Below, piece by piece: positions 1 through 64,000 of a DNA stretch of 64,000 nt; the first letter of the stretch is position 1, and every line of letters begins with the position of its first letter. The notes beneath the pieces are model-generated. The model was given only the letters and a program-made list of their open reading frames with translations, was not told the origin of the DNA and ran no database searches. The DNA is taken from contig JAQGIC010000021.1 of assembly GCA_028288725.1 (NCBI GenBank), positions 1-64,000 of the forward strand. The letters are read 5' to 3'. Both the position numbers and the translations under genes were made by a program. This stretch comes from Rhodospirillales bacterium (GTDB lineage: Bacteria; Pseudomonadota; Alphaproteobacteria; ATCC43930; CGMCC-115725).

Positions 1-433
1 GGTCGTCGAGGCCGAAGTTCAGCGCCGCGTCCGGGTTCGACGTCGTGACGACGTTCCAGCCGGCACGGCCGCCGCTGATATGGTCGAGCGAGGCGAAGCG
101 GCGGGCGATGTGATAGGGCTCGTCGAACGTGGTGGACGCGGTCGCGATCAGGCCGATATGCCGGGTCACCATCGAGAGCGCCGACAGCAGGGTCAGCGGC
201 TCGAACGAGGTCGCGGTGGCGCTGCGCCGGAGCGCCTCGATCGGCATGTTCAAGACCGCCAGATGGTCGGCCATGAAAAAGGCGTCGAACTTGGCCGCCT
301 CCAGCTTTTTGATGAAACCCACCAGGTGCTGGAGATTGAAGTTCGCATCCGGATAGGCCCCCGGATAGCGCCACCAAGCGGTGTGGATCCCGATCGGGCG
401 CATGAAGGCGCCCAGATGAAGCTGCTTGGTCAT
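1..433 (-). CDS. LLM-class flavin-dependent monooxygenase, N-terminal part (runs off left edge)
   Basis: Reading the minus strand from the ATG at 433 gives MTKQLHLGAFMRPIG, then HTAWWRYPGAYPDANF and a bacterial-luciferase-like fold start with DAFFMADHLAV and HISGGRAGWNVVTTSNP. These match the NtaA/SnaA/DszA group of FMNH2-dependent monooxygenases (known for the family: oxidation of small organic or sulfur/nitrogen compounds with reduced flavin from a partner reductase). Only about 144 residues are inside the window; the C-terminal two thirds lie to the left. The substrate cannot be inferred. The start is supported by conserved N-terminal residues rather than by a strong ribosome binding site. 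Confidence 0.88.
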   Translation of the reverse strand, partial: MTKQLHLGAFMRPIGIHTAWWRYPGAYPDANFNLQHLVGFIKKLEAAKFDAFFMADHLAVLNMPIEALRRSATATSFEPLTLLSALSMVTRHIGLIATASTTFDEPYHIARRFASLDHISGGRAGWNVVTTSNPDAALNFGLDD

Positions 434-552
434 TCCTGGCACTCCGTTCCATCAGTTGGATCTCGGCCGGTACCAGGATCTGCATCGTGCCGCGGCCGAG
501 CACCGTCGCCCGACACTTGGTCATGTCGGGGGCGAGATGCCAGATGGCCCGA

Positions 553-732
553 TCATATTCCCGCCTCGCCCAGGACCTCGTCGGCGTCGGTCGCCAGGAC
601 CTTGATCGTCTCCGCAATGAAGGCGGCGAGCGGCATCGCCCGGGGCCCGTCGTTGCTGTTCAGGAGATCGGTCTGCACCCAGCGCGGGGCGATCTCCAGC
701 ACCTTCACCGACGTGTCCTTCAGCAGGTAGCG
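553..732 (-). pseudogene. Fragment of a DltE-like short-chain dehydrogenase (C-terminal part)
   Basis: A minus-strand reading frame contains KDTSVKVLEIAPRWVQTDLL, followed by GPRAMPLAAFIAETIKVLATDADEVL, which resembles the C-terminal region of DltE-type SDR oxidoreductases. There is no Rossmann TGxxxGIG motif and no catalytic YxxxK upstream: before residue RYLLKD the frame turns into unrelated sequence. The frame stops at 553 just after DADEVL, short of the usual family tail. Both ends are therefore missing and I read this as a remnant. A short frame to its left (about 430-550) looks weakly coding but is not recognisable. Confidence 0.6.
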
Positions 733-835
733 CTGATCCGCCGCTGATTTCCGCGGAACCGCCCCGACTCTCATGGTGTTGTTCATCAAGGATACCGCCG
801 ACGTTTTCCAGCAGCGTCTAGAACGGAGATTTCAG

Positions 836-982
836 ATGACGGATCATGCGTGGGTCGCCCTGCTTCCCGTTCTTCTGCTGCTGACGCCGCTCGTTCTGGA
901 ACTGCTCGATCTGATCATCGGCCAGCGGGAGCCGGTGCGGCGTCAGCGCCGAGAGATCCGGGACCGCGGCCGGAGCTACTGA
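836..982 (+). CDS. Small single-span membrane protein, hypothetical
   Basis: The 48-residue product begins MTDHAWVALLPVLLLL and has one hydrophobic segment (about residues 6-28), followed by a short Arg-rich tail (VRRQRREIRDRGRSY). ATG at 836 was preferred over the upstream in-frame ATG at 773 because a purine-rich acggaga lies 7-13 bases upstream and the membrane segment then sits at the N terminus. No family is recognised. It could be a real positive-inside small membrane protein or a chance frame. Confidence 0.4.
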   Translation: MTDHAWVALLPVLLLLTPLVLELLDLIIGQREPVRRQRREIRDRGRSY

Positions 983-1135
983 CCGCCAAACCCCGCAGCC
1001 GCGCCCGGTCCGCCAACGGATTAGGGCCAGAAATTCTATACGGCACCGAGGAGCGTGACCGGCAGCAACCCCTTAGCGTGCGAGTTGCATTTGATGTTGT
1101 CGTCCCAACAAAGCGTGGCGGTTCCATACGATCCG

Positions 1136-1621
1136 TCAGGGCGTCTTGGTCAGCCGTGGATCGTAAAGCCATTTACGGATCTTTACCGCGACGATCCGCG
1201 CGCTATCGGGGTGCAGCGGGTTGATGAGGACATTGACTTCCTCGGGAACGATTGCGGAGGGGACGACGAGGAGCGCGGATGCGCCTGAGCGTATCCAGTT
1301 CGTGCCGAACTCGATGCTCGCCCGTCCCGCCGGTTCGGCATCCCAGCCAACCGGCAGGCTAGTCGAACTCGTCGTTTGCGCACTGGCCCAGAGGTCGTCG
1401 GGGATCGTCACCTCAACGAGGTAACGATTAAGGGGCAGGCCGCCGGCGTTGAGGTGGACGACCGTCTCCAAACACGACAGCGCCCGCGTCGACGACGTAT
1501 AAATGGCTGCCGCGCCCGGGGCATTCCAGCGCCCGCCTGTCGCTTTCGCGCCGCTCCCCGATAGGTCGTCGGCTTCGTAGGCCGGTGTGTCGCTCGCAAT
1601 TCGCCAGACCGTCTGGTTCAA
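1136..1621 (-). CDS. RES-domain toxin of an Xre/RES toxin-antitoxin pair
   Basis: The 161-residue protein has the RES-domain landmarks: an Arg in GGRWNAPG, a Glu in ALSCLETVVHL and a Ser in LLVVPSAIVPEEVN. Known for the family: RES toxins degrade or modify NAD+ (or ADP-ribosylate in the ParT branch) and are neutralised by Xre/MbcA/ParS antitoxins. The start appears to be TTG at 1621 (product begins NQTVWRI), which overlaps the antitoxin stop as TTGA, so the two are translationally coupled. Length and motif order look intact, so the toxin is probably functional. Confidence 0.9.
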   Translation of the reverse strand: MNQTVWRIASDTPAYEADDLSGSGAKATGGRWNAPGAAAIYTSSTRALSCLETVVHLNAGGLPLNRYLVEVTIPDDLWASAQTTSSTSLPVGWDAEPAGRASIEFGTNWIRSGASALLVVPSAIVPEEVNVLINPLHPDSARIVAVKIRKWLYDPRLTKTP

Positions 1622-2109
1622 GCGTAAGCCCCGCTCTGCAGCTGCCCGAGCGTCGTGGACACGAGCGCTTGTCCCTCCATGGTGTCCATGAGATCGATCG
1701 GCCGTGCGCCGCCCAGAGCGGGGACAGGATCATTGAGCCAGCGGGACATCCATGCGGCCGCGTCGAAGCCCTCGGGATTTCCGGATTCCTGGACGATCGC
1801 CGCCAGCTGACCCACGAGCTTGACGAAGCCGATGACCCGCTCGCTCTCACCGGGGGACAAGGTCTGGTCCTGCTTCGCCTTCTTGTTGACCGTGGCCTGG
1901 GAGAGATTGAGCGCCTTGAGCCCTGCGCCTTGTCCGATCGCGAGTTCCGCGATCACGCGCTTTGCATCGCTGGCGCTGATGCCGTGCTTTATCATGCTGA
2001 TGCGCTCAAGCGGCGAGGCTCGATATACCCCCATATAGGAAAGCCCGGCCGTCTGGCGCTTGGCATCGGCAGCGAGGTCAGCTTGGATGGCGGCTCTTGC
2101 GCGGGACAT
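1618..2109 (-). CDS. Xre/MbcA/ParS-family antitoxin partner of the RES toxin
   Basis: The 163-residue product begins MSRARAAIQADLAADAK. It has a helix-turn-helix-like middle (RVIAELAIGQGAGLKALNLS, then QATVNKKAKQ) and a C-terminal ParS/MbcA-like region (SERVIGFVKLVGQLAAI, then AAWMSRWLNDPVPALGG). The C-terminal part of this family normally caps the RES active site. ATG at 2109 is chosen because AAAGGAG lies just upstream and the longer frame starts inside the operator region. The gene comes first in the operon, and its promoter carries two palindromes that are likely its own operators. Confidence 0.88.
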   Translation of the reverse strand: MSRARAAIQADLAADAKRQTAGLSYMGVYRASPLERISMIKHGISASDAKRVIAELAIGQGAGLKALNLSQATVNKKAKQDQTLSPGESERVIGFVKLVGQLAAIVQESGNPEGFDAAAWMSRWLNDPVPALGGARPIDLMDTMEGQALVSTTLGQLQSGAYA

Positions 2110-2113
2110 ATCC

Positions 2114-2148
2114 TGCTCCTTTGAGCAATTAATATGCTCCATAGAGCA
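2114..2148. promoter_or_regulatory. Paired palindromic operators of the Xre/RES operon
   Basis: Two 14-bp palindromes of form TGCTC-N4-GAGCA lie at 2114-2127 and 2135-2148, centre to centre 21 bp, i.e. two helical turns. The proximal one overlaps the antitoxin Shine-Dalgarno sequence. Autorepression of TA operons by an antitoxin bound to repeated palindromes is well established; that these are its sites here is inferred from position and symmetry. Confidence 0.75.
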
Positions 2149-2389
2149 GAAAAATTCAAGATAACCCTGTTTGTCCCGTGGCTGTCTCTCCATGGCCAGG
2201 GCGCCGAAAGCGCATTCATGGACGTGGCTTCCGGCCCCACGTGCAGCGCATCAAGCGGGAGATGGCAGCCGTCGCCGCCTAAAGCAGGCGGCGATACCAG
2301 ACGGTAGCGGATGATCCGGACGCGGTCCCGGCCATCTGACCGCGAACCTGGTCTGACGCTCCGGCGGCCTCGGACGATGAGCTGACGCC

Positions 2390-2698
2390 AGCCGATAGCC
2401 CGTGCGATCTCATCAGGCAGAATGAATGAAACGATTGCAGCGAAGTCTTGAAGGTACGGTTGGACCGTGTGGGAGATCAAAACTCCTCCCCGGCGGCATC
2501 CTCGAATTGCTCGGTCAACTCGTAAACCAAGGGTCTCGGTGTACCGACCGGATCCACCTGCTGCAACCGACCAGCCGCCGTGACGATTGGTCCACCATCC
2601 ATCCGGAAAAGGAAAATATTCGAATACAGAACGCCGCGAAGTTCGTTCCTTCGCTTTACGCCGTCTGGGTATAGCTTGCCGGAACTAATCTGGAGCAT
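2390..2698 (-). pseudogene. Unknown conserved-looking protein, probably frameshifted near 2480
   Basis: The minus-strand frame from 2698 begins MLQISSGKLYPDGVKRR and continues with GVLYSNIFLFRMDGGPI before ending at the TGA at 2477-2479 after FEDAAGEEF. A different frame then reads SHTVQPYLQDFAAIVSFIL without interruption. I read the two as one gene broken by an indel around 2480, because the second frame starts exactly where the first ends and both look protein-like. The true 3' end is unclear; the second frame stays open to 1992 but becomes low-complexity Arg-rich. No function is known to me. Confidence 0.45.
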
Positions 2699-2795
2699 TG
2701 AAAACCCTTAGTGAATTTCCGGCAGTTAGCACGTGGCCTGCCGGCTCAGATCTCGTCGTTCCATCCTTAGGAAACTGCCTTGCTGAAGGGCTAAG

Positions 2796-3470
2796 TTAGA
2801 CCGGGAACACACCGTCCCGCTCAAATGCGCGCACCTGCTCTTCGGTATCAGCGAGCAGGGTTGTGGAACGTTTCATTTCTTCGATTGCCGTTTGGCGTAT
2901 CGCATTCGCTCGATCCTTAACCCTCAGCAAATCGGTATCGAGACCGGCGTGAATGCCGAACTGAACTGCGCCGCCGTATGTGCCAGGCATCTGCACCGTT
3001 TCGCCTGCCAGGACATCAATATCCCCGTCGAGCCGAAGAAATTGCTCTGTCAACTGACCGCCGAACTCGATGCTCGCAGCCATGATTTCCGAAAATCCGG
3101 TCCTCTTTATGCGATTTCTCGCCTGATAGGCCTGGACGGAATTCCCCGAGGCCGCGGATAAACCAATTGCCAGCTTCGACGCCTCTTCGGCGTCATCGAG
3201 AACACGCCCCATGGTGGCGGATAACATCGCCATGAACGCCCACGACTGACGCGCAATGCGTCGTCTTTCAATCAATGCTGTCGCACGTGTCTGCGCAAGG
3301 CTGGCGGCTGTTTGCAATTGAGCCGCAGCGACCTCGCGATCTGCAGCGCTCTGAGTTGCCCTTACCGTCCACCAAGCGGCGCCAAGGGCGAGGAGCCCGG
3401 TTATGAGCGTCTGCCAGATATAGAGTTGTTGCCAAAATGCTTCGTGGATCAGGGAGTCTGGCACGATCAC
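2796..3470 (-). CDS. Hypothetical protein with one N-terminal membrane segment
   Basis: The 224-residue protein starts at GTG 3470 (MIVPDSLIHEAFWQQL) with AGCGAGG upstream. Residues about 18-37 (WQTLITGLLALGAAWWTV) form a transmembrane helix, followed by a long Ala/Gln/Arg-rich helical stretch likely to be a coiled coil, and a C-terminal region with no recognised motif. This architecture (one TM plus a cytoplasmic helical rod) is common in uncharacterised bacterial proteins encoded near accessory DNA. It stands alone, about 200 bp from the tRNA gene. Confidence 0.6.
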   Translation of the reverse strand: MIVPDSLIHEAFWQQLYIWQTLITGLLALGAAWWTVRATQSAADREVAAAQLQTAASLAQTRATALIERRRIARQSWAFMAMLSATMGRVLDDAEEASKLAIGLSAASGNSVQAYQARNRIKRTGFSEIMAASIEFGGQLTEQFLRLDGDIDVLAGETVQMPGTYGGAVQFGIHAGLDTDLLRVKDRANAIRQTAIEEMKRSTTLLADTEEQVRAFERDGVFPV

Positions 3471-3675
3471 TTACCTCGCTCGCGAAAGCTTGCAGGCGGG
3501 AGGTTACCACAACCGAAATAAGATGAGGTTGCAGTCAGTTCGGAAGCGGCCCAGGGGCTGGATGCCATGGCAACGCATCCGCTCGATAGCTGCGGCTTTG
3601 TCTTGCCGTGCGTCCGAGGTGCTTATTTGGATTGTCGCTGAGTCCGCCGCGATTTACGCTATGCGGCACAAAGCT

Positions 3676-3750
3676 TGGCTGGGGCGGGAGGGATCGAACC
3701 TCCGAATGGCGGAATCAAAATCCGCTGCCTTACCGCTTGGCTACGCCCCA
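3676..3750 (-). tRNA. tRNA-Gln (UUG anticodon)
   Basis: The minus strand folds as a cloverleaf: acceptor TGGGGCG pairs with CGCCCCA, the D arm contains AGCCAAGCGGTAAGGC, the anticodon stem GCGGA/TCCGC encloses loop TTTTGAT with anticodon TTG, and the T arm contains GGTTCGATCC. The CCA end is encoded. It marks the boundary between the accessory stretch on the left and core genes on the right. Confidence 0.95.
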
Positions 3751-3817
3751 CCGGTGCCGTTCGGGGGGCGCACCATAGCGAGATTGCCCCCGGGCTTCAA
3801 CAGGCGAAAAGGGTGGG

Positions 3818-4696
3818 TCAGGCCGCCTTCAAACGGGTCGCGACCGCCCACCATTCGGGCTCGGCGGCGGTGATCGCTGCCGCGGCGGATGCCGCCGCTT
3901 CATCGGTCGGGAACAGCGCGAAACAGGTGGCGCCGCTGCCGCTCATGCGGGCGATCAGGCACTGGGATGTCGCTTCCAGCCGGGCGAGCACCCGGCCGAT
4001 CACCGGCAGGAGCTGGACCGCGGGCGGGGTCAGGTCGTTGGCGTAGGGGCGGAGCGCGTCCGCCAGGCCGGACGCGTCCGCCGGGCTGCCGGCCAGCACG
4101 CCGGCCGGGCCGGCACCCTTGGAAAAATCACCGCGGCGGGCCTGGAACACTTTGGGGGTCGGCAGTCCCACGCCGGGATTGACCAGCACGATCGGCGCCG
4201 CCGGCACGGGGGGGGCTGCGGTGATGCGCTCGCCGATGCCTTCGAGCCGGGCGGTGCGCTGGGCCAGGCAGACCGGCACGTCGGCGCCCAGCTTCAAGGC
4301 CAGCCGGGCCAGGTCCTCCGGCGCGGGGGCGAGGCCCCACAGCTCGCTGAGCGCCATCAGGGTCGCCGCGGCATCGCTCGACCCGCCGCCGATGCCGGAC
4401 GCGACCGGCAGGCGCTTGGTCAGGGCCAGTGCCGCGCGCGGTTCGATCCCGGCATCGGCCGCCAGCAGGCGGGCGGCCTTGAGCACGAGATTTTCCATCG
4501 GATCGCCGACCAGGATGCCGCCGAACGGGCCGTCCAGCGTCAGGGCCAGCGTGTCGGATTGGGTCGCGGTCAGCGTGTCGCCATAGTCGGTGAACGCGAC
4601 CAGGCTATCCAGCAGGTGATAGCCGTCGGCGCGCTTGCCGACCACTTCGAGCGTGAGATTGAGCTTCGCCGGCGCGCGGCGGACGGTCTGGGGCAT
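3818..4696 (-). CDS. ispE: 4-diphosphocytidyl-2-C-methyl-D-erythritol kinase
   Basis: This 292-residue GHMP kinase phosphorylates CDP-methylerythritol in the non-mevalonate isoprenoid pathway (ATP-dependent, cytosolic). The N terminus has the substrate region APAKLNLTLEVVGKRADGYH (the Lys-Asn pair is conserved). The ATP-binding GHMP motif PVASGIGGGSSDAAATL lies at residues 97-113, and the C terminus carries SQCLIARMSGSGATCFALF, the third GHMP motif. Length is normal. It follows the TPR gene by about 30 bp and is the last gene of a likely three-gene minus-strand unit. Confidence 0.97.
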   Translation of the reverse strand: MPQTVRRAPAKLNLTLEVVGKRADGYHLLDSLVAFTDYGDTLTATQSDTLALTLDGPFGGILVGDPMENLVLKAARLLAADAGIEPRAALALTKRLPVASGIGGGSSDAAATLMALSELWGLAPAPEDLARLALKLGADVPVCLAQRTARLEGIGERITAAPPVPAAPIVLVNPGVGLPTPKVFQARRGDFSKGAGPAGVLAGSPADASGLADALRPYANDLTPPAVQLLPVIGRVLARLEATSQCLIARMSGSGATCFALFPTDEAAASAAAAITAAEPEWWAVATRLKAA

Positions 4697-4726
4697 CGGA
4701 TGTCTTCGTCGGGGATGGCCGCGGCT

Positions 4727-6544
4727 TCAACTGCCGTGACGGGTGGGGGGCGTCGCGTCGCTGGTGCGTTTGGCCGGCTTGGCATGGGGCGGGGGCTTGT
4801 CGAGCTTCGCCTCGATCGCCTTGGCCAGGTCCGGTTCGGGGTTGAGCCCCAGCGCGCGGCGCCATTGCAGCCGGGCCTCTTCGCGCCGGCCGCCCTGCCA
4901 ATAGGCGTCGCCCAGATGGGCGTTGATCTCGGGATCGGCCGGCTTCAGTTCGACCGCATGTTCGAGCGTCGTTTCGGCGTTCTTGTAGTCGCCCAGGCGG
5001 AAATAGGCCCAGCCCAGACTATCGACGATGAAGCCGTCGTCCGGTCGCAGCGACACCGCCCCCTTGATCAGCTTCAGCGCCTCGGAGAGGCGGTCGCCGC
5101 GATCGACCATGGCATAGCCCAGATAATTCAGCACCGCGGGCTGGTTGGGCTGCAGCGCCAACGCCTTGCGCAGGTCGCTTTCGGCCTTGGGCCACTGGCG
5201 GAGGCGCTCATAGGCCGTGCCGCGGGCATAATAGAGCCCCCACCAGCCGGGCGTGTTCGGATCCGGCACACGGGCGAACGCCTGGTCGTAGGCCTGGACC
5301 GCCGCGGTATATTGCTTGTCGGCGCTGAAGCTGTTGCCCAGTTCGACCAGCGGCTCGGGCCGGTCCGGATGCTGGGCGGCCAGCGCCTGCAGATCGGCGC
5401 GCGCGCCGGCACTATCGTCGGCCTGCTGCTTCAAGGCGGCGATCCGGAGCCGCGCGGTCCAGCCGAGCGTGGTCGCCGGATCGATCGTGGCGTAGGTCGC
5501 GCGCGCCAAGTCCGGCCGCTGCACGCCCTCGAACGCCTGGGCCAGCACGATCTTGGCCTCCGGGAAATCCGGCTGCAGTTCAAGCGCCAGGCGCGCGTTC
5601 AACAGCGCCAGGTTCGGCGAATCGGCACCGTTCATCAGGTTGCCCAGATCGAACAGCGCCTCGGCCATGCCGCCCTTGACGTCGGTCACGAGCGGGGCCG
5701 GTGCGGCGCCGCCCGGGGGCGGAAAGCCCAGTTCGGCCTCGGTCGCCCCCAGATAGTGCGGATAGAGCGCGGTCGCTTCGGCCGATTTGCCCTCGCGCTC
5801 AAGGAAATTGGCGACAAGCTGGACGACGCGCACGGGTGCCCCCTCGCCCAATGCCGCGCGATAGGCCGCCTCGGCCGCCGGACGGTCGCCGGCCTGGTCG
5901 AAAATGAGCGCGCGATGCAGGGCCGCGAGTTCGCCGAAGCCGCGCACCGCATCCAGTTCCTTCAGCGGTGCCACGGCACCCGCCGGCCTGCCGGGAGCGA
6001 GCCAGGCGCGCATCAACGCGCCGGTGATCCGGTAGACATCCTGGCGCGGCAGCCGGTCGGCGGCGTCGCGCGCCTCGTCCAGATGGCCGGCTTTCGCCGC
6101 CTCGACCATCGCCATCATGTTGATCAGCGGGGCCTGCGGGTTGGCGCGCAGCAGAGGGTCGGTCAGCTTGGCCGCCATATCCAGCTGGCCGTCGATGATC
6201 GCCAGCACGAACAGATGGCTGGCGATCTCGCCATTGCTCGGGTCCTGCGCCAATGCCGCCTGATAGAAGGCGAGCGCCTCGCCATAGTCGTGCTGATCCT
6301 GCGCCACCAGCGCGATCAGATAGGCCGCGTGGGACGAGGGCAGGTCGGGGTGGCTGTTGATCTGCGCGCCGGCCGCGGCACCATCGCTGTCGGCGATGCC
6401 GATGGCGCCCGACGACGGCACGACGTCGGCACAGGCGCCGAGCGACGCCAGCGCCACCAGGGCGGTCGCGAACGCGATGCCTTGGCGGGCTCGCGTGCCG
6501 TCGATGCGGGGCTTCCGCCCCCGTCCGCTGCCCGTTTCTGCCAT
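4727..6544 (-). CDS. TPR-repeat lipoprotein
   Basis: The 605-residue protein has an N-terminal signal sequence ending in a lipobox-like LASLGAC (around residue 39), then many tetratricopeptide repeats; clear units include YALALQPNQPAVLNYLGYAM-type and VDSLGWAYFRLGDYKNAETT-type helices. It is probably lipid-anchored on the periplasmic side and acts as a protein-interaction scaffold. Start ATG 6544 has GGGAG four bases upstream; a GTG one codon earlier is possible. It lies between ETF-QO and ispE in the same orientation, an arrangement I have the impression is common in this class. Confidence 0.88.
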   Translation of the reverse strand: MAETGSGRGRKPRIDGTRARQGIAFATALVALASLGACADVVPSSGAIGIADSDGAAAGAQINSHPDLPSSHAAYLIALVAQDQHDYGEALAFYQAALAQDPSNGEIASHLFVLAIIDGQLDMAAKLTDPLLRANPQAPLINMMAMVEAAKAGHLDEARDAADRLPRQDVYRITGALMRAWLAPGRPAGAVAPLKELDAVRGFGELAALHRALIFDQAGDRPAAEAAYRAALGEGAPVRVVQLVANFLEREGKSAEATALYPHYLGATEAELGFPPPGGAAPAPLVTDVKGGMAEALFDLGNLMNGADSPNLALLNARLALELQPDFPEAKIVLAQAFEGVQRPDLARATYATIDPATTLGWTARLRIAALKQQADDSAGARADLQALAAQHPDRPEPLVELGNSFSADKQYTAAVQAYDQAFARVPDPNTPGWWGLYYARGTAYERLRQWPKAESDLRKALALQPNQPAVLNYLGYAMVDRGDRLSEALKLIKGAVSLRPDDGFIVDSLGWAYFRLGDYKNAETTLEHAVELKPADPEINAHLGDAYWQGGRREEARLQWRRALGLNPEPDLAKAIEAKLDKPPPHAKPAKRTSDATPPTRHGS

Positions 6545-6601
6545 CACGCTCCCATTGCCCCTTCGGATCTGCCGCGGGCGAACCCGAAGGGGCCCTCGAT
6601 A

Positions 6602-8227
6602 TTACATATTGGGATAATTAGGCCCACCGCCGCCTTCCGGCACTGTCCAATTGATGTTTTGGGTCGGGTCCTTAATGTCGCAGGTCTTACAATGCACGCA
6701 ATTCTGCGCATTGATCTGCAGCTTCGGATTGGCGCCCTCGGCATCCTTGACGATCTCGTAGACGCCGGCCGGGCAATAATATTGTTCGGGCGCGCCATAG
6801 AGCTCGTAGTTGATCCGGATCGCGACCGACGGGTCCTTCAGCTTCAGATGGGCCGGCTGATTTTCCTCGTGGTTGGTGTTCGAGATGAACACCGAGGACA
6901 GCCGGTCGAAGCTTACCTTGCCGTCGGGCTTCGGATAGACCTTGGGCACCACGTCGCGCTTGGGCTTCAGCGCCTCATGGTCGCCATGCCGATGGCGCAG
7001 CGTCCAGGGCGCCTTGCCCCGGAACAGCACGGTATCGATCGCCGAATAGACGAAGCCGCCCCAGAAGCCCCATTGGAACGACGGGCGGATGTTGCGCACG
7101 CTATGCAGCTCGCTCCACAGCCAGGTCTTTTCGAGCGCCGGGCGATAGTCGGCCGACTGGTCGGCATCGAATTTGGCGAACACTTCCTCGGCCGCGACCA
7201 TGCCGGACTTCATCGCGGTATGGGTGCCCTTGATCTTGGGCACGTTCAGGAAACCCGCGGTGCAGCCGATCAGGCAGCCGCCCGGAAAGGACAGCTTCGG
7301 GATCGACTGGAAGCCGCCCTCGTTCAGCGCGCGGGCGCCATAGGCGATGCGCCGGCCGCCCTCGAAGAAAGGCCGGATCGCCGGATGGGTCTTGAAGCGC
7401 TGGAATTCCTCGAACGGCGACAGGGTCGGGTTCTGGTAATCCAGCCCGATGACGTAGCCGACCGCGACCTGATTGTCCTCCAGATGATAGAGGAACGAGC
7501 CGCCATAGGTCGCCGTATCCATCGGCCAGCCGGCGGTATGGATGATCAGGCCCTGTCGATGCTGGGCCGGATCGACCTCCCACAGCTCCTTGATGCCGAT
7601 GCCGTAGGTCTGCGGATCGACACCGTCGCGCAGATCGAATTTCTCGAACAGAGTCTTGGTCAGCGAGCCGCGGCAGCCCTCGGCGAACATGGTGACCTTG
7701 CCATGCAGCTCCATACCGACCTGATAGGCCTCGGTATGCTGGCCATCCTTGCCGATGCCCATGTCGCCGGTGGCGACACCCTTCACGCGGCCCGCGTCGT
7801 CATAGAGCACTTCGGCGGCGGCGAAGCCCGGATAGATCTCGACGCCCAGTTCTTCGGCCTGGGTCCCGAGCCAGCGACAGAAATTGCCCAGGCTGATGAT
7901 GTAGTTGCCGTGATTGTTCATTTGCGGCGGCGTCGGCAGCCGGATCGCCTTGGTTTCGGTCAGGAACAGGAAGCGGTCTTCCTTGGCGGGCGTGTTCAGC
8001 GGCGCGCCGCGCTCCTTCCAGTCGGGAATGAGCTCGTTCAGCGTGCGCGGCTCCAGCACGGCGCCCGATAGGATATGCGCGCCGACTTCCGAGCCTTTTT
8101 CCAGGACGCAGACCGAGAGCTCGCGCCCCGCCGCGGCTGCCAGCTGCTTCAGTCGGATCGCGGCACTCAGACCCGACGGGCCGGCGCCGACGATGACGAC
8201 GTCATATTCCATGCTCTCGCGTTCCAT
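6602..8227 (-). CDS. Electron transfer flavoprotein-ubiquinone oxidoreductase
   Basis: This 541-residue inner-membrane-associated FAD/4Fe-4S enzyme passes electrons from ETF (fatty-acid and amino-acid oxidation) to ubiquinone. The FAD dinucleotide-binding motif [18 protein letters not shown] is near residue 9, [19 protein letters not shown] is typical of the family, and the C-terminal ferredoxin-like domain carries CPAGVYE and [14 protein letters not shown], giving the four cluster cysteines. AGGAGG precedes the ATG at 8227. It is first in the row with the TPR gene and ispE and is divergent from the UDG gene. Confidence 0.97.
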
Positions 8228-8359
8228 CGAGCCTCCTTGAACGCGGGCGACGACTTGCTAACGCCGTTGCGCCCGAACCGTATCCCCCATAGACCTATAT
8301 AACGGTCTTTCGAGTCCTTATAACGGCCGTTTTGCCGAACACCTACCCCGGAAAAAGGC
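8228..8359. promoter_or_regulatory. Divergent promoter region, ETF-QO / uracil-DNA glycosylase
   Basis: This 132-bp divergent region contains two direct copies of TATAACGG (8298-8305 and 8319-8326) spaced 21 bp. The second is part of the palindrome AACGGCCGTT and the first lies inside AGACC-N8-GGTCT. The spacing suggests paired regulator sites or overlapping -10 elements. No regulator can be named from the sequence. Confidence 0.45.
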
Positions 8360-9253
8360 ATGCTGCGCGAGCGATTGCTGGAAGAGCTGCTGGCCTGGAA
8401 CCTGGCAATGGGAGCCGACGAGGCGATCGGCGACGTCGCCGTCGACCGATTCGCCGAATCCGAGCGCCGGGCCCAGGCCCTGGCGGCCAGGCGCCAGGGC
8501 CTGGGCCCGGACCCCGCGCGTCCCGCACCGTCCCCCCAACCCGCCCTCGCGAGGCCGGTTGCCGCCGCATCGACCAACCGGCAGCAGGCTCCGATCGTGT
8601 TGCCCAAGGCGGCGCCGGTCCTCGACGGCGGACTGTCGGCGGCGATCGAGGCGGCGCGCGCCGCGGCCGCGGCAGCCGACACGCTCGACGCGCTGCGCGA
8701 GGCCGTGATGGCGTTCGAAGGCTGCGGGCTGAAGAAAACCGCCACCAACACGGTCTTCGCCGAGGGCGTCCCCGATGGCGGCCTGATGCTGATCGGCGAG
8801 GCGCCGGGCGCCGACGAGGACCGGATCGGCAAGCCGTTCGTCGGGGTCTCCGGCCAACTGCTCGACCGGATGCTGGCCGCGATCGGGCGGTCGCGCCAGA
8901 CCGATGCCTATATCACCAACGCGCTGTTCTGGCGGCCGCCCGGCAATCGAAAGCCGACCGACAGCGAAATCGCGATCTGCCGGCCGTTCGTCGAACGGCA
9001 TATCGCGTTGGTTCGGCCACGACTTCTAGTATTGGTAGGCGGTACCGCCTCAGCCGCGATGCTGCCTGGAAGTCTCGGGATTACAAGGCTCCGCGGGCAG
9101 TGGCTGGCACTCCAGGTGAACGGGCTCGCCGAGCCGGTCCAAGCAATCGCGATGTATCACCCCTCCTTTCTGTTGCGCTCACCGGAGCGCAAACGGGAGG
9201 CTTGGGCTGATCTACTATCCATCAAGAACAAGCTAGAAGATTCGCTGAAATAA
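8360..9253 (+). CDS. Uracil-DNA glycosylase, family 4-like
   Basis: The 297-residue product excises uracil from DNA. After a 110-residue Ala/Pro-rich lead, the glycosylase domain has motif A MLIGEAPGADEDR (GEAPG at 146-150), PFVGVSGQLLDRML, YITNALFWRPPGNR and motif B YHPSFLLRSP (His267). Family 4 enzymes normally hold a 4Fe-4S cluster with four Cys; this protein has only two cysteines in total (C122 in FEGCGLKK and C207 in AICRPFV). The gene is monocistronic, with AAAAAGG before the ATG. Confidence 0.92.
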   Translation: MLRERLLEELLAWNLAMGADEAIGDVAVDRFAESERRAQALAARRQGLGPDPARPAPSPQPALARPVAAASTNRQQAPIVLPKAAPVLDGGLSAAIEAARAAAAAADTLDALREAVMAFEGCGLKKTATNTVFAEGVPDGGLMLIGEAPGADEDRIGKPFVGVSGQLLDRMLAAIGRSRQTDAYITNALFWRPPGNRKPTDSEIAICRPFVERHIALVRPRLLVLVGGTASAAMLPGSLGITRLRGQWLALQVNGLAEPVQAIAMYHPSFLLRSPERKREAWADLLSIKNKLEDSLK

Positions 9254-9261
9254 CTTCAAGA

Positions 9262-9325
9262 AAAACAACATTAATCGTGAAATAATCACGATGTTAAAAA
9301 AGCATAGAAAATTTTATGCTTGTAA
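9262..9325 (+). terminator. Two AT-rich hairpins after the UDG gene
   Basis: Two small inverted repeats follow the UDG stop: ATCGTGA-N5-TCACGAT and AAGCATA-N8-TATGCTT. Their AT-rich loops and position between tandem genes suggest transcription termination or a processed 3' end, but no clean T-run follows the first hairpin. Confidence 0.4.
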
Positions 9326-9355
9326 GGCTGAGATTTTTCCTCTATCCATCTCGCC

Positions 9356-11014
9356 ATGACTGGAATACATCAGGGCGGCCGTCTCAAAAAGACTTGGCCC
9401 ACGGTGATCCTTTGCGCCTTTGCGGCGACCCTTGCTTTCGGGGTTGCGGCGATCCCCTCTGCCGCTTCGGCGGCAGGCGTGGTGCAAACCGCCGCACTCC
9501 CCGTCAACCCGCCGATCGACCCGAATCTCGTCCAGAGCCTGCCGGCCCTGCTCGGCGATATGGACGCGTCGCGCTATGCCGCGATCTTCGCGCTGCAGGA
9601 CGAGGCGAATTGGAAGGCAGCCGACGAGCAGATCGCGGCGCTGCAAGATAGATCGCTGCTCGGCACGGTCCTGGCACAGCGCTACCTGTCGGCCAAATAC
9701 AAGACGAGCTTCGTCGAGGCGCGCGACTGGCTCGGCACCTACGCCGATCTGCCCGAGGCGCGGGCGATCTGGGCGCTGGCCAAGAAGCGGTCGCCCGGCA
9801 AGCCGCTGCCGTCGCCGATCCTGGCGAGCGCGCAGGTCGCGAGCCCGATCGAGGCCGATCCGAAGGCGGTGCGACCACCGGCCGCCGATTTCGATATGCC
9901 CAAGCTGCCGGCCGAACCGCGCGGCACCAATATCCAGCCGCCGGCCAAATTCGAGGCCGGCCTGGCATCCTGGCGCAACAAGAAATTCGCCGAAGCCGCG
10001 ACCGCGTTCGAAGCCGTGTCGCGCTCGACCGACGTGCCCAGCTGGTATGTCGCCGCCGGCGCCTTCTGGGCGGCGCGGGCCCATCTGATCCTGCGCGAGC
10101 CCCAGAAGGTCGATCCGCTGCTCGAGACCGCGGCGCTGCAGCCGCGCACCTTCTACGGCCTGCTCGCGCGCCGCATGCTGGGCGTGGAGCCGGACATGCG
10201 CTTCGGTGCCAAGCCGTTGAGTGACACCGAGATTTCGCAGCTGGAGTCGCTACCCGGCGGCCGTCGCGCGCTGGCGCTGGTCCAGGTCGGCGAAACCGAC
10301 CGGGCCGAGGCCGAGCTGCGGGCGCTGACCACGCGCTCGGCGCCGGGTCTGGCCGACGCCATCGTGGCGCTCGCCGATCTCGCCAACATGCCGGCCCTGT
10401 GCCTGGCGCTGTCGTCCGGCCGCAAGGGTGCCGACGATCGCCATGACGATGCCGCCTATCCGGTGCCGCGCTGGCAGCCGCGCAACGGTTTCTCGGTCGA
10501 TCGCGCCCTGCTGTTCGCGCTGATGATGCAGGAATCCCGCTTCGACGCCGACGCCCAGAGCGGCTCGGGCGCCTCGGGATTGATGCAGCTGATGCCGCAG
10601 ACCGCCCGCGATGTTGCCCGTCGTGCGGGCATCCATTTCAAGAGCGTCGACGAACTGGTCGACCCGGTGCTGAATCTCAGCCTGGGCCAGGAATATGTGA
10701 AGCAGTTGATCGACCATACCCAGATCAACGGCAACCTGATCCTCGTGCTGGCGACCTACAACAGCGGGACGGCACCGCTGACCCGCTGGCAGAACAAGCC
10801 GGAATATCAGCACGACCCGCTGCTGTTCATCGAAAGCCTGACCACGATACCGCAGCGGCTCTATGTCGAGCGCGTGCTGACCAACATGTGGATCTATCGC
10901 CAGCGGCTGGGCCAGAAGGTGCCGGACCTGGATGCGCTTGCGGCGAACGAATGGCCGACCTATGTCTCGGCCGACGCTTCGTCGCAAAGGGTCCAACATG
11001 CCGCGGCTCGATGA
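9356..11014 (+). CDS. Soluble lytic murein transglycosylase
   Basis: The 552-residue periplasmic enzyme cleaves peptidoglycan glycan strands to 1,6-anhydromuropeptides. It has a signal peptide (hydrophobic residues about 16-38, cleavage near ASAAG), a long alpha-helical superhelical U/L region, and a C-terminal SLT domain with MMQESRFDADAQSGSGASG (the Glu in QESRF is the catalytic acid), GLMQLMPQT and LATYNSGTAPLTRW. It overlaps moaB by 17 bp at the 3' end, implying co-transcription although the functions are unrelated. Confidence 0.95.
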   Translation: MTGIHQGGRLKKTWPTVILCAFAATLAFGVAAIPSAASAAGVVQTAALPVNPPIDPNLVQSLPALLGDMDASRYAAIFALQDEANWKAADEQIAALQDRSLLGTVLAQRYLSAKYKTSFVEARDWLGTYADLPEARAIWALAKKRSPGKPLPSPILASAQVASPIEADPKAVRPPAADFDMPKLPAEPRGTNIQPPAKFEAGLASWRNKKFAEAATAFEAVSRSTDVPSWYVAAGAFWAARAHLILREPQKVDPLLETAALQPRTFYGLLARRMLGVEPDMRFGAKPLSDTEISQLESLPGGRRALALVQVGETDRAEAELRALTTRSAPGLADAIVALADLANMPALCLALSSGRKGADDRHDDAAYPVPRWQPRNGFSVDRALLFALMMQESRFDADAQSGSGASGLMQLMPQTARDVARRAGIHFKSVDELVDPVLNLSLGQEYVKQLIDHTQINGNLILVLATYNSGTAPLTRWQNKPEYQHDPLLFIESLTTIPQRLYVERVLTNMWIYRQRLGQKVPDLDALAANEWPTYVSADASSQRVQHAAAR

Positions 11015-11534
11015 ATCAAGACCGTTCCTTCCCGTCCAGATCGCGCTTCTGACCGTTTCCGATACCCGCACTGCCGCCGACGACAAATCGGGCAATGTGC
11101 TGGCGGAGATGATCGAGCGCGACGGCCATAAGATCGCCCGGCGCCTGATCGTGCGCGACGATCGGGCCGCGATCGAGGCCCAGCTTCGCCTGTGGATCGC
11201 CGATCCCGACGTGGATGTGGTGATCTCGACCGGCGGCACCGGCGTCACCGGCCGGGACGTGACGCCCGAGGCGTTCCACGCGGTCTTCGAAAAGCATATC
11301 CCCGGCTTCGGTGAGATCTTCCGCTGGCTCAGCTGGCAGAAGGTCGGCACGTCGACCATCCAGTCGCGCGCCACGGCCGGCGTGGCCCACGGCACCTATC
11401 TGTTCGCGCTGCCGGGCTCGCCCTCGGCCTGCCGCGACGCCTGGGACGATATCCTGAAGCACCAGCTCGACAACCGCTATCGCCCGTGCAACCTGGTCGA
11501 GCTGATGCCGCGTCTGGAAGAGCACCGGCGCTAA
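10998..11534 (+). CDS. moaB: Molybdenum cofactor biosynthesis protein B
   Basis: The 178-residue product (MPRLDESRPFLPVQIALL) has the MoaB/Mog fold signature: TVSDTRTAADDKSG, VVISTGGTGVTGRDVTPEA and LFALPGSPSACRDAWD. The family adenylylates molybdopterin or assists molybdenum insertion in Moco synthesis. The ATG at 10998 lies inside the transglycosylase 3' end, with AAAGGG upstream; longer in-frame starts would sit deep in that gene. A Moco-dependent CoxL-type enzyme occurs at 27.4 kb in the window but is not linked. Confidence 0.95.
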   Translation: MPRLDESRPFLPVQIALLTVSDTRTAADDKSGNVLAEMIERDGHKIARRLIVRDDRAAIEAQLRLWIADPDVDVVISTGGTGVTGRDVTPEAFHAVFEKHIPGFGEIFRWLSWQKVGTSTIQSRATAGVAHGTYLFALPGSPSACRDAWDDILKHQLDNRYRPCNLVELMPRLEEHRR

Positions 11535-11538
11535 ACGG

Positions 11539-12591
11539 GTGTTCGATCCCCATTCAGCCGACCACCGCGGCGGCCTCGCCGACCGTCTGCGGGCGCAATG
11601 GCCGGGCCTGACGGCGGCCGACCTCGATCCGCTGCCGATGAAGGGCGTGGCGCATGATCATCTGGCGCTCCACGCGCTGGGCCTGGTCGTGCGCGTGCCG
11701 CGGCTCAGCCAATGGTCGATGCCGGCCGAGGCGGCGCTGGCCTATCAGGCCGAGGGCTTCCGCCGCCTGGCGCCCAGCGGCGTGACGCCCGGCCTGCAGG
11801 CGGTGCTGCCGCCGGACACCCTGCTGCCGCGCGGGGCGCTGGTCGTCGATTTCGTCGCCGGCCGCGCACCGCGCCTGCCGGACGAGCTGCCGGCGCTCGC
11901 CCGGACCTTGGCGGCGATCCATCGGGTGCCGACGATTCCGCCGCGCCGTCGGCCGCCGCTGGCCGATCACGCGCCGAACCCGATCGCGGCCACGGTCGGC
12001 CTGCTCGACAATCACGCCGGTTTCCTCGACGACGGTGTCCCGCCCGATGTGGCCCGGCTGCTCAGGGACGAGCTGGCCTGGGCTCACGACCTGGCGCGCG
12101 CGGCGGAGAACGCGGCCGTCTCCGCGCCGATCACGCTGGTGGCGACCGACACCCATCCGGGAAACTTTCTCGTCGGCGCCGACGGCATCGCCCGCTTCGT
12201 CGATCTGGAAAAGACGCTCTACGGCTTGCCGGCGATCGATCTGGCCCATGCCACGCTCTATACCTCCACCCAGTGGGACCGCGAGGTGATGGTCACGCTC
12301 GACGCGGACGATCTGCAGCGCTTCCATGGCGCCTATGCCGCAGCGGTCGGCCCGGCCGCCTGGGCGCGCCTGGAGCCCTGGATCGTGCCGGCGCGGCGGC
12401 TCACCTGGCTGCGCACGACGCTGTGGGCCGTGCGGTGGCGGGCGCTGGCGGCGAGCGATCCGGACTGGTCGTCCGACCGGGTCGCGCCCGCGCTGATCGC
12501 CCATATCCAGGGTCGCGTCGCGGACTTCACCGCCCCCGAAACCATCGCGCGGATGCACGCCGAACTGGCGTCCCAGAGCGCGACGATATGA
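11539..12591 (+). CDS. Aminoglycoside phosphotransferase-like kinase, unknown substrate
   Basis: The 350-residue protein has the APH/choline-kinase catalytic part: VATDTHPGNFLVGADGIARF (a variant of the HxDxxxxN loop) and FVDLEKTLYGLPAIDLAHAT (metal-binding Asp, then Glu). The N-terminal half carries LVVDFVAGRAPRLPDELP, like the hinge of APH family kinases. GTG at 11539 starts 4 bp after moaB. A small-molecule kinase role is likely; antibiotic resistance should not be assumed. Its last codons and TGA stop lie within a dispersed palindromic repeat. Confidence 0.78.
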   Translation: MFDPHSADHRGGLADRLRAQWPGLTAADLDPLPMKGVAHDHLALHALGLVVRVPRLSQWSMPAEAALAYQAEGFRRLAPSGVTPGLQAVLPPDTLLPRGALVVDFVAGRAPRLPDELPALARTLAAIHRVPTIPPRRRPPLADHAPNPIAATVGLLDNHAGFLDDGVPPDVARLLRDELAWAHDLARAAENAAVSAPITLVATDTHPGNFLVGADGIARFVDLEKTLYGLPAIDLAHATLYTSTQWDREVMVTLDADDLQRFHGAYAAAVGPAAWARLEPWIVPARRLTWLRTTLWAVRWRALAASDPDWSSDRVAPALIAHIQGRVADFTAPETIARMHAELASQSATI

Positions 12592-12667
12592 GGCCTGCTC
12601 GGCCTCATATCTAAATCGAGCCCGATCCTGACGCTTGCTTCCTAAGCGTTGGGTGAATCGGTCCACC
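12585..12667. repeat. Modular palindromic element, copy R1
   Basis: Module B (gatatgaggcc-N5-ggcctcatatc, 12585-12612) is followed by a variant of module A: CCGATC, then an imperfect stem ctgacgctt/aagcgttgg, then GTGAATCGG. It shares module B with copies R3 and R4 and the variable stem type with R2. The stop codon of the APH-like gene lies inside module B. Confidence 0.8.
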
Positions 12668-12680
12668 GGACTAATGAGTT

Positions 12681-12723
12681 GTGCGTAAAATCAGACGGAT
12701 TTCATCCGTCTGATTTTACGCAC
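12681..12723. repeat. Perfect 20-bp inverted repeat with 3-nt loop
   Basis: Arms at 12681-12700 and 12704-12723 are perfectly complementary (GTGCGTAAAATCAGACGGAT on the left), separated by TTC. No T-run follows, so it is not a classic terminator. It sits 77 bp before the radical SAM gene and 14 bp beyond element R1. Confidence 0.85.
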
Positions 12724-12800
12724 GATGAGAACATCGCCGCCGCCCGAGTCGGGCCGTCTTTGTTCTTGTTTTGATCTCTATATGATGCCATTTTGGTCTT

Positions 12801-13886
12801 ATGGAGCAGATGCCTTCAAAGGGACCCCGCAAGGGGCGCGGCAGCCTCACGAACGCGGTCGGGCGGTTCGAGGGCTATGACCGTGTCGAGATCGACGACG
12901 GCTGGGGCAGCGCCGACGAACCGGTGCTGCCGCTCGGCACCACGCTGACCGAGGATACGACCCGTACCATCATCGCGCGCAACCGCTCGCCGGACGTGCC
13001 GTTCGACCGGTCGATCAATCCGTACCGGGGTTGCGAGCACGGCTGCATCTATTGTTTCGCCCGACCGACCCACGCCTATCTGGGCCTCTCGCCCGGGCTC
13101 GATTTCGAAAGCCGGCTGTTCTACAAGCCGCGCGCGGCGGAGCTGCTGGCGAAGGAACTGTCGGCGCCGTCCTATAAATGCGAGCCGATGGCGATGGGGA
13201 CCAACACCGACCCCTATCAGCCGATCGAGAAGGAGCACGAGGTCACGCGCCGGATCCTGGAGGTGCTGCGCGACTTCAACCATCCGGTCTCGATCGTGAC
13301 CAAGGGTGCGCTCGTCCAGCGCGACATCGATATTCTGGGGCCGATGGCGGCGAAGCGGCAGGCCAAGGTCGCGGTCTCCATCACCACGCTCGATCGCGCG
13401 CTCGCCCGGCGCATGGAGCCACGGGCGGCGACGCCGGAGCGGCGGCTGGAGACAGTCCGTGCGCTGGCCGATGCCGGCATTCCGGTCGGCGTGATGGCCG
13501 CGCCGATGATCCCGGGCTTGAACGACCACGAGATGGAAGCGATTCTGGAAGCGTCGAAGGCGGCGGGCGCCAGCTCGGCCGGCTATGTCGTGCTGCGCCT
13601 GCCGCTCGAGATCAAGGATCTGTTCGCCGAATGGCTGGAGGCGCAGGTACCGCTCAGGGCCAAGCATGTGCTGACCCTGATCCGCGACATCCGCGACGGA
13701 CGGCTGAACCATAGCGAGTTCGGCCAGCGCATGAAGGGCAGCGGCGCCTATGCCGATCTCCTCGGCCAGCGCTTCCGCCTGGCGCAGAAGCGCATCGGCC
13801 TCAACATGACGCGCGAGCTGCACAGCCTGGACTGCAGCCAGTTCCGCAAGCCGCCCAAGGCGGGCGATCAGCTGAGTTTGTTTTAG
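12801..13886 (+). CDS. Radical SAM protein, PA0069 / spore-photolyase-like family
   Basis: The 361-residue protein contains the 4Fe-4S motif CEHGCIYC (CxxxCxxC) within NPYRGCEHGCIYCFARP, a SplB-like radical SAM arrangement, then SIVTKGALVQRDIDIL and VAAPMIPGLNDHE typical of TIM-barrel radical SAM enzymes. The start MEQMPSKGPRKGRGS and the family-typical N-terminal linker look complete. The reaction of the PA0069 subgroup is not established. It is monocistronic, after element R1 and the perfect hairpin. Confidence 0.9.
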   Translation: MEQMPSKGPRKGRGSLTNAVGRFEGYDRVEIDDGWGSADEPVLPLGTTLTEDTTRTIIARNRSPDVPFDRSINPYRGCEHGCIYCFARPTHAYLGLSPGLDFESRLFYKPRAAELLAKELSAPSYKCEPMAMGTNTDPYQPIEKEHEVTRRILEVLRDFNHPVSIVTKGALVQRDIDILGPMAAKRQAKVAVSITTLDRALARRMEPRAATPERRLETVRALADAGIPVGVMAAPMIPGLNDHEMEAILEASKAAGASSAGYVVLRLPLEIKDLFAEWLEAQVPLRAKHVLTLIRDIRDGRLNHSEFGQRMKGSGAYADLLGQRFRLAQKRIGLNMTRELHSLDCSQFRKPPKAGDQLSLF

Positions 13887-14142
13887 GGCTGGATGCGCGT
13901 GAGTCGAAAAGCAGGCCTGCCTGCGTGGAAGACGCCCGGAAGCAATCAGCTGTGTTGGTGGACACTTAGGCTGGGGCGCTGGCGGTACCATTCGGTGCCG
14001 GGCCGTCTCGTATCCGCTATCGGGGCGTCATCCGGACTGAAAAGCCGAAGCTCGCTTTAGCGTCGGATCCTGGCGCGGCTTCCGTTTGGAAGAACCGTCC
14101 GAATTGGAAAACTCTGCGCGGGGATCACGCTCTTGGGGAAAG

Positions 14143-14334
14143 TCAGGCGGCGTAGGCCGCGCTGCGCATGGTTTCGACGGCCAGCAGGATGCGCAGCCAG
14201 ACGTCGGCACTGTCGCGATCGCCGGCGTCCTGGAACCCGCCCACCACCTTGCGCGCCTCGACGACGGCGCCGTCGCCGTGCCGGTTGAGCCACAGGTTGG
14301 CCTGCCGAAGGATGTCTTGGTCCGAAACGCTCAT
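14143..14334 (-). CDS. Small helical hypothetical protein
   Basis: The 63-residue protein (MSVSDQDILRQANLWLNRHG) is predicted helical, with a WLRILLAVETMRS C-terminal part. The pattern (short, one gene after an exonuclease-like gene, 18 bp apart) resembles small DUF6961-type alphaproteobacterial proteins, but I am not certain of the family. It is likely co-transcribed with the upstream DnaQ-like gene and so likely to share its SOS control. Confidence 0.6.
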   Translation of the reverse strand: MSVSDQDILRQANLWLNRHGDGAVVEARKVVGGFQDAGDRDSADVWLRILLAVETMRSAAYAA

Positions 14335-14352
14335 CGCATACTCTGCTTCGTA

Positions 14353-14901
14353 TCAACCGAGCTCGTAACGGCTCACCGCGGCCGCGAGCTTACGGATATC
14401 TGCGAGCGCCTTCCAGTCCGCGACCTGATCGCCGACCTGCCGAACCAGCGCTTGATATTCGCGCCGACCCGCGCCAGGGAACAGATCGCCGTAGCGCCGG
14501 ATGGCCGGCACCGGGAACCGCGCGGCCGCCGCAAAGATCTTGTCGAGCCAGATCTGGTCCAGGGCCGGGGCGTCGGAATGCACCTCCAGCCCGCCCAGTG
14601 CCATGGCGATCTGGTGGGCGGCCTCGGCCGGCGAGATGCCCTCGCGCTCCAGCCGCTCGCGGCTGATGCCGTGAATTTCCTCGGCCTCGTCCTCCCAGCC
14701 GCGCCAGGTCGGCGCCGGCTTGATCAGGATATGGCCCTCGCGGCCGCTGTCGAGCACGCGCCACGCGACGGAGACCGGCCAGCTGTCCGAGCCCAACCCC
14801 GAACTGTCGATATTGATGATCGCCCGGCGGCTGGGCTTGCGCGCCCTCAGGCTGGAAATCCCCGGAAACGCCCAATTCGACTTCGAGAGTAACGCGCCCA
14901 T
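14353..14901 (-). CDS. DnaQ-like 3'-5' exonuclease-fold protein
   Basis: The 182-residue protein has an exonuclease-like layout: Exo I region AIINIDSSGLGSDSWPVSVA (Asp32), Exo II-like AEEIHGISRERLEREGI, and Exo III-like EVHSDAPALDQIWLDK (Asp110, Asp115). In canonical DEDD enzymes Exo I reads DxE; here it is D-S-S, so the second acidic ligand is missing. GGAAGG precedes the ATG at 14901. An SOS box lies 54 bp upstream, implying damage induction. It may be a degenerate nuclease, or a nuclease with altered metal binding. Confidence 0.72.
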   Translation of the reverse strand: MGALLSKSNWAFPGISSLRARKPSRRAIINIDSSGLGSDSWPVSVAWRVLDSGREGHILIKPAPTWRGWEDEAEEIHGISRERLEREGISPAEAAHQIAMALGGLEVHSDAPALDQIWLDKIFAAAARFPVPAIRRYGDLFPGAGRREYQALVRQVGDQVADWKALADIRKLAAAVSRYELG

Positions 14902-14935
14902 GGCTGTCGCCTTCCGCTGGATCTGATGACCATCT

Positions 14936-14969
14936 GTTCCCTTTTCGTACCATAGAACAAAAATGGAAC
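14936..14969 (-). promoter_or_regulatory. LexA (SOS) box plus a second near-match
   Basis: At 14955-14969 the minus strand reads GTTCCATTTTTGTTC, an exact GTTC-N7-GTTC alphaproteobacterial LexA operator. At 14936-14950 the plus strand reads GTTC-N7-GTAC, one base off. The site faces the DnaQ-like gene starting at 14901; the next plus-strand gene starts almost 300 bp away, so the nuclease gene is the likely target. Confidence 0.8.
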
Positions 14970-15262
14970 ATTTGTCTCGGAATTTTTGCGAAGTGCGGTC
15001 CTGTGGCGCTTCTACGCCGCGGCGTTCAAAATCGCGCTGCTCCGCAGCAAAACCAGTGCGGTGCAGCGGAACCAGGCGGAAACGGCTCCCGTTAGCGCAA
15101 TCGGATGACCGCCGCAGGCCTCAATTTTGTCACCCCAGCGCCTTGCCCTTCCGAGCGAAATTCCAGCGGCATGGCGCAGTCCGTGCCCCGTCGCCTCTTT
15201 TTGCGAACTTTTGGCTGTATCGAGGACCGCCCGAGGCGGTCCTTCTCGTGTGAGGGTGACGG
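14970..15262. other. Intergenic region before the first PA14 gene
   Basis: No convincing gene is seen on either strand; the open frames here are low-complexity and Arg-rich. It holds one short hairpin gaccgcc-N2-ggcggtc type at about 15226-15242, immediately before the PA14 gene, which may act in its leader. No promoter could be assigned with confidence. Confidence 0.4.
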
Positions 15263-17743
15263 ATGGCGCTTCGATCGGTTTATCGGGCAATTTTGGCCTG
15301 TGTCCTGTTTCTGGCCAGCCTGACGGCGCAAGCCCAGGGCGTCACAGCCGGCGGCTTCGCCGGAAACTATTACAACAATACGGGATTCTCGGGCGCGCCG
15401 GCGTTTACGCGACGCGACAATCGGATCGATTTCGCCTGGACCGGCAGCGGCATCGGCGGGTCGGGTTCACCCGAATTCGCCGGGGTCGGGCGCCAGGCCT
15501 TCTCCGCCACCTGGTCGGGCACGGTGCTGCCCGCGACGTCGGAGACCTACAGTTTCGCGCTGACGACCCAGGGCGCCGTCACGCTCTATCTCCGGGCGAC
15601 CGGCGCCTCGGCCTGGACCACGCTGATCTCGGACTTCGGCGGCGGCTTGCGCACGCGCCAGGGCTCGGCGGCGCTGACCGCCGGCAAATCCTATCAACTG
15701 CTGCTCTATTACTGGCAATACGCGCCGACCGGTCAGTTGAAGCTGGCCTGGAGCAGCCCGACGCTGCCGATGGCGACGATCGAGGCGGCGACGCCGCTCG
15801 GCGTCAATATCGCCTATGTCAGCCCGAACGACCCGACGCTCACCTTCGCCGATACGGTGATGCAGGCCGCTCCGTTCCAGAAGAATTCGAACTATGCGAA
15901 TTTCAACGCGCCGACGCCGGTCGATGCCCAGGGCTGGCCGACGACGGACGGGACCCTGCCGCTCTGGAGCGTGCCGCGGGAACCGGAAGGCACCTATCTG
16001 CTGCAGTTCACCGGCCAGGCCCAGGTGGTCGACTGGCTGGGCGTCGGCGGCTTCGCGGTCGGCGGCACCGCCTATGGCACAACCTTGCCGGCCGGGGCCG
16101 GCTACAACGCCGCGACCAATATCACGACGGCGCAATGGGTCGTGCCGGCCACGACCAGCACGACGGGCGGTGCCTTCATCGGCTTCGTGGGCACCCAGCG
16201 CACGCCGGATGCGGCGGTCAATTCCGGCATTGCCAACGTCCATCTGATGCGCCCGGTCGCCCGCGGTTCGGCCATCAGCAGCCCGGTCGGCGAGGTCTTC
16301 ACGGCGGATTTCAAGAAGCTGGTCTCGAACTTCACGGCGATCCGCTACATGGATTACCTGGCGACCTATGCCAACAACCAGCGCACCTGGACCGATCGGG
16401 TGAAGCCGACCGACCGCACCCAGTATCAGGCCCAGGCCGGCTATGGCTGGCAGGGCAAGGGTGCCGCCTGGGAATATGCGGTCGAGCTGGCGAACGAGAC
16501 CGGCAAGGACATGTGGATCAATATCCCGCTCCAGACCGACGATGATTATATAACCAAGCTGGCCCAGCTGCTGGCCTATGGCAGCGACGGCAGCAACCCC
16601 TACACGAGCCCCCAGGCGAACCCCGTCTATCCGCCGCTCAACGCCGGTCTCAAGGTCTATGTCGAATATTCGAACGAGATCTGGAACACCTATTTCCCGA
16701 TGTATCACCAGAACGCCGTGCTGGCGCAGCAGGAGGTCGCGGCCGGCGGTTCGCCGCTGAATTTTGACGGCACCACCAACACCACCGTCTGGGCTCATCG
16801 CAGGGTCGCGAAGAAGACGAAGGAGATCAGCGACCTGTTCCGCGCGGTCTGGGGCGATGGCGGCATGATGGGCCGCATCCGTCCGGTGCTGGAATGGCAA
16901 TATGGCGATTCGCTCGGCACCGGCAGCGACGGTCTGAAGTTCCTCGAATTCTTCTATGGCAATGCCGATGGCCAGTCCCATGTCGCGACGCCCTATCCGG
17001 TCAATCACTTCATCTGGGGCGGCGGCGGCGCCTGGTATGCCCTGCCGGTGAATACCGGGGCGAACAGCGTCGCCGGCATCTATGCGTCGGGCCTGGACCT
17101 GTCGCTGCCGAGCACGACCGCCGCCGACGCGGCCTGGACGCTGGCGTATGGCCTCCAGGAACTAGGCTACGAGGGCGGCTTCTATGTCGGCGCCAACAAT
17201 GTCTCGGTCAGCGCTACCGCGGCCCAGACCGCGCTGCAGAACCAGGCCAACCTCGATCCCTCCGCCACGCCGTTCGAGATCCAGAGCATCGACCTGTTCT
17301 TTCAGAAAGGCGGCAATCTGCCGTTGGTGTTCACCACCAGCGGCGAGCAATATGGCGTGGCCTATCCGACCGTCCACGACCAGAACACGCCGAAGATGCA
17401 GGGCATCCTGGCGGCAATCAACGCGCCGCGTCCACCGGCGACCGTCGGCCTGACCGTCCTCGGGACCCTGCCGGTCGCGTCGGCCAATGTCGCCAACGGA
17501 TCGGCGCAGAAGCAGGGCGTGCTGACCAACCCCGGCGACTTCGTCGGCTGGTCGATCAATCTGGCATCCGCCGGGAGCTATACGGTGACGACCGATGCCG
17601 CGTCGCCCAACCAGCAGATCCTGGTCGACGGCGCGCTGGTCGGCACGACCAGCTGGACCGGAACGCTCGCAAGCGGCCTGCATGGCATTCGCATCCGGGC
17701 GGCCGGTGCGGTGACGATCAAGAGCCTGAGCATTATTCACTAG
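15263..17743 (+). CDS. Secreted PA14-domain glycoside-hydrolase-like protein, copy 1
   Basis: The 826-residue protein has a signal peptide (cleavage near TAQAQG, residue 25) and a PA14-like beta-barrel at about 30-180 (GGFAGNYYNNTGFSG, SGTVLPATSETYSFAL). A middle region then leads to a predicted TIM-barrel: VELANETGKDMWINIPLQ, VYVEYSNEIWN (Asn471-Glu472, like the clan GH-A acid/base NE pair) and LGYEGGFYVG (Glu637, candidate second carboxylate). A C-terminal beta-sandwich (about 735-826, ILVDGALVG) resembles a carbohydrate-binding module. It probably acts on an extracellular polysaccharide; the substrate is unknown. A paralog lies downstream. Confidence 0.7.
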   Translation: MALRSVYRAILACVLFLASLTAQAQGVTAGGFAGNYYNNTGFSGAPAFTRRDNRIDFAWTGSGIGGSGSPEFAGVGRQAFSATWSGTVLPATSETYSFALTTQGAVTLYLRATGASAWTTLISDFGGGLRTRQGSAALTAGKSYQLLLYYWQYAPTGQLKLAWSSPTLPMATIEAATPLGVNIAYVSPNDPTLTFADTVMQAAPFQKNSNYANFNAPTPVDAQGWPTTDGTLPLWSVPREPEGTYLLQFTGQAQVVDWLGVGGFAVGGTAYGTTLPAGAGYNAATNITTAQWVVPATTSTTGGAFIGFVGTQRTPDAAVNSGIANVHLMRPVARGSAISSPVGEVFTADFKKLVSNFTAIRYMDYLATYANNQRTWTDRVKPTDRTQYQAQAGYGWQGKGAAWEYAVELANETGKDMWINIPLQTDDDYITKLAQLLAYGSDGSNPYTSPQANPVYPPLNAGLKVYVEYSNEIWNTYFPMYHQNAVLAQQEVAAGGSPLNFDGTTNTTVWAHRRVAKKTKEISDLFRAVWGDGGMMGRIRPVLEWQYGDSLGTGSDGLKFLEFFYGNADGQSHVATPYPVNHFIWGGGGAWYALPVNTGANSVAGIYASGLDLSLPSTTAADAAWTLAYGLQELGYEGGFYVGANNVSVSATAAQTALQNQANLDPSATPFEIQSIDLFFQKGGNLPLVFTTSGEQYGVAYPTVHDQNTPKMQGILAAINAPRPPATVGLTVLGTLPVASANVANGSAQKQGVLTNPGDFVGWSINLASAGSYTVTTDAASPNQQILVDGALVGTTSWTGTLASGLHGIRIRAAGAVTIKSLSIIH

Positions 17744-17790
17744 CTGGTCCGATCCTGGCGCTTGGTTCCAAGCGTCAGGTGAATGGGCCC
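17741..17790. repeat. Modular palindromic element, copy R2 (module A variant)
   Basis: It starts at the CTAG that contains the stop of the preceding gene, then has TCCGATC, an imperfect stem ctggcgctt/aagcgtcag around ggttcc, and GTGAATGGG. The stem is the same type as in R1 with different loop bases, while the CCGATC and GTGAAT flanks match all copies. Confidence 0.75.
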
Positions 17791-17799
17791 ATCAGCCTT

Positions 17800-17827
17800 C
17801 CGGTTTGGATCGCTGGATCCAAACCGG
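17800..17827 (+). terminator. Perfect 12-bp hairpin after copy 1 of the PA14 gene
   Basis: CCGGTTTGGATC and GATCCAAACCGG flank the loop GCTG. It lies about 60 bp after the stop codon and downstream of element R2. No T-run follows, so the role (terminator, 3' stabiliser or part of the repeat family) is open. Confidence 0.5.
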
Positions 17828-18086
17828 TGGTCCGAGCAAACCCAAGCAGCCTGGAGATCCGCTTCAGGCTGTTTTGCATGTCCGATTCGGTTCAAATTTC
17901 CCGATAATTTATGAATATCGAAATTTATATAAATAAAGCGACAACTGTTGATTCCTTCAAGGACTCCGGTAAAATTTTCAATATATAATGCTTGAAACCT
18001 TTAGTGCGAATGGCCTCTAGCCTTTGGCGATCCCAAGAACATGGTCGGTCCGATCGGACCAATTCTTAGGATGAGAGGCTGGGCGC
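17828..18086 (+). promoter_or_regulatory. AT-rich leader before the second PA14 gene
   Basis: This stretch is markedly AT-rich (17900-17990) in an otherwise high-GC window and carries no frame that looks coding. It probably contains the promoter of the second PA14 gene, which would give that paralog regulation separate from copy 1, but no -35/-10 pair stands out. Confidence 0.45.
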
Positions 18087-20564
18087 ATGATTTCATGGAT
18101 TCTGTCGTTCCGGGCCTTTCTATTGATATCGCTGTTGGGTTTGCCGGGCGGCGTCGCCTGGGCCCAGGGCGTGACCGCGGGCGGTTTTCTCGGAACCTAC
18201 TATGCCAATGCCGGACTAAGCGGCGCGCCGGCGTTCCAGCGACGCGACGTGCGCATCGATTTCGCCTGGACCGGCACGGCCGCGGGCGGATCGACCACGC
18301 CCGGCTTTGCCGGTGTCGGGGCCAATGGGTTTTCCGCGAGTTGGACCGGCACGGTCATTCCGACCACGACCGAGAGCTATAGTTTCCAGGTCAGCGGCAC
18401 CGGTGCCTTCACCGTCTATGTCCGGCCGACCCATGCGATCGGCTGGACCACGCTCGTCTCGGATTTCGGCGGGGGCGCCCGCACGCGCCAGGGCCAGGCC
18501 GGACTCGTCGCGGGGCAGACCTACGAGCTGCTGATCTATTATTGGCAATATACCGCGGTCGGCGCCCTGCAATTGTCCTGGGGCAGCGCCGGCCAGCCGA
18601 TGCAGCTCGTCCAGTCGGCGGTACCGCTCGGCCTCGACCTGGCCTATACCAGCCCGAACGATCCGGCTCTGATCTTCGCGGATGCCGCCCGTCAGGCGCT
18701 GCCGTTCCAGAAGAACTCGAATTACGCCAGCCTGACCGCGCCGGCCCCGCTCGGACCCGACGACTGGCCCGCCGAGGATGCGACCTTGCCGCTCTGGACC
18801 GAAGCCCGCGAGCCCGAGGGCACGTATCAGCTGAGCTTCGACGGCGCGGCACAGGTGGTCGATTGGCAGGGCGTCGGCCATTTCGCGGTCGGCGGCGTGT
18901 CCTACGGCACGACCTTGCCGGCCGGCGTCGGCTACGATTCCGCCAGCAACCGGACAAGCGCCCAATGGATCATCGGGACGCCGGCGGCCCAGGGCGGGGC
19001 CTATCTGGGGTTCGTCGGCAGCCAGCGGACGCCGACGTCGCCGGTCGGTTCCGGCATTGCCAACGTTCATCTGATGCGGCCGACGGCGCGCGGTTCGGCG
19101 ACCAGCCACCCCACCGGCACGCTGTTCACCAACGACCTGAAGCAGCTGCTGTCCGGCTTCACGCTGATCCGCTTCATGGATTATCTGGCGACCATCGCCA
19201 ACAACCAGCGCCACTGGGCCGACCGGGTGACGCCGCTCGACATCAGCCAATATCGGACCCAGCCGGGTTACGGCTGGCAGGGCAGGGGCGGCGCCTGGGA
19301 ATATGCCGTCGAGCTGGCGAACGAGACCGGCAAGGACATGTGGATCAACATCCCGCTGCAGGTCGACGATGACTACGTCACGCGGCTGGCGCAGCTGCTG
19401 CGCTACGGCGGCGACGGGACCAATCCCTATACGGCACCCCAGGCGGCGCCGGTCTTTCCGCCGCTCAATGCCAATCTCCGGGTCTATGTCGAATATTCCA
19501 ACGAGATCTGGAACGACGCCTTCGTGATGAACCATCAGAATATCGCGCTGGCCCAGCAGGCGGTCGCCGCCGGCGACTCCCCCTTGAATTACGACGGCGC
19601 CACCAGCCCCAGCCTGCTGGGCCAGCGCCGCGCGGCCGAGCGGACCAAGGAGATCGGCGACCTGTTCCGCGCGGTCTGGGGCGACGGCGCCATGCTGACG
19701 CGCATCCGGCCGGTACTGGAATGGCAATATGGCAACGGCCAATCCTGGGCCCAGAACGAGCTGAGTTTTCTCGAGACCTATTGGGGCAATGCCGACGGCC
19801 TGTCCCATGTCGCCACACCCTATCCGGTCAATCGTTTCATCTGGGGCGGCGGCGGCGCCTGGTACGCGACGCTGAACGACACGACCCAGCCGACCATCGC
19901 CGGCATGGTCGCCTCGGGTCTGGCGCTCAATCTGCCGGCGACGACGGTGGCGGACGGCGACTGGGCCCGCGCCTTCGGCTTGCACGAGACCGGCTACGAG
20001 GGCGGCTATTACGTCGGCGAGAGCAATCTGTCGACGGCGCAGAACGCGTTGCAGGACAAGGCCAACATCGACCCGTCCGCCGCCGGGCTGGAAACCCAGA
20101 GCATCGATCTGTTCTATCAGGACGGCGGCGAGTTGCCGGTCGTGTTCACGACCAGCGGCGAGACCTACGGCATGACCTATCCGACCATCCACGAACAGGC
20201 CCTGCCGAAGCTGCAGGCGCTCGCCGCCGCCATGGGGCGGCCCCGGCCGCTGCCGGCGGTCGGTCTGGCGGTGCCGGCGACGCTCAATACCGTCGATGCC
20301 GTCGTCGCGAACGGCGAGGCCGAGTCGCAGGGGCGGCTGACCAAGGCCGGCGACTATGTCGGCTGGACGATCCTGGCGAAGCCCGGCAGCTATACGGTCC
20401 AGACCGACGCTTCCGACGCCCGCGGCCAGCAGATCCTGGTCGACGGCGTGCTGGTCGGGGCGGCGAGCTGGAGCGGGTCGCTCGCGGCCGGTCTCCATGC
20501 CATCCGCATCCGCGCCGGCGGGCCGGGGGTGGCGCTGCAGAATCTGATGGTGACGCAGCCTTAA
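18087..20564 (+). CDS. Secreted PA14-domain glycoside-hydrolase-like protein, copy 2
   Basis: The 825-residue paralog of the preceding gene is collinear over its full length: signal peptide ending near GVAWAQG, PA14-like domain (GGFLGTYYANAGLSG), the identical block VELANETGKDMWINIPLQ, the NE pair in EYSNEIWN (Glu473), TGYEGGYYVG (Glu638) and the C-terminal ILVDGVLVG sandwich. The putative catalytic carboxylates are kept in both copies, so neither looks dead; divergence is spread along the protein, indicating an old duplication. Its TAA overlaps the tail of a chemotaxis-receptor remnant on the other strand. Confidence 0.7.
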   Translation: MISWILSFRAFLLISLLGLPGGVAWAQGVTAGGFLGTYYANAGLSGAPAFQRRDVRIDFAWTGTAAGGSTTPGFAGVGANGFSASWTGTVIPTTTESYSFQVSGTGAFTVYVRPTHAIGWTTLVSDFGGGARTRQGQAGLVAGQTYELLIYYWQYTAVGALQLSWGSAGQPMQLVQSAVPLGLDLAYTSPNDPALIFADAARQALPFQKNSNYASLTAPAPLGPDDWPAEDATLPLWTEAREPEGTYQLSFDGAAQVVDWQGVGHFAVGGVSYGTTLPAGVGYDSASNRTSAQWIIGTPAAQGGAYLGFVGSQRTPTSPVGSGIANVHLMRPTARGSATSHPTGTLFTNDLKQLLSGFTLIRFMDYLATIANNQRHWADRVTPLDISQYRTQPGYGWQGRGGAWEYAVELANETGKDMWINIPLQVDDDYVTRLAQLLRYGGDGTNPYTAPQAAPVFPPLNANLRVYVEYSNEIWNDAFVMNHQNIALAQQAVAAGDSPLNYDGATSPSLLGQRRAAERTKEIGDLFRAVWGDGAMLTRIRPVLEWQYGNGQSWAQNELSFLETYWGNADGLSHVATPYPVNRFIWGGGGAWYATLNDTTQPTIAGMVASGLALNLPATTVADGDWARAFGLHETGYEGGYYVGESNLSTAQNALQDKANIDPSAAGLETQSIDLFYQDGGELPVVFTTSGETYGMTYPTIHEQALPKLQALAAAMGRPRPLPAVGLAVPATLNTVDAVVANGEAESQGRLTKAGDYVGWTILAKPGSYTVQTDASDARGQQILVDGVLVGAASWSGSLAAGLHAIRIRAGGPGVALQNLMVTQP

Positions 20565-20655
20565 GCCGTATACCCGACCCGGACCACGCCCCATTTCCGG
20601 CCGCCGATGCGGATCGGGACCGAGATGTCCTTCACCAGCTGGAACCGGTCGCCAG
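20561..20655 (-). pseudogene. C-terminal remnant of a methyl-accepting chemotaxis protein
   Basis: The minus strand reads GDRFQLVKDISVPIRIGG, then RKWGVVRVGYTA and a TAA. This matches the conserved tail of cytoplasmic-type chemotaxis receptors, whose C termini read like KDVSVPI...GRHWG...RVGY. Upstream (higher coordinates) it is replaced directly by element R3 and then, in the same orientation, by what looks like the N terminus of the same gene. The signalling hairpin and everything between are gone. Confidence 0.6.
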
Positions 20656-20772
20656 GCCTAGAGCCTGATCCGATCAAACCAACTCGGTTTGATCGGTGAA
20701 TCAGTCTCTAAATATTTGATTTAAAGGGCGATTCAGATATGAGGCCGAGCAGGCCTCATCATCGCGCCCTAG
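20656..20772. repeat. Modular palindromic element, copy R3, inside a deleted gene
   Basis: It starts at CTAG (20658) and continues GAGCCTGATCCGATC. The stem is ccgatcaaacc-N5-ggtttgatcgg, followed by GTGAATCAGTCTCTAAATA and a TTTGATTTA linker, then module B (attcagatatgaggcc-N5-ggcctcat) with a decayed right arm. It is collinear with the reverse complement of R4 at 27149-27265, differing mainly in the stem and loop bases. Confidence 0.85.
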
Positions 20773-20832
20773 GCCGCCCAGCTCGCGGGCGAGGTCGCGC
20801 AGACTGGCGTCGGAGCTGGAAACAATGGACAT
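20762..20832 (-). pseudogene. Probable N-terminal remnant of the same chemotaxis-receptor gene
   Basis: ATG at 20832 with GGGAG upstream gives MSIVSSSDASLRDLARELGG and then LGRDD, resembling the start of soluble chemotaxis receptors. It then runs into module B of element R3 and stops at a TGA inside module A. Together with the C-terminal remnant it indicates one gene whose interior was deleted, with the palindromic element at the join. The N-terminal match is weaker than the C-terminal one. Confidence 0.45.
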
Positions 20833-20957
20833 GCCGCGGCGCTCCCGATGATTTCCATGGTTTTGCCATGAGTGTCATCGGGGCTGGGCGACGGGGTCAA
20901 GCCCGTCACGACAGAGAGGTTGAAAGGACGAAGGGCGATGCGAACCGCGACCGGAGC

Positions 20958-21290
20958 CTAACCCAGCGTGCGGCCGCCCCGATGGCGCCGCACCGGCGCC
21001 GCTGCCAGGCCCTTGAACAGGCCGCCACCGGGCAGCATCTCGTTCAGGTAGCGCCGGCTACGCTCCCCTTCGGTCATCATGGTGCCGCCCAGCCGCTCGG
21101 CCAATGCGGACCCGAGCCAGGACGCGAGCACGTAGCTCGCGATCGACGAAAGAATGAGGGCGGGTGCCACCGAGAAGTCGGGAAATACCGCATGCGACAA
21201 GGCAGCGGAACCGGCTGTGATGAGCAGAGTGGCGAAAATCTCGGCGAGGCGCTGAAGTGGCGTCTTATAGACGGCTAATCGATCCGACAT
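20958..21290 (-). CDS. Hypothetical small membrane protein
   Basis: The 110-residue protein (MSDRLAVYKTPLQRLAEIF) has two hydrophobic helices at about 20-40 and 44-62, then a polar, basic C-terminal tail (RRYLNEMLPGGGLFKGLAAA). No family is recognised. It is divergent from rnhB, with a 211-bp gap. The basic tail suggests cytoplasmic exposure of both termini. Confidence 0.6.
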   Translation of the reverse strand: MSDRLAVYKTPLQRLAEIFATLLITAGSAALSHAVFPDFSVAPALILSSIASYVLASWLGSALAERLGGTMMTEGERSRRYLNEMLPGGGLFKGLAAAPVRRHRGGRTLG

Positions 21291-21501
21291 GCGGCTCGTG
21301 CCCCCTCCTTCAGGGGCGGATCATCCGGAAAAGCTCCGGATCGCCGACCAAAGTAGCGATTTCTTTGTGTCTTCGCAACCGTCCGCGGCGCAGGCCAGAC
21401 GAGCCCAGGTGCCTGCTGCCATATTTAGCGGCCGCTCCTTGCCAGACCCGCCATATCTCGACAAGATTTACCGGGAATGTCAGCGGGGGCTGCTGGGGAC
21501 G

Positions 21502-22140
21502 ATGCCGGATCTCAGTTGGGAAATACGGCTCGGCGGGATCGTCGCCGGGGTCGACGAGGTCGGGCGGGGTCCGCTCGCCGGTCCGGTCGTGGCCGCGGCC
21601 GTGATCCTCGACCCGGCCAATCTGCCGCGCGAACTCGACGGGCTCGATGATTCCAAGGTGCTCTCGGCCGAGGCGCGGGCGCATTACGTGACCGTGCTCA
21701 GGCGCGTCGCGATCATCGCTATCGGCGCGGCCAGCGTCGGCGAAATCGACCGGATCAACATCCTGCAGGCCTCGATGCTGGCGATGGTCCGGGCGATCGG
21801 CCGGTTGGGACAGGTGCCCGACGTGGCGCTGATCGACGGCAATCGCGCGCCCAAGCTGTCCTGCCGTGCCGTGACCCTGGTCAAGGGCGATACGATCTCG
21901 CTGTCGATCGCGGCCGCCTCGGTCGTCGCCAAGGAAACCCGCGATCGGGCGATGACGCAGCTGCATGCGCGTTATCCCGGCTATGGCTGGGATCATAACG
22001 CGGGCTATCCGACGGCGGTCCATCGCGCGGCACTCGGCATCATCGGCCTGACCTGCCATCACCGCCGCAGCTTCGCGCCGGTCAGGGCCATTCTCGAGGG
22101 CATCAGCCTGGATCCGATCGCCCTCGACGCGGCCGAGTAG
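21502..22140 (+). CDS. rnhB: Ribonuclease HII
   Basis: This enzyme cleaves the RNA strand of RNA-DNA hybrids and single ribonucleotides misincorporated in DNA. The DEDD metal site is visible: GIVAGVDEVGRGPLAGPV (Asp, Glu), DVALIDGNRAPKL (Asp), and a fourth Asp in the RYPGYGWDHNAGYPT region. Start ATG 21502 (MPDLSWEIRLGG) gives 212 residues, the usual size; the frame is open 71 codons further upstream, but that extension (LPDPPYLDKIY...) does not look like family sequence. GGGGA lies close to the ATG. It is followed after 2 bp by the AEC transporter. Confidence 0.95.
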   Translation: MPDLSWEIRLGGIVAGVDEVGRGPLAGPVVAAAVILDPANLPRELDGLDDSKVLSAEARAHYVTVLRRVAIIAIGAASVGEIDRINILQASMLAMVRAIGRLGQVPDVALIDGNRAPKLSCRAVTLVKGDTISLSIAAASVVAKETRDRAMTQLHARYPGYGWDHNAGYPTAVHRAALGIIGLTCHHRRSFAPVRAILEGISLDPIALDAAE

Positions 22141-22142
22141 CC

Positions 22143-23093
22143 GTGCAGGCGGTTCTGGGCGTGGCATTTCCGGTCTTCGCGCTGATTCTGGCCGGCACGC
22201 TCGCCGGACGTTTCGGTCTGCTCGACGCGCCCGTCACCAACGCCCTGAACCGGTTCGTCGTCAGTCTGGCGCTGCCGGCGCTGCTGTTCGACGTCACCGC
22301 CCATGCGCCGTTGAGCCAGGTGCTGGATTGGGGCTTCGTCGCCGCCTTCGGCGGCGGCATCCTGGGCACGCTCCTGATCATGGCGCCCAGCTTCCGGCGC
22401 CAGAGCCTGACGGTCGCCGCCTTGCGCGGCCTCAACGCGACCTACGCCAATGTCGGCTTCATGGGGATTCCGCTCTGCGCCATGGCCTTCGGACCGGCCA
22501 GCCTGGGTCCGGTCGTGATCGCGGTCATCCTTACCGCTTCCGTGCAGTTCGCCGGCGTGATCGCGCTGATCGAGATCGACCGGCACGACGGTTCCAACAG
22601 GAACCGTCCAGGCGGCCACGGCCGGGGTGTGGCGCGTCTGGTCCTGCCCCGTCTGATGCGCAATCCGCTGCTGATCGCACCGTTGCTGGGCCTGCTGATC
22701 GACGGGCTCGGATTGGCGGTGCCGGCGCCGGTCGGCGCGTTCATCAAGCTGCTGGGCCAGGCGGCCAGCCCGTGCGCGCTGGTCGCGACCGGCCTGTTCA
22801 TCGCCGCCCATCGCAGCGATTTCCGCCTGGGCGCGGTCACGATGCTGGTGGCGCTCAAACTGATCGCCCAGCCGGCGATCGCCTGGATCATCGCCGGCCC
22901 GGCCCTGCATCTGGGGCCGCTGCCGATGGCGGTCGCGGTGCTGCTGAGCGCGCTGCCGACCGGAACCGGCCCGTTCATCCTGGCCGAGACCTATGACACC
23001 GACCGGGGGCCGGCGGCCGCGACCATCCTTTTGACCACGGTGCTGTCGGTGCTGACCGTCACCGCCCTGCTCGCCGTGCTGGCGCCGGGTTAG
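22143..23093 (+). CDS. AEC (auxin efflux carrier) family transporter
   Basis: The 316-residue integral membrane protein has about ten hydrophobic helices. It starts at GTG 22143 (MQAVLGVAFPVFALILAGTL), with family signatures LNRFVVSLALPALLFD and ANVGFMGIPLCAMAFGP. Family members export or exchange organic acids such as malonate or malate. It begins 2 bp after rnhB, so it is co-transcribed, and overlaps the convergent acyl-CoA synthetase stop by 4 bp. Confidence 0.92.
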   Translation: MQAVLGVAFPVFALILAGTLAGRFGLLDAPVTNALNRFVVSLALPALLFDVTAHAPLSQVLDWGFVAAFGGGILGTLLIMAPSFRRQSLTVAALRGLNATYANVGFMGIPLCAMAFGPASLGPVVIAVILTASVQFAGVIALIEIDRHDGSNRNRPGGHGRGVARLVLPRLMRNPLLIAPLLGLLIDGLGLAVPAPVGAFIKLLGQAASPCALVATGLFIAAHRSDFRLGAVTMLVALKLIAQPAIAWIIAGPALHLGPLPMAVAVLLSALPTGTGPFILAETYDTDRGPAAATILLTTVLSVLTVTALLAVLAPG

Positions 23094-24643
23094 ACCGCCT
23101 CCTCGGCGAAAATCTTGCGCAATTCCCGCTTCAAGAGCTTGCCGGCGGTGTTGCGCGGCAGGGCCTCGGCGAAGAACACGCGCTTCGGCAGCTTGAACGG
23201 CGCGAGCGTCTGGCGCGCATGGGCGATCAGTTCCGCCTCGGTCGCTTGGGCATTCTGGCGCAGCACGACCACGGCGGTGACGGCCTCGACCCATTTCGGG
23301 TCGGGCAGGGCGATGACCGCGACCTCTGACACGGCCGGGTGGGTGAACAGCGCCTCCTCGACCTCGCGGGACGCGACCATGGTGCCGCCGGTCTTGATCA
23401 CATCCTTGATGCGGTCGACGATGGTGATGTAGCCGGCCGCGTCCATGACGCCGACATCGCCGGAATGGAACCAGCCACCCTCGAACGCTTCCTTCGTCTC
23501 CTCAGGCTTGTCCCAATATCCCACCAGCAGCTGCGGCGAGCGATGGACGATCTCGCCCTGGGTGCCGGGCGGACAATCCTCCATGTCGGCATCGACCACA
23601 CGGGTCTCGACATTCAGCACGGCGCGGCCGGCCGAGGCCGGACGCTCGGCATGTTCCTCGGGCCGGAGCACCGTCGCCAGCGGCGCGATCTCGCTCTGAC
23701 CATAGCAATTGTAGGGGCCGGCGCCGGGCAGGCGGGCGCGCAGCTCTTCCAGCACCGGGACCGGCATGATCGAGGCGCCGTAATAGACATGGCGCAGGGA
23801 TGCCAGGTCGCGCCGGTCGAAGTCCGCATGCCGCAGCAGGCTGATCCAGACGGTCGGCGGCGCGAAGAACGAGGTGATGCCGTGCTCCTCGATCAGCCGC
23901 AGCACGGTCGCGGGCTCCGGCGCCTGCAGCAGCAGCGTCGAGGCGCCGACCAGAAGTTGGGGCATGGTGAAAGCGTGCATTTGGGCGGTGTGGTAGAGCG
24001 GCAGGGCGGCCAACGCCTTGTCGCGTGGCCCGAAATCCAGGTCGTGGATGCAGCTTTGGTATTCGGCCAGGATGGCGCGGTGGGTCATCATCGCGCCCTT
24101 GGGCGCCGCCGTCGTGCCCGAGGTATATTGGATCTGCGCCAGATCCGTGTCGGCGATGTCCGGTTCCGGACCGGTCGGCGCCGCTTCGTCGAGCGCCACG
24201 GCCAGGATGTCGAGATCCCCGTCCCCATCGAAATGGCCGAACCGCATCGCGGGCTTGGCCGCGCGGATCGCGGCCAGATTATCGTCCAGGCCGGGATCGC
24301 TGATCACGGCGCTGGCGCCCGACTGCCCGACGATATAGCCGAGTTCCGACGCGGTCAGCGCGTAATTGACCGGCACATGGACCAGGCCGGCACGCACGAT
24401 GCCCAGCCAGGCGATCAGATAGGCATCCGAATTTCGGCCAAAGGCGGCGACCCGGTCGCCCCGGTTCAGGCCCAGTGCTGCCAGGCGATGGGCCACCCGG
24501 TCCGCGGCGGCGTCGAGGGCGCGATAGCTCCAGCGCCGGTCGCCGTAGCGGAGCGCCTCCTGGTCGCGAAAGCGGGATGCGGCGCGGCGCAGCGCATCGC
24601 CGATCGTGTTGCGGCGGGCGCGCGCGCCGGGGGTCTCCGTCAT
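23090..24643 (-). CDS. Fatty-acyl-CoA synthetase (AMP-dependent ligase)
   Basis: The 517-residue adenylate-forming ligase has the A3 motif IQYTSGTTAAPKGAMMTH, A5 YNCYGQSE, A7 GGWFHSGDVGVMD, A8 ITIVDRIKDVIKTGG and A10 PRNTAGKLLKRELRK, all intact. It activates a carboxylic acid (probably a fatty or short aromatic acid) to the acyl-CoA through an acyl-AMP. The gene stands alone facing rnhB-AEC. ETF-QO at 6.6 kb belongs to the same broad catabolic theme, but there is no operon link. Confidence 0.93.
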   Translation of the reverse strand: MTETPGARARRNTIGDALRRAASRFRDQEALRYGDRRWSYRALDAAADRVAHRLAALGLNRGDRVAAFGRNSDAYLIAWLGIVRAGLVHVPVNYALTASELGYIVGQSGASAVISDPGLDDNLAAIRAAKPAMRFGHFDGDGDLDILAVALDEAAPTGPEPDIADTDLAQIQYTSGTTAAPKGAMMTHRAILAEYQSCIHDLDFGPRDKALAALPLYHTAQMHAFTMPQLLVGASTLLLQAPEPATVLRLIEEHGITSFFAPPTVWISLLRHADFDRRDLASLRHVYYGASIMPVPVLEELRARLPGAGPYNCYGQSEIAPLATVLRPEEHAERPASAGRAVLNVETRVVDADMEDCPPGTQGEIVHRSPQLLVGYWDKPEETKEAFEGGWFHSGDVGVMDAAGYITIVDRIKDVIKTGGTMVASREVEEALFTHPAVSEVAVIALPDPKWVEAVTAVVVLRQNAQATEAELIAHARQTLAPFKLPKRVFFAEALPRNTAGKLLKRELRKIFAEEAV

Positions 24644-24742
24644 CGTGGTCTCCTCCCTGGTCCCGGCCGTTTTGCGGCAATGCCGCGCGGCTCTTGGATC
24701 AGAACTATGCCGAACCGGCGGGGGTCTGACTATGGCCGCCGG

Positions 24743-26427
<1,685 letters not shown>

Positions 26428-26522
26428 CCCTTGTATGCGGTGGGCAACACGCGCCCTGCTTTACAGGCGCCGCCGAAGTTGCGATAAATACCGTATGACC
26501 GGTCGTTTTGAATTAGTCAAGG
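26428..26522. promoter_or_regulatory. Divergent promoter with TetR-type operator candidate
   Basis: The 95-bp gap between the NTF2-like gene and the tetR-type gene holds ATGACCGGTCGT at 26495-26506, a near-perfect palindrome (core GACCGGTC) of the size and type bound by TetR dimers. Its position between divergent genes suggests control of both. Confidence 0.55.
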
Positions 26523-27149
26523 ATGCTTGAAATGAGCCCTGCCTCATCGTCCAGACGAGGCCCGAAGCCGAAGGTCGGCACCCGCGACGGCCTCGTGCGG
26601 GCGGGCCTGACGCTGCTCCATGCCGAGGGCTATGCCGCGACGGGCATCCAGGCCATCGTCGAGAGCGTGGGCGTGCCCAAGGGCTCGTTCTACAATCACT
26701 TCGCCAGCAAGGAGGCGTTCGGTGCGGAAGTGATCGACGCTTATTTCGAGGGGGGGCGGGATCGGCTGCGTGCCTTCCTCGCCAGGACTGACCTCAAGCC
26801 GCTGGACCGTCTGAAGGCCTATTTCGACGATCGGATCGCGGCGCTTCGGGCCGGCGGGTTCGTCAAGGGCTGCCTCCTCGGCAATTTCAGCGCGGAGGTC
26901 GCTGATCACAGCGCGCTCATGCGCGAGCATCTGGTCGCGCATTTCGAAACCTGGGGCGGTCTCTTCGAGGATTGCATTGCGGAGGCCCAGGAACAGAAGG
27001 CCGTGGGCGACCAGTTCCCCGCGGCGTTGCTGGCGCGCTTCATCCTGAACAGTTGGGAGGGCGCATTGCTGCGCATGCGCGCGGAAAAGAGCGAGGCTCC
27101 GCTGACCGAGTTCCGCCAAGTCTTGTTCGGCAGGCTGCTCACCCCCTAG
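26523..27149 (+). CDS. TetR/AcrR-family transcriptional regulator
   Basis: The 208-residue protein has the TetR helix-turn-helix at residues about 20-65: LVRAGLTLLHAEGYAATGIQ, AIVESVGVPKGSFYNHFASK. The C-terminal ligand domain (VKGCLLGNFSAEVADHS) resembles the subgroup whose members sense aldehydes or quaternary compounds, but the ligand cannot be assigned. It is divergent from the exported NTF2-like gene. The TAG stop is the first base triplet of element R4. Confidence 0.9.
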   Translation: MLEMSPASSSRRGPKPKVGTRDGLVRAGLTLLHAEGYAATGIQAIVESVGVPKGSFYNHFASKEAFGAEVIDAYFEGGRDRLRAFLARTDLKPLDRLKAYFDDRIAALRAGGFVKGCLLGNFSAEVADHSALMREHLVAHFETWGGLFEDCIAEAQEQKAVGDQFPAALLARFILNSWEGALLRMRAEKSEAPLTEFRQVLFGRLLTP

Positions 27150-27265
27150 AGTGCGATTCAGATATGAGGCCTGCTCGGCCTCATATCTGAATCGCACTCT
27201 AAATCAAATATTTAGAGACTGATTCACCGATCAAGCCAAGCAGGCTTGATCGGATCAGGCTCTAG
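27149..27265. repeat. Modular palindromic element, copy R4 (most complete)
   Basis: Module B is a perfect inverted repeat with 23-bp arms (gagtgcgattcagatatgag start) around loop TGCTC, 27149-27199. Module A follows in reverse orientation: linker taaatcaaatatttagagac, TGATTCAC, then stem ccgatcaagcc-N5-ggcttgatcgg, and GATCAGGCTCTAG. It is collinear with R3 read on the other strand. Confidence 0.88.
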
Positions 27266-27352
27266 GCTGCGACGCCTAGCCACTTCCCTCTGGCGTTCGA
27301 AGCTGTAAGGTCGGGGGACGCAACGCAGCATCCTCAAGACGGAAGAGAACTC

Positions 27353-29677
27353 ATGCCAGATGATTCGACGATCGGGCGTTTCGGCAGCGGGCGGGAGGTC
27401 AAGCGGATCGAGGACGCGGCCCTGCTGGCCGGTGCCGGGCGCTTTGCCGACGATGTCTCGCATTCCGAGCAGAGCTACCTGGTCTTCCTGCGCTCGCCCC
27501 ATGCGCATGCGCGCATCCTGTCGATCGATGCCACCGAAGCGCTCGCGATGCCGGGCGTGGTCGCCGTCCTGACCGGCGCCGATCTGGTCGCCGCCGGGGT
27601 GAAGCCGCTGCCGCTCGCGCCGATGTTCCAGCGGCCCGACGGTTCGCCCGGGGCGACGCCGCTCAGGCCCGGCCTCGCGCACGAGACGGTGCGTTTCGTC
27701 GGCGAGGCGGTCGCCGCCCTCGTCGCCCGGACGCGCGAGCAGGCGAAGGACGCGGTCGAGGCCATCCTGGTCGAGTACGAGGAACTGCCCATCGTGACCG
27801 AGCTGACGCAGGCGACCGCCGACGGCGCGCCGCTCGTCTGGCCGGCCGCCACCGGCAATATCGCGGCCCAGATGGTCCATGGCGACGCGGCCGCGACCGA
27901 TGCCGCCTTCGCCGCCGCCGCCCATGTCGTGACGCTCGACGTGGTCAACCAGCGCCTGGCGCCGACGCCGCTCGAGCCGCGCAGTTCGCTCGCCGAGTAT
28001 GATGCGGCGGGCGATCGGCTGACGCTCCGCCTGTCGACCCAGATGCCGTCCGGAGCGCGCGACACGCTGTGCGATGCGGTGTTCGGCATCCCGAAGGACA
28101 GGATCCGCGTCGTGGTCGACGATGTCGGCGGCGGTTTCGGCATGAAGACCGGGCTTTATGCCGAGGATATCGTCGTGGCCCATGCCGCGCGCCACTTGAA
28201 GCGCACGATCAAATGGACGGCCGAGCGCATCGAGGAATTCCTGGCGGCGACCCATGGGCGCGACGTCGAAAGCCATGCCGAGCTTGCGCTCGATCCCGAC
28301 GGCCGGGTGCTGGGCTATCGCGTCCGTTCGCTCTGCAACATGGGCGCCTATGCCGGCACGTCGGGCATCATCATCCAGCTGATGATCGGGCCCTGGGTCA
28401 CGACCAGCATCTACGACATCCGGACCATCCATCTCGAACTCAACGCGGTGCTGACCAATACCGCGCCGACCGCCGCCTATCGCGGCGCCGGCCGGCCGGA
28501 AGCGATCTACCTGATCGAGCGCCTGTTCGACGTCGCGGCCCGCAAGCTGGGGCTCGATCCGGCCGAAATCCGGCGCCGCAACCTGATCGACCCGGCGCAG
28601 ATGCCCTATACGAACGCGATGGGGCAGGTCTACGACAGCGGCAAATTCGGCTCGATCCTCGAACAGGGCATCGATCTCGCGAACTGGCGGGACTTTCCGG
28701 CGCGCGAGGCTCAATCCCGCGCCCGCGGCAAACTGCGCGGCCGGGGCCTCGCCTCGTTCCTCGAATGGACCGGCGGCAACGCGTTCGAGGAGCGGGTCAC
28801 GGTCGCGGTCTCCGGCGACGGTGAGATCGAGGTCTATGCCTCGACCATGCCGATGGGCCAGGGCATCGCGACCTCTTACGCGCAGCTCGTCGTCGACGTG
28901 TTCGGCGTGCCGATCGAGAAGATCCGCATCGTCATGGGCGACACGGATCGCGGCTCAGGCTTCGGCAGCGCCGGTTCACGCTCGCTCTTTACGGCGGGGT
29001 CGGCGATCAACCATGCCTCGGAACGTGCGGTCGCGACCGGGCGCGACCTCGCGGGCGACGCGCTCGAGGCGGCCGCGGTCGATATCGAATATCTCGAGGG
29101 CGTGTTCCAGGTCGCCGGCACCGATCGGCGGATCGGGCTGTTCGAGCTTGCGGCGCGCCAGCCCGATCGCCGCATCTTCATCGATGCGACCAGCAAGGTG
29201 AACGGGCCCAGCTGGCCGAACGGCTGCCATATCTCGGAGGTCGAAGTGGACCCGGAAACCGGTGTGGTCGACATCGTCTCCTACGTCTCGGTGAACGACG
29301 TCGGCCGGGTCGTCAATCCGATGATCGTGCGCGGGCAGCTCGATGGCGGGGCCGTGCAGGGCATCGGCCAGGCCTTGGGCGAGCACATGCGCTATGACCC
29401 GGCCTCCGGCCAGGCGATCACGGCGAGCCTGATGGATTACGCGATGCCTCGGGCCGATATCGTGCGCGACTTCGTCCATGTGCTCGACCAGTCGACGCCG
29501 TGTCTCAACAACCCGCTCGGTGTCAAGGGCGTGGGCGAACTGGGCACGATCGGCGCCACGCCGGCCGTGGTCAACGCGGTTGCCGACGCGCTCGTCCGCG
29601 CCGGCCGCGTCGACAGTGCCGACCGGCTGCAGATGCCGCTGACGCCCGACAAGGTGTGGCGGGCGCTAAATATGTGA
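27353..29677 (+). CDS. CoxL-like molybdenum hydroxylase large subunit (form II)
   Basis: The 774-residue xanthine-oxidase-family molybdopterin subunit has the N-terminal a/b-hammerhead with RIEDAALLAGAGRFADDV, the active-site loop AYRGAGRPEA at about 375-384 (the AYRGAGR form II motif, unlike the AYRCSFR of true CO dehydrogenase), and the C-terminal GVKGVGELGTIGATPA with the catalytic Glu. Family enzymes need an FAD (M) and a 2Fe-2S (S) subunit; neither gene is adjacent, so the partners must be elsewhere. The last codons and TGA fall in a repeat remnant. Confidence 0.9.
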   Translation: MPDDSTIGRFGSGREVKRIEDAALLAGAGRFADDVSHSEQSYLVFLRSPHAHARILSIDATEALAMPGVVAVLTGADLVAAGVKPLPLAPMFQRPDGSPGATPLRPGLAHETVRFVGEAVAALVARTREQAKDAVEAILVEYEELPIVTELTQATADGAPLVWPAATGNIAAQMVHGDAAATDAAFAAAAHVVTLDVVNQRLAPTPLEPRSSLAEYDAAGDRLTLRLSTQMPSGARDTLCDAVFGIPKDRIRVVVDDVGGGFGMKTGLYAEDIVVAHAARHLKRTIKWTAERIEEFLAATHGRDVESHAELALDPDGRVLGYRVRSLCNMGAYAGTSGIIIQLMIGPWVTTSIYDIRTIHLELNAVLTNTAPTAAYRGAGRPEAIYLIERLFDVAARKLGLDPAEIRRRNLIDPAQMPYTNAMGQVYDSGKFGSILEQGIDLANWRDFPAREAQSRARGKLRGRGLASFLEWTGGNAFEERVTVAVSGDGEIEVYASTMPMGQGIATSYAQLVVDVFGVPIEKIRIVMGDTDRGSGFGSAGSRSLFTAGSAINHASERAVATGRDLAGDALEAAAVDIEYLEGVFQVAGTDRRIGLFELAARQPDRRIFIDATSKVNGPSWPNGCHISEVEVDPETGVVDIVSYVSVNDVGRVVNPMIVRGQLDGGAVQGIGQALGEHMRYDPASGQAITASLMDYAMPRADIVRDFVHVLDQSTPCLNNPLGVKGVGELGTIGATPAVVNAVADALVRAGRVDSADRLQMPLTPDKVWRALNM

Positions 29678-29690
29678 TTTAGGGGGCGAT
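29667..29690. repeat. Partial modular element, R6 (linker only)
   Basis: TAAATATGTGATTTAGGGGG followed by CGAT matches the module A/B linker of R3 and R4 (taaatatttgatttagagtgcgat) with three or four differences. It contains the stop codon of the CoxL-like gene and abuts the stop of the convergent GNAT gene. Confidence 0.45.
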
Positions 29691-30232
29691 CAGGCCGCGT
29701 GCGTCCACAACGGCCCGAGCATGGTCGCGACCGAGCCTTGGGCTTCGGTCAACCGATCGAGCCACAGGGCCGACAGATTCGATCGCCCGCTTTGGATCAC
29801 CGCTTCGCCCTCGGCGAAATCGACCGAGCCGCCCAGGCGGCGGACGATGCGGGGGATCGACGGGTTGGTGTGCAGGAAATGCAGCCTGCACTGGGTGGCG
29901 CCGCGCCAGGCGGCGGCACGGACCGCGCGTTCGATCAGCTCGCGACCGACGCCGCGCGTGCGCAGGCCGCGATCGACGCTGACCGCGATCTCGGCGACCT
30001 TGGGCAGGAACGGCTTGTCATAGGCGATCTCGCCGATCCCGACCAAACGGCCGTGCTCGAACGCGCCGATCGCCGAATGGGTCGCCCAGGGCAGCTTCGT
30101 GACATAGCGCCGGACATGGTCGTCGCCGGCGCGGCCATGGAAGCGCGAGTACCGGTCCTCGGCATTCAGCCGAAGCAGATGCCGCTCGATCTCCCCGGCA
30201 TCTGCCTGGCCCAACGTGCGAAAATGAATCAT
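29690..30232 (-). CDS. GNAT-family N-acetyltransferase
   Basis: The product from ATG 30232 is about 180 residues (MIHFRTLGQADAGEIERHLL). GNAT features are the acetyl-CoA loop AVSVDRGLRTRGVGRELIER (V-x-x-x-x-R/Q-x-x-G-x-G/A) and the preceding strand VAEIAVSV; a C-terminal extension follows. The frame is open 26 codons further upstream, but that part looks non-coding. The substrate is unknown. It is convergent with the CoxL-like gene. Confidence 0.85.
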   Translation of the reverse strand: MIHFRTLGQADAGEIERHLLRLNAEDRYSRFHGRAGDDHVRRYVTKLPWATHSAIGAFEHGRLVGIGEIAYDKPFLPKVAEIAVSVDRGLRTRGVGRELIERAVRAAAWRGATQCRLHFLHTNPSIPRIVRRLGGSVDFAEGEAVIQSGRSNLSALWLDRLTEAQGSVATMLGPLWTHAA

Positions 30233-30369
30233 GACCCGAAACCACAGAACGGTGCGCGCCGGAAGGCGCATGCTGCACTGCAATATAATCGGAGTTATGG
30301 GCAGCAGCAAGGGTTCGGGACCCTGCCATGTCGTTTCATCGGGCAGAGGGCGATAATGCTCATTTTTCC

Positions 30370-30692
30370 GTCATTCCCGCGGAGGCGGGAATCCAGGGGC
30401 CAGTAAAGGTCGTTCGAGGAGCCTTCGCTTGCTCCGGATTCCCGCCTGCGCGCTAGGCTATGTCCATATCTTTCTGTTTCGTTTCAGATGGTTAGTCTTT
30501 TACATCGTCATGGCCGGGCTTGACCCGGCCATCCACGTGGTGGGGCAAGCCGATTTCAAGGCCAAACAGGGCTCCGGCGGAGGGGCGTGGATGCCCGGGT
30601 CGAGCCCGGGCATGACGGAGTGTTAAGGTAACGTACTGATTTGAAAGACGAAAACGGATATGTACATAGCCTAGCGCCTTCGCGGGAATGAC
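30370..30692. repeat. Nested palindromic repeats (REP-like, three shells)
   Basis: The outer shell begins GTCATTCCCGCGGAGGCGGG at 30370 and is answered by CGCGGGAATGAC at 30681-30692. A second shell pairs GCTAGGCTATGTCCATATC (30452-30470) with GATATGTACATAGCCTAGC near 30657-30675. The innermost is GTCATGGCCGGGCTTGACCC with CGAGCCCGGGCATGAC (30507-30616). The shells look like one element inserted in another. No coding frame is credible inside. Confidence 0.75.
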
Positions 30693-30701
30693 GAAGGAGG
30701 G

Positions 30702-32501
30702 CTATTGCGCGGCGATGCTCGGTTCGCCGAATTGCAAAGCCGCCAGCCGTGCGTAGAGGCCGTTTTCGCCGACCAGACTGCCGTGGGTTCCGGTCGCGAC
30801 CACCTTGCCCTCGTCGATGACGATGATCCGATCGGCCGACAGCACCGTCGCCAGACGGTGGGCGATGACCAGGGTCGTGCGCCCCTTGGACAGGCGGTCG
30901 AGCGCCACCTGGACCGCGCGCTCCGACTCGGCGTCGAGCGCGCTGGTCGCCTCGTCCAGCAGCAGGATGGCCGGATCGCGCAGGATCGCGCGCGCAATGG
31001 CCAGGCGCTGGCGCTGGCCGCCCGACAGGCGGACGCCCTTTTCGCCGAGGAACGTGTCGAACCCGTTCGGCAGCTTGTCGAGGAACTCCGTCGCCATCGC
31101 CGCGTCCGCCGCGGCGCGCACCTCGGCGTCCGAGGCATCGGGCCGGCCGTAGCGGATATTCTCCCAGGCGTTGGCGCCGAACACGACCGGTTCCTGTGCG
31201 ACAACGCCGATGCGGCGGCGCACCTCGGCCGGATCCGCCTCGCGCAGATCGACGCCGTCGATCAGCACGGCACCCTCGGCCGGGTCGTAGGAGCGCAGCA
31301 GCAGCTGGAACAGCGTGGTCTTGCCGGCGCCGGACGGACCGACCAATGCCACCGTCTCGCCCGGCTCGACCTCGAAGCTCAGATGGTCGAGCGCCGAGCG
31401 GTCGGGCCGGGCGGGATAGTGGAAGGTGACGTCGCGGAAACCGACCCGGCCCTGCGGCGGGACCGGCAGCGCCGTGGGGACCGCCGGCGCCGCGATCTCC
31501 GGCACTTCCTGGATCAGTTCCAGCAGCCGCTCGGCGGCACCGGCGGCGCGCTGCACGTCGCCCCACAATTCGCTCAAGGAAGCGCCGGCGCTGGCGACCA
31601 GGACGGCATACAGCACGAAGGCGGTGAGGTCGCCCGGCGTCATGCGGCCGGCCAGCACCTCGTGCCCGCCGATCCACAGCACCGCGGTGATGGCGCTGAA
31701 CGCCAGCGCGATGATCAGGGTCAACAGCCGTGCCCTGGTCGCAATCCGCTTCTGGGCCGACGCGAGCGCGGCCGCGACATGGCCGGCGAAGCGTTGGCGA
31801 TCGACCGCCTCGTGGGTGAAGGCCTGGACGGTGCGGATCGCGTTGATGGTTTCCTCGGCATAGGCGCCGACATCGGCGATCCGATCCTGGGCCGCGCGCG
31901 ACAGGCGCTTTTCGCGCCGGCCGAATAGGATGATCGGCACCAGCACGCAGGGCACCAGCAGCAGCACGATGCTGGCGAGCTTGGGGCTGGAGGCGACCAG
32001 CATGGCCAGCGCGCCGATGAACATCAGCGCGTTGCGCAGCCATTGCGAAATGCTGCTGCCGACCACGGTCTGGATCAAGGTGGTGTCCGAGGTCAGGCGC
32101 GTCAGGATCTCGCCGGTCCGGGTCGTCTCGAAAAACGCCGGCGACAGGCTCAGCACCCGGTCGAACACCGCGCGGCGGATGTCGGCCGAGATCCGCTCGC
32201 CCAGCCAGGACACCAGGTAGAACCGGCCCGATGTCGCGCCTGCCAGCACGATGACGATGGCGATCATGCCAAGCGCCGCCTGATTGAGCCGCGTACCGCT
32301 CGGGTCGTTGAAGCCCCAATCGACCAGATGGCGCACGCCCTGGCCCAAGATCAGCACGGCGCCGGCCGCCAGCAGCAGGCAGACCGCCGCCAGCACGACG
32401 CGGGCGCGGTAGGGCCGCATGAAGCCCCACAGCGGTGCCAGCGCCTTCAACTGTCCCTTGGGACGCGCGGTATCGTTGCCGCCAACCGGTTCGTTCGCCA
32501 T
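30702..32501 (-). CDS. ABC exporter, fused permease/ATPase (MsbA/ABCB-like)
   Basis: The half-transporter of about 599 residues from ATG 32501 ([19 protein letters not shown]) has six membrane helices in the first 330 residues, then the nucleotide-binding domain with Walker [12 protein letters not shown], signature [16 protein letters not shown], Walker [13 protein letters not shown] and the switch His in VIAHRL. It forms a homodimer in the inner membrane. Lipid, peptide or drug export is possible and not decidable here. The upstream frame to 32609 looks non-coding. It is monocistronic, divergent from rpmE. Confidence 0.93.
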
Positions 32502-32703
32502 GAGCGTGCTGGAAGTCCCTGTTCGGATGGATGAAACCAGACCTGAGATGGCGCCTCCGACCGGCCGGCGCAAGGCGAGCCTTTCGCCCGGCGAGGGGGG
32601 GACTTGCATTCGGCGCCGGTCTCAGGCATCAATCCGGCCCTCATTCGAGTTGCAACGCAGCGGGGCCGCCGCTATAAGACGCGGCTTATCGCGGAGCCAT
32701 GCC

Positions 32704-32931
32704 ATGAAGACCGACATTCATCCCGACTACCATGAGATCACCGTCGTGATGACCGACGGCGAGAGCTACCAGACCCGGTCCACCTACGGTAAGCCGGGTG
32801 ACACGCTGCGTCTGGACATCGATCCGAAGACCCATCCGGCTTGGACCGGCGGTCAGGCCCGCCTGAACGACCAGGGCGGCCAGCTCGCGCGCTTCAACAA
32901 GCGTTTCGGCGGCTTCGGCATCAAGTACTAA
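32704..32931 (+). CDS. rpmE: 50S ribosomal protein L31
   Basis: The 75-residue protein ([20 protein letters not shown]) contains [30 protein letters not shown] and the C-terminal [11 protein letters not shown]. It is the Cys-free form (no CxxC zinc ligands), the usual chromosomal L31 in alphaproteobacteria. The second of two nested ATGs is used; GGAG is upstream. A strong terminator follows. Confidence 0.97.
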
Positions 32932-32959
32932 GCAGCCTCGGCTGTTCTGGAAGGTTGAG

Positions 32960-32992
32960 CGCGCCGGCTGGTCCGGCGCGTTCGCTTTTTTT
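32960..32992 (+). terminator. Rho-independent terminator of rpmE
   Basis: Perfect stem CGCGCCGG-N5-CCGGCGCG (32960-32980), followed after four bases by a run of eight T (32985-32992). It is the best canonical terminator in the window. Confidence 0.92.
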
Positions 32993-32996
32993 ATGC

Positions 32997-33066
32997 CTAG
33001 AGCCTGATCCGATCGAACCGGCTCGGTTTGATCGGTGAATCAGTCTCCAAACATATGATTTAGAGT
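32997..33066. repeat. Modular palindromic element, copy R5 (module A)
   Basis: CTAGAGCCTGATCCGATC at 32997 leads into the stem ccgatcgaacc-N5-ggtttgatcgg (one mismatch), then GTGAATCAGTCTCC and a linker acatatgatttagagtgc that runs into the 3' end of the rcdA-type gene on the minus strand. Module B is not present beyond its first bases. Confidence 0.82.
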
Positions 33067-33503
33067 GCCGATCCGGCCGGTTCGATATGGGACAGCGCCT
33101 CGCGCTTGACCATTTCGTCGAGCCGCGAGACCCGGACATAGAGCTTGTGCGACCGGTCCAGGAGCGTGATCAGCCATTGATCACCCAGCCGCTTGACATC
33201 TTCGGTCACGGTCAGGCAGGTCTTCGCGCCGCCCAGCACATAGGGCTCTTCCGCGCTCTCGGCCAGCGTGATCTCGCCGGCATGCACGGCGCGTTGCGCC
33301 AGCAGCCAGGCCATGATGTGGGTCAGGCGGGTGGTCAGCCGCATGGTCTCGCAACACAGCAGCAGGCGATCGGACGGGCTCAGGACGGGCAGCGCGCGCA
33401 ACTCGTTCACCGCCACGTAGTTCCGCGCCTCGACCAGCAGGCCCATGGCCTCGTCGTAGGTCCGTCTGAAAAAAGCGGTTTTGACCGCTGCCGTGTTCAG
33501 CAT
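33060..33503 (-). CDS. rcdA: DUF1465 protein, RcdA homolog (regulator of CtrA degradation)
   Basis: The 147-residue all-helical protein matches DUF1465: TYDEAMGLLVEARNYV, LRALPVLSPSDRLLLCCETM, RLTTRLTHIMAWLLAQRAVH. In Caulobacter this family member, RcdA, is an adaptor in the ClpXP hierarchy that removes CtrA and other cell-cycle proteins. A role here is inferred from homology; together with ccrM it makes two cell-cycle genes in the window, but not linked ones. The last five or six residues (EPAGSAL) are encoded by element R5 sequence, suggesting the tail was altered by the repeat. Confidence 0.82.
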   Translation of the reverse strand: MLNTAAVKTAFFRRTYDEAMGLLVEARNYVAVNELRALPVLSPSDRLLLCCETMRLTTRLTHIMAWLLAQRAVHAGEITLAESAEEPYVLGGAKTCLTVTEDVKRLGDQWLITLLDRSHKLYVRVSRLDEMVKREALSHIEPAGSAL

Positions 33504-33636
33504 CCTGCACCATCAGGGCCGGGCACGCACGAAGCGCGTTGAGGGTCGGCGGGCAGGGCCCGACAGGCACGCAAGCTCATGCAATGAAGATAGGACATCC
33601 GGCGCCGGTGTCATCCCCCCAGCTCATGCGCGTTTC

Positions 33637-34068
33637 TCATGGGGTCATCAACCGGCCGAGCTTTTCCCGGGCGTTCGCGTCGAGCGGTATCGGCCGGCGG
33701 GTCGCGCGATCGACGAAGACATGGACGAAATGCCCGGTCGCGGCCGGCGGTTCCACACCCTCGCGAAACAGCGCGATCTCGTAGCGCACACTGGAATTGC
33801 CCAGTCGGCCGATCCGCAGTCCCGCCTCGACCGTCTCCGGAAAAGCCAGGGGTGCCGCAAAGGCGCAATGGCTTTCGACGCACAGCCCGATCGTGGGTGA
33901 GCGCTCGATGTCCAGCAGCCCCTCCGCGATCAGCATCCTGTTCACGACCGTGTCGAAATACGAGTAATAGACCACGTTGTTGACATGGCCGTAGACGTCA
34001 TTGTCCATCCAGCGCGTCGGGATCGACAGGAACCAGCGATAGTCCGCGCGGGTCGGCACCTTGTCCAT
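33637..34068 (-). CDS. Acyl-CoA thioesterase, hotdog fold (4HBT/YbgC type)
   Basis: The 143-residue protein (MDKVPTRADYRWFLSIPTRW) has the hotdog signature WMDNDVYGHVNNVVYYSYFD (catalytic-type Asp and His-Val-Asn), LAFPETVEAGLRIGRLG and FVHVFVDRATRRPIPL. It hydrolyses an acyl-CoA or similar thioester. It overlaps the hydrolase stop as ATGA and is the last gene of the metY operon; the upstream in-frame start at 34158 would lie in the hydrolase gene, so ATG 34068 is used. Confidence 0.92.
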   Translation of the reverse strand: MDKVPTRADYRWFLSIPTRWMDNDVYGHVNNVVYYSYFDTVVNRMLIAEGLLDIERSPTIGLCVESHCAFAAPLAFPETVEAGLRIGRLGNSSVRYEIALFREGVEPPAATGHFVHVFVDRATRRPIPLDANAREKLGRLMTP

Positions 34069-34859
34069 CAGGCGATCTCCAGCAGCGCCGCCGTCACCGG
34101 CGCCGGCGTCTCCAGCATCATCATATGGCCCGCGCCGGGCAGGACGAGCGTCCTGCATCCGGCGATCGCGGCGGCGAGCGGGGCCGCCTTCGATGCCGGG
34201 GTCATCTTGTCTTCGGCCCCCAGGATGACCCGGGCCGGGCAGGCGATGCGTCCGGCCGCGGCGAGCGCGCCCTCATAGGCGGCACAGGCGGAGAGATCGC
34301 TGCCGATCACGGCGCGCGGGCAGCGCTCCAGCAGCCGTTCGGCCCCGCCCGGCAGGTAGGAGCCCGGCGTGCCGACGGCGCCCAGCAGGCTCTGCCGGCC
34401 GAAGCTCCAGCCGACCATCATGTCGATCACCCGATGATCGCCGGCCTCGGCCGATTCCAGCATGGTCGGATGCACCGCCATGCGCGGCACCGTGCCGAGC
34501 AGCGCCAGACCGCGCGTGCGCGCGCCGCCCAGTGCGCCTGCCTCCAGCGCCACCAGCGATCCCATGCTGTGGCCGGCGATGGCGGCGCGCTCGACGCCCA
34601 GGCTGTCGAGCAGCCGCCAGAGCCACCCGGCCATCGCCTCGATCGTGCCCAGGGCCGGGCCGGCGCTGCCGGCATGGCCGGGCAGGTCGATCGCGAGCAC
34701 GCTCCGGCCGCTATGGGCGATGGCGCGCGCCTGGTTGGCCCAGATCGTATGATCCATGCCGGCGCCATGGATCAGCACCAAAGCCGGCAGGCGGCGATCG
34801 AACGGCCGGCCGCCGGTCGCGATCTGGACTGCCTGGCCATCGAGCTCGACGCGGCTCAT
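34068..34859 (-). CDS. Alpha/beta hydrolase
   Basis: The 263-residue protein shows the alpha/beta hydrolase fold: LVLIHGAGMDHTIWANQARA (oxyanion HG), AIAGHSMGSLVALEAG (nucleophile Ser in GHSMG), an acid in LGAEDKMTPASKAA and His in PGAGHMMMLE. The triad is complete. It overlaps metY upstream (4 bp) and the thioesterase downstream (ATGA), so all three are translated together. An ester, lactone or thioester substrate related to homoserine metabolism or an acyl-CoA is possible; this is inference from the operon. Confidence 0.9.
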   Translation of the reverse strand: MSRVELDGQAVQIATGGRPFDRRLPALVLIHGAGMDHTIWANQARAIAHSGRSVLAIDLPGHAGSAGPALGTIEAMAGWLWRLLDSLGVERAAIAGHSMGSLVALEAGALGGARTRGLALLGTVPRMAVHPTMLESAEAGDHRVIDMMVGWSFGRQSLLGAVGTPGSYLPGGAERLLERCPRAVIGSDLSACAAYEGALAAAGRIACPARVILGAEDKMTPASKAAPLAAAIAGCRTLVLPGAGHMMMLETPAPVTAALLEIA

Positions 34860-36160
34860 TTCGACGCCGCCTTCTGCGCCTGCCGCAGGCCTTGGGCCAG
34901 GTCGGCGATCAGGTCGTCCGCATCCTCGAGGCCCACCGACAGGCGGATCATATCCTCGCCGATGCCGGCCCGCGTGAGATCCTCGGGCGAGAGCTGCTGA
35001 TGGGTCGTGCTCGCCGGATGGATCACCAGCGTCTTGGCATCGCCGACATTGGCCAGATGCGACACAAGTCCCAGCGCGTCGACGAAGGCCTTGCCGGCCG
35101 GGCGCCCGCCCTTGATGCCGAAGCTGACGATCGAGCCGGCACCGCGCGGCAGCAATGTTGCCGCCAGTTCGTGATCCGGATGGTCCGGCCGGCTCGGGTG
35201 ATTGACCCAGCCGACCGCCTCGTGTTCCGCCAGAAAGGCGATCAGCCTTGCGGCATTCTCCATATGCCGCGCCATGCGCAGCGGCAGGGTCTCGACGCCT
35301 TGGAGGATCTGGAACGCATTCGTCGGGCTCATGCAGGCGCCGAAATCGCGCAAGCCCTCGCCGCGCGCCCGCTGGATGAAGGCGGCCGGCCCATATTCCT
35401 CGGCGAAATTGATGCCGTGATAGCCGGCATAGGGCTGGCTCAAGGTCGGAAACTTGTCCGATGCGGCCCAGTCAAACCGGCCGCCGTCGATCAGCGCGCC
35501 GCCGATGGCGACGCCATGACCGCCCAGCCATTTGGTCGCCGAATGCATGACCAGATCGGCGCCGAGCGCGATCGGTCGCATCAGATAGGGAGTCACGAAG
35601 GTCGCATCGACCATCAGCGGCAGGCCGTGAGCATGGGCGAGCGCCGCCAGTTTCGGCAGGTCGGTCACTTCCAGCCCGGGATTGCCGATGCATTCGGCGA
35701 ACACCAGCCGCGTCTCGGGCCGGATCGCGGCGGCGAAGCCGGCGAGATCGCGCGGGTTGACAAGCGTCGTTTCGATACCGAAACGGGGTAGCGTCAATTT
35801 CAGCAGATTGGTCGAACCGCCGTAGAGCGAACTGGAGGCGACGATATGGCCGCCGGCGCCCATCAGCGTGGCGATGCCCAGATGCAGCGCCGCCTGGCCG
35901 CTGGCGGTGCAGACCGCGCCGACGCCGCCTTCGAGCGCCGCCAGGCGCTCTTCCAGCACGGCCACGGTCGGGTTGGAGATCCGGCTATAGACATGGCCCG
36001 GCTGCTCCAGATTGAACAGGGCGGCCGCCTCGTCGCTGGAGCCGAACACGAACGAGGTCGTCTGATAGATCGGCACGGCCCGGGCGCCGGTCGTGGGATC
36101 CGGGCGTTGGCCGGCGTGCAGCGCCAGGGTGGCGAATTTCGGCCCGTAATTCTCGGCCAT
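34856..36160 (-). CDS. metY: O-acetylhomoserine aminocarboxypropyltransferase
   Basis: The 434-residue PLP enzyme of the gamma family makes homocysteine (or methionine directly) from O-acetylhomoserine and sulfide or methanethiol. Motifs: THALHAGQRPDP-type N terminus (ATLALHAGQRPDPTTGAR), YSRISNPTVAVLEERLAALE, PLP lysine in MHSATKWLGGHG, and LVSHLANVGDAKTLVIHPAS, typical of MetY rather than MetB/MetC. It is the first gene of a tightly overlapping three-gene operon. The leader has a small hairpin (AGGAT-N3-ATCCT) but no recognisable SAM riboswitch. Confidence 0.94.
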   Translation of the reverse strand: MAENYGPKFATLALHAGQRPDPTTGARAVPIYQTTSFVFGSSDEAAALFNLEQPGHVYSRISNPTVAVLEERLAALEGGVGAVCTASGQAALHLGIATLMGAGGHIVASSSLYGGSTNLLKLTLPRFGIETTLVNPRDLAGFAAAIRPETRLVFAECIGNPGLEVTDLPKLAALAHAHGLPLMVDATFVTPYLMRPIALGADLVMHSATKWLGGHGVAIGGALIDGGRFDWAASDKFPTLSQPYAGYHGINFAEEYGPAAFIQRARGEGLRDFGACMSPTNAFQILQGVETLPLRMARHMENAARLIAFLAEHEAVGWVNHPSRPDHPDHELAATLLPRGAGSIVSFGIKGGRPAGKAFVDALGLVSHLANVGDAKTLVIHPASTTHQQLSPEDLTRAGIGEDMIRLSVGLEDADDLIADLAQGLRQAQKAASK

Positions 36161-36475
36161 GGCGGGAAACCTTTCTGGCGGGGCAATCAGGATCGCATCC
36201 TAGCCCGCTCGCGAAAGGCACCTCAAATGAAAGCGGCGGGCCCGCGAGGGGCGCCCAGCCCAAAACGATAGCGGCGGGCCCGCGAGGGGCCCGCCGCAAA
36301 TGTCCTTGATCGAATTCCTTAAACCCGCGACCGACGAGCGATCTGCAGTATTAGAAACCTCTGGAAACGTTCGGACCTAACCTGCCGGCAATGTGATCTT
36401 CTCACCGCGGCTACGAACCGAACTTAGGCCTCTAACATTAAGGAATCCTCGCCAATAGCTGGCATTTTATCAAAT
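36161..36475. other. metY-bdhA intergenic region with direct repeats and terminator
   Basis: No gene is seen in these 315 bp. An 18-bp direct repeat GCGGCGGGCCCGCGAGGG occurs at 36233 and 36271. The second copy is the left part of a perfect hairpin gcggcgggccc-N5-gggcccgccgc (36271-36297) which, read on the minus strand, is followed by a TTTT stretch and can terminate bdhA. The stretch 36300-36475 is less GC-rich and carries no pattern I recognise. Confidence 0.6.
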
Positions 36476-37252
36476 TTATTGAGCGACCCAGCCGCCGTCC
36501 ATCGGCAGCGCCACGCCGGTCATGGTCTGGCCATTGTCCGAGCAGAGGAAAACGGCAAGGGCGCCCAGATGTTCGGGCGTGGAGAATTTGTGCATCGGCT
36601 GCTTCTCGCTCAGCAGCGCGGTCTTTTCCGCTTCCACGGTCGTGCCGTTCTTCGCGGCCCGGTCCTCGATCTGCTTCTGCACCAGCGGGGTCAGCACCCA
36701 GCCCGGGCAGATCGCGTTGCAGGTCACGCCGGTATTGGCGTTTTCGAGCGCCACGACCTTGGTCATGCCGACGATACCGTGCTTGGCGGCGACATAGGCG
36801 ACCTTCTGGGCGCTGGCGACCAGGCCATGGGCCGACGCGATATTGACGATGCGGCCCCAGCCCTGCTTCTTCATGTGCGGCAGCACGGCCTTAATGCCAT
36901 GGAACGCGCCGGACAGGTTGATGGCCAGAATGGCGTTCCACTTCTCGTCCGGAAAATCCTCGACCAGCGCGGTGAACTGGATACCGGCATTGTTGATCAG
37001 CACGTCGACCGAACCGAACGCCTCGATCGTGTCGGCGACCATCTTCTTGATATCGTCCGGCTTGGAAATATCGGCCGGGGAATAGGCCGTCTTGATGCCG
37101 TACTCCGCGGCCATGCCCGACCTGACCTTCTCGATCTCAGCCGCGTCGCCGAAGCCGTTCAACATGATGTTGTAGCCGGCGGCGGCGAGCGAGTTGGCGA
37201 TCCCGAGCCCGATCCCGCTGGTCGAACCGGTGACGATGGCGCTCTTGGTCAT
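36476..37252 (-). CDS. bdhA: 3-hydroxybutyrate dehydrogenase
   Basis: The 258-residue SDR oxidises D-3-hydroxybutyrate to acetoacetate with NAD (polyhydroxybutyrate degradation). Motifs: NAD-binding VTGSTSGIGLGIANSLAAAG, INNAGIQFTALVEDFPDEKW, IVNIASAHGLVAS (Ser) and KVAYVAAKHGIVG (Tyr-x-x-x-Lys), CPGWVLTPLVQKQ. ATG 37252 has AGGAG upstream and gives the family length; the frame is open 60 codons further upstream without family similarity. It is monocistronic. Confidence 0.95.
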   Translation of the reverse strand: MTKSAIVTGSTSGIGLGIANSLAAAGYNIMLNGFGDAAEIEKVRSGMAAEYGIKTAYSPADISKPDDIKKMVADTIEAFGSVDVLINNAGIQFTALVEDFPDEKWNAILAINLSGAFHGIKAVLPHMKKQGWGRIVNIASAHGLVASAQKVAYVAAKHGIVGMTKVVALENANTGVTCNAICPGWVLTPLVQKQIEDRAAKNGTTVEAEKTALLSEKQPMHKFSTPEHLGALAVFLCSDNGQTMTGVALPMDGGWVAQ

Positions 37253-37406
37253 GAATGTCTCCTGTTGGGCTTGCTGATGCCGGGTTTGGCGATCGCAACT
37301 TAGGAATACGTGTGCCCCGCAGCATACCCAATTTTCGATGGCTTCGGGACGAAACTGAACGAGATCGATATGAAGAATTGCTAAGACCCGGAAAGCGCGT
37401 GGCGTC

Positions 37407-37595
37407 TCAGCGCTTGAACAGGGCCTCGGCACCGCTGCGGTGGCCCTGCTTGCCCGCGATGGCGGCCCGGGCCCGGGCGATTTCCGCCTCCAGCGCGGCG
37501 ATATGGCGCTGCAGTTCGTCGACCGAGAGCGGCGTCAGATCCGGCGGCAGCAGCGTCGCCGGCTTCGGTGCGGGTTCGTCATCGTCGCGCGCCAT
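37407..37595 (-). CDS. DUF1192 family protein
   Basis: The 62-residue protein (MARDDDEPAPKPATLLPPDL) contains the DUF1192 core LTPLSVDELQRHIAALEAEI, a short coiled coil common in alphaproteobacteria. Function is unknown. It lies 3 bp downstream of pyrD in the same orientation, ending the DUF952-pyrD-DUF1192 row. Confidence 0.85.
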   Translation of the reverse strand: MARDDDEPAPKPATLLPPDLTPLSVDELQRHIAALEAEIARARAAIAGKQGHRSGAEALFKR

Positions 37596-37598
37596 GGG

Positions 37599-38687
37599 TC
37601 AGGCTCCCTGCCGGTCCACGCCGGAGCGAATTCGGTCGGCGCCGCTGCCGACTGCTTCCGCGACATGGCGGAACCCGTCGCGCTTCAGGCAGGCGGCGAG
37701 ATCGCGCTTGATCCGCCCGATCAACGCCGGCCCCTGATAGATCAGCGCCGAATAAAGCTGCACCAGCGAGGCGCCGGCGCGGATCTTGGCATAGGCGTCG
37801 GCACCGGAGGATACGCCGCCCACGCCGACCAGAGGAATCCGGCCCTGGGTCCGGCGATAGATCTCGGCCAGCACGGCGGTCGACGGTTCGAACAGCGGCT
37901 TGCCGCTAAGGCCGCCGGGCTCCGGCGCGTTGGCGCTCCTGAGGCTGGCGGGGCGGGCGACCGTGGTGTTCGACACGATGATGCCGTCGATCTTGCTGCC
38001 GAGCGCCACCCCGGCGATGTCGTCGATCTCCTGCTGGGTCAGGTCCGGCGCGATTTTCAGCAGGATCGGCGGCGGATCGTCCAACCGGATCGCGTCGCGC
38101 GCCTCGACCGCCGCATGGATCAGCGCGCCCATTTCGCTGCGCCGCTGCAGATCGCGCAGACCAGGCGTATTGGGCGACGAGATATTGATGACCAGATAAT
38201 CCACGAGCGGCGCCAGGGTGGCGACGCCCCGGCAATAATCCGCGGTCGCGTCGGCCGCATCGCGGTTCTTGCCCAGATTGGCGCCGACGATGCCCGTGCG
38301 GGCCCGCTTGGTCAGGCGCGCGGTGACCACGCCCAGGCCTTCGTTATTGAAGCCCAGCCGGTTGATGACGGCCTGATCCTCGACCAGGCGGAACAGGCGC
38401 GGCTGCGGATTGCCGAGCTGGGGCCGCGGCGTCACGGTGCCGATTTCGGTAAAGCCCACCCCCCAGCGCAGCATGGCATCCGGCACCTCGGCATTCTTGT
38501 CGAAGCCGGCGGCGAGGCCGATCGGGTTCGGGAAATCCAGGCCCCAGAGCCGCGTCCTCAGGGCCGGATCGTCGGACGGCGTGCGGCCCGGCGCCAGGCC
38601 GGCCTTCAGCGCACGGATGGTCAGCTCATGCGCCCGTTCGGCCGGCAGCAGCCGCAGCAGCGGCATCGCGAGAGAGGTCAGCGCCAT
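37599..38687 (-). CDS. pyrD: Dihydroorotate dehydrogenase (quinone), class 2
   Basis: The 362-residue membrane-associated flavoenzyme oxidises dihydroorotate to orotate in pyrimidine synthesis. FMN-binding NPIGLAAGFDKNAEVPD, INRLGFNNEG, catalytic Ser in INISSPNTPGLRDLQ, and IVSNTTVARPASL, plus the N-terminal helices (SLAMPLLRLLPAERAHELTI) that bind the membrane in class 2 enzymes, are all present. ATG 38687 overlaps the upstream DUF952 stop (ATGA); the longer frame to 38834 is internal to that gene. Confidence 0.96.
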   Translation of the reverse strand: MALTSLAMPLLRLLPAERAHELTIRALKAGLAPGRTPSDDPALRTRLWGLDFPNPIGLAAGFDKNAEVPDAMLRWGVGFTEIGTVTPRPQLGNPQPRLFRLVEDQAVINRLGFNNEGLGVVTARLTKRARTGIVGANLGKNRDAADATADYCRGVATLAPLVDYLVINISSPNTPGLRDLQRRSEMGALIHAAVEARDAIRLDDPPPILLKIAPDLTQQEIDDIAGVALGSKIDGIIVSNTTVARPASLRSANAPEPGGLSGKPLFEPSTAVLAEIYRRTQGRIPLVGVGGVSSGADAYAKIRAGASLVQLYSALIYQGPALIGRIKRDLAACLKRDGFRHVAEAVGSGADRIRSGVDRQGA

Positions 38688-39049
38688 CAGGGCTGCTCGC
38701 CCGGACGGGTCAGCGGCGGAAACACGTGCTGGCCGTCGGCACCGAGCGGCAGGTCGCGCACCCAGCTGACGGCGGTCAGCGGCAAGGGACCATGCAGATG
38801 CGGAAACAGCGCGCCGGAGCGCGCCGGCTCCCATCTCAGCGCGGGGCCCAATGCCGCCGGGTCGACGGCGATCAGCACCAGGCCATCCTGGCCGGCGCGA
38901 TGGCGCGCGGCGCTTTCGACGATCTGCTCGGCCGTCGAAAAATGGATAAAGCCGTCAGCTTCGTCCTGGGTCGAGCCGCGATAGGCGGTTCGGGCGGCAT
39001 CCTGCCACTCGTCGCGCCGGCACATGTGGAAAATCAGGTCGGTCTTCAT
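38687..39049 (-). CDS. DUF952 domain protein
   Basis: The 120-residue protein has the DUF952 pattern: IFHMCRRDEWQDAARTAYRG, DGFIHFSTAEQIVESAARH, WEPARSGALFPHLHGPLPL. Its fold is related to ADP-ribosyltransferase-like small domains, with conserved His and Glu; no reaction is established. It is coupled to pyrD by a 4-bp overlap, an association I have seen often in this class. Confidence 0.9.
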   Translation of the reverse strand: MKTDLIFHMCRRDEWQDAARTAYRGSTQDEADGFIHFSTAEQIVESAARHRAGQDGLVLIAVDPAALGPALRWEPARSGALFPHLHGPLPLTAVSWVRDLPLGADGQHVFPPLTRPGEQP

Positions 39050-39250
39050 GAGGGCTGCGAGGGTAGCGCGCTTTCCGCCCGGATGGAAAGATTCGAACGT
39101 CGCGATCTGCGTCGCATCAATAACGTGGGGGCCGCCCGTGGCAAGATCGCGGCGCCCCTTTTCACCTCGCCTGAACCGTGCCTAGGATTGCGGACCGTTC
39201 AAGATCTTCCAAGCACAGTGTCCCCAAGGAAATCAGGGAGGGAGGGCCCC

Positions 39251-40090
39251 ATGGCGTCCTGGACCTATATCGATGGGCAGTGGCAATCCGGCAATCCGCC
39301 GATCCTCGGACCGATGAGCCATGCCATGTGGCTGGCGTCGCTCGTCTTCGACGGCGCGCGGGCGTTCGAAGGCACGACGCCGGATCTCGACCGTCATTGC
39401 GCGCGCGCGGTCGCGTCGGCGAAGGCGCTCGGACTCGGGCCCATGCTGACACCGGGCGAGATCGAGGATATCGCGCGCGAGGGCGTCGGCCATTTCGCCA
39501 AGGACGCGGCCCTGTATATCCGTCCGATGTTCTGGGCCGAGGAAGGCTTCATCGGCGGCGATCCCGACAGCACGCGTTTCGCGATTTCGGTCTATGACAA
39601 GCCCATGCCGTCGGCCGACGGCTTCTCGGCCGGCCTGTCGCGCTTTCGTCGGCCCTCGCCCGAAACCGCACCGACCGATGCCAAGGCCGCCTGCCATTAT
39701 CCGCACAGCGGCCGCGCGATCGCCGAGGTCGCCCTCAGGGGCTTCGACAATGCCGTGATGCTCGATCCGCTGGGCCATGTCGCCGAATTCGCGTCGGCCA
39801 ACCTGTTCATCGCCAAGGACGGCGTGGTCGTGACGCCGGAGCCGAACGGCACGTTTCTGAACGGCATCACCCGCCAACGCGTCGTGCGGCTGCTGCGTCA
39901 CGCCCATGTCGAGGTGCAGGAACGTGTCCTGACGCTCGAGGATCTGCAGGACGCGGACGAGGTCTTCGCGACCGGCAATTACGGCAAGGTTCAGCCCGTG
40001 ACGCGGTACGAGCAGCGCGACCTGGGCCCCGGCCCGATGGCCGCCCAGGCGCGGGAGCTCTATTGGGCCTTCGCGCATAACGCACTGTAG
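39251..40090 (+). CDS. Branched-chain amino acid aminotransferase (class IV)
   Basis: The 279-residue PLP enzyme of fold type IV has LVFDGARAFEGTTPDLDRHC, the LYIRPMFWAEEGF strand, the catalytic Lys in PTDAKAACHYPHSG, the FASANLFIAKDGVVVTPEPN (EhxxxNlF) motif, GTFLNGITRQRVV and FATGNYGKVQPVTR. It transfers the amino group between glutamate and branched-chain 2-oxo acids; a D-amino-acid or aminodeoxychorismate role is less likely from the motifs. ATG 39251 has a strong GGGAGGGAGGG leader; upstream frame excluded. Confidence 0.88.
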   Translation: MASWTYIDGQWQSGNPPILGPMSHAMWLASLVFDGARAFEGTTPDLDRHCARAVASAKALGLGPMLTPGEIEDIAREGVGHFAKDAALYIRPMFWAEEGFIGGDPDSTRFAISVYDKPMPSADGFSAGLSRFRRPSPETAPTDAKAACHYPHSGRAIAEVALRGFDNAVMLDPLGHVAEFASANLFIAKDGVVVTPEPNGTFLNGITRQRVVRLLRHAHVEVQERVLTLEDLQDADEVFATGNYGKVQPVTRYEQRDLGPGPMAAQARELYWAFAHNAL

Positions 40091-40098
40091 AAAAGCGT

Positions 40099-40122
40099 CC
40101 CTCTACCGCGAGCGGTAGAGGG
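40099..40122. terminator. Bidirectional hairpin between BCAT and amidotransferase genes
   Basis: Perfect 11-bp arms CCCTCTACCGC/GCGGTAGAGGG with a 2-base loop, between convergent genes. A related but imperfect hairpin (ccctctaccgc...gcggaagaggg) occurs at 59530-59553 downstream of prs, so it may be a repeated terminator-like element. Confidence 0.65.
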
Positions 40123-40131
40123 TTGAAAAGC

Positions 40132-40905
40132 TCAAGCCACCTCGAACGGCGACAGTGCCACCTGGCACGGACCCTCCACGGTCAGCAGATGGCCGGCCGG
40201 CACGCGGTTCCAATGGTCGGCGATCATGTCGAGCGGTTCCGACACGATGATCAGCCCGTCGGTCTCGCAGCCGTAATAGAGCGACGGCGGCTCCGGGTCG
40301 GTCGCGAAGCGCACGGCCCAGGTCCGCTTGCCGTCGCTCAGCGACGCCGTCATGCGGAACGCCTCGGTCACGTCATGGCGTGCCATGATCTCCAGCACGG
40401 TGCGCACCGTCGCCGCCAGCGCCCGTGCCGGATCGTCCTCCAGCCCGTGGCGGAACAGCAGATAGAAGAACAGCTCGCTGTCGGTCGTGCCCTGGCGGCA
40501 ATGGTAGAGCTCGTCCGGGATCAGGGCCTCGAGCGCGCGCCGGATGCGGTCGTAGCCGCCGATCTGGCCGTTGTGCATGAACAGCCAGCGGCCCTGGGTG
40601 AAGGGATGGCAATTGGCCCGGCTGGTGGCCGTGCCGGTCGAGGCGCGGACATGGGCGAAGAACAGCGGCGCCTGGAGCTGGTGCGACAGGCTTTTCAGAT
40701 TGCGGTCGTTCCAGGCCGGCAGGGTCTCGTGATAGGTGCCGGGCAGTTCCCGATCGCCGTACCAGCCGAGCCCGAACCCGTCGCCGTTGGTCGCGACCCG
40801 CGCCTTGCGCGCGTGCAGGCTTTGCTGGATCAGCGAGTTCACCGGCTCGAACAGCAGTTTTTCCAGATAGATCGGCCGTCCGCTATAGGTGAGCCAGCGA
40901 CACAT
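40132..40905 (-). CDS. Class II glutamine amidotransferase-like protein (YafJ/EgtC type)
   Basis: The 257-residue protein has the nucleophile Cys2 (MCRWLTYSGRPI), NGDGFGLGWYGDRELPGTYH, FFAHVRASTGTATSRANCHP and FMHNGQIGGYDRIRR, the Ntn-hydrolase glutaminase layout without an attached synthase domain. Such stand-alone domains include YafJ and EgtC (ergothioneine). No ergothioneine neighbours are present, so the substrate is unknown. It is 22 bp downstream of the YbhN-like gene and likely in one transcript. Confidence 0.88.
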   Translation of the reverse strand: MCRWLTYSGRPIYLEKLLFEPVNSLIQQSLHARKARVATNGDGFGLGWYGDRELPGTYHETLPAWNDRNLKSLSHQLQAPLFFAHVRASTGTATSRANCHPFTQGRWLFMHNGQIGGYDRIRRALEALIPDELYHCRQGTTDSELFFYLLFRHGLEDDPARALAATVRTVLEIMARHDVTEAFRMTASLSDGKRTWAVRFATDPEPPSLYYGCETDGLIIVSEPLDMIADHWNRVPAGHLLTVEGPCQVALSPFEVA

Positions 40906-40926
40906 GTTCGATACCCTCGGGGGCCT

Positions 40927-41889
40927 TCAGGATCTTTCGGCGAGCCCGCGTCGTTGCGCCCGCTCCTGCGAGCGCTTCCACTCGTTCACCAGGAAAATCA
41001 CACCACCGATCATCAGCGGCAGCAAGTGATAGACGCCGCGATAGACCAGCAGCGACGACAGCACCGCCTCGGGCGGCACCGATCCGTGCAGGCTTTTCAG
41101 GATGACGGCCTCGAACACGCCCAGACCGCCCGGCACGTTCGAGATGATGCCGAGGAAATAGGCCAGCACGAACACGCCGAGGAAGGTCGCGAAATTGAAC
41201 ACGTCGTTCTGCGGCAGCAGCACATAGAGCACGCTCGCGACCAGCAGCCAGTCGATGCCGGAGACGGCGATCTGGATACCGGCGAAGCCTGGGCTGGGCA
41301 CGCGCAGCTGGAAGCCCCAGAGGCTGAGCGGTTCCTTGCGCCAATATCCCACCGTGCCATAGGCCGCGACCAGCGTCAGGCACAGCGCGCCCAGCGCGTT
41401 GACGCTGTAGGACGGCAGGTCGGACCAGTCCTGCACCCGGCCGCCGTCCAGCAGCATGGCGATGCCGCCGATCAGGAACATGCCGAGGAACAGGGTCACC
41501 CCGGCCATGGCCATGATCTGGGCGACCTCGACCGCGCCGAAGCCCCAGCGCGAATACAGCCGGTAGCGGATCGTCGTGCCGGTGACCGAGGCGAAACCCA
41601 GCGAATGGCTGATCGAATAGGCGGTGAAGGCAGCCAGCGCCACGCGCCAATAGGCCAGGTGCCGCTTGATGTAGCGCACACCGATATAGTCGTAGGACGT
41701 GAGCGCCAGATGGCTGACGACGGTCAAGCCGGCCGCGGTCAGGATCGCTTCGAGCTTGAACTCGTGCAGATCCTGCCACAGCTCCGGCAGGTGCATTTCG
41801 CTCAACGACCGGTATAGCAACAGGATCGCGCCGCCTATCAGGCCGAGCGTCAGGGCGGGGCCCAGGTATCTGGTCAGCCGATGGTTCAT
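40927..41889 (-). CDS. YbhN/UPF0104 family membrane protein (MprF flippase-like)
   Basis: The 320-residue polytopic protein has about eight membrane helices: LGPALTLGLIGGAILLLYRS, AFTAYSISHSLGFASVTGTT (the SxG-rich loop typical of the LPG-synthetase TM region), VPGGLGVFEAVILKSL and LLVYRGVYHLLPLMIGGVIF. The family is similar to the N-terminal flippase domain of MprF but lacks the synthase domain. A lipid transport or lipid-linked role is possible. It is first in the row with the amidotransferase. Confidence 0.9.
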   Translation of the reverse strand: MNHRLTRYLGPALTLGLIGGAILLLYRSLSEMHLPELWQDLHEFKLEAILTAAGLTVVSHLALTSYDYIGVRYIKRHLAYWRVALAAFTAYSISHSLGFASVTGTTIRYRLYSRWGFGAVEVAQIMAMAGVTLFLGMFLIGGIAMLLDGGRVQDWSDLPSYSVNALGALCLTLVAAYGTVGYWRKEPLSLWGFQLRVPSPGFAGIQIAVSGIDWLLVASVLYVLLPQNDVFNFATFLGVFVLAYFLGIISNVPGGLGVFEAVILKSLHGSVPPEAVLSSLLVYRGVYHLLPLMIGGVIFLVNEWKRSQERAQRRGLAERS

Positions 41890-42015
41890 GCTGAATGAAT
41901 GACGCGAAGCGTCCTTATGATTCCGGCGCGGGGGGAGGGTGCGAGCGTTCCTCCATGTAACGGGTTTGCCAGGCGAGGGGAACCGACATTTCCGCCATGC
42001 CGGGCATGCCGAGGC

Positions 42016-42046
42016 TTGCAGGAAGGGGCCTTCGCCGTCCTATAGT
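42016..42046 (+). promoter_or_regulatory. Candidate promoter of the DinG-type helicase gene
   Basis: TTGCAG (42016-42021) and TATAGT (42041-42046) are separated by 19 bp. Transcription starting 7-8 bases later would begin about 3 bases before ATG 42057, giving a leaderless or near-leaderless mRNA, which fits the absence of a Shine-Dalgarno there. The spacing is slightly long. Confidence 0.5.
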
Positions 42047-42056
42047 CGCCCCGACC

Positions 42057-44843
42057 ATGCATCCCGTCCCCACGCCCGCCGCCGCGTTGAAGCCGCCCCG
42101 CATCCTGCCGCCGGAGATCCCCGTGTTGGTGCTGGGCACCCGGCGCGCCGTCTGGCTTACGGCCGATGGCGAGATCGATACGATCGATATCCGAACGGCG
42201 GCCCGCCGGGCGCGCGAAGAGGCGCCGCTCCTGACCCACGGACGGGCGGCCGCCCGCCGGCTGGACCTCCGGGAGTTGCGCGCATTCGACGCGCTCGAAC
42301 TGTTCGCCTTCGCGTGCCCCGGCCAATTCTGCCTGCCGACGCCGCGCGGCCTGATGAACGTGCTGGGCCTGGGTCGTGCGGGCACGCTGGAAGACCAGGC
42401 CATGGGCCTGGCCGATGCCGTGCCGATCCTGCTCGACCGCATCGCCGGAGCGGCGACGCCGATCCTGGCCGAGCTGGCGCAATTGATGATGGCCGGGGAT
42501 TGGGCCTGGGGGCCGTCGGTCCTGGCGGCACTGGGTGCCGCCCCTTTGCCCGGCCGACCGCGTCGCCTCGCGGGGCTCGACATCTGGTCGCGCCTGCCGG
42601 AATGGGAGGAGGCGGGACCGATCGATCCGCCCAGCCACTACGCGGTCGATCCGGCCGACGCGCGCACGCGGCTGGCCGATCTGGTCCAGGGCCGCTCGCG
42701 CCATGGCGGCGCGGGGGCGGCGACCGCCGAGGCCCGGCCGCAGCAGGCGGATTACGCCTCGGCCGTCAGCGCCGCCTTCGCGCCGAAGCAATCGCCGGAC
42801 GAGCCGAACCTGGTGCTGGCCGAGGCCGGCACCGGCGTCGGCAAGACCCTGGGCTATCTGGCGCCGGCCAGCCTCTGGGCCGAACGCAACGGGGGCCCGG
42901 TCTGGGTGTCCACCTTCACCCGCAATCTGCAGACCCAGATCGACGACGAACTGGACCGGCTCTATCCCGACCCGAAGCAGAAAGCGCTCAAGGTCGTGCT
43001 CCGCAAGGGTCGCGAGAACTATCTCTGTCTGCTGAATTTCGAGGAGGCGGCGCAGACCGTGCTCGGTAATCCGGCCCACGCGATCGGGCTCGGGCTGATG
43101 GCGCGCTGGGCCATGGCGACCAAGGACGGCGCGCTGATCGGCGGCGATTTCCCGGGATGGCTGGTCGATATCATCGGCCGGGCGCAGAGCCTGGGCCTGG
43201 CCGACCGCCGCGGCGAATGCATCTATTCGGGCTGCCCGCATTATTCGCGCTGCTTCATCGAGCATTCGATCCGGCGCGCGCGCCGGGCCGATATCGTCGT
43301 CGCCAACCATGCGTTGGTGCTGATCCAGGCGGCGATGGGGGGGCTCGAGGATTCGGTGCTGCCGACGCGCTATGTGTTCGACGAGGGCCATCATCTGTTC
43401 GAGGCGGCGGACAGCGCCTTTTCCGCCCAATTGTCGGCGCTCTCGGCCGCCGAGCTGCGCCGCTGGATTCTGGGCGCCGAGGGCAGCGCCGGCCGCGCGC
43501 GCGGCATGCGCCGGCGTTACGAGGATCTGGTCGTCGGCGACGAGGCCGCGGCCGACGATCTGCAGGCGATCCTGGTCTCCTCCGCCATCCTGCCCGGCGA
43601 CGGCTGGCAGCAGCGGCTGGCCGAAGGCGAGCCGCGCCATCCGGTCGAGAAATTCCTGGCGCTCGTGCGGCAGCAGGTGCTGGCTCGTGCCCAGCGGCCG
43701 GAGGCGAATTACGACCTGGAGACCGACCGGCATCCGGCGATCGACGGGCTGGCGGATGCCGCGATCGAGGCCGACCAGGCGCTGACCGGGCTCGAAGCGC
43801 CGATGCACCGGCTGGTGAAATACCTGGCGAAGCGGCTCGACGACGAAGCGGAAAGTCTCGATACGGCGCTCCGTACCCGGATCGAGGCGGCGATCCGCAG
43901 CCTGGAGCGGCGCGCGGTCATGACGCTGGGTGCCTGGCGCTCGATGCTGAAAGATCTGCCGCACGCGACGCCGGACGGCATGGTCGATTGGCTGTCGATC
44001 ACGCGCCAGGACGGGCGCGAGGTCGATGTCGGGCTGCATCGCCATTGGATCGACCCGACCCTGCCGTTCGCCAAGGCCGTGGTGCAGCCGGCCCACGGCG
44101 TCGTCGTCACGTCGGCGACCTTGACCGACGGCACCGGCGACGCCGGCGTCGACTGGCACGCGGCCGAGGTGCGGACCGGGGCCATCCACATGCCGGCGCC
44201 GGCGATCCGGGCGCGTGTGCCCTCGCCATTCGATTATGCCAGCCAGACGCGCTGCCTGGTCGTGACCGATGTGCGCAAGGACGATCTGGACCAGGTGGCG
44301 GCCGCCTATCGCGAATTGTTCCTGGCGTCGGGCGGCGGCGGGCTCGGCCTGTTCACCGCGATCTCGCGGCTGAAGGCCGTGCGCGAGCGCATCCTGGCGC
44401 CGCTCGACGACGCCGGGATCGAGCTTTTGTCCCAGCATGTCGATCCGGTCGATGTCGGCACGCTGATCGATATCTTCCGTGCCGAGGAGGATGCGTGCCT
44501 GCTCGGCACCGACGCGGTGCGCGACGGCGTCGATGTGCCGGGCCGTTCCTTGCGGCTCATCGTGTTCGACCGCGTGCCCTGGCCCCGGCCCGACATCCTG
44601 CACAAGGCAAGGCGGGCGGATTTCGGCTCGCGCGGCTATGACGACATGCTGACCCGCCTGAAACTGCGCCAGGCGTTCGGCCGCCTCATTCGCCGCTCGG
44701 GCGATCAGGGCGTGTTCGTCCTGCTCGATCCGATGATGCCGTCGCGGCTCTACGGCGCCTTTCCCGAAGGGGTCGATATCAGGCGCGTCGGGCTGAAGGA
44801 AGCGGTCGAGGAGACGAAACTGTTTCTCGGGCCGGAGGCGTAG
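42057..44843 (+). CDS. DinG/XPD-like superfamily 2 DNA helicase
   Basis: The 928-residue 5'-3' type helicase has Walker A VLAEAGTGVGKTLGYLAPAS, four Cys around a probable 4Fe-4S (REnYLCLL; GECIYSGCPHYSRCFIEHS), a DEGH box YVFDEGHHLFEAAD, motif III VVVTSATLTDGTG and motif VI KLRQAFGRLIRRSGDQG. An additional 230-residue N-terminal region precedes the helicase core. Known role of DinG: unwinding R-loops and D-loops in repair. ATG 42057 is chosen because of the promoter at 42016-42046; ATG 41997 is 20 codons longer. Confidence 0.9.
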   Translation: MHPVPTPAAALKPPRILPPEIPVLVLGTRRAVWLTADGEIDTIDIRTAARRAREEAPLLTHGRAAARRLDLRELRAFDALELFAFACPGQFCLPTPRGLMNVLGLGRAGTLEDQAMGLADAVPILLDRIAGAATPILAELAQLMMAGDWAWGPSVLAALGAAPLPGRPRRLAGLDIWSRLPEWEEAGPIDPPSHYAVDPADARTRLADLVQGRSRHGGAGAATAEARPQQADYASAVSAAFAPKQSPDEPNLVLAEAGTGVGKTLGYLAPASLWAERNGGPVWVSTFTRNLQTQIDDELDRLYPDPKQKALKVVLRKGRENYLCLLNFEEAAQTVLGNPAHAIGLGLMARWAMATKDGALIGGDFPGWLVDIIGRAQSLGLADRRGECIYSGCPHYSRCFIEHSIRRARRADIVVANHALVLIQAAMGGLEDSVLPTRYVFDEGHHLFEAADSAFSAQLSALSAAELRRWILGAEGSAGRARGMRRRYEDLVVGDEAAADDLQAILVSSAILPGDGWQQRLAEGEPRHPVEKFLALVRQQVLARAQRPEANYDLETDRHPAIDGLADAAIEADQALTGLEAPMHRLVKYLAKRLDDEAESLDTALRTRIEAAIRSLERRAVMTLGAWRSMLKDLPHATPDGMVDWLSITRQDGREVDVGLHRHWIDPTLPFAKAVVQPAHGVVVTSATLTDGTGDAGVDWHAAEVRTGAIHMPAPAIRARVPSPFDYASQTRCLVVTDVRKDDLDQVAAAYRELFLASGGGGLGLFTAISRLKAVRERILAPLDDAGIELLSQHVDPVDVGTLIDIFRAEEDACLLGTDAVRDGVDVPGRSLRLIVFDRVPWPRPDILHKARRADFGSRGYDDMLTRLKLRQAFGRLIRRSGDQGVFVLLDPMMPSRLYGAFPEGVDIRRVGLKEAVEETKLFLGPEA

Positions 44844-44863
44844 GCGCCCTGTTGGACACTGAC

Positions 44864-46039
44864 CTATCCGAGCGGTATCCGGAGAGCGAAGCGGGTCTCG
44901 GCTGCGGTCGATGATGCGGTCAGCGTACCGCCATGGGCGGTGGCGATCTCCGATGCGATGTACAGGCCCAGGCCGAGACCGTGCAGATTGGGTCGACTCT
45001 CGCCGCGGAAGAACGGCCGGAACAGTCGCTCCATCATATCCGGAGCGATCGGGTCTCCCGCATTGGCCACCCACAGCTCGAATCCTTCGGGACCGGTCGA
45101 TGCGCCGGTTCGGATCGGCGCGGTGGTCGCTCCGTGGGCGATTGCATTGCCCAGAAGATTGGAAAACAACTGGGCGATCCGCCCTTGGTCGCAATCGAGG
45201 ATGACGTCCGACGCGAACGCCGTCTCGATCACCCGGTCGGGGGCACTGGCCTGGAATTCGGCAACCACCTGCTCCAGAACATGCGCCAACGGCGCATCGG
45301 CAGTGCGGTCGAGGTCCAGGCCGCCGCCGAGGCGTCCCCGGGCGAAATCGAGCACATTGTCGATCAGGTCGAACATCCGCGCGACGCTGCGCTGCATCAG
45401 ACCGACCGTCTGCAGCGCCCTTTCATCGAGCGGCGCCTGCAGCAGCAGGGTCGTCCCGGCGTCGATCGCGGCCAGGGGATTGCGCAGGTCATGGCCCAAG
45501 ACGGCGATGAACTGTTCGCGCAGCACGGCGTCCTGGCGCTCCGTCTGAAGCGTGGCCTCGCTTGATGCCAGCCGGTCGAGTGCATCCAGATGGAACGCGA
45601 TCAGCTCGGCGAACAGCTTGAACATGCCAACGACCTCGGGCGTGTTCAGCCGGTGAGGGCGGGGATCGATCGCGCATAACGTGCCGAAGAACGTACCGTC
45701 GGCCAGCATGATCGGCATCGAGATATAGCTTTGGAATCCGTACATCGCCGACGTGGGGTGCCCCTGGTAGACGGCGTCCTCGGCGACGTGATTGATGATG
45801 ACGGCTTCGCCGCTCTGCCGGATCTCGTGGCAGATCGTCGATTCGACCTTCAGCTCACCGCCCGGCGCCAAGCCGAAGGCAATCTCGTCCTTGACGCTGC
45901 AGGCGATCCAGCGATCCTCGGTCACCCGCGCGACGGCGGCGAAGCCCATGCCGGTCGTCCGGCAGACCACGTCGAGGATCGTCGGCACGGCTTCGATCCG
46001 GCCGATCGCGGCGATATCCTGCTGGAAGTCCCTGGCCAT
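44864..46039 (-). CDS. GAF-domain sensor histidine kinase
   Basis: The 391-residue soluble kinase has an N-terminal GAF domain (ILDVVCRTTGMGFAAVARVT, GFQSYISMPIMLADGTFFGT), a coiled linker, the HisKA H-box VLGHDLRNPLAAIDAGTTLL (phospho-His in GHDLRNP), and the HATPase_c domain with LFSNLLGNAIAHG (N box) and HGLGLGLYIASEIATAHGG (G boxes). No membrane helix and no receiver gene next to it, so it is an orphan cytosolic sensor. It lies 11 bp downstream of mscS; they share an operon. Confidence 0.92.
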   Translation of the reverse strand: MARDFQQDIAAIGRIEAVPTILDVVCRTTGMGFAAVARVTEDRWIACSVKDEIAFGLAPGGELKVESTICHEIRQSGEAVIINHVAEDAVYQGHPTSAMYGFQSYISMPIMLADGTFFGTLCAIDPRPHRLNTPEVVGMFKLFAELIAFHLDALDRLASSEATLQTERQDAVLREQFIAVLGHDLRNPLAAIDAGTTLLLQAPLDERALQTVGLMQRSVARMFDLIDNVLDFARGRLGGGLDLDRTADAPLAHVLEQVVAEFQASAPDRVIETAFASDVILDCDQGRIAQLFSNLLGNAIAHGATTAPIRTGASTGPEGFELWVANAGDPIAPDMMERLFRPFFRGESRPNLHGLGLGLYIASEIATAHGGTLTASSTAAETRFALRIPLG

Positions 46040-46050
46040 CGTCCCTTTGC

Positions 46051-46866
46051 TCAAGCGCCTGCCGGCGGGTCCTTCGGCGGCATGAGGGCCCCATGAACGC
46101 TGCGGATCAGGTCGCTTCTTACTTTGGCGGTTTGCCCGTCGGCTGTCGAGAAACCCAGCACGATCTCCAGCGCATTGTCCGCCGTCGTGCGGTCGACCAG
46201 GACGCTGGGCGCCGGGTCCTTCAGGACCTGGCCATGGGCCTGGGCGATCGCCAGCACCTTGGCCAGCGCCGCCTCCAGATCGACCGTCTCCGCCACCCGG
46301 AAGCGCGCCTCGCCGGCGCGGGCCGGGGCGGGGTAATGGCTGTAATTGCGCAGCGCCTGGCCCCAGACGCCGCCGTTCGGGACGATGACCTGGACCTTGT
46401 CGTCCGTGACCAGCTCGGTCCAGAACAGCGACAGTTCCATCACCGTGCCGGTGATGCCGGCGACCTGCACCTTGTGGCCGATCCGGAACGGCCGGAAAAT
46501 CAGCAGCATCACGCCGGCCGCCAGGTTCGACAGCGTGCCCTGCAGCGCCAGGCCGACCGCCAGGCCGGCGGCGCCCAAGACGGCGATCAGGCTGGTCGTC
46601 TGAATGCCGAATTGCGACAGCACCGCCAGCACGGTGACCGTCAGGACCAGATAGCGCACCAGGCTGCCGAAGAAGCTCTGCAGCATATCGTCGAAATGCG
46701 GCGCCTTGCCGAGCGCCCGCACGACCAGCTTGTGGCACCGGCCGGCCAGCCACAGGCCGACGCACAGGATGACGATCGCGCCCAGCAGGTTGAGGCCGTT
46801 CGAGACGATCAGCGGCAGCAGCAACTGAAAACGGGCCAGCAGGCCGTTCGGGTTCAGATCCGGCAT
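46051..46866 (-). CDS. mscS: Small-conductance mechanosensitive channel (MscS family)
   Basis: The 271-residue channel (MPDLNPNGLLARFQLLLPLI) has three membrane helices; the pore-lining TM3 is the Gly/Ala-rich AVLGAAGLAVGLALQGTLSN, followed by GVMLLIFRPFRIGHKVQVA and the beta domain with VIVPNGGVWGQALRNYSH. Length is like the E. coli MscS core. It opens under membrane tension in hypo-osmotic shock. The upstream extension to 47016 looks non-coding, so ATG 46866 is used. It is operonic with the downstream histidine kinase. Confidence 0.94.
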   Translation of the reverse strand: MPDLNPNGLLARFQLLLPLIVSNGLNLLGAIVILCVGLWLAGRCHKLVVRALGKAPHFDDMLQSFFGSLVRYLVLTVTVLAVLSQFGIQTTSLIAVLGAAGLAVGLALQGTLSNLAAGVMLLIFRPFRIGHKVQVAGITGTVMELSLFWTELVTDDKVQVIVPNGGVWGQALRNYSHYPAPARAGEARFRVAETVDLEAALAKVLAIAQAHGQVLKDPAPSVLVDRTTADNALEIVLGFSTADGQTAKVRSDLIRSVHGALMPPKDPPAGA

Positions 46867-47055
46867 CGAGCATTCTCTCCATGGTGGCGGGGCGAAAGAT
46901 AGAAGGCGGCGGCCGCCCTGCCAAGCGACGGACGACATTTGCCATGCCCGCCGTTGACTTGGACCCACAACCGAGCCGATGCTGGGGCAAAGGTCTGATG
47001 ATATGACGACCGACAAAATACCGGGGTCGATCGCCGGTCATGGGGAGGAACGAAC

Positions 47056-48243
47056 ATGGGTGACGGTATTTCGCGGCGGCAGGTGCTGGGCGGCTTCACC
47101 GGGCTGGCGGCCCTGCAGGCGTCGGGCGCCTTCGGCCAGGTGTTGACGCTGCCGTCCGCGCCGGTCTCGCTCAACATCATCGATGTGGCGGGCGATCTGC
47201 AATTGACCCAGGTTGGCATCGACCGGTTTCGCGAGCAGAACCCGAAGCTGGTGTCGCGCATCACCTACACGCGGGCGCCCTCGCCGGAACTGCCCGGCAA
47301 GATCAAGGCGCAGCAGGACGCGAACCATGTCGACATCGACCTGGTGCTGACCGGCCCCGGCGCGCTGTCCGACGGTGTCGAACAGGGCTTGTGGATCCCG
47401 GTCTTCTCGAAATATCCGAACGATCTGCCGAAGCCCGAGGCCGTCTACCACCCGCACGCGCTGATGATGCAGAAGAACTTCGGCCGCGACCAAGGGGTCG
47501 AGGTGGTGTTCTCGCCCTCGGGTCCGCTGTTCGAATATGCGCCGGCACGGGTCAAGGACGTGCCCAAGACCGCGGCCGATCTCCTGGCCTGGGTCAAGGC
47601 GCATCCGAACCGCTTCACCTATGCCCGGCCGATCAATTCCGGTCCCGGCTGGACCTTCCTGATGGCCATTCCCTACATCCTGGGCGACAAGGATCCGAAG
47701 GACCCGATCCACGGCTGGGACAAGACCTGGGCGTGGCTGAAGGAGCTCGACAAGGGCATCGACTATTACCCGGCCGGCACCGGCGGCACGATGAAGGAAC
47801 TGGGCGAGGGCACGCGCGACATGATCGTCAGCACCTGCGGCTGGGATATCAATCCGCGCGTGCTGGGAGTCGTGCCGAAAGAGGTCGAGATGTTTGCGCT
47901 CGAAGGGACCCATTGGGTGCCGGATGCGCAGTTCATGTGCATCCCCAAGGGCGTGGCCGAGGAAAAGATCCCGGTGCTGCTGGCGCTCATGTCCTTCATG
48001 CTGAAGCCGGAGCAGCAGGCGCTGACCTACGACAAGGGCTATTTCTATCCGGGTCCGGCGGTCAAGGGCGTGACCCTGGATATGGCGCCGGCCGAGAGCC
48101 AGGCCGTGATCAAGGAATATGGCCGGCCGCTTTACGACAAGCTGATCGCCGAGCAGCCGGTCGAAGTGCCGCTGCAGCCGAAGGACCTGGTTGCAGCCTT
48201 CCGGCGCTGGGACGACGAAGTCGGGGGTGCCAAAGCCAAATGA
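47056..48243 (+). CDS. Extracellular solute-binding protein (ABC-type), Tat signal
   Basis: The 395-residue binding protein has a twin-arginine-type leader (MGDGISRRQVLGGFTGLAAL) and type-1/2 periplasmic binding protein character: KAQQDANHVDIDLVLTGPGA, TYARPINSGPGWTFLMAIPY and a C-terminal lobe with FMLKPEQQALTYDKGYFYPG. Permease and ATPase genes are not nearby, so the transporter is incomplete locally. ATGA overlap with the next gene shows co-translation with the oxidoreductase. A sugar or polyol-like substrate is a guess based on its neighbours. Confidence 0.88.
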   Translation: MGDGISRRQVLGGFTGLAALQASGAFGQVLTLPSAPVSLNIIDVAGDLQLTQVGIDRFREQNPKLVSRITYTRAPSPELPGKIKAQQDANHVDIDLVLTGPGALSDGVEQGLWIPVFSKYPNDLPKPEAVYHPHALMMQKNFGRDQGVEVVFSPSGPLFEYAPARVKDVPKTAADLLAWVKAHPNRFTYARPINSGPGWTFLMAIPYILGDKDPKDPIHGWDKTWAWLKELDKGIDYYPAGTGGTMKELGEGTRDMIVSTCGWDINPRVLGVVPKEVEMFALEGTHWVPDAQFMCIPKGVAEEKIPVLLALMSFMLKPEQQALTYDKGYFYPGPAVKGVTLDMAPAESQAVIKEYGRPLYDKLIAEQPVEVPLQPKDLVAAFRRWDDEVGGAKAK

Positions 48244-49253
48244 CCCTCCGCTTCGCCGCGATCGGGCTGGACCATCGCCATGTCTATCATCTGGTCGGCG
48301 GCTTGCTCGATGCGGGCGGCATCTGCGTCGGCTACGATCCGGCGACGAGCGATCCCAAGGTGCTGGCCGGGTTCCGCGAGCGGTTTCCGGACGTGGCGCT
48401 CGTCGCCGATCGGCGTCGCCTGTTGGAAGATCCCTTGATCGACGTGATCTGCATCGCCGCCGTGCCGTCGGAGCGGGCGGCGATCGCGATGGCGGCGATG
48501 CGCCATGGCAAGGACGTCATGGTCGATAAGCCCGGCGTGACCTCGCTGGCGCAGCTGGCCGAGGTCGAGCGCGTGGCGCGCGAGACCGGGCGGATCTTCT
48601 CCATCTGCTTTTCCGAACGGTTCGTCGTGCCCGCGACCGAGGTCGCCGGCCGGCTGATAGCCGAGGGCGCCATCGGTCGGGTCGTGCAAACGCTGGGCCT
48701 GGGTCCCCACCGGCTGAACAAGGCGATCCGGCCGGACTGGTTCTTCGATCCCGCGCGCTACGGCGGCATCCTGGCCGATATCGCGTCCCACCAGATCGAT
48801 CAGTTCCTGTATTTCACCGGCTCGACCGACGCCCGGATCGTGACCAGCGCCATCGGCAATTTCGCCAATCCCGAAACGCCGGACTTCCAGGATTTCGGCG
48901 AAATCCTGCTGCGCAGCGACCAGGCGACCGGCTATATCCGGGTCGATTGGTTCACCGCCGACGGGCTACCGACCTGGGGCGACGGGCGGCTGACCATCCT
49001 CGGCACCGAAGGTACGATCGAGCTCAGGAAATATGTCGATATCGACGGCCGGCCGGGCACGGATCACGTCTTCCTGGTCGACCGTACCGGCACGCGCCAT
49101 ATCGACGGCAGCACCGCCCCGCTCAGCTATTTCAGGAATTTCGCCGCCGACGTGCGCGACCGGACCGAGCGCGCCATGTCCCAGCGCCATGTCTTCACCG
49201 TCAGCCGCCTGGCGCTCGAGGCGCAAGCGTCCGCCCAGCATCTGAAGCCGTAA
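48240..49253 (+). CDS. Gfo/Idh/MocA-family oxidoreductase, copy 1
   Basis: The 337-residue NAD(P)-dependent sugar or inositol-type dehydrogenase has an N-terminal Rossmann domain (MTLRFAAIGLDHRHVYHLVG; note the GLDHRH in place of the usual GxGxxG), KDVMVDKPGVTSLAQLAEVE (the EKP-type motif as DKP) and the C-terminal fold with GGILADIASHQIDQFLYFTG (catalytic-type His). It follows the binding-protein gene with a 4-bp overlap and is 12 bp before a second paralog; a catabolic operon for an unidentified sugar or cyclitol is likely. Confidence 0.88.
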   Translation: MTLRFAAIGLDHRHVYHLVGGLLDAGGICVGYDPATSDPKVLAGFRERFPDVALVADRRRLLEDPLIDVICIAAVPSERAAIAMAAMRHGKDVMVDKPGVTSLAQLAEVERVARETGRIFSICFSERFVVPATEVAGRLIAEGAIGRVVQTLGLGPHRLNKAIRPDWFFDPARYGGILADIASHQIDQFLYFTGSTDARIVTSAIGNFANPETPDFQDFGEILLRSDQATGYIRVDWFTADGLPTWGDGRLTILGTEGTIELRKYVDIDGRPGTDHVFLVDRTGTRHIDGSTAPLSYFRNFAADVRDRTERAMSQRHVFTVSRLALEAQASAQHLKP

Positions 49254-49265
49254 GGAAGCCTATTC

Positions 49266-50270
49266 ATGCCTAAATTCGGTGTCGCCATCATTGGACTGGG
49301 CTCCGCCGTGCAGCCTCATGCCCGCAGCCTTGCCGATCTGGCCGATCGGGTGAGCTTGCGCTGGGGTTACAGCCGGACCGAGGCGCGGCGCACGGCCTTC
49401 GCGCGGGACTATGGCGCGCCGGTCAGCGGCGATCTCGACGCCGTGCTGGCCGATCCCACGGTCCAGATCGTGCTGGTGCTGACGCCGGCCAATGCGCATC
49501 TGGAAATCGCCGAGCAGGCCTTCGCCGCCGGCAAGCACGTGCTGGTCGAAAAGCCGCTGGACGCGACGCTGGCGCGGGCCGAACGGCTGGTGGCGGCCGG
49601 GCGCAGGGCCGGGCGTCGGCTGGGCGTGGTGCTGCAGCATCGTTTCCGTCCCGGTAGCCTGGCGCTCAAGGCCCGTATTGCCGAGGGTGCCCTCGGCACG
49701 ATCGAGGCGGCCTCGCTCGCGGTGCCCTGGTGGCGGCCGCAGAGCTATTACGACGTCGAGGGCCGCGGCACGCTCGAGCGCGACGGCGGCGGCGTGCTCC
49801 TGACCCAGGCGATCCATTCGCTCGATCTGTTCCGCTCGCTGGTCGACGTGACCGAAGTGGTCGCGGCCCAGGTCGTGACCACGGCGCTGCACCGGATGGA
49901 GACGGAGGATTGCGTCGGCGGACTGCTGCGCTTGGCCAACGGCGCCCCGGCCTCGATGACGGCCACGACCGCCTTCATGCCGGGCGCGCCCGAACGGATC
50001 GAGATCATCGGCACCAAGGCGTCCGCCCAGCTGCATGGCGGCTCGCTCCGCATCGCGGCGCTCGACGGCACGGAAGAGCGATTGGACGCCGAAGGACCGA
50101 CCGGCGCCGGCGCCAATACGATGGATTTCCCGCACGACGCCCATCGCGAACTCTGGCGCGATTTCCTGGATGCGGTCGACGGCGGCCGCGACCCGACCGT
50201 GTCCGGCGACGAAGCGCTGGCGACCCAGCGGCTGATCGGCGCGATCTTGAAGGCGGGCGGGAGGGGTTAA
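49266..50270 (+). CDS. Gfo/Idh/MocA-family oxidoreductase, copy 2
   Basis: The 334-residue second dehydrogenase of the operon has GVAIIGLGSAVQPHARSLAD (Rossmann), HVLVEKPLDATLARAERLV (canonical EKP motif) and GVLLTQAIHSLDLFRSLVDV (conserved His). It is more canonical than copy 1, suggesting the two act on different intermediates of one pathway (oxidation and re-reduction, as in scyllo-inositol or levoglucosan-type routes; inference only). Its stop overlaps the convergent antitoxin gene by 4 bp. Confidence 0.9.
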   Translation: MPKFGVAIIGLGSAVQPHARSLADLADRVSLRWGYSRTEARRTAFARDYGAPVSGDLDAVLADPTVQIVLVLTPANAHLEIAEQAFAAGKHVLVEKPLDATLARAERLVAAGRRAGRRLGVVLQHRFRPGSLALKARIAEGALGTIEAASLAVPWWRPQSYYDVEGRGTLERDGGGVLLTQAIHSLDLFRSLVDVTEVVAAQVVTTALHRMETEDCVGGLLRLANGAPASMTATTAFMPGAPERIEIIGTKASAQLHGGSLRIAALDGTEERLDAEGPTGAGANTMDFPHDAHRELWRDFLDAVDGGRDPTVSGDEALATQRLIGAILKAGGRG

Positions 50271-50533
50271 ACTTCGTCGCTCACGTCGAGCCGGTCGTCG
50301 TCGCGCAACTCGCCGGCAGAGCCGAGGCGCTTTAACAAAGCCTTGGCGCGGGCGGGCGTCGTCCGCGACCCTCGTGCGGAAAAATACCGTTCGGCTTCGG
50401 CCTGAGCGCCAACACGAGCGGCAACGGCCGTGGCGACGAACAAGTTCAGACTGATCCCAGAGACGGAAGCCTGCCGCACAGCGGCATCTTTCATATCTTC
50501 CGGCAGCCGAAGCTGGATTTTTGCATTACTCAT
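50267..50533 (-). CDS. Ribbon-helix-helix antitoxin of a PIN toxin
   Basis: The 88-residue protein (MSNAKIQLRLPEDMKDAAVR) has the beta-strand IQLRLPEDMKDAA, then helices QASVSGISLNLFVATAVAAR, the HicB/Arc-like DNA-binding fold used by antitoxins, and an acidic C-terminal tail that likely folds on the toxin. It starts with ATGA overlap after the PIN gene, so here the toxin gene comes first in the operon. Confidence 0.85.
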   Translation of the reverse strand: MSNAKIQLRLPEDMKDAAVRQASVSGISLNLFVATAVAARVGAQAEAERYFSARGSRTTPARAKALLKRLGSAGELRDDDRLDVSDEV

Positions 50534-50955
50534 GCTCTGATCCTCCTGACGAGCGGGCCGGGTCGCTGCGCGTGGAAGCCGAATAGCGCGCCGGTGTCCC
50601 GCATATCTTTCAAATTGAACGTCGCGAGCGCGTCCGCGTGTCCGTTGATTGCCGTTTCGACCACCAACTCATCATCGGCATGAGCGCCAGTCGGCCGCCA
50701 TTGATAGTCGAACACGACCGGTACGCAAACGCCCGCCAGAGCGTCGAGGATTTCCGTAACTTCGGCATCGGTCGCTTTAGCCCGCTTCAAATGCTGCGGT
50801 CGACGCAGCACCGATTCGTATTCCACCAGCAACGGTGTTGACAGGAGCAGCGCGAATTTTCCATCCAATGCATCGAGCGTGAGTTCGCGAGATGCGCCTG
50901 TTGGAGAGATGAAGGCGGACAAGAGAACATCGGTATCGATGACGACTCTTAACAT
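50530..50955 (-). CDS. PIN-domain RNase toxin
   Basis: The 141-residue product of ATG 50955 starts MLRVVIDTDVLLSAFISPTG; PIN catalytic acids are visible: IDTDVLL (Asp), LVEYESVL (Glu), DDELVVETAINGHAD (Asp) and ATFNLKDMRD. It belongs to the 'putative toxin, PIN family' group; known toxins of this fold cleave tRNA or rRNA. It is coupled to the downstream RHH gene. The 15-codon longer start at 51000 is less likely because it lacks PIN sequence. Confidence 0.88.
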   Translation of the reverse strand: MLRVVIDTDVLLSAFISPTGASRELTLDALDGKFALLLSTPLLVEYESVLRRPQHLKRAKATDAEVTEILDALAGVCVPVVFDYQWRPTGAHADDELVVETAINGHADALATFNLKDMRDTGALFGFHAQRPGPLVRRIRA

Positions 50956-51003
50956 AGTGCCACTATGGACGGCGCCACTGACTTTGGCAAGACCAGGCAT
51001 CAG

Positions 51004-52224
51004 CTACGGAACCGTCAGCCGCTCCAGCGCCGCCTTTCCCATCGGATCATCCGCCGGCAGCTTTTTCACCTGCTCCAACAACCCCGCCCGAACGCGGGTC
51101 GCATCCGGCAGCGGCTGGTCGGTCCAGTAGCGTTTGGCCGGATCGAAGAACCCGACCTCGTCCAGGAAGGCCGCGATGAAATAAAGCGCGTCGGGCCAGG
51201 ATTCCCCATCGGCGCGGGTGCGCAACCCACCATCGGACGTTAGGGCGGTGCCGAGCGTCCAATCGACCAGACCGGCGATCTCGGTCGCGACGGCCGCGCG
51301 CTGGTCAGGGCGGATCCGGGACCAGCCGAGCCGGAACAGGGTCGCGACATCATAGTTATTGTGGCTCGTCATCCCGTCGGCATCGAGCCAGCCGCGCGGA
51401 TATTGCTTCGATTTGATCGCGATCAGGTGATCGATCAATTGCGGCCAATGGCCGATGGCCCCGTCCCTGTATCGCGCCATATGGAAGGTCATGCTGAGAT
51501 CGGCGGTCTCGATCGTCCCATAGCGCTCGCCGAAGAAGCCGGTCGTCGGCGACTGCGCGTCGGCGATGAAACGCAGGACGACGGCGTCGAGGCCGGGGCG
51601 CCATGGATAGCCGAGCGGCCGTCGGCGCAGCACCAGGCGCACCAGGTCGGCGCTGGCAATGTTCAATTCCTTACGATGATCGATGCCGTCCTGCTCCAGG
51701 TCCGAATTCAGCAGCCCGCGCAGGTAGGCGTCCAATCGCGCCGGATCATTGATCCGATCCAGAAAGCGCGGTGTCGCGGGCGGCGCCCCCTCGGTCAGGA
51801 AGCGATCGGTCGATGCGCCGAGCTTCCAGAACCATGCCTCGACGCAGGGCCCGTAGCTCCCGGCGGCGTCCAGAACGGTGCCGGCGGGCACCGTCGGCGC
51901 TGCGGCAAGGGCGCGCACCCGGTCGCGGACGCGCTCGGCCGCCGGCACGTCGGCGGTCGAGTTCAGGTGCCAGCGTAATTCGGTCACGGCCTGGCGCAGG
52001 CAGCTCCGATCGGCACCGGCCTGCTCGTCGGCGTCGAGCCGGGCCTCGATGGCTGTAATTTCCGGCTTGGTCGCCCGCCGGAAATCGCGCATCGCCGGAA
52101 AGATCTTGGCCAGGATCGCGCCCGGGTCGAAATCCTGCGCCGCTGCCGGCGACGACACGAGCAGGGCTGCCACCAGCAAAGCCGGCGGCAACCGTTGCCG
52201 CCAGAAGTGTCTTGTTCCGGTCAT
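51004..52224 (-). CDS. Exported hypothetical protein
   Basis: The 406-residue protein starts at ATG 52224 (MTGTRHFWRQRLPPALLVAA) with a clear signal peptide (cleavage near SSPAAAQD). The body is helical, with LRFIADAQSPTTGFFGERYG, DADGMTSHNNYDVATLFRLG and an acidic-aromatic pattern suggesting an (alpha/alpha) barrel or toroid, as in polysaccharide-active enzymes; I cannot identify a family. The upstream frame (to 52755) overlaps the terB gene on the other strand and is excluded. No operon partner is evident. Confidence 0.7.
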   Translation of the reverse strand: MTGTRHFWRQRLPPALLVAALLVSSPAAAQDFDPGAILAKIFPAMRDFRRATKPEITAIEARLDADEQAGADRSCLRQAVTELRWHLNSTADVPAAERVRDRVRALAAAPTVPAGTVLDAAGSYGPCVEAWFWKLGASTDRFLTEGAPPATPRFLDRINDPARLDAYLRGLLNSDLEQDGIDHRKELNIASADLVRLVLRRRPLGYPWRPGLDAVVLRFIADAQSPTTGFFGERYGTIETADLSMTFHMARYRDGAIGHWPQLIDHLIAIKSKQYPRGWLDADGMTSHNNYDVATLFRLGWSRIRPDQRAAVATEIAGLVDWTLGTALTSDGGLRTRADGESWPDALYFIAAFLDEVGFFDPAKRYWTDQPLPDATRVRAGLLEQVKKLPADDPMGKAALERLTVP

Positions 52225-52278
52225 GATCGCCGCGTATTCAGGCGGTAGGGTTTTTGTCTGCCAGGAGGACATGTTTCC

Positions 52279-52683
52279 ATGATCGATCATCACGCGGCCC
52301 TGATCCAGACGATGTTCCTGGTCTCCGCCGCCGATGCTGACATGACCGACGCCGAATTGGGCATCATCGGCGAGGTCGTCAGCTTTCTGCCGGTCTTCCG
52401 GGGCTACGACAATTCCAAGCTGGGTGTCACGCTGGAAGAATGCGCCAATTTCCTCGGCCAGGAAGACGGGCTGGAACTCGGTCTGAAGCAGATCCGCGAG
52501 GCCCTGCCGCCGAAACTGCGTGAAACGGCCTACGCGATTGCCTGCGACGTGGTCGCGGTCGATGGCGAGGCGACCCAGGAAGAGCTGCGCATCTTGGAAC
52601 TGCTGCGACACCGCCTGGGCATCGACCGTCTGGTTGCCTCCGCGATCGAGCGCGGCGCGCGTGCGCGGTTCATGACGCTCTGA
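52279..52683 (+). CDS. TerB-domain protein
   Basis: The 134-residue all-helical protein matches the TerB fold: LIQTMFLVSAADADMTDAEL, ALPPKLRETAYAIACDVVAV and DGEATQEELRILELLRHRLG, with the paired acidic metal-site-like pattern (AADADMTDAE; AVDGEATQEE). No other ter genes are nearby, so tellurite resistance is not implied. It probably senses or binds a metal ion. GGAGG precedes the ATG. Confidence 0.9.
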   Translation: MIDHHAALIQTMFLVSAADADMTDAELGIIGEVVSFLPVFRGYDNSKLGVTLEECANFLGQEDGLELGLKQIREALPPKLRETAYAIACDVVAVDGEATQEELRILELLRHRLGIDRLVASAIERGARARFMTL

Positions 52684-52699
52684 ACCTGCGCGTTTTCGC

Positions 52700-53272
52700 T
52701 CAATCGGCCGGTGCCGTCTTGGGACGCGCCGGCCGTTTCTTTTTGGGCGGCGCAATTGGCTTCGGCTCGGGCTTTGCCGCGGTCTTTTCCGGAGGCTCGT
52801 GGGCGAGGCCGACCAGCCGCTGTTTGCGCCATAGCCGGCGCATCGCTTTCAGGAACTTGTCCTCGCGCCGGCCCAGGACGTCGAAGAACTCCCGATCGAC
52901 TTCCGCGATCAGCGGCAGCGCGTCCGCAAGCCGGGCCTTGCCGGCAGGGGTCAGGCTCAAGAGGCGCGAGCGCGTGTCGGCCGGATTGCGTTCGCGCTTG
53001 ATGAGCCCGGCCGTCTCCAGCGTGCGGAGCACCTGCGAAGTCATCATCGGGTCGGCGCCGAGCGCCTGGGCCAAGGCCGACTGACTGACGGCGGCACCAG
53101 CGGCCAGCTGATCCTTGAGACCGGCCAGCAGCACGATCTGGACATAGGTCAGGCCGGTCGGGGCCAGCGCCGCGCGGATGAGGCGCTGCCAGCCGTTGGT
53201 GACCTGCCACAGCATGAAACCGGGGCCGAGGACCGGCGTCTCGCTCTCGTCAGGTTCTTCGAGGACAGTCAT
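52700..53272 (-). CDS. MarR-family transcriptional regulator
   Basis: The 190-residue protein (MTVLEEPDESETPVLGPGFM) has the MarR winged helix: VSQSALAQALGADPMMTSQV, LRTLETAGLIKRERNPADTR, SRLLSLTPAGKARL (the DxRxxxLxLT wing). The C-terminal 35 residues are a Lys/Pro/Ala-rich tail not typical of the family. GGAG lies upstream of ATG 53272; GTG 53281 is an alternative. The regulated gene is not evident; it is convergent with terB. Confidence 0.9.
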   Translation of the reverse strand: MTVLEEPDESETPVLGPGFMLWQVTNGWQRLIRAALAPTGLTYVQIVLLAGLKDQLAAGAAVSQSALAQALGADPMMTSQVLRTLETAGLIKRERNPADTRSRLLSLTPAGKARLADALPLIAEVDREFFDVLGRREDKFLKAMRRLWRKQRLVGLAHEPPEKTAAKPEPKPIAPPKKKRPARPKTAPAD

Positions 53273-53582
53273 CAGCCGCACTCCGCCGGGGCCGTGGATC
53301 GCGATCGGTCACTATGCGCGCAGGGTTTGCTGCGCTGCCAGAAGATTCCCCCCGCATCGGTCTGCAAACGCGTCGGACCCTCGGGCCGCGGGTCGGATTC
53401 ATGCTCCTTTAATGCGTTCGGGCGTATCGCTGCCCCCGTAAGCCTTGCGATGGACGCAAGGATGTGTCGCGGCGCCGCACTGCAATAAAGCGCTTGCATG
53501 TGCCGCTGTGGGACATAAGATCCCGTTTTTCCGGGATCGGACAGTTTATCGAGGGCGGCTCTTGAGCATCGCTGTTACCGCC
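53273..53582. other. Intergenic region before heme A synthase
   Basis: No gene is supported on either strand in these 310 bp. A hairpin GATCCCG-N6-CGGGATC lies at about 53521-53540, upstream of ctaA, with a T-rich loop. The frame upstream of the ctaA start contains no similarity to the family. Divergent promoters for marR and ctaA must lie here but cannot be placed. Confidence 0.4.
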
Positions 53583-54643
53583 ATGCCGGCTCGCAAAGCG
53601 GCGACGGATCGCGTGGTTGCCTATTGGCTGATCGCCACGGCCGTGATGATTCTGCTGATGGTCGTGATCGGCGGCGTGACGCGCCTGACCGAGTCCGGCC
53701 TGTCGATCACCGAATGGAAGCCGCTCAGCGGCACGCTGCCCCCGCTCAGCGAGGCTGCCTGGGCCGACGCGTTCCAGAAATACCAGCAGATCCCCGAATA
53801 CCGGGAAATCCATCGCGGCATGAGCCTCGAGGAATTCAAGGGCATCTTCTTCTGGGAATATCTGCATCGGCTGTGGGGTCGGACGATCGGCCTGGTGGCG
53901 CTCCTGCCGCTGGTCGTGTTCCTGGTCCAGGGCCGGGTCAAGGGCGCCGACGTGCCCAAGCTGATCGCCGTGCCATTCCTGGTGGCGCTGCAGGGCGCGC
54001 TCGGCTGGTACATGGTCGAAAGCGGCCTCGCGGTCCGCACCAGCGTCAGCCAATATCGCCTGACCGCGCATCTGATGCTGGCAGTGGCGATCTACGGCTA
54101 TATCGTCTGGATCGCGGCCGACATCCTGCGGCGCGAGCCGCTCTGGCTCGAAGGCCATCGGGTCCGCAAATTCCGCCGCGCCGCGCGCGGCATCCTGGCG
54201 CTGGTGACGCTCACCATGATTGCCGGCGGCTTCACCGCCGGCCTCAAGGCGGGCCTGACATACAACACCTTTCCACTGATGGACGGCCGCCTGGTGCCGG
54301 CGGGATATCTGCAGCTCGATCCCTGGTGGCGCAATCTGTTCGAGAATATCGCGACGGTGCAGTTCGACCATCGTCTGCTCGCCACCACCAGCTTCTGCGC
54401 CATCGTGGCGTTCTGGCTGGCGGTTCGCGGTCAATGCGTACCGCGCACCGTGAAGGCGCCGCTGAATGCCCTGATGCTGGTTGCCTGCCTGCAGGTGGCG
54501 CTCGGCATTTCGACCCTGCTGTTCATGGTTCCGGTACCGCTCGCCGCCGCCCATCAGGCCGGTGCGGTGCTGCTGTTCACCTGCGCGCTTCTGACCCTGC
54601 ACGGATTGCGCGAGCCGCGCGGGAAGCGGAAGCCCGCCGCCAA

Positions 54644-54647
<4 letters not shown>
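53583..54647 (+). CDS. ctaA: Heme A synthase (COX15/CtaA)
   Basis: The 354-residue inner-membrane protein converts heme O to heme A for aa3-type cytochrome oxidase. Eight membrane helices; signature GGVTRLTESGLSITEWKPLS, FWEYLHRLWGRTIGLVALLP (heme-ligand His), QGALGWYMVESGL, SQYRLTAHLMLAVAIYGYI (His), VQFDHRLLATTSF and LAAAHQAGAVLL. A TTG at 53562 could add seven residues. The stop overlaps the convergent copper ATPase by 4 bp; both concern copper/heme oxidase metal supply but are on opposite strands. Confidence 0.96.
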
Positions 54648-56767
<2,120 letters not shown>

Positions 56768-56798
56768 GGCAATCTCACTCGTCCGCAGTTCGCCGAGT

Positions 56799-56829
56799 TA
56801 GATGGGGCTTGCCATCATGGGAAGGTCAA
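56799..56829 (-). promoter_or_regulatory. CueR/MerR-type promoter of copA
   Basis: On the minus strand TTGACC (56824-56829) and CATCTA (56799-56804) are separated by 19 bp, the long spacer of MerR-family promoters. The spacer carries ACCTTCCC and TGGCAAGC halves arranged like a CueR operator. Copper-responsive activation is known for such sites; no cueR gene lies next to it in the window. Confidence 0.72.
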
Positions 56830-57054
56830 GGGCTTGGTTCGAAGGCACGGCGGCATCGCCGAACCCAAAAATGTCATGGCTACTTCTTTTGTGAACTGTT
56901 GCAGCCTGCAGGGGAGCTGCTTCCGTCTACTCGGCTCTTTTGCGTGAGCGCTGGACCTTTGTCTCGACGTTGGACGGGAGGTCCCGATCGTGGCGAGAAA
57001 ATTTCCGACTGCTTCCCGTTCCGCCGGCGCCGTCCAGCGCGCTCCCGTGCGTTG

Positions 57055-58209
57055 ATGCTGCGCGTCGAACGTCTGGCGGATCCGGACGCGTTCAAACCGC
57101 TCGTGCCGCAGTGGGAGGCGATCGAGAAAACGCTCTCGCCGCGAGTGCCGTTCACCATGCCGCTATGGAACTTCCTGTGGTGGCAGCATCTGAGCGAGCA
57201 TCGCCGGCCGCTGTCCGACGAATTTCACAGTTTCGCGGTCTACTCGGCACAGGGTGCGCTGGTCGCGATCGCCCCGATGATGCTCACCCACCGGCCCGCA
57301 TCGGGGCCGTTGCGGGTCCGGAAACTTCAATTCCTCGGTGCCGACCCCTTCATCACCGAAGTGCGGGGCCTGATCTGCGCGCCGGCGAACCAGTTCGAGG
57401 CGACCGTCGCCATCATCGAGCATCTATATGCCCATCGCCAGGATTGGGATTGGGTCGAATGGTTCGGCGCGCTCGGCCCTGCTGTCCCGGACGACTATAC
57501 CGCGCATGGATTTGCGTTCGAGCGCGTGTATCAGGTTCCGGACCATTACCTGCCGTTGCCTGACAGCTGGGAGGCATTGAGATCGCGTTTCCCGCCGAAT
57601 ACCAAGGAGGCCTTGCGGAAGTGCTATAGATCGCTCAGTCGGGACGGGCACGCTTTTACGTTGCGGACCACCGACCGGCCCGCGGATGTGCCCGCGGCGA
57701 TGGCGACGTTTTTCAGGCTGCACACCGCCCGCGCGGCAAGTCCGGCCGGCGCCAGGCATCCGGATCTATTTCAACGCCGGAAGCCGCGTGCGTTCCTGAA
57801 CGACCTGATCGAGCAGGCGGCCCTGCGACGGCGACTTCGCATATACGAACTCCTCGTCGACGGCGACGTGGTCGCCACGCGCATCGCATTCGAGTTCGAG
57901 CGGGAGATCTACCTCTATTACTCGGGCTTCGATCCGGCCTGGTCAAACCACAACGTCATGACCACGCTGATGGCCGAGATCATGAAATGGGCGATCGAGC
58001 GGGGCTTTGCGATTCTCAACCTGTCGACCGGTACGGATCGCTCCAAGACCCGCTGGCGACCGGATGCTGCCGTGTCCTGGGTGGGTACGCTCGTCTCGCC
58101 GACCTGGCGCGGCAGAACCGCGCATTTCGCGTATGAAGACATTCTTGCCCGAAACCTCGCGCCGAGCCTGCCGACGATCGCCGCCCTGGCCCGCCGCTGG
58201 AAAGCGTAA
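57055..58209 (+). CDS. GNAT/FemAB-like acyltransferase (CelD/BcsL family)
   Basis: The 384-residue protein (MLRVERLADPDAFKPLVPQW) shows the CelD-like layout: N-terminal WNFLWWQHLSEHRRPLSDEF, middle ALRSRFPPNTKEALRKCYRS, and the acetyltransferase half with LRIYELLVDGDVVATRIAFE, IYLYYSGFDPAWSNHNVMTT and ILNLSTGTDRSKTRWRPDA (DxxK-x-x-W near the end). Family members are linked to polysaccharide or cellulose synthesis, but no such genes are nearby. The ORF extends upstream to 56752 only because the frame is open; that part overlaps the copA promoter region and is excluded. Confidence 0.85.
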   Translation: MLRVERLADPDAFKPLVPQWEAIEKTLSPRVPFTMPLWNFLWWQHLSEHRRPLSDEFHSFAVYSAQGALVAIAPMMLTHRPASGPLRVRKLQFLGADPFITEVRGLICAPANQFEATVAIIEHLYAHRQDWDWVEWFGALGPAVPDDYTAHGFAFERVYQVPDHYLPLPDSWEALRSRFPPNTKEALRKCYRSLSRDGHAFTLRTTDRPADVPAAMATFFRLHTARAASPAGARHPDLFQRRKPRAFLNDLIEQAALRRRLRIYELLVDGDVVATRIAFEFEREIYLYYSGFDPAWSNHNVMTTLMAEIMKWAIERGFAILNLSTGTDRSKTRWRPDAAVSWVGTLVSPTWRGRTAHFAYEDILARNLAPSLPTIAALARRWKA

Positions 58210-58502
58210 GGGATGCTTCCCGGCGCGCATGACAGGCCTGCTGAGGGATGAAGCGTCCGGCCGGCAATGCTATATCGGCATCCTCGACCGACAAGCAAGC
58301 AACACACCCAACTGAGAGTTTCACCACCCGGTTCATCGCGAAGGAAGTCGGGCGACCGCTGCGCTCGCCTCTTATCGTTGCGACGGATTCACCCGGCCGG
58401 CACGGCAATCGAGACTCCCGATACCGCACCGCACTATCGTCCGACCCGATCCGATCCTGGGGATCGCCCAACGCCGCTCGCCGGCGCGCCAAAGGAAGCG
58501 AA

Positions 58503-59471
58503 ATGAAGATCGTTGTCGGCACCGCCAATCCCGAGCTCGGTCGGGATATCCTGAAGGCGCTCGACCTGCCGCCGGTCGAGGCGGTGATCAAACGCTTCGC
58601 CGATCAGGAGCTGTTCGCCGAGATCCACGAGAATGTGCGCGGCGAGGATTGCTACATCGTCCAGCCGACATCGCGCCCGACCAGCGACAATCTGATGGAA
58701 CTGTTGATCCTGGCCGACACGCTGAAGCGCAGTTCGGCCCGCCAGATCACCGCGGTCATTCCCTACTTCGGCTATGCCCGCCAGGACCGCAAGACCGGCT
58801 CGCGCACGCCCATTTCGGCGAAGCTCGCGGCCAATATGATCGCGGCCTCGGGCGTCGACCGGGTGCTGACGCTCGATCTGCATGCCGGCCAGATCCAGGG
58901 CTTCTTCGACATTCCGCTGGATCACCTGGAAGCGGTGCCGCTGTTTGCCGCCGAAATTCAGCGCATGTGGGGCAAGGCGGTCGATGGCATCACCATCGTC
59001 TCGCCCGATATCGGCGGCGTGGTGCGCGCCCGGCGCCTCCTGGGCAAGCTCGCGAGCGACGCCGGCCCCGGCCGCAAGCCGCAGGATCTGGCGATCATCG
59101 ACAAGCGCCGCCCGCAGGCCGGCGTGTCCGAGGTCATGAACATCATCGGCGAGGTCGAAGGCCGGCATTGCGTCATGATCGACGATATCGTCGACACGGC
59201 CGGCACGCTGTGTAACGCGGCCGCAGCCTTGCTGGATCAGGGCGCCAAGTCGGTGATCGCCTGCATCACCCATGCGGTGCTGTCGCCGGGCGCCGTCGAG
59301 AAGATCGAGAATTCGAAGCTGGAGGCGCTGATCGCGACCGACAGCATCCGTCCGACCGCCGACGAGGCGCACAGCATCAAGATCCGCCGCCTGTCGATTG
59401 CCGGCCTGCTGGCCGATGCCATCCGCGAGATCGACAGCGACGGGTCGGTCTCGATGCTGAATCTGCGGTAG
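58503..59471 (+). CDS. prs: Ribose-phosphate pyrophosphokinase
   Basis: The 322-residue enzyme makes PRPP from ribose 5-phosphate and ATP. It shows the FADQELFAEIHENVRGEDCY region, PYFGYARQDRKTGSRTPISA, the flexible and catalytic His loop DLHAGQIQGFFDIPLDHLEA and the PRPP-binding loop VMIDDIVDTAGTLCNAAAAL. Class I (phosphate-activated) type. ATG 58503 has AAAGGAAG upstream; the long upstream frame to 58248 has no similarity. It is followed by a repeat-like hairpin and coaA in the same direction. Confidence 0.97.
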   Translation: MKIVVGTANPELGRDILKALDLPPVEAVIKRFADQELFAEIHENVRGEDCYIVQPTSRPTSDNLMELLILADTLKRSSARQITAVIPYFGYARQDRKTGSRTPISAKLAANMIAASGVDRVLTLDLHAGQIQGFFDIPLDHLEAVPLFAAEIQRMWGKAVDGITIVSPDIGGVVRARRLLGKLASDAGPGRKPQDLAIIDKRRPQAGVSEVMNIIGEVEGRHCVMIDDIVDTAGTLCNAAAALLDQGAKSVIACITHAVLSPGAVEKIENSKLEALIATDSIRPTADEAHSIKIRRLSIAGLLADAIREIDSDGSVSMLNLR

Positions 59472-59529
59472 ACGGTCGCTCCGGCCCTAACATCCCGGCC
59501 GCAAAATGCGAGAGAGGGAGCTTTCTTCA

Positions 59530-59553
59530 CCCTCTACCGCCTGCGGAAGAGGG
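59530..59553. repeat. Imperfect hairpin resembling the one at 40099
   Basis: ccctctaccgcctgcggaag then aggg: outer arms CCCTCT/AGAGGG pair, with inner CCGC/GCGG. It lies 60 bp after prs and about 130 bp before coaA. The likeness to 40099-40122 suggests a repeated element, though with two copies only this stays tentative. Confidence 0.45.
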
Positions 59554-59681
59554 AGGGCCCCGCGAAGCGGCAGGCTGAGGGTTGCACAGCGGCTCTACTG
59601 CCCGGAAACATGAATCGGGACAATCGCCCGTTTGCGGTGCAATATGACCGGATTGTTGCCGCGTTCACGAGCATTCGCTTG

Positions 59682-60659
59682 ATGTCGTCCTCGATAGCCG
59701 CCGTTCAGATCCCACCCGACGCGTTGCCGCCCGGGTCGTACGACCGGTTCGACCGTGCCGACTGGGCCAAGCTCCGCTCGTCGACGCCGCTGACGCTCGA
59801 CGAGGCGGATCTGGCCCGCCTGCGCGGCATCAATGACGCGATCTCGCTCGACGAGGTGCAGGCGATCTATCTGCCGCTGTCGCGCCTGCTCAATCTCCAT
59901 GTCTCGGCGACCCAGGATCTGCAGCGGGTCAAGGAGAGCTTCCTCGGCCAGGATATCCGCGCCTCGACCTATATCATCGGCATCGCCGGCTCGGTCGCGG
60001 TCGGCAAGAGCACGACCGCGCGCATCCTGCAGGCGCTGCTGTCGCGCTGGCCGAACCATCCCAAGGTCGATCTGGTGACCACGGATGGCTTCCTGCTGCC
60101 GAACGCGGTGCTGGAGCAGCGCGGCCTGATGCGGCGCAAGGGCTTTCCGGAAAGCTACGATACCAAGCGCCTGTTGGATTTCGTCTCCCGCCTCAAGGCC
60201 GGCGGCCGGAACCTCGCTGTGCCGACCTATTCGCATCAGACCTACGACATCGTGCCGGACGGCTGCCAGACCGTCGACCAGCCGGACATCCTGATCCTGG
60301 AAGGGTTGAACGTGCTGCAGGGCGGCGACGGCCAGGTCGCCAAGGCGGCGCGGCTGTTCGTCTCGGATTTCTTCGATTTCTCGCTCTATGTCGACGCGGC
60401 CGAGGACCAGCTCGAAAGCTGGTACCTGGAGCGCTTCGCCCGGCTGCGCGAAACCGCGTTCAACGACCCGCGCGCTTATTTCCGCTTCTATGCCGAAATG
60501 CCGAAGGAACAGGCGATGACCCGCGCGCATGAGATCTGGCGCGACATCAATCTGGAAAACCTGCGCCAGAACATCGCGCCGACCCGCGGCCGCGCCAACC
60601 TGGTGCTGCGCAAGAGCCGGCGCCATTCAGTCGAGGAAGTCTGGCTGAGGAAAAGTTGA
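59682..60659 (+). CDS. coaA: Type I pantothenate kinase
   Basis: The 325-residue enzyme phosphorylates pantothenate, the first and controlling step of CoA synthesis. Walker [61 protein letters not shown], the [16 protein letters not shown] loop and ILEGLNVLQ are all standard. ATG 59682 gives the family length; the longer start at 59610 adds 24 residues of no similarity. It is followed by the LysE-type gene after 2 bp, implying co-transcription. Confidence 0.95.
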
Positions 60660-60661
60660 GC

Positions 60662-61291
60662 ATGCCGTCAGATCTGATCTGGTTTTTGAGTGTCGCCGGG
60701 ATCCTGGCGCTGACGCCGGGGCCGGGGATCTTCTATGTCGCGGGACGCGCGCTCGCCGGTGGCCGGCTGGAGGGCCTGGCGTCGAGCTTCGGGACGGGCT
60801 TGGGCGGGCTGGTCCATGTCATGGCCGGCGCTGTCGGAATCTCGGCGCTGGTCATGGCCAGCGCCACGGCGTTCACCATCCTGAAGCTGATCGGTGCCGC
60901 CTATCTGGTCTGGCTGGGCGTGCAGACCTGGCGAACGGCCGGGCAGGCGGCCGAGACCCCGACAACCACCGCCAGCGGTGCCCGGCGTGCCTTCGTCCAG
61001 GGCGTGATCGTCGAGGCGACGAACCCGAAGACGGCGGCGTTCTTCCTCGCGTTCGTCCCCCAATTCATCGAGCCGGCGCGTGGATCCGTCGCGCTGCAAT
61101 TCATGCTCTTGGGCATCATCTCGGTCGCGCTCAATACCGCCGTCGATGTGCTGGTCACCTTCGGCGCCACCGCGGTGCGCGGCCGGCTCGGCGGCGGTAC
61201 CGCCGTGCGCCGCCTGCGGCGAGGATCGGGTGCTCTGATGGTCGGCCTCGGGATCTCGCTGGCGCTGTCACGGCGGGCGCCGGCGCCCTGA
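60662..61291 (+). CDS. LysE/RhtB-family exporter
   Basis: The 209-residue protein has six membrane helices and the family start LIWFLSVAGILALTPGPGIF (the TPGP motif), LGGLVHVMAGAVGISALVMA and EATNPKTAAFFLAFVPQFIE (NPK-type motif). The family exports amino acids, homoserine lactone or similar. ATG 60662 follows the coaA stop by 2 bp; a TTG 6 bp upstream is a possible alternative. The coaA coupling is probably positional rather than functional. Confidence 0.92.
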   Translation: MPSDLIWFLSVAGILALTPGPGIFYVAGRALAGGRLEGLASSFGTGLGGLVHVMAGAVGISALVMASATAFTILKLIGAAYLVWLGVQTWRTAGQAAETPTTTASGARRAFVQGVIVEATNPKTAAFFLAFVPQFIEPARGSVALQFMLLGIISVALNTAVDVLVTFGATAVRGRLGGGTAVRRLRRGSGALMVGLGISLALSRRAPAP

Positions 61292-61313
61292 CGCAATCGC
61301 CATGTTACCCGTT

Positions 61314-61368
61314 GACGGTGCCCATGTGGTGCATCATGTATATGATGATGATCATGATGGAGGCGGTA
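61314..61368 (+). promoter_or_regulatory. Operator-like inverted repeats before the small RHH operon
   Basis: CATCAT-N4-ATGATG at 61332-61347 is followed at once by the palindrome ATGATCAT (61348-61355), a dense ATGATG/CATCAT array typical of RHH autorepressor sites. TTGACG at 61314 could be a -35 element. GGAGG at 61359 is the Shine-Dalgarno of the next gene. Confidence 0.55.
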
Positions 61369-61638
61369 ATGAGCCTGGCAACCAAGCGGCTGATCGTACC
61401 GATTTCCCCGGGTGACAAGAAGCTGGTCGAACAGCGGGCCGCGCGTGCCGGAAAGCTATCCGTCGCCGAGTTCGTGAGGCGCGCCGCACTCAGTTACGAT
61501 CCCGAAGATCAGGCGATCGAGCGGGAATTGCGTCAGTTGCTCGATGGCTTCGATGCCCTGCACGAGAGCACGTTGGCCCAGTTGGACCGAACGGACGCCG
61601 CGCTCGATCGGGCGCTCGCCCATTTCGCCCGACCTTGA
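61369..61638 (+). CDS. Small ribbon-helix-helix-like protein
   Basis: The 89-residue protein starts MSLATKRLIVPISPGDKKLV with a strand-helix-helix pattern (RLIVPISPGDKKLVEQRAA; LSVAEFVRRAALSYDPED) of the RHH/MobC-like fold, and ends in a long helix DGFDALHESTLAQLDRTDAA. GGAGG precedes the ATG. Upstream in-frame Met-rich codons (to 61312) overlap the operator-like repeats and are not used. It is coupled to the next small gene by TTGA overlap. It may be an antitoxin or regulator. Confidence 0.68.
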   Translation: MSLATKRLIVPISPGDKKLVEQRAARAGKLSVAEFVRRAALSYDPEDQAIERELRQLLDGFDALHESTLAQLDRTDAALDRALAHFARP

Positions 61639-61880
61639 GCGCGATCGGCGAGGCGCTGGCAGCGCTCAAGAAAGTCATCCTGCTGGAAGACCGGATTTCC
61701 AGTCAGGGCAAGAAACTCGAACAGCTTGCTACGATCGTCGTCGATATCGACAAGCGGATGGCCGCGATGGAGGGTCGTCTGGAAGGCTTTATGGCGGCCG
61801 CGTCCGCCTTTGGCGGCGGCGGGCGCCCCGCGAAGGTGATCGATCCGGATCGATCCTTGGGGGGGCCGAAAGAGGCCTGA
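61635..61880 (+). CDS. Small coiled-coil protein, partner of the RHH gene
   Basis: The 81-residue protein begins at TTG 61635 (SAIGEALAALKKVILLEDRI) and is mainly one coiled coil (SSQGKKLEQLATIVVDIDKR, MAAMEGRLEGFMAAAS) with a Gly-rich end. TTGA overlap with the preceding stop indicates translational coupling. No catalytic motif. A toxin, adaptor or structural partner of the RHH protein is possible, but nothing proves it. Confidence 0.6.
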   Translation: MSAIGEALAALKKVILLEDRISSQGKKLEQLATIVVDIDKRMAAMEGRLEGFMAAASAFGGGGRPAKVIDPDRSLGGPKEA

Positions 61881-61962
61881 AGCAAGCCGCCGCTAAAGCG
61901 GCTTCACCGCCTCGGCCTGCCGTCAAGACTGGGCAATAATTTTTGTGCAAGTGCCATAGCAA

Positions 61963-61990
61963 ACGGGCCGGAGATCGCTCTCCGGCCCGT
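61963..61990 (-). terminator. Terminator hairpin downstream of sdhB
   Basis: Perfect 12-bp arms ACGGGCCGGAGA/TCTCCGGCCCGT around a 4-base loop. Read on the minus strand it lies 27 bp after the sdhB stop and is followed by TTTGC, a weak T-tract. Confidence 0.8.
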
Positions 61991-62016
61991 TCCACATCCG
62001 GCGCTCAGCGCGGAAG

Positions 62017-62799
62017 TTAGGCGAACTTGCGCTGCACCATCAGCTTCTTGATCTCGCCGATCGCCTTCGCGGGATTCAACCCCTTCGGGCAGGTCTTGGT
62101 ACAGTTCATGATCGTATGGCAGCGGTAGAGCTTGAACGGATCTTCCAGATCGTCCAGGCGCTCGCCGGTCTTCTCGTCGCGGCTGTCGGCGATCCAGCGA
62201 TAGGCCTGCAGCAGGATGGCGGGGCCGAGGTAGCGGTCGCCGTTCCACCAATAGCTGGGGCAGCTGGTCGAGCAGCAGAAGCACAGGATGCATTCCCACA
62301 GGCCCTCGAGCTTGTCGCGCTCTTCGACCGACTGCAGGCGCTCGCGCGTCGGCGGCTGGCTGTCGGACTGCAGGTACGGCTTGATCGACTGATACTGGGC
62401 ATAGACATGGGTCAGGTCCGGCACCAGATCCTTGATCACCGGCATATGCGGCAGCGGGTAGACCTTGACGTCGCCCTTGCAATCCTCGATCGGCTTCAGG
62501 CACGCCAGCGTGTTGGTGCCGTCGATGTTCATGGCGCAGGAGCCGCAGATGCCCTCGCGGCAGGACCGGCGGAAGGTCAGCGTCGTATCGGTCTCGTTCT
62601 TGATCTTGATCAGCGCGTCCAGGACCATCGGGCCGCAGGCGTCCAGATCGATCTCGTAGGTGTCGATCGACGGGTTCTGGCCGTCGTCCGGGCTCCAGCG
62701 ATAGATCTTGAACGAGCGTACGCGCTTGGCGTCGGCCGGCGCCTTGAACACGCGGCCTTCCTTGACCTTCGAATTCGCCGGCAGTGAAAATTCAGCCAT
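62017..62799 (-). CDS. sdhB: Succinate dehydrogenase iron-sulfur subunit
   Basis: The 260-residue subunit of complex II carries the 2Fe-2S ligands ([20 protein letters not shown] then AC), the 4Fe-4S set [11 protein letters not shown] and the 3Fe-4S set [17 protein letters not shown]. It passes electrons from SdhA flavin to ubiquinone. It is 15 bp downstream of sdhA in the usual CDAB order, and ends the operon with the terminator at 61963. Confidence 0.98.
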
Positions 62800-62814
62800 C
62801 GGAGATGGTCCCTT

Positions 62815-64000
62815 CTAGTAGACGCGGGCCTTCGGCGGGAACACGTCGATTTCGTTGGTCAGCGTGTAGAGATGCACCGGCCGGTAGTCGATCTTGACCG
62901 CGTTCTTCTCATCGAGCCACGCGACCGTGTGCTTCATCCATTCCTTGTCGTCGCGGTTCGGGAAATCCTCCTGCGCATGCGCGCCGCGGCTTTCCTGGCG
63001 ATTGGCGGCGGAATGCAGGGTCACGACCGCCTGGGACAGGAGGTTGTCCAGCTCCAGCGCCTCGACCAGATCGGTGTTCCAGATCATCGAACGGTCGGTG
63101 ACCGAGAGGTCGGCCATCTTGTCGGCGATCTCGTGGATCTTGGTGACGCCCTCGTTCAGCACGTCGGTCGTGCGGAACACGGCGCAATTGGCCTGCATGG
63201 TCTTCTGCATGGCAAGCCGGATCTCGGCCGGCTTGGTCTTGCCCGACGCGTTGCGAATCTTGTCCAGACGCGCCACCGCCTCTTCGCCGGCATTGTCCGG
63301 CAGCCGCTTGTGCGCGGTGTTCGGCTTGATCAGCTCGGCGGCGCGATGGGCGGCCGCCCGGCCGAATACGACCAGGTCGAGCAGCGAGTTGGTGCCCAAG
63401 CGGTTGGCGCCATGGACCGAGACGCAGGCCGCCTCGCCGATCGCCATCAGGCCGGGCACGACCGCGTCCGGATTGTCCTTGGTCGGCTGGACGACCTCGC
63501 CGTGATAGTTCGTCGGCACGCCGCCCATGTTGTAATGCACGGTCGGCAGCATCGGGATCGGCTCGCGCGTCACGTCCACGCCGGCGAAGATCTTCGCCGT
63601 CTCGGAGATGCCCGGCAGCCGCTCGTGCAGCACCTTCGGATCCAGATGCTCCAGATGGAGCATGATGTGATCCTTTTCCGGCCCGCAGCCGCGGCCCTCG
63701 CGGATCTCAAGCGTCATGGCGCGGCTGACCACGTCGCGCGATGCCAGATCCTTGGCCGACGGCGCATAGCGCTCCATGAAGCGCTCGCCCTCGGAATTGG
63801 TGAGATACCCGCCTTCGCCGCGCGCGCCTTCGGTAACGAGGCAGCCGGCGCCATAGATGCCGGTCGGGTGGAACTGGATGAATTCCATGTCCTGCAGCGG
63901 CAATCCCGCCCGGAGCGCCATGGCATTGCCGTCGCCGGTGCAGGTATGCGCCGAGGTGCAGGAGAAATAGGCACGGCCATAGCCGCCGGTCGCCAGCACG
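62815..64000 (-). CDS. sdhA: Succinate dehydrogenase flavoprotein subunit, C-terminal part (runs off right edge)
   Basis: About 395 residues of SdhA are inside the window: [40 protein letters not shown] (substrate-site His and Thr), [28 protein letters not shown] and the capping-domain end [20 protein letters not shown]. The N-terminal FAD-binding part lies to the right. It oxidises succinate to fumarate at a covalently bound FAD. The frame is intact to the edge. Confidence 0.97.

Follow-up and report, generated by a model that had tools for sequence, protein, structure and literature searches.

When a gene has collapsed to its two ends and a short palindromic element lies between them, was the element the cause of the deletion or a later arrival? 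This question is raised by a locus in the window, the 64,000-nucleotide stretch of a Rhodospirillales bacterium genome analyzed here, where an earlier note had recognized a start-like N terminus and a chemotaxis-receptor tail pointing in the same direction. The two are indeed ends of one gene: on the minus strand, 20772-20832 and 20561-20653 correspond to the first ~22 and the last 30 codons of a single cytoplasmic methyl-accepting chemotaxis protein (MCP). The locus was read against G001, the sole congeneric genome compared, which was found by a region search over 60 related genomes. Its features, in window coordinates, are as follows.

18087-20564, plus strand: convergent PA14-domain gene (Pfam PF07691), whose stop codon overlaps that of the receptor
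20561-20653, minus strand: C-terminal receptor remnant, GDRFQLVKDISVPIRIGGRKWGVVRVGYTA followed by the stop; 27 of 30 residues are those of the G001 ortholog
20652-20653, minus strand: 2-bp overlap GG at the deletion join, with which the N-terminal piece ends (..GGCCTGG) and the tail begins (GGCGACC..)
20652-20658, minus strand: GGCCTGG, seven bases on the far side of the element that extend the N-terminal coding sequence as far as the deletion join; G001 has GGCGGCCTCGGCCTGGAAG here
20659-20660: left-end TA copy of the element, part of CTAG 20658-20661
20661-20769: two-hairpin MITE-like element R3, TA copies excluded; 109 bp, multicopy, folding with z = -8.3
20770-20771: right-end TA copy of the element (plus strand), part of CTAG 20769-20772
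20772-20832, minus strand: N-terminal receptor remnant, MSIVSSSDASLRDLARELGG..., with its start codon at 20830-20832; 49 of 61 bases are those of G001 L061:11650-11710

The G001 ortholog (L061:11650-13038) contains, like known cytoplasmic MCPs, an MCP signalling domain (Pfam PF00015, E 2e-30), which the window remnant has lost whole, both ends alone remaining. BLASTN aligns the tail (20571-20653) to this gene with 89% DNA identity (E 1e-24) and the N-terminal side (20768-20847) with 79% (E 4e-12), the latter homology reaching 20847, upstream of the start codon; at the protein level, the N terminus of the remnant shares 15 of 20 residues with the ortholog. The order and orientation of the two ends are those found in G001, and the paralogs in both genomes score far lower against the remnants than the ortholog does. 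Both remnants are thus orthologous to one intact MCP gene. No intact ortholog was found in the window's genome, which has only two paralogs (46% and 43% identity to the G001 protein), and a search for closer relatives in other genera returned, apart from one short segment, nothing but distant MCPs with identities no higher than 51%. Because the sister species has an intact ortholog, the window's genome has none and both remnants match, the comparison supports the interpretation of the locus as a deletion pseudogene that lost nearly the whole gene, in agreement with the internal deletion proposed in the earlier note. The tail differs from G001 at 15 bases, 11 of them at third codon positions, a pattern suggesting that it was under protein constraint until recently.

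A related locus with an intact gene was thus found, in that the G001 gene encodes a full 463 residues and matches at both ends, but this gene is without the element and is located elsewhere, at a distance of 6 kb and flanked by an asparaginase gene and tctA. The PA14 and rnhB-side matches of G001 are separated by ~14 bp, and the asparaginase-MCP-TctA segment of that genome was not found in the window's genome. Since the G001 gene is not at the orthologous place and its segment was not found here, the receptor gene was relocated, or separately gained, in one lineage; with one relative compared, its ancestral position is not polarizable. In the window, the minus-strand receptor stop codon TAA (20561-20563) overlaps the TAA (20562-20564) of the PA14-domain gene, which is the second of a tandem pair (15263-17743 and 18087-20564). 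G001 has one such gene. It shares 81% identity with the first copy and 72% with the second, but it resembles the second in its C-terminal VTQ end and in its position beside the rnhB side.

The earlier note had the element at the join, as the only thing separating the two ends. The comparison with G001 corrects this picture. The intact N-terminal coding sequence of G001 is GAGCTGGGCGGCCTCGGCCTGGAAGTG, and the minus strand of the window reads GAGCTGGGCGGCCTA, then the element, then TAGGCCTGGCGACCGGTTCCAG. Removal in silico of the element and one TA yields GAGCTGGGCGGCCTAGGCCTGGCGACCGGTTCCAG and restores GGCGGCC-TA-GGCCTGG/CGACCGG (slash at the join), in which the N-terminal GGCGGCCTAGGCCTGG meets the tail GGCGACCGG with a GG overlap and with all bases accounted for. 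The tail matches G001 from exactly that base on, and the G001 tail sequence accounts for none of the seven bases at 20652-20658 except the GG overlap. Because these seven bases past the element continue the receptor's N-terminal sequence, the deletion join lies at 20652-20653, 5-7 bp outside the element, a placement that rests on a short stretch; the chance of the 6-7 bases matching the N-terminal continuation is ~2e-4 to 7e-4 at the base composition here. Seven N-terminal-derived bases therefore stand between element and tail, and the endpoint of the deletion, rather than coinciding with the end of the element, is found 7 bp beyond it. The portion of the G001 gene missing in the window amounts to ~1,228 bp, which is 1 mod 3 and shifts the frame, and the reading frame before insertion of the element would be MSIVSSSDASLRDLARELGGLGLATGSSW, closed by a stop codon.

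The same seven bases bear on two explanations in which the locus is not the product of a simple deletion within one gene. If two copies of the element near the gene ends had recombined, deleting what lay between them and leaving one copy exactly at the join, YTAG ends would be expected on both sides too, and the element family is abundant; however, the right flank should then be derived from the tail, and it instead carries 7 bp of N-terminal sequence. We reject this recombination on the strength of that continuation, unless the match arose by chance, and regard it as very improbable. An assembly chimera, in which the assembler joined two unrelated places sharing a repeat, has the draft state of the genome (146 contigs) and the high copy number of the element in its favor, but both flanks derive from one gene and are correctly ordered and oriented, the element spans no more than 109 bp and the N-terminal sequence continues for seven bases across it; this too we consider highly unlikely.

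As single-stranded DNA, the element forms two hairpins (-32 kcal/mol, z = -8.3). Its copies run TAGAGCCTGATC...GCGCTCTA, and most of them have the imperfect terminal inverted repeat TAGAGC[C/G][T/C]GAT at both ends, with the internal hairpins dominating. TA is present on both sides, with C or T before and G after (YTA...TAG), in 33 of the 43 copies for which both ends are readable. One copy lies in the lepB stop codon (L142), where G001 has GACTAG uninterrupted. The ends of the copies and this one conserved CTAG in the sister genome show insertion at TA, and they fit insertion into YTAG with TA duplication; the empty sites at collinear loci are mostly in diverged spacers, and the duplication is directly readable at one site, the lepB stop. 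From base composition, 199 CTAG sites would be expected in the window, but 18 are found, several of them being ends of the element; this ~11-fold depletion limits the possible landing places of the element.

In the window's genome we found at least 40 significant copies and ~220 first-look candidates, and the true copy number is probably ~200. The element was not detected in 60 relatives (G001 and 59 others), nor in the 2.2 Mb of G001 sequence checked directly. It is short, non-coding and present in high copy, with terminal inverted repeats and a target-site duplication, the properties of a MITE; we call it MITE-like because a parent IS was not found among the families checked in this genome, its ends being absent from the IS630 copy (L137) and from the IS5/IS427-like copies (L253-L259), and the parent may have been lost. 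A search of 20500-20960 against Rfam gave no hit exceeding the gathering score of any family. The palindromic MITE-like family, with its YTAG/TA target, seems to have undergone expansion within a single alphaproteobacterial lineage. A half element, consisting of the right hairpin only, is found at window 12572-12618 (87% identity over 47 bp).

Elements of this general description are known from other bacteria. The Bru-RS repeats are palindromes of ~100 bp, and the element resembles them as a ~100-bp palindromic repeat in an alphaproteobacterium, a likeness of description in which no kinship is claimed. In Brucella, IS711 duplicates TA within YTAR and favors the Bru-RS palindromes as insertion sites (PMC2266754). 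This is paralleled here by an IS427-like IS (IS5 family, PF13340/PF01609) at L257:862-1819 (G000:C67), which has 20-bp perfect terminal repeats, ACAGCGTTGACATTC..., and is inserted precisely within the CTAG end of one copy of the element. MITEPsy1 has CTAG or YTAA as its target, with a 4-nt duplication (PMC3189936; reviewed in PMC10969869). It and the present element, likened by description and not by sequence, are both ~100 bp long, non-coding and present in high copy, with terminal inverted repeats, a short target duplication and a CTAG-type target, but MITEPsy1 duplicates 4 nt whereas the flanks here fit a duplication of TA.

Do copies of the element cause deletions elsewhere? Because the family is missing from G001, the orthologous sites there can be used as empty sites. 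Nine other copies have both flanks collinear with G001 (window 32996, L003, L004, L009, L014 at 866, L018, L022, L028 at 1498, and L142), and at eight of these no G001 sequence has been lost at the element. At the ninth, L142:1587-2254 (G000:C17), the element in the lepB stop codon has kept the stop, and a 156-aa gene beyond it replaces the transporter gene found there in G001. Flanking losses do not recur at the other copies, and in this small sample (n = 9, with no control set of random spacers) there is no sign of a general deletion effect. The role in deletion, active or promoting, that the earlier note suggested for such elements is thus not supported: receptor N-terminal sequence runs on for 7 bp past the element, the insertion at the receptor locus is a clean, TA-duplicating one, and eight of the nine copies elsewhere are lossless relative to G001. 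Two segments not in G001 were seen in association with the element: ~0.8 kb at L022:695-1619 (G000:C9), with the element at its right edge, and a 3.8-kb segment at window 25904-29690, in place of which G001 has 16 bp. Within the latter lies an element copy (27147-27266), and the segment's end at 29690 adjoins a 25-bp element fragment (29666-29690).

On this evidence we think the locus is probably a receptor pseudogene with a later MITE-like passenger, and we likewise favor, with fair confidence, a deletion that came first or was at least independent of the element. A cytoplasmic MCP gene of ~463 codons lost ~1,228 bp by an illegitimate deletion at a short overlap (GG), a mechanism that we infer from the join. 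Sequence comparison shows that codon ~23 was thereby fused, out of frame, to the last ~30 codons, leaving a 29-codon dead frame. The 109-bp non-autonomous palindromic element, which is spreading in this genome through TA-duplicating insertions at YTAG, would then have inserted at a CTAG in what was left of the N-terminal part, 7 bp away from the join; we infer that the insertion was the later event, and the endpoint of the deletion did not come from the element. The Leu codon that preceded the insertion must have been CTA, which makes up 1.9% of Leu codons here and corresponds to CTC in G001, and this rare codon fits, weakly, with relaxed selection before the insertion. MITEs have been noted in intergenic regions and pseudogenes (review PMC10969869). 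We prefer deletion first because MITEs are generally found in non-coding DNA or pseudogenes, because the endpoint is off the element and because the target codon is rare, none of these being decisive. The proximity of the join counts against this preference as a mild coincidence, a join within 7 bp of the element having a ~4% chance if its position in the ~394-bp interval were random.

That proximity, merely 7 bp, and the strong single-stranded fold of the element speak instead for the opposite order, in which the element inactivated an intact gene at codon ~21 and a later deletion started 7 bp beyond it, either unrelated to the element or favored by its hairpins, by way of slippage during replication or of breakage at the hairpin. 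The final sequence is identical under either order, and with a single congeneric genome compared the order is not polarizable. However, transposon-favored deletions normally begin at the transposon end, flanking loss is not seen at eight of the nine comparable copies, and the rare CTA target fits a gene already under relaxed selection; we therefore hold insertion first to be unlikely. Its more specific form, in which hairpins of the already inserted element promoted a short-homology deletion nearby, starting a few bases outside the element, is in our view improbable.

Taken as a receptor pseudogene with a later passenger, the find is an ordinary pseudogene with an ordinary passenger, and short palindromic elements with a TA/CTAG target are already known. 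If the element did come first and its hairpins promoted the deletion, the locus would represent a MITE-linked gene collapse that left the element and its target duplication intact. The locus shows how a deletion can be wrongly attributed to a mobile element lying beside it, and the pre-insertion join deduced by comparison with the sister species separates the two events. It is in addition a record of a palindromic MITE-like family whose target is YTAG/TA.
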